Source of the DNA: Microcaldota archaeon
GTDB lineage: Archaea; Micrarchaeota; Micrarchaeia; CABMEP01
DNA: 40,381 nucleotides
Reading direction: 5' to 3'
Assembly (NCBI GenBank): GCA_026413625.1
Contig: JAOAKO010000006.1
Location: 1-40,381, forward strand
The translations under genes were made by a program, and so were the position numbers. Within the stretch, counting starts at the first letter, position 1; every line of letters begins with the position of its first letter. The notes below the pieces were generated by a model, which did not search any database, had not been told where the DNA came from, and worked only from the letters and a program-made list of their open reading frames with translations. This document shows, piece after piece, positions 1-40,381 of this stretch.

Positions 1-204
1 GTCTAGCACGATGTCATCTGCTCCGATGTAAAGGGCTGTGCCGCTGCAGGTGAGATCTGATGTCATCGTGTAGTCTTCCGTTACCGTATCACCGCAGTTA
101 CATGGAGTTGAGCCGCCACAGTTAGCTGCAAATGAAATAGAGGAAAGAAAATAAAGGGAAAAGAGAATAAAAATGAAAAGATTGTTAACACGAGCCAAAA
201 CCAT
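1..204 (-). CDS. Secreted/surface protein, N-terminal fragment running off the left edge (Cys-rich, beta-helix-like start)
   Basis: Open frame from ATG (complement of 202-204) to base 1 with no stop: MVLARVNNLFIFILFSLYFLSSISFAANCGGSTPCNCGDTVTEDYTMTSDLTCSGTALYIGADDIVLD. Signal peptide followed by a CGDTVTEDYTMTSDLTCSGTALYIGADDIVLD motif typical of right-handed beta-helix surface proteins. Absent from the ORF track because it is open at the edge. Confidence 0.75.
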   Translation of the reverse strand, partial: MVLARVNNLFIFILFSLYFLSSISFAANCGGSTPCNCGDTVTEDYTMTSDLTCSGTALYIGADDIVLD

Positions 205-297
205 TCTATTACCTCTTCCAATTAAGCTTAAGTCTGATAAACATTTTAAGACAAAATTTAAAAACATTAATCGAAAAACGAAAAACGAGAAAAAGTA

Positions 298-494
298 TGG
301 ACCAGGCGAGATTCGAACTCGCGGCCTCTTCGTTTTCCGAAACTTCCGTTTCAGAAAAGTTCAACCGTTTTATATCTGATAAAATTCCTTGAAACTCTTT
401 AGAAAAGAGTTTCATCAGAAATTTTTCTTTGATTAAACTTTCTTTCTAAGAAAGTTTATGCGAACGAAGCGCTCTACCTCTGAGCTACTGGCCC
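298..494 (-). tRNA. tRNA-Ala(CGC) with a 125-nt intron (334-458) at position 37/38
   Basis: Complement: GGGCCAG-TA-GCTC-AGAGGTA-GAGC-G-CTTCG-TTCGCA^[intron]^A-CGAAG-AGGCC-GCGAG-TTCGAAT-CTCGC-CTGGTCC-A. Acceptor carries G3:U70. Junctions form a canonical bulge-helix-bulge: CTTCG/CGAAG outer helix, AAA bulge, TTCG/CGGA 4-bp helix, CAT bulge, AAAC/GTTT inner helix. CCA is not encoded. Confidence 0.93.
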
Positions 495-645
495 ACGAAT
501 ACTATAAAGAGTATATTCAATAAAAAAATAAATAAATATAACTGATAAGCAGGCAAAAGAACTTGAAAAAACAAAAAGAGAACCTAATTAAGAAATGAAG
601 CATTATAAATGTTTCTTTCCATCTATCATAGGTAAGGTGTATTAA

Positions 646-1518
646 ATGGTTGAGTCATTCAATATGAAAGAATTTGTCTTTTCTTGGGAAAAAAATGAAG
701 ACTTAAAGAAAATATTCTGGAACTTGTTCGGATTTATAATCATTGCGAATGTAGCTTTAGTAATACTTAACGCCATTCGGCTCTTTGTTTTTTTAGACGA
801 AACACCCCTTTCGCTTATGTCAGATCTGATTTATTATCTGATTTATTGGCTGATTCCAATTTATGTTTTATACAAATTCTTGCTAAATGAAATAATATTT
901 AGGGCACTTTCGCAACTGGGATACAAGCCGGGCAAAGTTGGCTTTTTGGAAACGATAGTTGCTGTAATTGGATTTACGTTCGGCATAATTTTGCCTATTT
1001 GGTCTCCGATATTGGCTGGAATACAGATAATTCTTATTGGGATCATATTTGCTAACATATTGAATTTTATTTATCTTGAAAGTATATTTCTCCCACTGAT
1101 TGGAATCACACTGATATCCATACACAATATTCTAAGATTATATTTATTCTATCCAATTTACTTGATTAAAAAGGGAGAGCAACGAAATATAGATCTAATA
1201 AAAGTAATGGAAGAAAGTTGGAGGATGACAGACAAAAAAGCTCTAAATATAGGCATATATATTCTTAAAGGTATTTGGTATCTGATTCTAAAGACATGGC
1301 TGTACATTCTCGCAGTGATCTTTCTGCCGGTAATTGTTTTCTACCTTATACCAAATATGGGCATTGGTGCTGCATCGCTATTGTTTATAATTTTGATTGG
1401 ATTGTTGGTGACTTTGATTAGCATCTTAATTGGTGCTTATATCTACAGTGTTATGTTATTTATTTACAACTTCCTAACAGTCGGAGTATATTACTTGCTT
1501 GATAAAAAAATAGAATAA
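646..1518 (+). CDS. Polytopic membrane protein of unknown function
   Basis: 290-aa ORF with multiple hydrophobic segments; no recognised catalytic motif. Confidence 0.75.
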   Translation: MVESFNMKEFVFSWEKNEDLKKIFWNLFGFIIIANVALVILNAIRLFVFLDETPLSLMSDLIYYLIYWLIPIYVLYKFLLNEIIFRALSQLGYKPGKVGFLETIVAVIGFTFGIILPIWSPILAGIQIILIGIIFANILNFIYLESIFLPLIGITLISIHNILRLYLFYPIYLIKKGEQRNIDLIKVMEESWRMTDKKALNIGIYILKGIWYLILKTWLYILAVIFLPVIVFYLIPNMGIGAASLLFIILIGLLVTLISILIGAYIYSVMLFIYNFLTVGVYYLLDKKIE

Positions 1519-1628
1519 TACTCATGATTAGGGGATAACAATTTAGCATAACACAAAATAAGATTAATTTGCTCTACTTATATCTGGGCATTACTTCTTT
1601 AGAAAAAATATTGCAAAAATCCGATTAT

Positions 1629-2192
1629 TTAGAATCTTCCCTTAGATTCTCCCAAAACGATGGCAGAACAAACGATATGCGACAGGCGCAGCGGCTCAAT
1701 TCCTATTTCTTTTATTAGTTCCCCAGCCTTGAACCTGTCTATTCCTGCAGCCTGAGCAAATAAAATAGGTTTTGTCTTGATTTTAAATGGCTCTCCTGCC
1801 TTCTTTATTGCCTCTAATTTTACATTTTTCTCCCTTTCTGGGGCATCAAGATTTTTTACCGCTCGTTCTAGCTCTGAAACTCTTGGCTCATGGCGAGTAA
1901 GAGCGATAACCGGAATGGAAAGCGAATCTGAAAGCCTGGAGATGTCGACAATATTCAATCCTCCCATCGTTATGCTGTTTAGAAGAATTATCCTTATCTG
2001 GCTTGAAAAACGGGATTCTTTAATCATTTTTATTATTTTTTCAGTGCTGTCATTTCCATCATATTCTATCTTTGTGCTTAGCGCACCTTCGACCAGTCCG
2101 TTCCTGTAAACAATTCCGAAAATAAGAGAATAAGAATCAATCCTTGGGGAATCGTCGATTGCAAGGATGCGCATGTTTCTGTCTATCTTCAT
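1629..2192 (-). CDS. DUF99 family protein (endonuclease V-like)
   Basis: RILAIDDSPR..., ...ILLNSITMGGLNIVDISRLSDSLSIPVIALTRHEP... match the archaeal DUF99 signature. Confidence 0.88.
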   Translation of the reverse strand: MKIDRNMRILAIDDSPRIDSYSLIFGIVYRNGLVEGALSTKIEYDGNDSTEKIIKMIKESRFSSQIRIILLNSITMGGLNIVDISRLSDSLSIPVIALTRHEPRVSELERAVKNLDAPEREKNVKLEAIKKAGEPFKIKTKPILFAQAAGIDRFKAGELIKEIGIEPLRLSHIVCSAIVLGESKGRF

Positions 2193-2211
2193 ATAAAAAC
2201 ACGCAATAAAA

Positions 2212-2475
2212 TCAGATTGTCTTTGCGAGGTCTCCTGCCGCCTTTGCCAGTTTTGCAGCTGCCTTTGAAACGATTGGAATCGGATTTCCTTTCTTTGTTT
2301 TTACTACAAGTATTGGCTCCCCAACCTCAATGTGCTCTTGCTTCACTGCTGCAAACTCTACCTCGTCGCTTTCAATGACATACTCTCTTAAAGCATGAAC
2401 GAACGCTATGTCTTCGCCAATAAAATGAATCTCTACGTGATTCTTATCTTTCTTTTCAACCTTTATCTCAACCAT
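2212..2475 (-). CDS. rpoL: DNA-directed RNA polymerase subunit L
   Basis: 87 aa; ...GEDIAFVHALREYVIESDEVEFAAVKQEH... resembles the archaeal Rpb11/RpoL fold and length. Confidence 0.85.
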   Translation of the reverse strand: MVEIKVEKKDKNHVEIHFIGEDIAFVHALREYVIESDEVEFAAVKQEHIEVGEPILVVKTKKGNPIPIVSKAAAKLAKAAGDLAKTI

Positions 2476-2528
2476 GAGAACACCTCAATAATAGATATTA
2501 ATATGATAGACAAAATTTTAAAATTAAT

Positions 2529-3260
2529 TTAGAATCTTGATCTTCTTTGCTGAAATTGCCTTCTGCCCTGAAATCCAAATCCTAATCTCTGCGCCCTTCT
2601 TCCCGCAAATTTTCTTCTCGGAATCCTATCGTTTCTTTGGAATTTTGACCTCGGCTCTGAAGTAAATTCTGCAGACTCGACGTATTCAAACTTTCCATAA
2701 TTTTCTGCAATGTGCCTCTCTTCTTTTTGGTTGCATTGGCTGCAAACGAGAGTCCTTCCCTTTAGAACCATCGGTTTTCTGTCATAGCTGCAATAAGCCA
2801 TTACAACGCCCATTCCCTTCGGTTTCAAAGATACGACAACTCTTAGAGGAGTTATTTCCTTGACTGCGCCGATTACAATATCTCCCACTCTCAGCTCATC
2901 CCTTATCGACTTGACATAACCTTCTTTTATCTCTGATACTGGAATCACTGCGGACATCCTATCCACTCTTTCAGTATCTGCAGAATTCGGATGCTCGATG
3001 GTAAGAAAAGCGACAGACTCAAACATTTCTTCCACTCTGCCATAAACAACATCGCCGGATTTTAGCTTTTCAGGCTGCCTATCTGACACTACAGAAATCA
3101 TCCTTTGTTCATCGATTATCACGATACCTGCATTCATTGCGCGTATATTGCCTTCTTTGTCTGTATACGTGCCGCTTCCAGGCATGAACTCTTCCTCTGT
3201 TCCTAGGATTTCACCAGGAACAGCGATATGGGCACCATTGTTCTTCTCCATATAAACCAA
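2529..3260 (-). CDS. csl4: Exosome RNA-binding subunit Csl4 with a basic Arg/Gln/Phe-rich C-terminal extension
   Basis: PGEILGTEEEFMPGSGTYTDKEGNIRAMNAG (Csl4 N-domain), S1 domain, degenerate zinc ribbon (CSYD...CSQC), then a ~45-aa tail ending GFGFQGRRQFQQRRSRF. Confidence 0.9.
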   Translation of the reverse strand: MVYMEKNNGAHIAVPGEILGTEEEFMPGSGTYTDKEGNIRAMNAGIVIIDEQRMISVVSDRQPEKLKSGDVVYGRVEEMFESVAFLTIEHPNSADTERVDRMSAVIPVSEIKEGYVKSIRDELRVGDIVIGAVKEITPLRVVVSLKPKGMGVVMAYCSYDRKPMVLKGRTLVCSQCNQKEERHIAENYGKFEYVESAEFTSEPRSKFQRNDRIPRRKFAGRRAQRLGFGFQGRRQFQQRRSRF

Positions 3261-3358
3261 CTTATAGAAATCAGAAATCTATTTTATTAATATACAATAA
3301 TAGAATTTATAAATATTTAATAACATTAATTCATAAAAGAAGCGGCAATGGTGCGTGC

Positions 3359-4585
3359 ATGGCAAAGGAAAACATACTTGTCTTATGTATAGACAGAGAT
3401 GACGATTTGGGAAAAAAGGCCGGGGTTACTGGCCCGGTAATCGGAAGGCAGGCAAATATCCAGGCCGCGACAAATCTTCTGCTAAAAGATCCAGAAGACA
3501 CAGATGCGAATGCAATGTTTCAGGCGGTTAAAATTTACGATGAAGTAATAAAATCAAAAAAGGCAGAAGTGGTTACAATTACTGGAGACAGCAGATTGGG
3601 ATACCATGCAGACAAAAAGATAGTGACGCAACTTGAATCGATACTCCAACAGTTTCATGCCACCTCGTGCATCTTTGTAACAGATGGAGCTGACGATGAA
3701 GAGCTCCTTCCTCTAATCTCATCAAGAATTAAATTGGATTCCAAAAAAACTGTCGTAATGAAACAGGCAAAGGAGCTTGAAAAAACTTATGTCACTCTAT
3801 TAAGCAAATTAAAAGAACCGTATTATGCAAAGCTTTTCTTCGGAATTCCTGCGCTTATACTTATATCTTTTCTCATAAGCGACATGCTAGGATACGGATG
3901 GAGACCGATAGTTGGAATTGTCGGAATGTATCTGCTTCTGAAGGGTTTTGGCATAGAAGATTTTCTGATTAATACTGTAAGAAACCTTCTCTCGCCTTCC
4001 ACCAGAACTGCGCTAGTAGTGTATGTGCCGATCATTGCCCTTGCGCTGATATCCATTTCCATAGGGGTCAGCGAATTTGTAAACGCCGCTTCAAACGGCT
4101 ATAGCTTTTTCGAATCGCTCTCGTTTGGAATAAGGCCTATATTGTGGCCGTTTGCTGTATTCATCATAATTCTCATAATCATAGGAAGAGCCATCGAACT
4201 TTATCCAAAAGGAAGCTGGTTTGAACTTATCGACACCGGGCTTTCGTCTGTCAATGGAATAATAGTTTCATTGCTTGCGTATCTTGCACTTTCATGGGTT
4301 GTTGGCGAAGCTTGGTTCTATGAATTTCTGATCGCCATGTTCGTATCCATAATTCTTACATTGATAGCGACGGAATTTGCAAGAAGCCTGAAAATTAGGG
4401 TTGCCGCAAAGATAAGACTTGAAGGAAAGGAAATAATAACTGACATCGGAGCTTACATCGGGAAGATCATCGGAATCGACAAAAGAGCCGGCACTGCAAT
4501 CGCCCAAACTCCAATAGGAACGAAAATACCGATCAAACTTGAAAGAATAAGCAGCGTTGGAGAAAGGGTCATTGTAAAACAATAA
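3359..4585 (+). CDS. DUF373 family membrane protein
   Basis: N-terminus ILVLCIDRDDDLGKKAGVTGPVIGRQANIQAATNLLLKDPEDTDANAMFQAVKIYDE is the DUF373 signature; C-terminal TM segments. Confidence 0.9.
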   Translation: MAKENILVLCIDRDDDLGKKAGVTGPVIGRQANIQAATNLLLKDPEDTDANAMFQAVKIYDEVIKSKKAEVVTITGDSRLGYHADKKIVTQLESILQQFHATSCIFVTDGADDEELLPLISSRIKLDSKKTVVMKQAKELEKTYVTLLSKLKEPYYAKLFFGIPALILISFLISDMLGYGWRPIVGIVGMYLLLKGFGIEDFLINTVRNLLSPSTRTALVVYVPIIALALISISIGVSEFVNAASNGYSFFESLSFGIRPILWPFAVFIIILIIIGRAIELYPKGSWFELIDTGLSSVNGIIVSLLAYLALSWVVGEAWFYEFLIAMFVSIILTLIATEFARSLKIRVAAKIRLEGKEIITDIGAYIGKIIGIDKRAGTAIAQTPIGTKIPIKLERISSVGERVIVKQ

Positions 4586-4607
4586 ACAGATTTTATAGCT
4601 GATTATT

Positions 4608-7205
4608 ATGGCGGAGAAAAACAATGAAAAAAAAGAAATCCGCAATAGGATTGACGAACCGAAAAATCTGCCTATAGGATTGACCGGTTCAGAAGCCGAA
4701 GAAAGAATGAAGCAGTATGGAAAGAATGTAATCTACCAATATATGAAAACAAGCGAATTTGAATTGTTCGCTTCCCAATTTAGCATCCCTATTGTTGTGC
4801 TTATTTTGGCGGCTCTGTTCCTTGCAACCGTTAACCTAATGCAGGGATTGGTTGTAATTTTAATAATCATGATCACAATAGTGACGAACTGGCTAAGGAA
4901 CAGGGAAAGCGAGGAAAAAATAATCCGAAATATGAAAGAATTCTACGGCCAAGTTAAGGCGTATAGGGATGGAAAAATAGTCAAACTCAGCATAGAGGAG
5001 ATCGTGCCTGGAGATATGCTCATACTTGAAAAGGGCATGTTGGTCCCTGCTGACGGAATAGTAATAAAGGCAAAGGAATGCAAAGTTGATGAAAATATAT
5101 TTCAAAGAGGAATAGTTGAAAAAGTTCCGGAAATGGAAGTGGAAAAAACATTCAAGCCTTACAAATCCGACCCCTCTTCCCTTTATGCAGGAACGTTCAT
5201 TAAGGAAGGCGAGTGTACAATGAGAGTTACAGGAACGGGAAAGAGCACCAAATATTATATCTCTTTTGGAGCCAAAAGCATTCTTTCCATGGATCCAAGA
5301 AAAAACGATTCAATAAGCAGGGTAAAAAAAGCAACCGACTCGTTCGGAGGTGTTGTTTATTTGGCATCCGTCGTGATACTCCTTCAATTAGTTGCCGATG
5401 GAATGCCCATCTTTAATGCAATAGTCATTGCTGCGGCCGCGGCAGTTGCTGCCATACCCGATACCATTTCCAGCGTCGCATCCTACATCTATTCTTCAAC
5501 AATAGAAAGAATGTCGAAATTCGCAGTAATAAGGAGAGACGCGATTGCGGATAAGATTGGGCGAACCAGCATTCTAGTTACTGAAATGTTCAGATCTCTA
5601 ACCAGAAATGAACCTACCGTAAGAAACCTCTGGATTGACCGAAAAGAAATAACCGTGACCGGAGACGGATGGGATGTTTTGGGCGTCTTCAAAGGAACAA
5701 AAAACTACGCATCTATCGATATGATGACGGAAATGGTTGCGGCCGCGACTGAAGCCACTTTTGTATACAACAATGATACTATGTATTTGGAAGGCGATCC
5801 CATTGAAGGCGCTTTGGTTACAATGGCAATGAAAAATAGAATTCCGATTAACAACATAAGGGGAGAATGGATACTCGTTGAAAAAAGGTACGAAAACGGA
5901 ATAACAATTTCAAAAATAAGAAAGAAAAATAGAATCGCGTATGTAATGTTTGGGCCGTCAGAACAGATAAAAGAAAAATGCAAGTCGCTGTATTCAAACG
6001 GAAAATTCTTGAAAATAGATGAAAAGATCAATTTGGAAATAGAAATGCAGGAAGTCAAAATGGCGGCGAACGGGCAGAAAACGTACGCTATTGCATTTGC
6101 ATGGAAGCGAAACGAACCCAAATACTTTACTTTTCTCGCATTAGCTGGCATATACGATCCTCCGAAGCCGGAAGTGAAGCGCGCAATAAGCGAACTTAAA
6201 AACGCAGGCATTAAGCCAATAATAATAACATCTGCAAAAAGCGGCGAGGCTGTCAGCTTTGCAAAGGAGATAGGGATAATGGGTGAAACTGACAAGGCTG
6301 TGATTTGCGAAGAACTTAAGTACCTAAGGCCTGAAGAGAGAACAAAAAGAATCCTCGGATCAACGGTATTTTCGGAGTCAACAGGGGAATACGAAGCCAT
6401 GATATTGGATGTGTTCAAAAAAGAGGGCCACCACGTTACATATATGGAATCGATTGGAACAGATTACGCTCCTTTCATGTATACTAATGTATCTCTTGCG
6501 GTGGAAAGCGCGCCGGACATAATAAAAAACAATTCTGACGCAATAATTAGAAACGATAGATACGAATCAACAATCGACCTTATCGAAGAGTCCCGGGATA
6601 TGCGAAGAAATATCGAAAGAAGCTTTTATGCGCTTTCCGCATCAGACATGTCAATATTCTTCATAATCATGATAAGCGCTATTCTTTTCACCGGAGACAT
6701 GATGACAGCAACGCAAATACTTCTTATTAACCTTATAGCGGACGTCGCGATTGCTACAAACTTCTCAAGGGAAAAATTATATGAAAAGTCGCTTGGGACT
6801 AAAACGTCAAAAAGATTCCCTGAAACCGGAGAATACGTCGCAATGTTGATGATTGCACTCTCAGTGTCGGTTTACTTTGGCGTTCTTACGCTGTTGCCAA
6901 TTTTTGATGGATATAATAAGACAGTTGCGATCGCGACATTGTCTGTTGCAATATTGGCGATCATGGTAAATTCCATATCTATAAAAGATAACCTGTTAGA
7001 GTCTCTCAGGCATGTTTCCGCAGACACGATCCTTGCAATCTGCCTGACATTTGCAATACTTTTTGCCGCATTTTATTTGCCTTTTGTTTCCTCTTTATTC
7101 GAGCTTAAGCCTTTGAGCCTCATGCAATGGCTTTACATCGCGCCCGTAGCGATAATAATTACGCTTGTTTCCGAAATCAAAAAAATCCTCCTTAGGAAAA
7201 AGTGA
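4608..7205 (+). CDS. P2-type (cation) P-type ATPase homologue lacking catalytic motifs: predicted pseudo-ATPase
   Basis: 865-aa full-length ORF with P2 ATPase architecture (GLTGSEAEERMKQYGKN; VPGDMLILEKGMLVPADGIVIKA; VAAIPDTIS; EGDPIEGALV; GIYDPPKPEVKRAISELKNAGIKPIIIT). DKTGT is replaced by EMFRS, TGES by QRGI, TGD by TSA and GDGVND by SIGTDY. Confidence 0.88.
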   Translation: MAEKNNEKKEIRNRIDEPKNLPIGLTGSEAEERMKQYGKNVIYQYMKTSEFELFASQFSIPIVVLILAALFLATVNLMQGLVVILIIMITIVTNWLRNRESEEKIIRNMKEFYGQVKAYRDGKIVKLSIEEIVPGDMLILEKGMLVPADGIVIKAKECKVDENIFQRGIVEKVPEMEVEKTFKPYKSDPSSLYAGTFIKEGECTMRVTGTGKSTKYYISFGAKSILSMDPRKNDSISRVKKATDSFGGVVYLASVVILLQLVADGMPIFNAIVIAAAAAVAAIPDTISSVASYIYSSTIERMSKFAVIRRDAIADKIGRTSILVTEMFRSLTRNEPTVRNLWIDRKEITVTGDGWDVLGVFKGTKNYASIDMMTEMVAAATEATFVYNNDTMYLEGDPIEGALVTMAMKNRIPINNIRGEWILVEKRYENGITISKIRKKNRIAYVMFGPSEQIKEKCKSLYSNGKFLKIDEKINLEIEMQEVKMAANGQKTYAIAFAWKRNEPKYFTFLALAGIYDPPKPEVKRAISELKNAGIKPIIITSAKSGEAVSFAKEIGIMGETDKAVICEELKYLRPEERTKRILGSTVFSESTGEYEAMILDVFKKEGHHVTYMESIGTDYAPFMYTNVSLAVESAPDIIKNNSDAIIRNDRYESTIDLIEESRDMRRNIERSFYALSASDMSIFFIIMISAILFTGDMMTATQILLINLIADVAIATNFSREKLYEKSLGTKTSKRFPETGEYVAMLMIALSVSVYFGVLTLLPIFDGYNKTVAIATLSVAILAIMVNSISIKDNLLESLRHVSADTILAICLTFAILFAAFYLPFVSSLFELKPLSLMQWLYIAPVAIIITLVSEIKKILLRKK

Positions 7206-7211
7206 CTTTGT

Positions 7212-7592
7212 ATGGATGAAAAAATTGCGACCTGGGACACAAATGCTGCAATTTATGCGGTACAGAAAAGGTTAGATATACTTTCAGAAATACAAGAAGC
7301 TTTAGTAGGAACAAAATTCACAGTGACGCTTCCTTCCGGAATAAAATCGGAGCTTGAAAAGATAATTAGATCCGAAAAATCCAGCATCGAGGAAAAGAAC
7401 AATGCAAACATCGCATTGGAAATGATCAAAAAATGGCACAGAGACGGCAAACTAAAAATCGAAAAGGCGGAACCTCCTTTGGACAGATGGTTCATCAAAA
7501 AAGCGAAGCTATCCGGTATGGCGATTGTGACCTATGATAAAAAGCTTAGGGGCCGCTTAAAAAAGCTAGGAGCCAAGATAATAATGCTTTGA
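7212..7592 (+). CDS. PIN-domain protein (archaeal FCF1/VapC9-like)
   Basis: WDTNAAIY near the N-terminus, central acidic residues, ...MAIVTYDKKLRGRLKKLGAKIIML near the C-terminus. Adjacent to rpoE', a common archaeal neighbourhood. Confidence 0.82.
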   Translation: MDEKIATWDTNAAIYAVQKRLDILSEIQEALVGTKFTVTLPSGIKSELEKIIRSEKSSIEEKNNANIALEMIKKWHRDGKLKIEKAEPPLDRWFIKKAKLSGMAIVTYDKKLRGRLKKLGAKIIML

Positions 7593-7681
7593 CGCTTAAA
7601 TCAATACCCTTTAAAATTTTCTCAATTAATATATATTTGTCGTTTATCAGCTATTTTAATATTTGAAAGAGGTTTGATTAT

Positions 7682-8287
7682 ATGTATAAAGTGCTAACAG
7701 TTTCTGATACAATAAGAGTTCCCCCTTCCTACTTTGCAATGGAACTAAATTCGTCAATACTGCGAATACTCCAAGACAGATATGAAAGAAAAGTGGATCT
7801 TGAAAATGGGGTTGTCTTAAAAATATGGAACATACACGATATCAAGGGGGGGAGAGTTGTGCTTGGAGATGGAGCTGCTTATTACGATGTCAAATACAAT
7901 GTGCTTACATATATACCTGAAACGCACGAAGTACTTAATGGCGAAGTCACGGAAGTAATGGACTTTGGAGTGTTCATAAACATAGGGCCGTTTGACGGCC
8001 TTGTGCACCTGTCTCAGATCGCGAATGACTTCATCACATTCGACAAGAAGTCTGGAAACCTTCTTTTGAAAGGAAGCAAGCATACTGTCAAAAAAGGAGA
8101 CGTAGTAAGGGCAAAAATTGTATCTGTAAGCATGAAGCCGACTATCCCAGAAACAAAGATTGCAATGACGATGAAAGGTGACGGTCTTGGCAACATATCT
8201 TGGCTGTACGAAGAGGAAAAGCCTAAGAAAACGAAAAAAGAAAAAGAGGAAAAAACCGCGAAGGAAGCGAAAGCTAAGAAAAAATGA
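7682..8287 (+). CDS. rpoE1: DNA-directed RNA polymerase subunit E' (Rpb7-like), Lys/Glu-rich tail
   Basis: MYKVLTVSDTIRVPPSYF... and S1 domain GEVTEVMDFGVFINIGPFDGLVHLSQI. Confidence 0.96.
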   Translation: MYKVLTVSDTIRVPPSYFAMELNSSILRILQDRYERKVDLENGVVLKIWNIHDIKGGRVVLGDGAAYYDVKYNVLTYIPETHEVLNGEVTEVMDFGVFINIGPFDGLVHLSQIANDFITFDKKSGNLLLKGSKHTVKKGDVVRAKIVSVSMKPTIPETKIAMTMKGDGLGNISWLYEEEKPKKTKKEKEEKTAKEAKAKKK

Positions 8288-8307
8288 TAGAGAACAAGGG
8301 TGTTTGA

Positions 8308-8496
8308 ATGGAAAAGGCATGTAAAGATTGCAAATACATCTCAAAAGGAACTAACAAATGTCCGCTCTGCGGTGGCGAGCGTCTTACAGATAGATGGAGC
8401 GGGGAAGTAATTATAATTAATCCTGAGGCATCTGAAATAGCAAAGAAGCTTGGGATCAAATCTCCGGGAAGGTATGCGGCTAAAATAAAAGAGTAG
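8308..8496 (+). CDS. spt4: Transcription elongation factor Spt4 (RpoE'')
   Basis: 62 aa; KACKDCKYIS...CPLCGGERLTDRWSGEVIIINPEASEIAKKLGI. Confidence 0.95.
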   Translation: MEKACKDCKYISKGTNKCPLCGGERLTDRWSGEVIIINPEASEIAKKLGIKSPGRYAAKIKE

Positions 8497-8512
8497 TATT
8501 GGCTCTGGTTCT

Positions 8513-9295
8513 ATGGACATTATAATCGATCCTAATAAAGACATATACGGCAATGCAAACACTTATTTTGAAAATTCAAAAAAATTAAGAAAAAAACTAG
8601 AAGACACCAAGGCAGCGATAGAAAAGACTAAGAGGGAAATAAAGCAAGAGGAAGAGACAATTAAAAAAGAAAAGGTAGAGATAGACAAAGGCGCAAAGAG
8701 CGAAAAAAAGGAATGGTATTGCCAATACCACTGGTTCTTTACTACGGATGGATTTTTGGCGATCGGAGGAAAGAGCGCAGGGCAGAACGAAGAAATTGTA
8801 AAGCGACACTTGGAGCATAAGGATCTTTTTTTCCATGCAGATATTGTCGGCGCCCCTGCAGTTGTGCTAAAAAATGGATTAGGTGCTCCCGATAGCTCAA
8901 TCGAGCAGGCTGCGCAATTCGCTGCGTGTTATTCTTCCGCATGGAAAACAGGCTACAGTTCGGTTGACGTTTATTATGTTACTAAAGAGCAAGTAAGCAA
9001 ATCTCCTCCGTCTGGAGAGTATTTGCAAAAAGGAAGTTTCTTCATATCTGGAAGAAAAAATTACATAAGGGGAGTTGCGTTAAAATTGTTGATAGGTGTA
9101 AACGAGGAAAGAAAGCTGTTGTGCTTGCCTGAGAAGGCGGGCATAGAAAAATTCAAGAACTGTTTTGTTATAGAGCCCGGAAGGTATTCAAAGGAGTTAG
9201 TCGCGGAAAAAATTTCCAAGCAGCTTGGAGTTAAAAAAGACGAAATTCTACCTCTTATTCCTACGGGCAACTCGTCATTCTCAAGATTAAAATAA
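8513..9295 (+). CDS. Stand-alone coiled coil plus NFACT-R (DUF814) protein, RqcH/Rqc2-related
   Basis: IIIDPNKDIYGNANTYFENSKKLRKKLEDTKAAIEK (NFACT middle/coiled coil) then WYCQYHWFFTTDGFLAIGGKSAGQNEEIVKRHLEHKDLFFHADIVGAPAVVLKNG (NFACT-R). No NFACT-N domain. Confidence 0.88.
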   Translation: MDIIIDPNKDIYGNANTYFENSKKLRKKLEDTKAAIEKTKREIKQEEETIKKEKVEIDKGAKSEKKEWYCQYHWFFTTDGFLAIGGKSAGQNEEIVKRHLEHKDLFFHADIVGAPAVVLKNGLGAPDSSIEQAAQFAACYSSAWKTGYSSVDVYYVTKEQVSKSPPSGEYLQKGSFFISGRKNYIRGVALKLLIGVNEERKLLCLPEKAGIEKFKNCFVIEPGRYSKELVAEKISKQLGVKKDEILPLIPTGNSSFSRLK

Positions 9296-9356
9296 TTAAT
9301 ATTATTTTTAAATTTTGAGATAAATAATAATTATAAAGGCACATAATTGTGAGAAA

Positions 9357-11360
9357 ATGGCAAAGCAAGGTAAAAAAATCAAAATGAAAAGTGTAAAAAA
9401 AGAATCGGAAGAGATAGACATCCCTCAATTCAAAACAACGGCGGAAATAAAAATTCCTGAAAAGATAATAGATCAGATCATAGGGCAGGACAGGGCTGTT
9501 GAAATAGTAAAAAAAGCTGCAGCGCAAAGAAGAAACGTTCTTTTGCTCGGTTCGCCGGGAACTGGAAAAAGCATGCTAGCGCAAGGAATGGCGGAACTTA
9601 TGCCGGCCGAAAATTTAAAGGATGTTCTTGTCTATCCGAACGAATTTGATGAGAACAATCCTAAGGTAAGGACTGTTCTCACATATCCAAACGGCCTTCC
9701 CCCGGAAAACGCAAGCGAAGAAGAAAAAATGGGCCAAGGAAGAAAAATAGTCCTAGCGAACAAAATGCAAAAATTAATTCCAAAGAGAAAAGGCAGCCTT
9801 TCATGGATAATAACGCTAATGATTATACTTCTAGTCGGATTGTTGCTCTTTCAATTCGCAGATCTGTCCGCGCTTTCAGAGATTGAAAAATACTCCTCAA
9901 TAATAGCCGCACTGATTTTAGGAGGATTGTTTTTCCTTGCAATGTGGACATTTGCATCCAAATTAAGCAGAGGAATAGCAAGGGAAGAAATGAATGAGCC
10001 TAAGCTGATAGTTGATAACACGGGAAGAAGAACTGCGCCGTTCATCGAAGCGACGGGAGCAAAGGCCGGCGCGCTATTCGGAGACGTGCGCCACGATCCA
10101 TTGCAGACAGGTGGGCTTGGCACTCCGGCCCACTTGAGGGTGGAGAGCGGAGCGATCCATAGGGCCGATATGGGGGTACTTTACATAGACGAAGTAGGCA
10201 CCCTAAACCCGAAATCGCAGCAGGATTTGCTAACTGCAATGCAAGAAAAGAAATTCCCGATAACTGGACAAAGCGAGATGTCAAGCGGCGCATTGACAAG
10301 AACCGAACCTGTGCCGTGTGACTTTGTGCTTGTAGCCGCAGGAAATTTAAATGATCTTGCAAACATGCATCCAGCCTTAAGGTCCAGAATCAGGGGTTAC
10401 GGGTATGAAATATACCTCAACGACACAATGCCGGATACAAAAGAAAATAGAGAAAAACTCGTAAGATTTGTAGCGCAGGAAGTTAAAAAAGACGGAAAAA
10501 TACCTCACTTTACAAGAGATGCGGTAATTGAAATAATAAAGGAGGCAAAGCGAAAGGCTGGAAGAAAACGAAGGCTTACACTTAGGCTTAGAGAACTAGG
10601 CGGGCTTATAAGGGCCGCAGGAGACATCGCAAAAAGCGAAAATTCGCCTGTCACTGATGTCCAGCACGTATTGAAGGCTAAAGGAGTCGCAAAAACTATA
10701 GAGCAGCAGCTTGCGCATATGATGATAGAGCAGAAGAAAGAGTACAGCGTTCTTGAAACGCACGGGGCAAAAATCGGAAGGGTAAACGGACTTGCAGTGA
10801 TTGGGGACGGCAGTAGCGGTCTTGTCATGCCAATAGTAGCCGAAGTTACGCCCGCATCTTCAAAATTCGAAGGAAAGGTCATAGCGACGGGCAAGCTTGG
10901 AGAAATCGCTAAAGAAGCAGTTGACAATGTAAGCGCAATAATAAAGAAACACATGAAAAGGGATGTCACTGCATACGACATCCACATCCAATTCCTACAG
11001 ACATACGAAGGAGTGGAAGGAGACAGCGCCTCGATCTCAGTTGCTCTTGCAGTTCTAAGCGCGATGGAAGGCGTTGCGATTAGACAGGACGTTGCAATGA
11101 CCGGATCTCTTAGCGTAAGGGGAGAGGTATTGCCTGTTGGAGGAGTGACTGCAAAGGTGGAGGCTGCCATAGATGCCGGGTTAAAGGCAGTGATTGTTCC
11201 GAAGGAAAACCTTGATGACATCGTGCTAAGCGAAGAAAAAAGAAAGAAAATAGAAATCATATCTGTTAATAACTTGATAGAAGTAATCCAGCACTCAATA
11301 AAAGAAAGCAAAAGAAAAGAAAGGCTTATCAGCGAACTAAGAAAAGAATTGAAAGCGTGA
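9357..11360 (+). CDS. lonB: Archaeal membrane-anchored Lon protease (LonB)
   Basis: Walker [13 protein letters not shown] insertion inside the AAA domain, Lon S16 protease region [55 protein letters not shown]. Confidence 0.96.
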
Positions 11361-11363
11361 AGA

Positions 11364-12101
11364 CTATTTTATGAAAGGCATGTCTGGATAAACTATCATT
11401 CCGGTGGGGACTATTCTCATTGGGGCTATCTTTCTGCTGTGGTTTGTGCCCCTCATCTTAATTACTTCTAATCCCAAATCCCTTATGTCTCCTTTCCTTA
11501 TCGAATAGATTGAAATTACGGAATCAGCCAGATGCTCTATTGTGATTCCCTCTTCTGCTTCCACAATTTTCGAAGTTAATTTGAGCTCCGAAGTCATTAA
11601 AACAGTGCACTCCATCTTTCTAAACTTGTCTATAAGCGAAAGCATCTCTATATTTCTCCTTCCAGGATTTTCAAAGAAAAGAGCGTATGTAGTTAGGGAA
11701 TCGAATGCAGCACGCGATATTTTATTCTTTTTTATAGTGGCCTCTATCTGAGGCAGATCCTCAATAAATTTATTGACCTCTTTTGGCGAATAGCTATAAA
11801 TGAGCAACTTTCCGCTTGCTTCCAGCGCTGCAAGATCAAACCCGAACCTCCCCATTCGTCTCCTCAGCTCTTCCTTTGTCTCTTCAAGAGAGATTAGAAT
11901 TGAATTGTCATTGTATTTTTGCGCTCCGAAAAAAGCGAATTGCATCGCAAATAAAGTCTTTCCGGATCCGGTTTCTCCGCAGATGAAATTCAGGCTGTTT
12001 TTTTCAAATCCGCCTTCAATCATGTCATCAAGTCCAAAAACTCCCGAGGGAACCCTGGAAATCCCTGTAAATGAGGATTTTTTCTTCAATGTATTTTCCA
12101 T
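11364..12101 (-). CDS. KaiC/RadA-like ATPase domain protein
   Basis: SGVFGLDDMIEGGF, Walker A GETGSGKT, SLEETKEELRRRM, ...RAAFDSLTTYAL..., LGLEVIKMRGTNHSRKIAP. Confidence 0.9.
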   Translation of the reverse strand: MENTLKKKSSFTGISRVPSGVFGLDDMIEGGFEKNSLNFICGETGSGKTLFAMQFAFFGAQKYNDNSILISLEETKEELRRRMGRFGFDLAALEASGKLLIYSYSPKEVNKFIEDLPQIEATIKKNKISRAAFDSLTTYALFFENPGRRNIEMLSLIDKFRKMECTVLMTSELKLTSKIVEAEEGITIEHLADSVISIYSIRKGDIRDLGLEVIKMRGTNHSRKIAPMRIVPTGMIVYPDMPFIK

Positions 12102-12139
12102 CTATTCACCTATCATTCTGTACATGATTGCAAAAACAG

Positions 12140-12538
12140 CTATATGCCACCGAGGATCTTTTCTATTCTTTTGGCTGCAGACTCTAGTGAAATTATCACA
12201 AATCCGAGATTTCCTTCCTTTCTTACCAATGAAAGAAGAACTGCGTTCTTACCTGCATTCACTGCCACTATCCTTCCATTTTCACTTTCGATACTTATCT
12301 CCTGGAAAATTCCGCGCTTAAGCTCGATGGAAGTAGCTTCCGAAACAGAAATCAAAGATGAGATCACAGAGAGATTCTTTGATGAAACATTGCTGACATC
12401 GGAGGCGATCACAACCCCATCTCTTCTTAAGACTATCGACGCCTCGACGTCTCCTGAAGACTTTATCTCGCTTAAGATTTGATTAATTTGCTCACTTATG
12501 TCCGCCATAGATTCACTTTGTTGGATTATACTATTCAA
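12140..12538 (-). CDS. Roadblock/LC7-like protein
   Basis: 132 aa; VEASIVLRRDGVVIASDV...AVNAGKNAVLLSLVRKEGNLGFVIISLESAAKRIEKIL, a Roadblock/LC7 pattern. Confidence 0.75.
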   Translation of the reverse strand: MNSIIQQSESMADISEQINQILSEIKSSGDVEASIVLRRDGVVIASDVSNVSSKNLSVISSLISVSEATSIELKRGIFQEISIESENGRIVAVNAGKNAVLLSLVRKEGNLGFVIISLESAAKRIEKILGGI

Positions 12539-12618
12539 TGCACAGTGAATTTTAAAAAATTAACCTATTAAGCAATAGAATCGATAAAGTAGACTGATTG
12601 CAAAAGGACAAACAAATA

Positions 12619-12626
12619 TTTATAAA
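12619..12626 (+). promoter_or_regulatory. Putative TATA box of the rpoH-rpoB operon
   Basis: TTTATAAA in an A/T-rich divergent intergenic region about 110 bp upstream of the rpoH start. Confidence 0.5.
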
Positions 12627-12673
12627 TCTTAATAACTAATATATTATGCTTTTAGATCTAGATCTCTGAAAGA

Positions 12674-12717
12674 AATGCTAGTTGTTAGACTACCCTTAGA
12701 GGTATCTAACCTGCATT
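12674..12717 (+). promoter_or_regulatory. Structured 5' leader hairpin upstream of rpoH
   Basis: Nested perfect pairings AATGC/GCATT, AG/CT, TTAGA/TCTAA and TACC/GGTA with a CTTAGA loop, ending just before the GGTGAT Shine-Dalgarno. Confidence 0.55.
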
Positions 12718-12730
12718 CTATGGTGATAAG

Positions 12731-12991
12731 TTGGCCAAAGTAAGAAAACGCAAAATTTCGAATTTTGAAAATGCGCCTATAGTCCACTATCTAATTCCTA
12801 AGCATGAAATCCTAAGCGAAGAGGAAGAAAAAAAGATTCTAGAAAAATATAACGTGACAAAGGAGCAGTTGCCTAGAATAAAAATAGATGATCCAGCGAT
12901 AAGGCACATGAATCCGAAAAAAGGGGACATAATTAAAATATATAGAGAAGATAAGCACGCAAAAAGCATATATTACAGAGTAGTTGTTTAA
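12731..12991 (+). CDS. rpoH: DNA-directed RNA polymerase subunit H (TTG start)
   Basis: HYLIPKHEILSEEEEKKILEKYNVTKEQLPRIKIDDPAIRHMNPKKGDIIKIYR; SD GGTGAT at 12722-12727. Confidence 0.96.
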   Translation: MAKVRKRKISNFENAPIVHYLIPKHEILSEEEEKKILEKYNVTKEQLPRIKIDDPAIRHMNPKKGDIIKIYREDKHAKSIYYRVVV

Positions 12992-13019
12992 AGCTAATTC
13001 TGATCTGATCTAAAAGATT

Positions 13020-13046
13020 TTGCAAATAGCGGAAAGCTATTCGCAA
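13020..13046 (+). promoter_or_regulatory. Intergenic stem-loop between rpoH and rpoB''
   Basis: TTGC-A-AATAGC-GGAAA-GCTATT-C-GCAA, a nearly perfect inverted repeat. Confidence 0.5.
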
Positions 13047-13074
13047 TGCTTCGAAAGATTATGGGGATGATCGC

Positions 13075-14541
13075 GTGACAAAAGATCTGTTAGAAAAATA
13101 TTTAAGCGAAAATAAATTGGTCAAGCAGCAGCTTGACTCTTATAATAGATTCATTGAGGAAGGTATCCAAAAAATTGTAAGTTCTGTAGGTGTAATAAAG
13201 CCAAATGTTCCGAATTATGAATTAAAATTAGGACGGGCTTGGGTAGAGAAACCGATGGTAATCGAATCCGATTCAGCAACGAGGCCTATCCTTCCAATGG
13301 AAGCGAGGCAAAGAGACCTGACATACGCGGGAAGAGTCTATATGGAAATAACCCCGATTATTAACGACATAGAGCGAAAAACTACAATCGCCTACATTGG
13401 AGACATACCTGCAATGATAAGGTCAAAAATTTGCTATACCGAAGGCATGTCGCGCGGAGAATTGATAAAAGCCGGAGAAGATCCGATGGATCCCGGAGGA
13501 TACATGATTATAAATGGAACTGAAAGAGTCCTTATCGGAATAGAAGACCTGATCGCCAACAGAATCATGGTTACAAAAGAAAAACAAGGCACAATAATAA
13601 CTGCAAAAATATTCTCCCAAAGTGGAGGGGCGAGAATAAAATGTGCGGTTAATCGTTCTGAAGATGGGACATGGACTATAGATTTCCCTGCAGCACCGCC
13701 GAAACTTCCTTTCATGGTGGTTCTCAGGGCATTGGGCATAAAGAAGGACGAGGACATTCTTGAGCTATTTGATGAAGATCAGCAAATAGTCAATGACGTT
13801 CTACTTAACATAGAAATCGGGGAAGTTAAAACTGTAGACGATGCGATAGACGAAATCGGAAAGAAGGCAGTGCCCGGACAGCCGAAGGAGTACAGAGATA
13901 AAAGAGTAGAAATTCTTCTTAATAACTATCTCTTGCCTCACTTTGGAACAACCCCGTCGGCTAAGCACATCAAAGCCAAGTTCCTTGCATTAATGGCGCA
14001 AAGAACAACGCTTGTTGCAAATAAAAAATACCCTGCAGATGACAAGGACCACTATGGGAATAAAAGGATTAAACTCAGCGGGGTACTAATGGAAGAACTG
14101 TTCAAATATTCGTTCCAATTCTTAATAAGAGACATAGCGTATCAGGCTGAAAGAGCAGTAGCAAGAGGAAGAAGGCTTCAAGACGTACAAACTTTTGTAA
14201 GGCCTGATTCGTTAAGCGACAGAATAAGATATGCAATGGCAACTGGAAATTGGATAGCGGGGCAAACGGGAGTGTGCCAACTGCTGGATAGAACATCTTA
14301 TCTTGCAACCATCTCCCATTTAAGAAGAATAAACTCACCGCTAAGCAGGGTGCATCCTCATTTCGAAGCGAGAGACCTGCATGGAACGCAATTTGGAAGA
14401 CTGTGTCCAAATGAAACCCCTGAAGGAGCGTCTGCTTCTCTTGTTAAAAACATGGCGCTTACTAATGAAATTTCCATAGGACTGGATGAAAAGGAAATAG
14501 AAACCATGCTTAAAAAAGGTGGAGTGACTGCTCTTAAGTGA
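13075..14541 (+). CDS. rpoB2: DNA-directed RNA polymerase subunit B'' (GTG start)
   Basis: ARPYLOG-like B N-half: GYMIINGTERVLI, YGNKRIKLSGVLMEELF, RRINSPLSRVHPHFEARDLHGTQFGRLCPNETPEG. Confidence 0.98.
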   Translation: MTKDLLEKYLSENKLVKQQLDSYNRFIEEGIQKIVSSVGVIKPNVPNYELKLGRAWVEKPMVIESDSATRPILPMEARQRDLTYAGRVYMEITPIINDIERKTTIAYIGDIPAMIRSKICYTEGMSRGELIKAGEDPMDPGGYMIINGTERVLIGIEDLIANRIMVTKEKQGTIITAKIFSQSGGARIKCAVNRSEDGTWTIDFPAAPPKLPFMVVLRALGIKKDEDILELFDEDQQIVNDVLLNIEIGEVKTVDDAIDEIGKKAVPGQPKEYRDKRVEILLNNYLLPHFGTTPSAKHIKAKFLALMAQRTTLVANKKYPADDKDHYGNKRIKLSGVLMEELFKYSFQFLIRDIAYQAERAVARGRRLQDVQTFVRPDSLSDRIRYAMATGNWIAGQTGVCQLLDRTSYLATISHLRRINSPLSRVHPHFEARDLHGTQFGRLCPNETPEGASASLVKNMALTNEISIGLDEKEIETMLKKGGVTALK

Positions 14542-14562
14542 TGTTTATTTATATAAAAAGGT

Positions 14563-16401
14563 GTGAACGTGGCAAAGAAAACTGATGAATTCATTGTATA
14601 TTTAAATGGTAAGATCGTTGGTACCCATCCGAATGGCGAAGAGTTGGTCAGAGACATAATCAAAAAAAGAAGAAGTGGTGAAATCCATCACGAAGTGAAT
14701 GTCGAATTTTATCCAAAGGTTAAGGAGATCTACATCAACACTGACGGCGGTAGAAGCAGAAGACCTCTCGTGATAGTCGAAAATGGAAGGTCAAAGCTAA
14801 CTCCAGAAATAAAGGCGAAGATAAGAAACAATGAAATTGAATGGAAAGACCTAATAAGGAATGGAATTGTGGAGTACCTCGATCCTGGAGAAGAGGACAC
14901 CTTATCATACATCGCGATTAGAGAGGAGGATATCACAGAAGAACACACTCATTTAGAGTTAGACTCTGTCGGAATTCTTAGTTTTGTGACATCTCAGCTT
15001 CCTATGCAGGAATACAACTCTTCTCCAAGAACAACAATGGCATGTTCAATGACTAAGCAGGCCCTAGGATTGTATGCGTCAAACTATGCGCTAAGATACG
15101 ACACAAAAGCTTATGTTATGTTTTACCCTCAAATGCCAATCATATACACAAGACCGCAAAAAATCCTTGGAACTGAAAAAAGAATCGGAGGAAATAACCT
15201 GGTAGTGGCAGTCATGAGCTACAGAGGATTCAATATGGAGGACGGGGTTGTAGTTAATAAATCTGCGGTCGACAGAGGCTTGCTAAGGGTGGAAATGTTC
15301 AAGACGTATTCGACAGAAGAAAGAAGATACCCTGGAGGGCAAAAAGACAAATTTGAAATACCGGCGCCGACTGTAAATGGCTACAGAGGAGAAACCGCTT
15401 ACAAATACCTTAATGAGGACGGCCTAATTTCACCTGGAGTGGAGGTTGGAGGAAAAGACGTTTTAATCGGGAAGACATCCCCTCCGAGATTCTTAGAAGA
15501 GGTAAGCGCATTTGGAATTGCAGAAGAGAAAAAGAAGGAGGCTTCGATTACCTTAAAGGCAGAGGAAAAAGGTATCGTTGATTCTGTTTTGCTGACTCAA
15601 AGCCCTTCAGGAAATAAAATGGTAAAGGTCAGAATAAGAGAAACTAAAATACCGGAAAATGGAGATAAAGTGGCTTCAAGACACGGTCAGAAAGGAGTCA
15701 TTGGGCTCTTAGTTCCGCAAGAAAGCATGCCTTTTACAAAGGATGGGATAGTTCCTGACCTTATAATCAATCCACATGCAATCCCATCCCGTATGACTGT
15801 CGGTCATTTGCTGGAGACGCTCTTAGGTAAAGTCGCATGCATGGATGGAAAAAGAATAGATGGAACTACGTTTACACCTGCAAATGCAGAAGATGCGAAG
15901 GAAGTGCTGAAGAGATACGGATTTGAGCCAAACGGTTATGAAGTTCTTTACGACGGCGTAACGGGAGAAAGAATAGAAGCCGAAATATTTATTGGGATTG
16001 TCTATTACCAGAGGCTGCAGCATCTGGTGTCTAACAAGATGCACGCAAGAAGCAGAGGCCCGGTTCAACTTTTGACGCATCAGCCAACCGAAGGAAGATC
16101 AAGAGAGGGAGGGCTCAGATTCGGAGAGATGGAAAGGGACTGCATCATCGGATATGGTGCAACCATGTTGCTGAAGGAAAGGCTTATGGATGAATCTGAT
16201 AGAACAGTCCAGATAATCTGTAACGACTGCGGGTCGTTTGCATACTATGATTATCTTAAGAACAAGCCTATCTGCCCGATCTGTGATTCGACTAACTTCT
16301 CACAAGTTGAAATGTCATATGCATTCAAATTGCTTGTTGACGAAATAAAGTCGCTTGGAATATTTCCGAGGATGATTACAAGCAACAAAACAGAGGAATG
16401 A
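14563..16401 (+). CDS. rpoB1: DNA-directed RNA polymerase subunit B'
   Basis: YNSSPRTTMACSMTKQALG, GGNNLVVAVMSYRGFNMEDGVVVNKSA, ASRHGQKGVIG, GGLRFGEMERDCIIGYGA. Confidence 0.98.
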   Translation: MNVAKKTDEFIVYLNGKIVGTHPNGEELVRDIIKKRRSGEIHHEVNVEFYPKVKEIYINTDGGRSRRPLVIVENGRSKLTPEIKAKIRNNEIEWKDLIRNGIVEYLDPGEEDTLSYIAIREEDITEEHTHLELDSVGILSFVTSQLPMQEYNSSPRTTMACSMTKQALGLYASNYALRYDTKAYVMFYPQMPIIYTRPQKILGTEKRIGGNNLVVAVMSYRGFNMEDGVVVNKSAVDRGLLRVEMFKTYSTEERRYPGGQKDKFEIPAPTVNGYRGETAYKYLNEDGLISPGVEVGGKDVLIGKTSPPRFLEEVSAFGIAEEKKKEASITLKAEEKGIVDSVLLTQSPSGNKMVKVRIRETKIPENGDKVASRHGQKGVIGLLVPQESMPFTKDGIVPDLIINPHAIPSRMTVGHLLETLLGKVACMDGKRIDGTTFTPANAEDAKEVLKRYGFEPNGYEVLYDGVTGERIEAEIFIGIVYYQRLQHLVSNKMHARSRGPVQLLTHQPTEGRSREGGLRFGEMERDCIIGYGATMLLKERLMDESDRTVQIICNDCGSFAYYDYLKNKPICPICDSTNFSQVEMSYAFKLLVDEIKSLGIFPRMITSNKTEE

Positions 16402-16437
16402 ATGCTAAATGTTTAGTTTAATCATAATGGTGATAAT

Positions 16438-19008
16438 GTGGCAATGATTGATGAAAATGAGGTATTTGAAAAATATATAAGCAAGATAAAGTTTACGCTT
16501 TTCTCGCCAGAGATGATAAGAAAGATGTCTGCAGTTAAGCTTTTTGTCCCGGATACCTACAATGACGACGGATATCCGATTGAAGGTGGTTTCGCAGACT
16601 TAAGGATGGGTGTAATCGATCCAGGGCTAAGATGCAAGACGTGCGGTGGCACTGTCAGAACGTGCCCGGGTCACTTCGGATCAATCGAACTGATCAGACC
16701 GGTCATACATCCCGAATTTGCGCCGATGATATATATGTTTTTAAGGTCAACGTGTCAAACATGCGGAAGAGTTCTTCTAACAGGCGAGGAAATAAATGAG
16801 ATTAAAGGCAGTCTAATGACTAGAGACGAAATGATATCAACGGTAATCACAAGAACAAAGAAAGTTAAGAATTGCCCCCATTGTCAGGCAGAACAAAAGG
16901 AAATAAAGCTTGAGAGGCCGACTAGCTTCTACGAAGATGAAAGACTCATGCTGCCTACTGAAGTGAGAGACAGACTCGCAAAAATCTCAGATGACGATCT
17001 TAGGGAGCTTGGATTCGACCCTGAATACAGCAGACCTGAATGGGCGGTACTCACGGTTCTTCCTGTTCCTCCGGTTAATGTAAGGCCTTCAATAACTCTT
17101 GAAAGCGGTGAGAGAAGCGAGGACAACCTTACGCACAAGCTTGTAGAGGTATTGAGAATCAACCAGAGACTGGAATCAAACATCAATGCCGGAGCCCCTC
17201 AGTTGATCATTGAAGACTTATGGGAACTCCTACAATATCACGTTACAACATATTTCAACAATGAAAGCCCTAATATTCCTCCGGCGACGCACAGATCTGG
17301 AATGACCCTCAAGACATTAGCACAGCGTCTGAAAGGAAAGGAGGGAAGATTCAGATATAACTTATCGGGTAAAAGAGTTAACTTCAGTGCAAGAACTGTG
17401 GTGTCTCCAGACGGATGCATATCCATAAATGAGGTTGGAGTCCCTAAGCAAATCGCAAATGAATTAACTATTCCGATAAAAGTTACCGACTGGAATATTG
17501 AGGAATGCAAAAAGATGATACTTTCAAATGAAAGCGCTAACAACGTAACGGCGGTGTACGTTACAAGCCCAAATGGAAGAAGAAGGAAGATTACAGACAC
17601 AAACAAAGAGGAATTGGCAAATGAGCTGGCAGCAGGCTGGACGGTTGAAAGACAACTTAAAGACGGGGATGTTGTTCTTTTTAACAGATATCCGTCATTG
17701 CACAGAATGTCTATAATGGCCCATAAGGTCAAGATTCTTTCTGGAAAGACTTTTAGGGTTCCTCCTTCCGTTACCCCTCCGTACAATGCCGACTTCGACG
17801 GAGACGAGATGAACATCCATGTTCCGCAAAAAGAGGAAGCAAGAGCAGAAGCTGAAACATTAATGCTTGTAGAAAAGCAAATAATATCCCCACAACACGG
17901 ACATGCTATAATCGGGCCTACCGAAGACCATATCACAGGAACATATTTACTGTCTCTTGACGAAACAGTCTTTACAAAAGAAGAGGCCATGGACCTCCTA
18001 GCGCTTGCTGGAATTTATGAACTTCCGAAACCGGACGTAAAGGACAAATACAGCGGCAAGGCGATAATCTCCCAGCTTTTGCCTAAAAACCTAAATTTAA
18101 GAATAGAATCTAAAATTGGAAAGAAAGGAAGCAGCAAGAGCATAGTGGAAATTAAGGACGGAAAAATGATCAGTGGCTATTTTGAAAAGAAATCGATACA
18201 TTCGGTTATAGAAGCGATAACTCTCTATAATGGAAATGAAGCGGCAAGAAAATTCATAGACGGGATTGGAAGAATCGCTGGCGAAGTAATTACCAGGAAA
18301 GGAATGACTGTGAGTATGAAAGATTACACGCTATCTGAAAATGGAAAGAAGAAAGTAAAGGAATTGGTTGAAAATGCAGAAAAGCAGGTTAATGTATATA
18401 TCATGCAATACAAGAACAAGACTCTTGAAAGAGAGCCAGGAAAAAGCCTAAAGGAAACGCTTGAGAGCAAATCTGTAAAGACATTGGGAGACATTAGAAA
18501 CGACATGAGTAAACTGCTAGAGGAAGATTTAGGGCAGGAAAATAAAGCAATAGTGATAGCTAAAATCGGTGCAAGAGGTTCTATAATCAATGTTACACAG
18601 ATGTCGGGAGCCATTGCACAGCAGGTAGTGAGAGAAAAGAGATTGCATAGAGGGTATAGATACAGGCCGTTGTCCCACTTCAAGCAGAAGGACCTTAGTG
18701 CTGTTGCAAGAGGATTTATAAAATCAAACTTCCTTGAAGGATTAAATCCTATAGAATATTTCTTCCAATCGATGTCAGCAAGAGAATCTATAGTCAATAC
18801 TGCAATCAGGACTGCAAGATCCGGTTACATGCAAAGAAGAATGATGAATGCATTGCAAGACCTTGTAGTGAAAGAGGACTATACTGTTAGAGATGGAAGT
18901 GGAAGAATAGTACAAGTGATTTATGGCGGAGATGGAAAGGATACAATGAAAATAAAGAAAATAAACGAAGAACTTACCGCTCCTGTCGGTTTGCCTGAGA
19001 GGGAATAA
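16438..19008 (+). CDS. rpoA1: DNA-directed RNA polymerase subunit A'
   Basis: CKTCGGTVRTCPGHFGSIEL, RYNLSGKRVNFSARTVVSPD, PPYNADFDGDEMNIHVPQ. Confidence 0.98.
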   Translation: MAMIDENEVFEKYISKIKFTLFSPEMIRKMSAVKLFVPDTYNDDGYPIEGGFADLRMGVIDPGLRCKTCGGTVRTCPGHFGSIELIRPVIHPEFAPMIYMFLRSTCQTCGRVLLTGEEINEIKGSLMTRDEMISTVITRTKKVKNCPHCQAEQKEIKLERPTSFYEDERLMLPTEVRDRLAKISDDDLRELGFDPEYSRPEWAVLTVLPVPPVNVRPSITLESGERSEDNLTHKLVEVLRINQRLESNINAGAPQLIIEDLWELLQYHVTTYFNNESPNIPPATHRSGMTLKTLAQRLKGKEGRFRYNLSGKRVNFSARTVVSPDGCISINEVGVPKQIANELTIPIKVTDWNIEECKKMILSNESANNVTAVYVTSPNGRRRKITDTNKEELANELAAGWTVERQLKDGDVVLFNRYPSLHRMSIMAHKVKILSGKTFRVPPSVTPPYNADFDGDEMNIHVPQKEEARAEAETLMLVEKQIISPQHGHAIIGPTEDHITGTYLLSLDETVFTKEEAMDLLALAGIYELPKPDVKDKYSGKAIISQLLPKNLNLRIESKIGKKGSSKSIVEIKDGKMISGYFEKKSIHSVIEAITLYNGNEAARKFIDGIGRIAGEVITRKGMTVSMKDYTLSENGKKKVKELVENAEKQVNVYIMQYKNKTLEREPGKSLKETLESKSVKTLGDIRNDMSKLLEEDLGQENKAIVIAKIGARGSIINVTQMSGAIAQQVVREKRLHRGYRYRPLSHFKQKDLSAVARGFIKSNFLEGLNPIEYFFQSMSARESIVNTAIRTARSGYMQRRMMNALQDLVVKEDYTVRDGSGRIVQVIYGGDGKDTMKIKKINEELTAPVGLPERE

Positions 19009-19016
19009 ATAGAACG

Positions 19017-20051
19017 GTGATTTTTATGACAAGAAATGTCGACAAGGATAAAAAGGATATAATGATAACACCTGGTGAGGGTGTAGGCATACTTACTGCC
19101 CATTCCATTGGAGAGCCTGGAACACAGATGACCATGCGTACATTCCATCTTCCTGGCGTAGTTGAAGCAGTGCCAACCGGCCTTCCAAGACTAATTGAGA
19201 TAGTTGATGCGAAAAAGAAGCCGAAAAAACCAGTAGTGATGATATATCTTAAGGAAAAATATAAAGACATGAAAAAAGTGGAAGAAATAGCCGAAAAAAT
19301 TGACGAGGTTCTGCTCAAAGATGTAGCAAAATTTTCTGAAGATTTCAGAAAAAGACAAATTTTGATAAGAATCGACAAAGATGAAATAAGACAACTAAAA
19401 ATCGACTTGATAGGTATAAAGAAAAAAATAAAGGCTGAACTCGGGCCAAACATTAAGATGAAGCATAAGGGAGAAAAGGTTCTTCTCATAACAAAGGACA
19501 TGCCTTTAAGAATGCTAAGAAAGTTCACGAATAAGATGAAAAATCTGCATATAAAAGGAGTTAAAGGAATAAACAAGCCAGTGGTTACAAAGGATGAAAA
19601 TGGAGAATGGTTGATTGTCGCTGGCGGTTCCAATTTAACTGATTTGTTTAAGTTTGAAGATGTTGATCCTTCAAGGTCAACAACAAACGACATAATGGAA
19701 ATCTACAATCTTTTCGGAATAGAGGCCGCAAGAAATGCAATCGTTAATGAAATGTATACAACGATGAAAATTCAGAAAGTGAATGTAGACATAAGGCACA
19801 TATGCTTGCTTGCAGATGCAATGACTGTTGAAGGCGAGGTTGTTTCTGTAGGAAGGCATGGTTTAAGCGGAAGGAAACCCTCTGTCCTGGCAAGAGCCGC
19901 TTTTGAAGAGACTGTCAAACACCTTGTAAATGCGGCAATTAACGGGGAAGAGGACAGGTTAAGGGGAGTTACTGAAAACATATTAATAGGCCAACCAGTG
20001 CCACTTGGAACTGGTTTAGTAAAACTTACAATGAAACATGAAACTAAATAA
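19017..20051 (+). CDS. rpoA2: DNA-directed RNA polymerase subunit A''
   Basis: PGEGVGILTAHSIGEPGTQMTMRTFHLPGV...GLPRLIEIVDA. Confidence 0.97.
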   Translation: MIFMTRNVDKDKKDIMITPGEGVGILTAHSIGEPGTQMTMRTFHLPGVVEAVPTGLPRLIEIVDAKKKPKKPVVMIYLKEKYKDMKKVEEIAEKIDEVLLKDVAKFSEDFRKRQILIRIDKDEIRQLKIDLIGIKKKIKAELGPNIKMKHKGEKVLLITKDMPLRMLRKFTNKMKNLHIKGVKGINKPVVTKDENGEWLIVAGGSNLTDLFKFEDVDPSRSTTNDIMEIYNLFGIEAARNAIVNEMYTTMKIQKVNVDIRHICLLADAMTVEGEVVSVGRHGLSGRKPSVLARAAFEETVKHLVNAAINGEEDRLRGVTENILIGQPVPLGTGLVKLTMKHETK

Positions 20052-20091
20052 TATAGCGAATCTGTAGATGATTAGACATAATGGTGGAAAT

Positions 20092-20391
20092 ATGGTAGAC
20101 ATTGAAAAATCAATAAGAATGAGTGTCGATACTGGAAAAGTGGAATTCGGAACGAGAACATGCAAGTATCTTGCTGCGCACGGAAATGCAAAGCTCATAC
20201 TTCTGGCAGGAAATTGTCCTGCAAATCTTAAAAATGAGATAATAGAAGTATGCAAAAACTCCAATGTTCCTTATAAAGAGCTTAAGTATCCTTCGATAGA
20301 GCTTGGCTCTTTAGCAGGAAAGCCGTTTCCGGTCTTAATGATGGCGATAATAGAACCTGGCGACTCTGAGATACTTAAGATAATTGAATGA
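20092..20391 (+). CDS. rpl30e: Ribosomal protein L30e (start revised to ATG 20092, preceded by GGTGG)
   Basis: MVDIEKSIRMSVDTGKVEFGTRTCKYLAAHGNAKLILLAGNCPANLKNEI. The ORF-track start at 20068 adds 8 unlikely residues. Confidence 0.93.
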   Translation: MVDIEKSIRMSVDTGKVEFGTRTCKYLAAHGNAKLILLAGNCPANLKNEIIEVCKNSNVPYKELKYPSIELGSLAGKPFPVLMMAIIEPGDSEILKIIE

Positions 20392-20413
20392 TCAAGCTTA
20401 AAATTAGGGAGAT

Positions 20414-20818
20414 TTGATGACAAAGCTTACAAATGAAGACATCAAAATGATGATGTTTATACAAGACGCCACTCGTGCAGCCATAAGAGACATATACGAC
20501 GACGGTAAGGCATTGGCTATAGTTGTTGCAGAAGGCGAAGTTGGTAAAGTGATAGGTCCTGGGGGAAAAATGATAAATAATCTCAAAAGAAAGCTCAAAC
20601 GAGACATCGTTGTAGTCGAATGGTCTGAAGAACTTGAAAGATTCATAAGCAACATTTTCAATCCGATAAAGGTAAATGTTGTTATAGAAGGAGACACTGC
20701 AAGGATAATGGCAAGCGCAGAGGACAGAAAATATGTCATAGGACGTGGAGGAAACAAAATAAAACTTGCAAATATACTCGTAGAAAGAAATTTCAGAAAA
20801 ATGGAAATAAGAGCATAA
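20414..20818 (+). CDS. nusA: NusA-like KH-domain transcription factor
   Basis: 134 aa; AIVVAEGEVGKVIGPGGKMINNLKRKL and ASAEDRKYVIGRGGNKIKLANILVERNF (two KH motifs). Confidence 0.95.
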   Translation: MMTKLTNEDIKMMMFIQDATRAAIRDIYDDGKALAIVVAEGEVGKVIGPGGKMINNLKRKLKRDIVVVEWSEELERFISNIFNPIKVNVVIEGDTARIMASAEDRKYVIGRGGNKIKLANILVERNFRKMEIRA

Positions 20819-20856
20819 GAACCAAGTTAAAATAAGATTTAAAAACACTACAAACA

Positions 20857-20870
20857 TATATATTATATAA
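20857..20870 (+). promoter_or_regulatory. Putative TATA element for the S12-S7 transcription unit
   Basis: TATATATTATATAA in the 220-bp gap between nusA and rps12. Confidence 0.45.
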
Positions 20871-21039
20871 AGAATAAAATGACAACAACTTAATTCATAT
20901 CAATCATATTAATGCCCTTACAGAACTTTTTCTGGTGTTGGGCTATGGGCGTGAACGCGCCTGGCTAAATGCCGAAACTCTCAATGAGTGTTCTTAAGTT
21001 TATCAGCTATGCTGTTAAACAATCATAAGGTGTAATTAT

Positions 21040-21462
21040 ATGGGAGAATTCTCTGGTAGAGATATATTAAAAAAGAGAAAAAGATACAGATGGTTGAAGA
21101 AAACATGGAGAAGAAAGGCAGAAAAGCTTAAGGAAAAGTACGATCCGCTTGAAGGATCTCATGCTGCAAGGGGAATAGTCCTTGAAAAGAAAGTACTTGA
21201 GCAAAAGCAGCCTCACTCCGGTCTTATCAAATGCGTAAAGATTCAATTGATCAAAAATGGAAAGATAATAACTGCGTTTGCGCCCAGAGACGGAGCCATA
21301 AACCATATAGACGAACACGACGAGGTTCTAGTGGAAGGGCTTGGCGGATCTCAAAGAGGCCAGATGGGTTCAATTCCTGGGGTCAGATACAAAGTAATCG
21401 CAGTCAATAATACCTGCCTAGAGCAGATAAGAAGGGGAAAGAAGGAGAAGCCAAGAAGATAA
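21040..21462 (+). CDS. rps12: Ribosomal protein S12
   Basis: DPLEGSHAARGIVLEKKVLEQKQPHSGLIKCVKIQLIKNGKIITAFAPRDGAINHIDEHDEV. Confidence 0.98.
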   Translation: MGEFSGRDILKKRKRYRWLKKTWRRKAEKLKEKYDPLEGSHAARGIVLEKKVLEQKQPHSGLIKCVKIQLIKNGKIITAFAPRDGAINHIDEHDEVLVEGLGGSQRGQMGSIPGVRYKVIAVNNTCLEQIRRGKKEKPRR

Positions 21463-21496
21463 AACTTATTTATTTTAACTTTTGCAGAGTGGTAAT

Positions 21497-22102
21497 ATGG
21501 AAATCAAAGATAAGCTATTCAATAAATATGATTATGATGTCGAAATAAGCGACGAAACGATGAAGGACTATATAAATCTCAGACCTTCTGTCCTTCCTCA
21601 CACATTTGGAAGAGTAGGAAAGAGAAAGAAAAGAATAGAAAAAAACATAGTCGAAAGACTCGTTAACAAGCTTATGAGGGGAGGGACTGGTGAAAAAGTC
21701 GGAGGAAAGCTAATAAGAACACACGGAAAACTCCAGGGGAAGAAAACTAGGGTAATAAAAATAGTTGAAGAGGCTTTTGACATAATCCATGAAAAGACAA
21801 AACAGAATCCGATCCAATACCTCATCAAGGCAATCGAAAACAGCGCCCCGAGAGAAGACGTCACAAGAGTGGAATACGGAGGAGTAAGATATCAAGTTGC
21901 AGTCGATGTTTCTCCAAAGAGAAGAGTGGACATGGCTCTCAGAAACATCAGCCTTGCGGCGATAATTTCGTCTTTCGACAAGAAGGCAACGCTCGCAGAG
22001 GCGCTTGCAAACGAGATAATACTGGCAGCGACGGGAGATGTCAACAGCTATGCTATAAAGAAGAAGGATGAAACCGAAAGAATGGCAAGAAGCGCCAGAT
22101 AA
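21497..22102 (+). CDS. rps7: Ribosomal protein S7 (start revised to ATG 21497)
   Basis: NIVERLVNKLMRGGTGEKVGGKLIRTHGKLQGKKTR...PREDVTRVEYGGVRYQVAVDVSPKRRVDMALRNI. The ORF-track start is a TTG 15 nt upstream. Confidence 0.97.
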   Translation: MEIKDKLFNKYDYDVEISDETMKDYINLRPSVLPHTFGRVGKRKKRIEKNIVERLVNKLMRGGTGEKVGGKLIRTHGKLQGKKTRVIKIVEEAFDIIHEKTKQNPIQYLIKAIENSAPREDVTRVEYGGVRYQVAVDVSPKRRVDMALRNISLAAIISSFDKKATLAEALANEIILAATGDVNSYAIKKKDETERMARSAR

Positions 22103-22166
22103 TCTATTTTTGTTTTTATGCGGGCTTTCGCTCGCTTCATTTTATATTTAAATAAAGGTAGGTATT

Positions 22167-24359
22167 ATGGTAAGAAAAGAATTAGTGGTAGAAGAAGTAC
22201 AAAAAATTATGAAAAACCTCAAGTACGTGAGAAACATTGCTATCGTAGCACACGTAGACCACGGTAAATCTACGCTTGCAGATTCGCTGGTGGCAAGAGC
22301 AGGGCTAATCAGCAAAGAGCTCGCTGGCGAACAGAGAGTCATGGATTTCGAGGAACTTGAACAAAAGAGAGGAATTACAATCAAATCTGCAAACATTTCG
22401 CTTGGTTTCGAATATAACGGAGAGCCTTACGTTATTAACTTGATCGACACTCCTGGACACGTAGATTTCGGAGGGCACGTCACAAGGGCAATGAGAGCGG
22501 TAGACGGAATCATCCTTGTAGTAGATGCTGTCGAAGGAATCATGCCTCAAACTGAAACCGTATTGAGACAGGCATTAAAAGAAAAATCAAAGCCAACCGT
22601 ATTTATCAACAAAATAGACAGACTGATCAATGAACTTAAGTATACTCCGCAGCAGACTCAGGAAAGACTTGTTAAGCTTATTACAGACATTAACAAATTA
22701 ATAGATAAATATGCACCTGCGGACAAAAAAGACGAATGGAAGATAAATGTAGAAAAGGGAAACATTGCATTCGGCTCTGCTTTTAACAAATGGGCCACCT
22801 CCTTTGCTTACATGAAATCTAAAGGAGTCAAATTCACAGATATTTATGATTTGTGCACAAAGAACGACCACAAAGGATTGGTTGAAAAGGCGCCTATAGA
22901 TGAAGTTGTGCTTACAATGGTTATCCAGCACCTTCCAAACCCGCAGCAGGCGCAGGTTTACAGAATTCCAATCCTGTGGCACGGAGACGTCAATAGCGAA
23001 GATGGAAAGGCAATGTTGAATACCGATCCAAACGCAAAGGTTTGCGGAATTATTTTCGGAGTGGTTGTGGACAAGCACGCTGGAGAGGTAGGAGTTGCAA
23101 GAATATTCAGCGGAACTGTCAAAAAAGGAACAGAATTGACAGTTGCTTCAAAGCACACCTCATCCAAGGTCCAACAGGTAGGCATTTACATGGGTCCCGA
23201 CAGAATTCCAGCTGATGAAGTTCCAGCAGGAAACATTGCAGCAATCGTGGGATTGAGGGACTTGTATGTAGGGGAAACAATTAGCGAGAATCCAAATTTC
23301 GAGCCGTTCGAGCAGATCAAGCACTACTCAGAGCCTGTAGTCACCAAATCTATAGAAGCAAAGAACACAAAGGACCTTGTCAAGCTGATTGAAGTCTTGA
23401 GACAGATGTCAAAGGAAGACCCGACGCTTAAGGTTGAAATCAACCAGGAAACCGGAGAACATCTTATAAGCGGTATGGGTGAGCTCCACCTTGAGATAGT
23501 TGAATACAAGATCTCAAAGGAAAAGGGAGTTGAAATTGAAACATCTCCTCCGATCGTAGTCTACAGAGAAACAATCCTCAAACCGGGCCCAGAACTTGAA
23601 GGCAAATCTCCAAACAAACACAACAAGTTCAAGATCAAGGTAGAGCCTCTTGAGGAAGGGGTATATAATGCAATAGTCGAGGGCAAGATTCCAGAGGGAA
23701 GACCGAAAGGAAAGGCGGTTGTTGAGGCTTTAATAGAAGCCGGAATGGAAAGAGACCAGGCGAAGAGAATTCTCAACATCAGAAACAGATGTGTGCTGAT
23801 TGACGCTACAAAGGGAGTCCAGTACATGCAGGAAATTATGGAACTTGTATTGAAGGCGTTTGAAGAGGCGGTTGACAAGGGACCGCTTGCAAAGGAAAAG
23901 GTTGTAGGCGTAAAGGTGCTTCTCACAGACGCGATAATCCACGAAGATCCTGCCCACAGAGGACCTGCGCAAATCATGCCTGCAATAAAGAGGCCGATTT
24001 ACGCAAGCATGCTTACATCCGGAGTCAGGCTTATGGAGCCTAAACAGATCTTCCTTGTCCAATCGCCGCAGGAATATGCCGGCAACATAATAACTGCGCT
24101 GCAGGGCAGGCGTGGTGAAATAATCGAAATCGGACAGGAGGGAGAGCTCTCGACCGTTAAGGCAAAGCTTCCTGTCTCCGAGACGTTCGGTATGTCAAAT
24201 GACTTAAGATCTGCTTCGCAGGGTAGGGCGATTTGGTACCACGAATATGCTGGCTACGAACTAGTTCCTACTTCATTGCAGACTGAGCTGGTAACCAAAG
24301 TCCGCGAAAGAAAAGGAGAGCCGAAAGAACCTCCAACAGCAAAGGACTTCATGGACTGA
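22167..24359 (+). CDS. fusA: Translation elongation factor aEF-2
   Basis: NIAIVAHVDHGKSTLADSLVARAG, DTPGHVDFGGHV, HEDPAHRGPAQIMPAI (diphthamide His region). Confidence 0.98.
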   Translation: MVRKELVVEEVQKIMKNLKYVRNIAIVAHVDHGKSTLADSLVARAGLISKELAGEQRVMDFEELEQKRGITIKSANISLGFEYNGEPYVINLIDTPGHVDFGGHVTRAMRAVDGIILVVDAVEGIMPQTETVLRQALKEKSKPTVFINKIDRLINELKYTPQQTQERLVKLITDINKLIDKYAPADKKDEWKINVEKGNIAFGSAFNKWATSFAYMKSKGVKFTDIYDLCTKNDHKGLVEKAPIDEVVLTMVIQHLPNPQQAQVYRIPILWHGDVNSEDGKAMLNTDPNAKVCGIIFGVVVDKHAGEVGVARIFSGTVKKGTELTVASKHTSSKVQQVGIYMGPDRIPADEVPAGNIAAIVGLRDLYVGETISENPNFEPFEQIKHYSEPVVTKSIEAKNTKDLVKLIEVLRQMSKEDPTLKVEINQETGEHLISGMGELHLEIVEYKISKEKGVEIETSPPIVVYRETILKPGPELEGKSPNKHNKFKIKVEPLEEGVYNAIVEGKIPEGRPKGKAVVEALIEAGMERDQAKRILNIRNRCVLIDATKGVQYMQEIMELVLKAFEEAVDKGPLAKEKVVGVKVLLTDAIIHEDPAHRGPAQIMPAIKRPIYASMLTSGVRLMEPKQIFLVQSPQEYAGNIITALQGRRGEIIEIGQEGELSTVKAKLPVSETFGMSNDLRSASQGRAIWYHEYAGYELVPTSLQTELVTKVRERKGEPKEPPTAKDFMD

Positions 24360-24362
24360 TCT

Positions 24363-24394
24363 TTTGTTTTTTTATTTTCATTCTATTTTTTAGA
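24363..24394 (+). terminator. Putative T-tract terminator after EF-2
   Basis: TTTGTTTTTTTATTTTCATTCTATTTTTTAG directly downstream of the EF-2 stop codon. Confidence 0.5.
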
Positions 24395-24414
24395 TTTTAT
24401 GCACGGGTGCGCTA

Positions 24415-25143
24415 ATGGAAAAGCGGAATAATGGGGAAAAAAATAAGATTCAGATAAGCGTAGTTGTTCCTGCTTTAAATGAAGAAAAATACATCGAATC
24501 CTGCTTGAAATCAATCAAAAAACAATCCTACAAACCCCTAGAGATAATTGTCTGCGATGGAAACAGCGAGGACAGGACAAGAGAGATTGCCAGGAAATAT
24601 GCGGATAAGGTAATAATCGAAAAGAAAAGGTCGGCTGCCGCAGAAAGGCAAAAAGGAGCAATGATTGCAAAGGGGGATGTGATCGCATTTATCGATTCCG
24701 ATACAATCGCAGAAAAAGAATGGCTAAAGAAAATAGCACATGCGTTTTCGAAAGACGAAAGGATAGTTGCAGTATACGGGCGAGTTCTGATGAGAGACGG
24801 AAGCAAGCTCGATAACGTGCTTGCACATCTTTTCACCCCATACATAAGGCTTACAGATCTCATAGGCAAGCCGGCTGTTGCGGGAATGAATATGGCGGTG
24901 AGAAAGGATGCCTTTAAGAAAATAGGCGGATTTAACCTTTCTCTCAAGACGGCAGAGGATATCGATCTCTTCAACAGAATAAAGAAAGAAGGAAAGATAA
25001 AATTTGTTGATGCTGTAACCTATACGTCAGCGAGGCGACTAAAACACTGGGGATATAAAAAATTCTTCTTTTTCCACGCAACAAATCTCCTGAAGTATAC
25101 TCTCACCGGAAAGGCAAAGCAAGAATATGAAGATGTAAGATAG
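24415..25143 (+). CDS. Family 2 glycosyltransferase
   Basis: QISVVVPALNEEKYIESCLKSIKKQSYKPLEIIVCDGNSEDRT...GDVIAFIDSDT. Confidence 0.93.
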   Translation: MEKRNNGEKNKIQISVVVPALNEEKYIESCLKSIKKQSYKPLEIIVCDGNSEDRTREIARKYADKVIIEKKRSAAAERQKGAMIAKGDVIAFIDSDTIAEKEWLKKIAHAFSKDERIVAVYGRVLMRDGSKLDNVLAHLFTPYIRLTDLIGKPAVAGMNMAVRKDAFKKIGGFNLSLKTAEDIDLFNRIKKEGKIKFVDAVTYTSARRLKHWGYKKFFFFHATNLLKYTLTGKAKQEYEDVR

Positions 25144-25175
25144 TAAATTTTGAAAAAAGAAAAAAAGTAAAAAAA

Positions 25176-27842
25176 TCAGTCAGTCTTGCTCACCTTAATT
25201 TTTCCTTTCTGCTTTTCCTTAATGGTTGCTTGGGCGCATGACAGTCTTGCTATCGGAACCCTGTATTGAGAGCAGCTGACATAATCTAATCCTACGCCAT
25301 GGTAAAAGTGTATCGAATTAGGCTCTCCTCCAGTTTCTCCGCAAACTCCTGTCTTTAAGTTCTTTCTTGTTGACCTTCCTAATTTAACAGCCATGTCGAC
25401 AAGCTTTCCTACTCCGTAATCTACTACTTCAAACGGATTGTCTTTGTATATTTCTTTGCTGAGATAGAGCTGCAAGAATTTGGATTCTGCGTCGTCTCTG
25501 CTGAAACCAAGGGTGGTTTGAGTAAGGTCGTTTGTTCCAAAAGAGAAGAACTCCGCTTCCTGCGCGATTTCGTCAGCTGTTAATGCGGCCCTTGGAATTT
25601 CAATCATTGTTCCTATCGTGTAGTTGAGCTTTACTTTTTCTCTCGCCAATATCTCATCAGCTGTCTTCTTTATTATAGGCTTGAGTATTTTCAGTTCATT
25701 CACGTTTCCTATCAGCGGAACCATCACCTCAACAATAGGATTCTTTCCGTCTTTCTTAAGCTTGGCCGCTGCTTCAAAGATTGCTGAAACCTGCATCTCA
25801 TAAATTTCAGGATATGTGATTCCAAGCCTCGAACCCCTGTGCCCGAGCATCGGATTGAATTCTTGAAGCTCTCTCACTTTCTTTAGCAGAATTTGCTTCT
25901 CCTCAATAACTCTCTCATCCACTTTCTTTGAGCTAAGCTCTGCTATCTCTGCGAGGAGTTCCTCCAATTTCGGAAGGAATTCGTGAAGTGGCGGGTCAAG
26001 CAAGCGAACTGTCACAGGCAGCCCGTCCATCGCCAAAAATATTTCATAAAAGTCCTTTACCTGAAATTCCTTAAGCTTTGCAAGCCATTTCTTTCTTTCC
26101 TCTGCAGTCTCTGACAGAATCATTTTCTGCACGATCGGCAATCTTTCAGGATCGTTAAACATTCTTTCAGTTCTGCACAAACCTATTCCCTTTGCGCCGA
26201 ACTTCCTTGCTCCCTTTGCTGCGGAGGGAGTGTCTGCATTCGCTCTAACCTTCATTCTTGCCGCAGAGTCGCACCAGCTTAAGAAAGTGTCGAACTCTCC
26301 AGAAATGGTGGGCTCTATAAGCCTAACCTCCCCTTCTATAACGTTTCCCGTTGAGCCGTCTATTGTTATAATGTCCCCTTCTTTAAACACCTTTCCGTTT
26401 ATTGTCAAAGTCTTCTTATCAAGATCTACCTTTGCAGCCTCGCATCCAACTACAGACGGAAGGCCCAGGCCTCTTGCTACTACCGCGGCATGGCAGGTCA
26501 TTCCTCCTCTGCTTGTTAGGATTCCTTGCGAGGCAATCATCCCATGGATGTCGTCCGGCGTTGTTTCTACTGCAACTAACATTACCTTTTCCTTCTTTCC
26601 AAGCTCTGCAGCCTCATCTGCTGTGAAAACAATCTTGCCTGTTGCAGCGCCAGGACTTGCTGGAAGTCCCTTTGCAATGGGCGATACCTTTACGCTTGGA
26701 TCTATTTGCCTATGCAGAAGCTGATCAATTTGGGATGGGCTAACTCGCATTATTGCTTCTTCTTTATTTATCAATCCCTCTTTAACCATATCAACTGCTA
26801 TCTTAACTGCTGCGGCTGCAGTTCTTTTTCCAGCTCTTGTTTGCAGCATCCATAACTTTCCGTTCTCGATTGTAAACTCCATATCCTGCATTTCCCTATA
26901 ATGTTTCTCTAAAAGCTTTGCAATTCTTTCAAGTTCCTTATATGCCTTAGGCATCTCCCTTTTCATCTTTTCTATTGGCTGTGGAGTTCTTATCCCTGCA
27001 ACTACATCCTCACCCTGCGCGTTTATCAGATACTCTCCATAAAGTTTCTTTTCTCCTGTTGATGGATTCCTTGTAAACGCTACGCCCGTACCGCTATTTT
27101 GGCCTGTGTTTCCAAATACCATCGCCTGGATTACCACTGCGGTGCCCATGTCGTGCGGAATTTTATAGATATTTCTATATGTAATCGCCCTGGGATTGTT
27201 CCATGAGTTGAAGACCGCCTCGACTGCCAACATCAGCTGCTCATGAGGGTCGTCTGGAAATCCTTTTCCTGTTTCTTCGTGAACTAGATGCCTGAATTTT
27301 GATATTATCTCCTTAAGCTCATCCACTGTCAATTCTATGTCCTGTTTCCTTCCATGCTCTTCTTTCACTGAGTCAAATATCTTGTCGAATTTTTCCTTTT
27401 TAATCTCCAATACAACCTCTCCAAACATTTGGATTAATCTCCTGTACGCGTCATATGCGGTTCTTTCATTGGTATTCTTTGCGAAACCAACAACTGTTTT
27501 GTCATTTAAACCGAGATTAAGAATGGTGTCCATCATCCCGGGCATTGAGACTGGAGCGCCGGACCTTACTGAAACAAGCAGTGGATTCTTTTCGTCTCCA
27601 AATTTCTTTCCGACCTGTCTCTCGACATAAGCAAGTGCTTTAAATATCTCAGCTCTTAAATCCTTGGATATCTTCTTTGTCTTCTGATAGATAAGGCATT
27701 GTTCTGTTGTTACAACTATTCCGGGAGGAACCGGCAATCCGATTCTCGTCATTTCAGACAACTCACAACCCTTTCCTCCAAGAATCTGCCTCATCTGGCT
27801 TGAACCTTCCTTAAACTGATATACTGCCTTAGTCTTTGCCAT
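25176..27842 (-). CDS. ppdK: Pyruvate, phosphate dikinase
   Basis: 888 aa; LGGKGCELSEMTRIGLPVPPG, GILTSRGGMTCHAAVVARGLGLPSVVGC (swivelling His), LGHRGSRLGITYPEIYEMQ. Confidence 0.98.
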   Translation of the reverse strand: MAKTKAVYQFKEGSSQMRQILGGKGCELSEMTRIGLPVPPGIVVTTEQCLIYQKTKKISKDLRAEIFKALAYVERQVGKKFGDEKNPLLVSVRSGAPVSMPGMMDTILNLGLNDKTVVGFAKNTNERTAYDAYRRLIQMFGEVVLEIKKEKFDKIFDSVKEEHGRKQDIELTVDELKEIISKFRHLVHEETGKGFPDDPHEQLMLAVEAVFNSWNNPRAITYRNIYKIPHDMGTAVVIQAMVFGNTGQNSGTGVAFTRNPSTGEKKLYGEYLINAQGEDVVAGIRTPQPIEKMKREMPKAYKELERIAKLLEKHYREMQDMEFTIENGKLWMLQTRAGKRTAAAAVKIAVDMVKEGLINKEEAIMRVSPSQIDQLLHRQIDPSVKVSPIAKGLPASPGAATGKIVFTADEAAELGKKEKVMLVAVETTPDDIHGMIASQGILTSRGGMTCHAAVVARGLGLPSVVGCEAAKVDLDKKTLTINGKVFKEGDIITIDGSTGNVIEGEVRLIEPTISGEFDTFLSWCDSAARMKVRANADTPSAAKGARKFGAKGIGLCRTERMFNDPERLPIVQKMILSETAEERKKWLAKLKEFQVKDFYEIFLAMDGLPVTVRLLDPPLHEFLPKLEELLAEIAELSSKKVDERVIEEKQILLKKVRELQEFNPMLGHRGSRLGITYPEIYEMQVSAIFEAAAKLKKDGKNPIVEVMVPLIGNVNELKILKPIIKKTADEILAREKVKLNYTIGTMIEIPRAALTADEIAQEAEFFSFGTNDLTQTTLGFSRDDAESKFLQLYLSKEIYKDNPFEVVDYGVGKLVDMAVKLGRSTRKNLKTGVCGETGGEPNSIHFYHGVGLDYVSCSQYRVPIARLSCAQATIKEKQKGKIKVSKTD

Positions 27843-27965
27843 GTTTAACCCTCCTTAATTAGTATTTTAAAATAAGTAATAATTAATAAATAGAAAGAAA
27901 TATAAAGCTTGAATGATTGTAATTCTATAAATAGTGTCATGTTTAATTAGGCAAGCTGTGGTTTT

Positions 27966-28415
27966 ATGGAAAAATTTAGATTCATGGATGAGCCTGGCAG
28001 ATCTCCAGAAAGCGGCAAGTTCGGTTCCCCAATGCAAGACAAACTCGAAATAGTTGACTTTCTTCCTTTGATAAGAAAATTAGAAGAGAATAAAGGAAAG
28101 ATTAACAAGGACGAGAGATTAGAGAACGGAATAATTGCGGAAAAAGCCATAAACATACTCGTAGACAGGGGAGCGAGATGGTGCGTAAAAAACTCCTATA
28201 TGGTATGGAATCCATATCTTCAAATAATCAGGAAAAAAATAGTTCACAAAAATGAAAAGATAACAATAGAAGACATGGCTCTGATTAAGACAATAAATGC
28301 AGTATTGAATCCGCATAAGATAAACGAAACATTCAGCAGAAATCACAACATGTCACCGCATGAAACATATAAATTCTATTTGAATGACCTTAAAGCAAAA
28401 AATCCAAAATGGTAA
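27966..28415 (+). CDS. Hypothetical protein, no recognised family
   Basis: 149-aa ORF with its own A/T-rich upstream region, divergent from ppdK. Confidence 0.6.
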   Translation: MEKFRFMDEPGRSPESGKFGSPMQDKLEIVDFLPLIRKLEENKGKINKDERLENGIIAEKAINILVDRGARWCVKNSYMVWNPYLQIIRKKIVHKNEKITIEDMALIKTINAVLNPHKINETFSRNHNMSPHETYKFYLNDLKAKNPKW

Positions 28416-28459
28416 GATAAAACTGCAGATTTAAAATAATTCACACTAAATCTTATTTT

Positions 28460-29017
28460 ATGAGATATGAACGGGCGGCCGACTTAGAAGAAAAAATAAG
28501 GGACATTGTTAAAACGCTGGGAATAACACATGTCAATCTTGAAAGAATAGCATGTTTCAGAAGCTATGGAACAAATTCAAGAAGAGTTGTTGCCAGATGC
28601 CATGGATTGCCTAAGGTAATGCAGCTCGGAATGAATACCGATGCTTTTTATGTCATTGAAGTCTTAACTGAGCGCTTTGAAAGAATGAGCGAGGAGGAGC
28701 AAACCAAAGTGCTGATCCACGAACTTCTCCATATACCCAAGTCTTTTGGCGGAGGATTCAGGCAGCACGATTATGTAAACAGAAAAACTGTCGACAAAAT
28801 TTATTCTGAATACAAATTAAGAAAGGAAAGGGATGGGCTAGCAAGCGAATCTCTTGACAGGCTAAGCGAATTGGAAATAGAAAGAATAAAACTGATTAGC
28901 GATGAAAGTAACGAAATAGAGCGCGTCAACAAAGAAGAAAGAAAGGATTGGCTGGCTGAGAAACTGAATAAATTCTTTATGAACAAAAAAGCCGAATACG
29001 AAAAACGGCAAAGGTGA
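28460..29017 (+). CDS. Predicted HExxH metallopeptidase (putative phage/archaeal metallopeptidase type)
   Basis: SEEEQTKVLIHELLHIPKSFGGGFRQHDYVNRKTVDKIY: HELLH plus downstream conserved G and H. Confidence 0.8.
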   Translation: MRYERAADLEEKIRDIVKTLGITHVNLERIACFRSYGTNSRRVVARCHGLPKVMQLGMNTDAFYVIEVLTERFERMSEEEQTKVLIHELLHIPKSFGGGFRQHDYVNRKTVDKIYSEYKLRKERDGLASESLDRLSELEIERIKLISDESNEIERVNKEERKDWLAEKLNKFFMNKKAEYEKRQR

Positions 29018-29469
29018 ATAATATGGACAATAAGACTATAGCAATCTTAATTGCATTAAGCGGTGCAATCGGCGCAGTAACCAGTTTTGGCTTAATGTAT
29101 CTCATCCCAATTTCTTGCCCTTCTGTAATGGAATGGTATCACCAGGCGTTGATCTTCCTGATTCCTATCTTTTTAATTATATTTAGTCTTGGCGTATACA
29201 TTTTCTTCAAGCCTGAAACAATAAAGATAAAAAGAGTCATAAAGACAGGACGGATAGAAAAGATATTAACCCCTGAAGAAATAAAAATTATAGAATACCT
29301 TAAAGGAAAAGAATCTCCGACACAAGCGGACATAAGAAAAGACCTGAACGTTCCAAGGGCAACGCTTTCTGTGCTGCTTAGCAGAATGGAAAAAAGAAAT
29401 ATAATAAAAAGGGAAAAGATCGGAAAGAAAAACTATGTCAAACTTATTTTTGGTATTAGCCGTAAATAA
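29014..29469 (+). CDS. Membrane-anchored winged-HTH regulator
   Basis: Two N-terminal TM segments, then LTPEEIKIIEYLKGKESPTQADIRKDLNVPRATLSVLLSRMEKRNIIKREKIGKKNYVKL (MarR/TrmB-type wHTH). Overlaps the upstream stop codon. Confidence 0.82.
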   Translation: MNNMDNKTIAILIALSGAIGAVTSFGLMYLIPISCPSVMEWYHQALIFLIPIFLIIFSLGVYIFFKPETIKIKRVIKTGRIEKILTPEEIKIIEYLKGKESPTQADIRKDLNVPRATLSVLLSRMEKRNIIKREKIGKKNYVKLIFGISRK

Positions 29470-29472
29470 AAT

Positions 29473-29519
29473 GAACGAATCGGAACAAACGATCGTTCAT
29501 GATCGTTCAGAAATTGTTC
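29473..29519. promoter_or_regulatory. Operator-like cluster of five phased GAAC/GTTC half-sites
   Basis: GAAC at 29473 and 29483; GTTC at 29495, 29505 and 29516 (spacing 10, 12, 10, 11 bp). AACGATCGTT palindrome at 29488-29497 and GATCGTTC direct repeats at 29491 and 29501. Confidence 0.6.
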
Positions 29520-29530
29520 GGACAATAATG

Positions 29531-29540
29531 TATAAATTAA
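29531..29540 (+). promoter_or_regulatory. Putative TATA box of the copper/thiol island
   Basis: TATAAATTAA 20 bp before ATG 29560, consistent with a near-leaderless transcript. Confidence 0.55.
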
Positions 29541-29559
29541 TTAATATGCATATACTTGC

Positions 29560-30810
29560 ATGAAAAAAATAGAACCTGAACACCAAACCGCAGATGAGTG
29601 TTATAAAACAGATAAAAACAGTCCGAATAAGAGCCATAAAAATGAAGATACAACAGCAAAACCCGATACTGAAATTATAGGCAAAATGAAAAAAATTGCA
29701 TTCTGGGGTTTTGTTTTTATTGGATTATATCTGATTATTAGCAACTTGCCGATATTTGCTCCCAAAGAAATTGATCCGAAGGCGGGATTGCTGATAGTAT
29801 TTTTCGTAGGATTTCTGACCAGCTTTCATTGCATAGGAATGTGCAGCGGATTAATCCTTGCATATTCGACCAATAATGAAGACAAAGGACTTAAGCCCCA
29901 TGCATGCTACAACTTAGGAAGGGTAGTTTCCTATACTGCATTAGGAGTTCTCTTGGGATTCATCGGCTCGGTTATTGCAATCACGGATCAGATACGAGGT
30001 TTTATCTCGCTCCTAGCTGGAATTTTCTTATTTTTATATGGATTAAGCATATTCTATCCAAAACTAAGAAAGTACACAATAATCCCTTCATTTAATATAT
30101 CACATAAGATTACAAAAAATCCCACCCTTATCGGACTGCTAAACGGATTTATGCCTTGCGGACCCCTACAAGCTATGCTGATATACTCTGCTGGAACTGG
30201 CAGCCCAATTCAGGGCGGTCTTACTATGCTTGCATTCGCTTTGGGTACTGTTCCTTTGATGTTCTTGGCTGGAGCGACTTTTACTAGAATAAATATGAAA
30301 TTGGCTTCAAACGCCACAAAATTTGCAAGCCTTCTTATGATAGTTCTCGGAATAATAATGCTGCAAAGGAGCGCTTTGTTGCTTGGCTTGCAGCTCCCCA
30401 TAGTCAACAACTATTCCTTTCTACAATCAGTTCACCAATCCGACTCATTCAAAGATGGGTATCAAACAATTTATATGAATATTACAAAGTATGGGTGGGA
30501 GCCAAGTACATTGCTTGTTGTAAAGGGCGTACCTGTTCGCTGGGTTGTAACTGCAAACGAATTGAATTATTGCAACAAAGGAATTAAAGTGCCAAAATTA
30601 GGAATAAGCTATACATTTAGCGCAAACGGAGAGCAAAAAATATTTGAATTCACTCCAAATGAAACTGGCACAATTTATTTCACCTGCTGGATGGGGATGA
30701 TACCTGGTGAAATCAAAGTTGTAGAGTCTGTCAGTGACCTAAATAAAACAAATACAACTGCAGCTCGTGGGACAAGCGGATGCGGATGCGGCGGCGGATG
30801 CCACATCTAG
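29560..30810 (+). CDS. TauE/SafE-like (DsbD_2/UreH-type) membrane protein fused to a cupredoxin domain with a Cys/His tail
   Basis: FFVGFLTSFHCIGMCSGLILAYS..., NPTLIGLLNGFMPCGPLQAMLIYSAGTGS...; C-term MNITKYGWEPSTLLVVKGVPVRWVVTANELNYCNKGIKVPKLG...FTPNETGTIYFTCWMGMIPGEIKVV; terminal GCGCGGGCHI. Confidence 0.9.
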   Translation: MKKIEPEHQTADECYKTDKNSPNKSHKNEDTTAKPDTEIIGKMKKIAFWGFVFIGLYLIISNLPIFAPKEIDPKAGLLIVFFVGFLTSFHCIGMCSGLILAYSTNNEDKGLKPHACYNLGRVVSYTALGVLLGFIGSVIAITDQIRGFISLLAGIFLFLYGLSIFYPKLRKYTIIPSFNISHKITKNPTLIGLLNGFMPCGPLQAMLIYSAGTGSPIQGGLTMLAFALGTVPLMFLAGATFTRINMKLASNATKFASLLMIVLGIIMLQRSALLLGLQLPIVNNYSFLQSVHQSDSFKDGYQTIYMNITKYGWEPSTLLVVKGVPVRWVVTANELNYCNKGIKVPKLGISYTFSANGEQKIFEFTPNETGTIYFTCWMGMIPGEIKVVESVSDLNKTNTTAARGTSGCGCGGGCHI

Positions 30811-30821
30811 AATGAGGGGTA

Positions 30822-31085
30822 GTGATGAGATCGGTGCTGAAAGTGAAAATGCATTGCATTGGATGCGAAAAGACTTTAGAAAACGAAATATCCAGACTGG
30901 ATGGAGTGAAAAATGTAAAGGCGAATTATGTTGAAAACCAAGTTATAGTAGACTTCAATGAAAGATTAATCAATTTGAATAAAATAAAAGAAAAATTAGA
31001 AGAAATTGGATACGAAACGGATGCTAAGAAAAATCTGACAGAGAACAATAAGAAAAAAACAATATTTGATATTTTTAAGAGATGA
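30822..31085 (+). CDS. HMA-domain copper chaperone-like protein
   Basis: LKVKMHCIGCEKTLENEISRLDGVKNVKANYVENQVIVDF: MHCxxC metal-binding motif. Confidence 0.93.
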   Translation: MMRSVLKVKMHCIGCEKTLENEISRLDGVKNVKANYVENQVIVDFNERLINLNKIKEKLEEIGYETDAKKNLTENNKKKTIFDIFKR

Positions 31086-31100
31086 CGACAAGGTGAGATC

Positions 31101-31916
31101 ATGGAATCTGGAATAGATAAAATGAATGAACATAAGGATGAAGGAGGAAAGACGGGAAAATTTGGTGCAAACATTTCTCTGATTTTATTCTTTATTTTTG
31201 GGATAGCAATCGTTGGCACATTGTATATGAATTATGACTTGAGCAAAAAAGTCAGTTCACTAAGCAGCGAGATAACTGCATTGAAGAATGAAACAACTTA
31301 CTTGAAGAATTCGTTGACGACAAGCCCGATAGATTTAAATAAGAAAATAAACGATTCGAATGTTAGCTCAAAATTAGTAATGTTTGGAAACTATACTTTT
31401 GATTTAACTGGACTGGAACCCCGTGGAAATCCTGATGCTCCGATAACCATAATCGAATACAGCGATTTTCAATGCCCATTCTGTAGCAAAGTTCAACCCA
31501 CAATTGAACAAATATTGAAAGACTATGATGGCAAAGTTAAAATTTATTATGAACAATTCCCTCTGACACAAATTCACCCTAATGCCCAAAAGGCAGCAGA
31601 GGCGTCTTTATTAGCTGCAGAACAAGGTAAATTCTGGGAATATCATGATATACTATTCAAGAACCAAGATAAACTAGACGTTAAATATCTAAAGGAATAT
31701 GCTTCACAATTGGGTTTGGATGCTGAGAAATTTAACTACGGGTTGGATTCTGGAATTAAGGCGCAGACAGTAAATAAAAACCTGCAAGAAGGAATAAAAA
31801 ACGGCGTACAGGGAACGCCTACATTCTTTATCAACGGCCATATCTTAACTGGTGCACAACCCTACTCCGTATTCAAGCAAATAATAGATTCAGAATTAAA
31901 TAGATTAGAACAGTGA
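31101..31916 (+). CDS. Membrane-anchored DsbA-like thioredoxin-fold oxidoreductase
   Basis: N-terminal TM; DAPITIIEYSDFQCPFCSKVQPTIEQ...GVQGTPTFFINGHILTGAQPY (CPFC active site, cis-Pro GTPTFF). Confidence 0.95.
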   Translation: MESGIDKMNEHKDEGGKTGKFGANISLILFFIFGIAIVGTLYMNYDLSKKVSSLSSEITALKNETTYLKNSLTTSPIDLNKKINDSNVSSKLVMFGNYTFDLTGLEPRGNPDAPITIIEYSDFQCPFCSKVQPTIEQILKDYDGKVKIYYEQFPLTQIHPNAQKAAEASLLAAEQGKFWEYHDILFKNQDKLDVKYLKEYASQLGLDAEKFNYGLDSGIKAQTVNKNLQEGIKNGVQGTPTFFINGHILTGAQPYSVFKQIIDSELNRLEQ

Positions 31917-31965
31917 TATTAATGTATTTAAAAGATTAATTATAATAAGACTTTAAGGGTTGTCT

Positions 31966-34146
31966 ATGAAAAAAATAACATTTGTGATAAGCGGAATGCA
32001 TTGTGTGAATTGCGCAAGAACAATAGAAAGGAATGTTAAAAGGCTGAAAGGAATCAAGAACGCAACTGTTAACTTCGCATCCGACACGGCATATGTTGAA
32101 TTTGACGATACGAAAGCTACAGTTGAGGAGATAAGGGAAATGGTTTCAGATGCTGGATACAGCGCGAAAGAAGTAAAATCTGCGATGGAAATAAGCGATA
32201 TAATAACTTCAACTAAAGAAAAAGAAATAGGGGAGTTAAGAAACAAGTTAATAATCAGTATAATACTAAGCATCCCGATTGCAGCATTAAGCATGTGGAC
32301 AGATCTTCAAATAGAAAACAAAAAAATGCTGATGTTTTTGCTTGCTACTCCGGTCCAGCTATGGATAGGTTGGATATTCTATAAGGGCACGTATGCCGCA
32401 TTAAGAAATAGAACCGCAAACATGGATACGCTGATCGCGATAGGCACCTCCGCAGCTTATCTCTACAGCATTGCCAACACTTTCTTTCTTGAAGGGGAGG
32501 TGTTTTATGAAACATCGGCATTGCTAATCACGTTTGTTCTCTTAGGCAAATATCTGGAAAAAATGACAAAGGGAAAGGCTGGAGAGGCGATTAAAAAGCT
32601 GATTGAAATAAGACCTAAAACTGCAATGATCTTGAGGAATGGAAGGGAAATCGAAGTTTCTATAGAAAAAGTTAGAGTTGGAGATATTGTTGTCATACGT
32701 CCTGGAGAAAGAATTCCAGTGGATGGGGTTGTCATAAAAGGATACTCTTCTGTTGATGAAAGTATGATAACGGGGGAGAGCATTCCTGCAGAGAAAAGCA
32801 AGGGCTCAAAAGTGATTGGCGGAACTATTAATAAGCACGGCAGTTTGATTATAAAAGCAACAAAAGTCGGAGAGGACTCAGTATTATCAAGGATAATTTC
32901 ATTCATAAAAGAAGCTCAGCTTACGAAAGCAGAAATAGAAACATTTGCGGACAGGGTGTCATCGTATTTCGTACCTGCAGTTGTTACATTTTCCGCAATA
33001 ACCTTTGTTACATGGTACTTCCTATTTAATGCTGGACTTACCTTCAGCCTTATGACTGCGGTTGCTGTTCTTGTGATCGCGTGCCCTTGCGCTTTAGGGC
33101 TTGCTACTCCGACAGCGGTAATGGTAGGAGTTGGAAAGGGAGCGGAAAAAGGAATCTTAATAAGAGGCGGGGAGGCTCTAGAAAAGATTGAAAGGGTTAC
33201 GACGATCGTATTTGACAAGACTGGAACCCTGACGGAAGGAAAGCCGAGGGTTACAGATGTTATCACTGAAGAAAAAGCAGGGATGAATGAAAAAGAACTG
33301 ATAAAATATGCAGCTATTGCGGAAAAAAGGTCTGAACATCCGCTCGCAGATGCGATATTGGAATATGCAAGGAATAAAAAAATAAAAGTGTCAGATCCGG
33401 ACAAATTTGAAACCTTTCCAGGGGGAGGAATAAAAGCAGTCCATTCAAATAAGGAAATAATTTTAGGGAACACAAGATTTATAGAAAAGCAAGGAATCAG
33501 ATACAAAAGGAAGACGGTAGAGGATTTAGAGAAGCTCGGTAGGACGGTAGCTATAATCGCAGTTAACAAAAATGTAATTGGATATGTTGGAATATCTGAT
33601 AAATTAAGGACAGAAGCAAAACAAGTTGTATCCGAACTTAAAGGAATGCGCAAAAGAGTTGTTCTGCTGACTGGTGACAACAAGAGAACGGCCATGGCAA
33701 TAGCAAAGGAGGCGGGAATAGACGATGTAATATCGGAGGTAGGTCCGGAGGAAAAGGCAAGCGTAATAAAGAAACTTCAAGACGAAGGAGAGTTTGTAGC
33801 AATGGTAGGGGATGGAATAAACGATGCTCCTGCATTAGCGAAAGCAAACGTCGCAATTGTAATGGGAAGCGGAAGCGATATTGCTATTGAGACCGGCGAG
33901 ATAATACTTATGAGAAGCAAGCCGAGCGACATATTGACGGCATTTAAGCTTAGCAAAGCAACAATTAATAAAATAAGGCAAAATATGTTCTGGGCATTGA
34001 TTTATAATGTACTTGGAATACCGATCGCTGCAGGTGTTCTTGTTTCATACGGAATAACATTAAAGCCGGAAATTGCTGGATTAGCCATGGCATTAAGCTC
34101 AGTGTCGGTCGTTACAAATTCATTGCTGCTCAGAACTTTCAGATAA
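31966..34146 (+). CDS. copA: P1B-type Cu+ transporting ATPase (start revised to ATG 31966)
   Basis: ISGMHCVNCARTIE, MITGESIPAEK, CPCALGLATP, DKTGTLTEG, SEHPLADAI, GDGINDAPALAKANVAIVMGSG: all motifs intact. Confidence 0.97.
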   Translation: MKKITFVISGMHCVNCARTIERNVKRLKGIKNATVNFASDTAYVEFDDTKATVEEIREMVSDAGYSAKEVKSAMEISDIITSTKEKEIGELRNKLIISIILSIPIAALSMWTDLQIENKKMLMFLLATPVQLWIGWIFYKGTYAALRNRTANMDTLIAIGTSAAYLYSIANTFFLEGEVFYETSALLITFVLLGKYLEKMTKGKAGEAIKKLIEIRPKTAMILRNGREIEVSIEKVRVGDIVVIRPGERIPVDGVVIKGYSSVDESMITGESIPAEKSKGSKVIGGTINKHGSLIIKATKVGEDSVLSRIISFIKEAQLTKAEIETFADRVSSYFVPAVVTFSAITFVTWYFLFNAGLTFSLMTAVAVLVIACPCALGLATPTAVMVGVGKGAEKGILIRGGEALEKIERVTTIVFDKTGTLTEGKPRVTDVITEEKAGMNEKELIKYAAIAEKRSEHPLADAILEYARNKKIKVSDPDKFETFPGGGIKAVHSNKEIILGNTRFIEKQGIRYKRKTVEDLEKLGRTVAIIAVNKNVIGYVGISDKLRTEAKQVVSELKGMRKRVVLLTGDNKRTAMAIAKEAGIDDVISEVGPEEKASVIKKLQDEGEFVAMVGDGINDAPALAKANVAIVMGSGSDIAIETGEIILMRSKPSDILTAFKLSKATINKIRQNMFWALIYNVLGIPIAAGVLVSYGITLKPEIAGLAMALSSVSVVTNSLLLRTFR

Positions 34147-34162
34147 ATGGTCTTAAAACATA

Positions 34163-34657
34163 TTATTGGCTTGAGCTCCATATTGTGACTGAAAGATTTT
34201 GCAGCTGATCTTTATAAATCACTGGCCGCACAATAGTTACCTTTGATAGAACGGTCCCTGTTGGGGCGCTACCTATCGCCACATCAGCGATTGTGATGAA
34301 AAATTCATAAGGTCCTATTCCTAATCTCTCTTTAACAGTTTGATAACTCGTATAAGAAAGAATTGATAGATTTGAAACTTTTGCCTCACTGATTCTGATT
34401 GTATTGTGATGCTCGGCTAATCCAATTTGATTAAAGTTTGTTGCATTCCAATCCAACGGGTAACCTGGAGTTAGAAGCATGCTTGAAACGCTTAAGGCAA
34501 TTCTTGAAGCGTCGTCTATTCTAACCGAAACTGTTGTTCTCAATGAATTCCAATAATTGTAAAGCAGAGTGAGAAGTAGAATAAATAGTATTCCTGCAAC
34601 TATCGCATCGTATGAAAAGAACTGTCCTTTTAATTCTGAATTGCGATTAGCCGTCAT
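34163..34657 (-). CDS. Prepilin-like protein (KGQFFSYDA N-terminus)
   Basis: SELKGQFFSYDAIVAGILFILLLTLLYNYW: basic, G-Q/F[ST]xDA, hydrophobic helix, extracytoplasmic beta-rich remainder. Confidence 0.75.
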   Translation of the reverse strand: MTANRNSELKGQFFSYDAIVAGILFILLLTLLYNYWNSLRTTVSVRIDDASRIALSVSSMLLTPGYPLDWNATNFNQIGLAEHHNTIRISEAKVSNLSILSYTSYQTVKERLGIGPYEFFITIADVAIGSAPTGTVLSKVTIVRPVIYKDQLQNLSVTIWSSSQ

Positions 34658-35105
34658 AAATAGTCACCTGACCATCCGAATTAATTATCTTGAATTTTCC
34701 TTTTGCAGTATTAATATATCTTATATTGCTAGTCGAATCTCCACCATTTACCACGATATTGTCAGTTGAAAGCGGGTATAATAAGTCTATATCTGCCAAA
34801 GAGCTGTAATTCAATCCTACCATTCCCTTGTATATGTACAATTTATATGGAACGCTGCTTATTGTTGTTGGAATCGAAATATTTTTTTCATATCCTTCTA
34901 TCGTTGCCGCTGCATTAATTTCATCTGCTATCATTACAATAAATTCCCTAGCGTAAATGCCTTCGGCGTATCTCTGCTGCTCGATAGCTTTGCCTGCAAT
35001 GATATAAAGGGATGTAAGAAAAACAAAGATAAAGAAGCTGTAAATAAGCAGGAATTCGAACGCAACCTGGCCTCTTGCATTTTTGATTCTATTTTTTACC
35101 GCCAT
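34647..35105 (-). CDS. Prepilin-like protein (ARGQVAFEFLL; start revised to ATG 35105)
   Basis: MAVKNRIKNARGQVAFEFLLIYSFFIFVFLTSLYIIAG: class III-type signal peptide. The ORF-track start at 35192 overlaps the upstream gene. Confidence 0.8.
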   Translation of the reverse strand: MAVKNRIKNARGQVAFEFLLIYSFFIFVFLTSLYIIAGKAIEQQRYAEGIYAREFIVMIADEINAAATIEGYEKNISIPTTISSVPYKLYIYKGMVGLNYSSLADIDLLYPLSTDNIVVNGGDSTSNIRYINTAKGKFKIINSDGQVTIYDG

Positions 35106-35113
35106 ATGATCAC

Positions 35114-35563
35114 TTAGTATAACTTTGAAATTATCACTACTCCATTTTGCACTAGAAATATGAATGATTGGGCTCCTCTTACATTGGACCAATCATGGCT
35201 TGAATTCAATTGTATTGGGACATTACTTGGAACAACCACTTCCATACGCATTGACTTTGGTCCGTTCAAAACAATATAAATCTCCCTTCCATCGCTTGAC
35301 GTGTTTAATCTTTGCACACTTGAGGGAAGAAACATAGTTTCGGTAGAGGAAGAGCCGTTCCCAAGCATGGAAAGCTTATTGGAGACAGAGACGATTTTTG
35401 TCAGCGTTGAATATGCCTGATTCGAATCAGTCTTCCACGATTCTGTTGAAAGAACTGAAAGAATATAGATTACAGTTGGAATAAGAATAAGCAATAGGAA
35501 TGAAACGATTATAAGCATTTCAAGCATTATCTGACCTTTAACATATCTCAAATCCGATCTCAT
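35114..35563 (-). CDS. Prepilin-like protein (KGQIMLEMLI)
   Basis: MRSDLRYVKGQIMLEMLIIVSFLLLILIPTVIYIL: canonical KGQxxLE archaeal pilin start. Confidence 0.82.
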   Translation of the reverse strand: MRSDLRYVKGQIMLEMLIIVSFLLLILIPTVIYILSVLSTESWKTDSNQAYSTLTKIVSVSNKLSMLGNGSSSTETMFLPSSVQRLNTSSDGREIYIVLNGPKSMRMEVVVPSNVPIQLNSSHDWSNVRGAQSFIFLVQNGVVIISKLY

Positions 35564-35572
35564 TCCATCACT

Positions 35573-36967
35573 TTATCTCTTCATCGAAGCATTAAAAATT
35601 CCCAAATAATATTGAGCTGAGGCTGAGCTTAATCTTATTGGATAAGGTATTGAAGTGCCAGCATTATCTCTTGTAAAGTTGCATAACAGCTCGCTGTTGC
35701 ATCCCGGCAGCCCTTTGTAAAGATTGCCTGGGATTGACGCATTATACTCTCTGTCGACAAAACTGTAAGTCGATCTTGCTGCAGGTATGGACTGTGAGGT
35801 TCCCGACAGTATTGTCTCTATTCCATACTCGTCAAATACGCCAGTGACATTGTTTGTAAGTCTTCTAAGATATCCATAATTAAAGTTGCGTCTTTCAATG
35901 TATCTTCCGCACTCTATTGAATTTCGCATATTTTCGATATTCAGTAGATAGTGGTAATGTCCCGTACTGTTATCAGTCAATTCTGTATTGTTATCTGAAA
36001 TCATAAGCAAAGGATACGCAGGTATGTCGCGAATCTTTGCAGAGGTATTGATAAAGAGGGGAATGTCCAAACCAATAAAATTATTTGTTTGTGCAGCTGC
36101 ATCCCCCACTATAATCGCTGCGCCGAAAAGCTGACCGCATTGCCTTGCCACATCCACGTTGTCAGTAACCATTATCTTTGTTTTGTTTTGAATAAATGAA
36201 TCCGCAAACTCGAAATCACTCTGCGGGCAGCTTGTCACAACAACAGGTTCTCCGTAAAACCAACCCCTTCCCCTGTTTCCGTTCATAATGAGAGAGGGTC
36301 CAATTTGAGCTATATTGGCCTGATCAGAAGGAATGACGCTCCTGTTTCTGAATCCCATTCTTGCAAGCCAAGGGTCTTCAAATCCTATTATAGAAATGTT
36401 TAATGAAATTGGAGAGCTGAATTTGACGTTGGTGCTTGATGTCTTGTCATAAATTGAAACGTCCATTGTAAAGTTGTACTGCACTGTCCAATAGTTAACT
36501 TGACTTATGTTAAAGTTTCTATAATTGACTCTTATGTCCATATTCATTGATTTTGCAAGTGCCGAAAGGTTTGAATCATAAGAAGAAAGCGTATTTGCCT
36601 GATCGATTAGCTGAACGGCATGGCTATCCGTCCTCTTTCCCGTATATGAGATATTCCATAATAATTCTGCCAATGAAGATTGGGATGGTGGATAATTTAT
36701 TGAGTCATTATTAAGCTTGTAAAGAGCTGAATAGACAAATGAGTAAGCAGTATTATTGAAATAGTTTGGAGAATACGCCTTTATAAAATCCTGCATTACT
36801 TGAAGCCTGAGTTTAGATGGTTCATTTGCAAGCTTTAGTTCATACGTTCTGAAGTAAACGTTCAATTCTATGATCATAAAAACAATTATGACTAGAGTAA
36901 GGATTGTAAATACAAATCCTTTCTTTTTATTCAGTTTATTTTCCAGTCTTTTTGCCATATTATTCAC
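35573..36967 (-). CDS. Large single-TM surface protein with prepilin-like N-terminus, in the pilin cluster
   Basis: 464 aa; NKLNKKKGFVFTILTLVIIVFMIIELNVYF then a long Asn-glycosylation-sequon-rich ectodomain. Confidence 0.72.
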   Translation of the reverse strand: MNNMAKRLENKLNKKKGFVFTILTLVIIVFMIIELNVYFRTYELKLANEPSKLRLQVMQDFIKAYSPNYFNNTAYSFVYSALYKLNNDSINYPPSQSSLAELLWNISYTGKRTDSHAVQLIDQANTLSSYDSNLSALAKSMNMDIRVNYRNFNISQVNYWTVQYNFTMDVSIYDKTSSTNVKFSSPISLNISIIGFEDPWLARMGFRNRSVIPSDQANIAQIGPSLIMNGNRGRGWFYGEPVVVTSCPQSDFEFADSFIQNKTKIMVTDNVDVARQCGQLFGAAIIVGDAAAQTNNFIGLDIPLFINTSAKIRDIPAYPLLMISDNNTELTDNSTGHYHYLLNIENMRNSIECGRYIERRNFNYGYLRRLTNNVTGVFDEYGIETILSGTSQSIPAARSTYSFVDREYNASIPGNLYKGLPGCNSELLCNFTRDNAGTSIPYPIRLSSASAQYYLGIFNASMKR

Positions 36968-36969
36968 TT

Positions 36970-37542
36970 TTAGATGAATACTCTAATTCTTATCAGCAAT
37001 GGTCCAACTATTTTTCCTGGAGTATACTGGTTAACTGGAGAGGATGGGCATACAATTTCACTTGGGCAATTGCTACTGGGGTTGACCCTTGGTCTTGAAA
37101 TTTCACTTATTAATCTAGTGTCTGAAACCTGAATGGAATATTTATTCTGTGAAATTTTATTCGATGAATCTATCACTCTAATCTGTGTCCATTGATTACT
37201 TGAAGCTGTCTTATATTCAAGTATATATGCTGCATTTGAGGGAATTATAGAATCTATAACTGAAGCGGTTTGGTTTGCGCCGTTTGGATCTGATTCTGCA
37301 ATTTTCTTGGAGATAATGTAAGCAAAAGAATCGTTTTCTACTTGACCCAATATGGAAGGGGATCCGTCAATCAATAGATTCATGGCGTCTTTTGCGATGA
37401 TATAGGCATATTCCTGTACTGTAATATTATCTCTAAGCGTAACTGAAAACGCTATGAAAGTTGATATCGCAAGTACTATTAATGGAAGAGCAAGAAACGC
37501 ATCTGTTGTAAATATGAATGCATTTCTATTGGCTTTTTTCAC
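36970..37542 (-). CDS. Prepilin-like protein (FIFTTDAFLALPLIVLAIS)
   Basis: 190 aa; MKKANRNAFIFTTDAFLALPLIVLAISTFIAF, F[ST]xDA start shared with 34163-34657. Confidence 0.72.
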   Translation of the reverse strand: MKKANRNAFIFTTDAFLALPLIVLAISTFIAFSVTLRDNITVQEYAYIIAKDAMNLLIDGSPSILGQVENDSFAYIISKKIAESDPNGANQTASVIDSIIPSNAAYILEYKTASSNQWTQIRVIDSSNKISQNKYSIQVSDTRLISEISRPRVNPSSNCPSEIVCPSSPVNQYTPGKIVGPLLIRIRVFI

Positions 37543-37559
37543 GCGAATTCCCCCCTATT

Positions 37560-38483
37560 CTATTGTATCTTAAGGCTATTAAATGATAACTTGCTGCTTA
37601 ATGTTTCACCAATCCCCTTCCCCATTTCATTGAAAAGAGTTGTAAAGAAATCTTTCTTTGTTTCAAGAACGCAAACATTTGGATCTCTATCAAGGCCGGC
37701 CATCATTGCAGCCTTATTTATTGCGTCTTGCCTTATTCCAAGTGCATCAACTAAACCTATTTCATAGGCTTGTCTTCCTGTAAATAACCTTGCGTCTGAG
37801 ATTAACTCTATTGAACGATTACTGAATTTTGAATCAGCGGACCTCTCTTTAATAGTTAGATTAAGGAATGAACCTCCTATTTCGTCTATTATAGCTTGAT
37901 ACACCTCTATCTCTTCTTCTGTCATTGGCCTGTATATCTCCCCGGTATCTTTCATCTCTCCGCTTTTTATTACTGTCATATTTATTCCCGTATTATTGAG
38001 CCATTTTGATAGATCAATGACCCATCCTGTCCTGGCTCCAATGCTTCCAGTTATCGCGTAGGGATTAGAATATATATAATCACTTCCTAAAGAAACAAAA
38101 TAGCCACCTGATGCTGCCATCTCACTTATGTATGTGACAGTTGGTTTTTTCATCTCTTTGAGATAAGAATAAATTTCGTTGGATGCAACTGCAGAACCGC
38201 CGGGTGTGTTCATAACAAGCACTAAACCCCTGATATCTGGCCTTTCTTCCGCCTCTTTAAGCAGACTTATCACTTCCGAAGAGGAAATTAAACCATACCC
38301 CTTATATGTAGATATTTGGCCGTTTATTTCTATAATCCCTATGCATCCCCCTACTCCAAAGGAAGATAAAAAATTAAGGAGAAACATTGCAATTAGAAGG
38401 ATTGCAACTATATATAGGATTATTCTCCCTGCGCTGATTCCTGCACTGCCCTCGGGTTTTAGTATGTGTTGTGTTGATCTCAT
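37560..38483 (-). CDS. sppA: Signal peptide peptidase SppA-like S49 serine protease
   Basis: RGLVLVMNTPGGSAVASNEIY, ISEMAASGGYFVSLGSDYIYSNPYAITGSIGARTG, VIKSGEMKDTGEIYRPMTEEE (Ser/Lys dyad context). Confidence 0.93.
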   Translation of the reverse strand: MRSTQHILKPEGSAGISAGRIILYIVAILLIAMFLLNFLSSFGVGGCIGIIEINGQISTYKGYGLISSSEVISLLKEAEERPDIRGLVLVMNTPGGSAVASNEIYSYLKEMKKPTVTYISEMAASGGYFVSLGSDYIYSNPYAITGSIGARTGWVIDLSKWLNNTGINMTVIKSGEMKDTGEIYRPMTEEEIEVYQAIIDEIGGSFLNLTIKERSADSKFSNRSIELISDARLFTGRQAYEIGLVDALGIRQDAINKAAMMAGLDRDPNVCVLETKKDFFTTLFNEMGKGIGETLSSKLSFNSLKIQ

Positions 38484-38542
38484 ATTAATAGATTGTTTGG
38501 TATATTTAAAAAGATTTATGTATAATAAAAATTTGGGAGATA

Positions 38543-39070
38543 ATGATTGACCTATTTATTAAAGCGTTAATTTTCATACTGCCGGCATACTTCGCAAATG
38601 CTGCGCCAGTGCTGCTGAGGACCGGAGAAAGTAAAACGCCTATGGACTACGGAATAAAATTCTATGACAGCAGAAGAATCCTTGGAAAGGGAAAAACCTG
38701 GACTGGATTTTTCGCAGGAATTGTAATAGGAACCTTAGTTGGAATACTTACGTGGCTTCTCGGAGTATCCGACATCTATCCTAATTTTGAAACGCATGTT
38801 TTGGTTGCATTTCTTCTTTCTGTCGGAACGATGGTTGGGGATGCAGTTGGAAGCTTTCTGAAAAGAAGAATGAATATTAGAAGCGGTATGTCTGTTCCAG
38901 TATTGGATCAGCTTGGTTTTCTGGTCTTTGCTTTATTATTCGCTTCTCCGTATTTGCCAAAAGAATTCGATATTCTCCTATTAATTGTTTTAGCTGTGTT
39001 CACTATTGTTATACATTACATATCTAATATTATTGCATATAAACTGAAGCTCAAAAAGGTTCCGTGGTAA
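38543..39070 (+). CDS. carS: CDP-archaeol synthase
   Basis: ILPAYFANAAPVLLRTGESKTPMDYGIKFYDSRRILGKGKTWTGFFAGIVIGTLVG, the DUF46/CarS signature. Confidence 0.95.
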   Translation: MIDLFIKALIFILPAYFANAAPVLLRTGESKTPMDYGIKFYDSRRILGKGKTWTGFFAGIVIGTLVGILTWLLGVSDIYPNFETHVLVAFLLSVGTMVGDAVGSFLKRRMNIRSGMSVPVLDQLGFLVFALLFASPYLPKEFDILLLIVLAVFTIVIHYISNIIAYKLKLKKVPW

Positions 39071-39144
39071 ATAAGCGATTTTTAAGCAGGAAAATAGGCA
39101 ACCTATTTAAATTTTTGAGTATATTATAATAGTGAAAATGTTAT

Positions 39145-39217
39145 AGCCCCGTCGTATAGCGGTCAAGTATGCGGGCCTTTGGAGCCTGAGACACCGGTTC
39201 GAATCCGGTCGGGGCTA
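39145..39217 (+). tRNA. tRNA-Gln(TTG)
   Basis: AGCCCCG-TC-GTAT-AGCGGTCAA-GTAT-G-CGGGC-CTTTGGA-GCCTG-AGAC-ACCGG-TTCGAAT-CCGGT-CGGGGCT-A. Complete cloverleaf, anticodon TTG, no intron, CCA not encoded. Confidence 0.9.
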
Positions 39218-39238
39218 TTAAAATTTAAAAGTGAATAA

Positions 39239-40378
39239 ATGGAAAGAGAAAAATTAATGATAATAGGGATCATTGTACTTTTTGTTCTGAATGTCTACCA
39301 ATACCTCAACTATAATTCTCTAAAACAACTGCATATCAATTACGTGGAGAAAACAGATGCAGACATTGCAAAATTAAACTCCGAAAAGCAGGAACTGAAT
39401 CGTGAACTCCAGCAGCTTTTTGCAAAATATGAAAATAAGACAGCGGAGAATAAAATCCTGGAACAAAAATACCTTTCGCTTGAATGGAATTATACCAAAC
39501 TAAACGAGAGCTATAATTTAATGATTGAAAATTACACCTTGTTAAGCAAAGAATATCAGAATCTTAAGGAAGAAGCTACAACACTTCTTATATCTTTAGA
39601 CAAATATGCGGCAAGGATAAACGAATCCATGAGCTGGTTCTCCAAGAATTCAAATATAGACAATATTGACAGCAGCTTAAAAACCAGCTTGGAAGACGAC
39701 CTTAAAACAGAATGTTATAAAATAAATTTCGATGAATGCACTATAAAAACAGCTTGCTTATTGCTAGTCAATGATGAATTTTATGGGTTAAAGTACATTT
39801 CAGATACTTCCCTGTATGGAAAAACTGATAAACTATCTTCGCTCAATGAATTTCTTTCTAATAGGGGCGGGGATTGCGAAGACTATTCTCTCTTTTATAA
39901 AGCGGAAATAAACCATATTCTTGATAAGTGCAGAGGGAAAAAAATAATAATCGAATCCTATATCCCTATAGATAACGGCAAAAGATATTTTATAAATAAG
40001 AGGGATACCTGGTATATTAGGGATGCAGAGGCAAAACCGCTTAAAGATGGGAACATCTACCCATACGTTGTATGCTATTTGACGGAACCGTATCTTGGGC
40101 ACTGTGTAGTTGCATTTTCTAAACATAAAATAAATGAAAGCAGCCAGATAAATCTTCTTGAAGGCGCTGAATTAGTTGAGCCGCAAGACGGATCGTATCT
40201 GGGAGAGATCGGAAGAACCGTCAGACTGCCGATCAAACCAGATCAGCTCAATGAGCTAATGATAGTAATAAGCGATAATGATTTGTACAGCTATGATGAA
40301 GACGGATGGACAGGGTATCAAGACTTCTTTTCAAAGATAAAGGCAATGAAAACCGAGCTTCAAACTTATCTAAAATAG
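39239..40378 (+). CDS. Membrane-anchored coiled-coil protein with transglutaminase-like domain
   Basis: N-terminal TM (LMIIGIIVLFVLNVYQYL), long heptad-like coiled coil, then SSLNEFLSNRGGDCEDYSLFYKAEINH (Cys) and YLGHCVVAF (His). Confidence 0.82.
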   Translation: MEREKLMIIGIIVLFVLNVYQYLNYNSLKQLHINYVEKTDADIAKLNSEKQELNRELQQLFAKYENKTAENKILEQKYLSLEWNYTKLNESYNLMIENYTLLSKEYQNLKEEATTLLISLDKYAARINESMSWFSKNSNIDNIDSSLKTSLEDDLKTECYKINFDECTIKTACLLLVNDEFYGLKYISDTSLYGKTDKLSSLNEFLSNRGGDCEDYSLFYKAEINHILDKCRGKKIIIESYIPIDNGKRYFINKRDTWYIRDAEAKPLKDGNIYPYVVCYLTEPYLGHCVVAFSKHKINESSQINLLEGAELVEPQDGSYLGEIGRTVRLPIKPDQLNELMIVISDNDLYSYDEDGWTGYQDFFSKIKAMKTELQTYLK

Positions 40379-40381
40379 CTG

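Follow-up and report, generated by a model that had tools for sequence, protein, structure and literature searches.

P-type ATPases are defined by an aspartate that becomes phosphorylated. The window (the whole stretch of DNA analysed, 40,381 nucleotides) holds a gene for a protein that resembles such a pump over nearly its entire length and has Glu at the position of this residue. Is this gene a damaged copy of a pump, a product of faulty assembly, or a pseudo-ATPase that has been retained for another task?

4608..7205, + strand: P2A-type Ca2+-ATPase homologue without catalytic residues (pseudo-ATPase), 865 aa; assigned from the open reading frame, Pfam, the alignment with LMCA1, the motif comparison and AlphaFold2

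Homology and predicted structure

The gene consists of a single unbroken open reading frame. Pfam searches with the 865-residue protein recovered the A-domain family and the C-terminal and N-terminal families of cation ATPases (PF00122, 9e-24; PF00689, 3e-15; PF00690, 1.5e-8), all above the gathering cut-off, and the hydrolase (P-domain) family was slightly under its cut-off (25.1 versus 26.4 bits). The SERCA-type model of NCBIfam, for which the cut-off is 703 bits, scored only 216. The closest relative in the PDB was the Listeria Ca2+-ATPase LMCA1 (E=3e-58), with an alignment that covers residues 23–863; this alignment and the Pfam matches bear out the preliminary description of the product as a full-length P2 ATPase homologue with an intact frame. 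The AlphaFold2 model, based on 12 sequences, had a pLDDT of 80.7 and a pTM of 0.74 and showed the complete P-type arrangement. Foldseek gave strong matches of this model to SPCA1 and SERCA, E1 states reaching TM-scores as high as 0.80; the E1-like state is weak evidence and may be borrowed, because the AlphaFold2 alignment contained canonical pumps. The A, P and N domains and ten helices are thus present according to Pfam, the full-length LMCA1 alignment, AlphaFold2 and Foldseek. Judged from its sequence, the product is derived from a P2 pump and is most like the P2A (SERCA/SPCA/LMCA-type) Ca2+-ATPases.

Residues lost and residues kept

A search of 60 related genomes yielded two orthologues, in Candidatus Micrarchaeum sp. 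SulCav_AS07-7 and in the uncultured archaeon LFW-242_1, at identities of 59% (same genus) and 44% (same family). The three Micrarchaeales proteins were compared with 44 canonical homologues, in which 109 columns have one residue in at least 93% of the sequences. The positions of the catalytic motifs are as follows.

5103..5114, + strand: TGES equivalent (A domain), residues 166–169, QRGI; RGEV and GRGI in the two relatives
5583..5597, + strand: DKTGT equivalent, residues 326–330, EMFRS; phosphorylation Asp replaced by Glu in all three Micrarchaeales proteins
5892..5894, + strand: nucleotide-stacking Phe column, residue 429, Glu; Phe in 43/44 canonical homologues, Asp in both relatives
5949..5957, + strand: KGA equivalent (nucleotide domain), residues 448–450, FGP in all three proteins
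6228..6236, + strand: TGD equivalent, residues 541–543, TSA; TTE and THE in the two relatives
6393..6395, + strand: P-domain Lys column, residue 596, Glu in all three proteins; Lys in 44/44 canonical homologues
6447..6464, + strand: GDGVND equivalent, residues 614–619, ESIGTD; last Asp alone retained

The five columns of DKTGT are identical in 44/44 canonical homologues, and all five are replaced in the product; the three proteins read EMFRS, EILKS and EQVSA and do not meet the motif. The alignment with relatives and canonical homologues agrees with the earlier claim that the phosphorylated Asp has become Glu in a disrupted motif; the stretch equivalent to DKTGTLTxNEMTV (EMFRSLTRNEPTV) had been placed at 5583–5601, and its correct span is 5583–5621. 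The dephosphorylation motif TGES is degraded in all three proteins and the nucleotide contacts Phe (429), Lys of KGA (448) and Arg (491) are replaced in all three, so that neither the motif nor the set of contacts is satisfied. The same holds for the P-domain Lys together with the GDGxND loop, in which Ser replaces the first Asp (Mg2+ site) in all three proteins. Five substitutions are fixed in the three proteins (E326, E596, E614, S615 and D680), and near-invariant columns were lost in both the P2 domain (24 of 42 outright) and P1 (7 of 12). Neither DKTGT nor GDGxND is restored in the two orthologues, and the strings DKTG, GDGxND, TGES, KGAP and ITGD are absent from all six frames. CopA of the same window retains DKTGT, as had been pointed out.

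All replacements listed in the preliminary description (VDENIFQRGI, PDTIS, IITSAKSGEA, FGPSE and SIGTDYAPFM) are real in the alignments. The statement that every catalytic motif is replaced goes a little too far, since ITGD retains its Thr (T541) and GDGVND its second Asp (D619). PEGLP had been counted as catalytic in error; it is an ion-binding motif whose acidic residue is still present (D285 here and Glu in the two relatives). The positions in the membrane are the following.

5457..5462, + strand: M4 proline and acid (PEGLP position), P284-D285; P-E in both relatives; putative cation site
6645..6647, + strand: M5 cation-site Asn column, D680; Asn in 43/44 canonical homologues, Asp in all three proteins
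6729..6743, + strand: M6 cation-site Asn and Asp, N708-D712, kept in all three proteins

The combination of the M4 Pro and acid (P-D/E) with N708 and D712 in M6 satisfies the requirement for a cation site at the level of residues only, as there are no binding data. As far as the alignments can tell, the membrane cation-site residues are retained or made more acidic, and they are under visible constraint. As SERCA counterparts of the sites discussed we take Asp351, Lys684, Asp703, Asp707, Phe487 (presumably residue 429), Lys515 and Arg560 and, further, Glu309, Asn768, Asn796 and Asp800.

Distribution and constraint

The remaining matches in the 60-genome search were at most 30% identical, and the other loci that were aligned (27/27) were canonical. 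Canonical P2 pumps are also encoded elsewhere in each of the three genomes. A profile search of 301 genomes of the class gave no members beyond the three Micrarchaeales genomes; in the class and phylum searches, each of 301 genomes, members had E≤1e-100 and canonical pumps reached ∼1e-96 at best. A wider family was therefore rejected, since these class and phylum searches yield three members only. The three carriers are every Micrarchaeales genome among the 301 searched, and ARMAN-2 and Mia14 were not included. A GTDB-wide scan of 85,462 species with two short peptide patterns matched only the same two relatives, and would miss divergent relatives without the two peptides. We regard the pseudo-ATPase as vertically inherited in the order Micrarchaeales. 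In another genome of the class, a homologue with one internal TAA (G006:C11:520-3144) was observed, which is possibly a true pseudogene.

In a quick-mode tree the three pseudo-ATPases form a clade (SH-aLRT support 100%) whose stem measures 5.21 changes per site. The long stem leaves the canonical P2 subgroup of origin unresolved, and the tree does not settle where the clade branches among canonical pumps. The tips measure 0.29–0.62 in the pseudo-ATPase clade versus 0.20–0.54 in the trio of canonical paralogues from the same genomes, and path lengths within the clade are ∼1.5 times those of the intact paralogue. The pN/pS values were 0.31, 0.43 and 0.48 for the pseudo-ATPases versus 0.24, 0.36 and 0.38 for the paralogue; no formal dN/dS is given, because dS was saturated in most pairs. 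Within the clade, the identity of the N domain equals that of the paralogue trio, and the P and A domains are looser; in the two closest genomes every domain of the pseudo-ATPase is 48–67% identical. A long stem with later constraint fits a release from catalysis that was followed by a different constraint. A further P2-type ATPase of the source genome (G000:C8:50345-52816), with DKTGT intact, also has a branch that is very long, at 3.3 changes per site.

The losses are identical in three independently assembled genomes, and no frameshifts or stops were found in the two orthologues. Relaxed selection was checked by pN/pS only, and nonsynonymous change is well under synonymous change. Relatives without DKTGT and GDGxND, unbroken frames and pN/pS thus support the earlier reading of the protein as a pseudoenzyme, and we consider it very probable that 4608–7205 encodes a selected P-type pseudo-ATPase. 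That the protein can neither form a phosphoenzyme nor pump is inferred, without biochemistry, and so is the non-pumping role proposed earlier, be it sensor, scaffold or channel.

The DUF373 neighbour and possible functions

In 3/3 genomes the pseudo-ATPase gene is immediately preceded, on the same strand, by a gene for a DUF373 membrane protein; the LFW-242_1 contig contains just the 3' part of the latter.

3359..4585, + strand: DUF373 membrane protein gene, 22 bases upstream of the pseudo-ATPase gene; pair in all three Micrarchaeales genomes

DUF373 is present in 59/60 genomes of the class, and adjacency of DUF373 and a P-type ATPase was not found outside Micrarchaeales when positions in the 60 class genomes were compared by eye. 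The link to DUF373 rests on a single conserved adjacency within a single order. DUF373 has no PDB relative by sequence, and its AlphaFold2 model from three sequences (pLDDT 46) is unusable. DUF373 correlates with ammonia monooxygenase in the membrane complexome of Nitrososphaera viennensis (PMC10030591), and a search of the functional literature on DUF373 gave nothing beyond this one correlation. We tentatively infer that the pseudo-ATPase acts as a DUF373-coupled cation sensor or regulator. It would be an ATP-independent, cation-responsive membrane subunit in which cation occupancy of the retained M4/M5/M6 site would shift the arrangement of the cytosolic head; a partner, for which the DUF373 membrane protein is the most probable candidate, would sense this arrangement. 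The protein may then represent a family of P-type pseudo-ATPases that would be the first conserved one in prokaryotes, with a former pump serving as an ATP-independent cation-sensing subunit that controls DUF373; this, too, is a suggestion rather than a likelihood. A clade without the Asp and its surrounding machinery, but with ion-site residues, offers a clean test of ATP-free reuse of the scaffold, and the pair with the pseudo-ATPase is the first functional lead for DUF373.

The protein resembles LMCA1 (lmo0841) and SPCA1 in full-length homology, in the A, P and N domains with ten helices, in the P-E/D of M4 and in the Asn and Asp of M6; unlike in these pumps, the residues for phosphoryl transfer and dephosphorylation and the nucleotide contacts that were checked are replaced. 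With human TMEM94/ERMA it shares a P-type-like fold, the absence of TGES and a replaced GDGVND (GSSANL in TMEM94). The human protein, which is eukaryotic and not archaeal, retains the Asp (DKQGI), whereas in the archaeal protein, with the loop ESIGTD, the Asp is gone and the test for TMEM94-family motifs is not met. The archaeal protein goes beyond TMEM94/ERMA, because the Asp itself is lost. TMEM94 was absent among the 60 profile and 50 fold matches listed for the pseudo-ATPase, and it is therefore an analogue and not a demonstrated close relative. In a survey of P-type ATPases, 22 of 9,634 sequences were without an intact DKTGT (99.77% retain it), and each of these exceptions, 5 from eukaryotes and 17 from bacteria, had a single point change, some of them possibly sequencing errors (PMC3896382); here the whole machinery is lost, in an archaeal clade. 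Our search of the literature on pseudoenzymes and inactive P-type ATPases found no paper describing this archaeal protein.

A DUF373-coupled, cation-responsive subunit competes mainly with two other roles, that of a scaffold and that of a passive channel. A lipid-binding or membrane-protein scaffold without an ion role, as proposed for TMEM94, has in its favour that this nearest analogue, in one study, bound a phosphatidic-acid-like lipid, and no Mg2+, and was without ATPase activity (PMC12134183). TMEM94 did bind AMPPCP, at micromolar affinity (PMC12134183), and the loss of motifs alone is thus no proof that ATP binding elsewhere is lost. The visible constraint on the cation-site residues of the pseudo-ATPase makes a scaffold of this kind unlikely. 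If, on the other hand, the ATP cycle is gone and ions run down their gradient via the acidic M4/M5/M6 site, the protein would be a passive cation channel or facilitator, and the ion path is indeed its best-kept functional feature (M4 acid, M5 Asp, M6 Asn and Asp invariant or conservative in 3/3). We give this only a slight chance, as an unregulated leak would cost the cell, and a head that still has its A, P and N domains, the N domain being as constrained as that of the pump, exceeds the needs of a bare channel.

If the protein were still an ATP-driven pump whose chemistry has been rebuilt, for instance around E326 or D619 at an unusual site, it would follow what is claimed for ERMA, for which ATP-dependent Mg2+ uptake, abolished by D427N, was reported despite altered motifs (PMC13322241); whether TMEM94/ERMA is an ER Mg2+-ATPase is in open dispute. 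The fixed acids E326, E596 and E614 and the retained D619 and T541 do form a conserved new constellation. ERMA, however, retains the Asp where the archaeal protein has Glu, and the joint loss of the P-domain Lys, the first Asp of the Mg2+ site, TGES, KGA and the Phe and Arg nucleotide contacts leaves a rebuilt pump highly improbable. A decaying pseudogene or an assembly artefact, which the lost motifs and the long stem might suggest, is rejected, as is a frameshift or sequencing error: the frames are open in three assemblies that share the fixed changes, pN/pS is far below 1, the domains of the two closest genomes are conserved as given above, and canonical motifs occur in no other frame.

A promoter and terminator scan of 3100–7800 with a bacterial model gave sites no more numerous than in shuffles. 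The wider gene order is shared by the Micrarchaeum relative (Csl4, DUF373, pseudo-ATPase, PIN/Rpb7, NFACT-R, LonB). Positions 8513–9295 of the window encode a stand-alone NFACT-R domain protein of 260 aa, with a match to the NFACT N-terminal region that is short and below the cut-off. PIN and Rpb7 are inverted in the Micrarchaeum relative (L036:10870-11957 versus 7212–8287 of the window), with the breakpoint just past the pseudo-ATPase gene.
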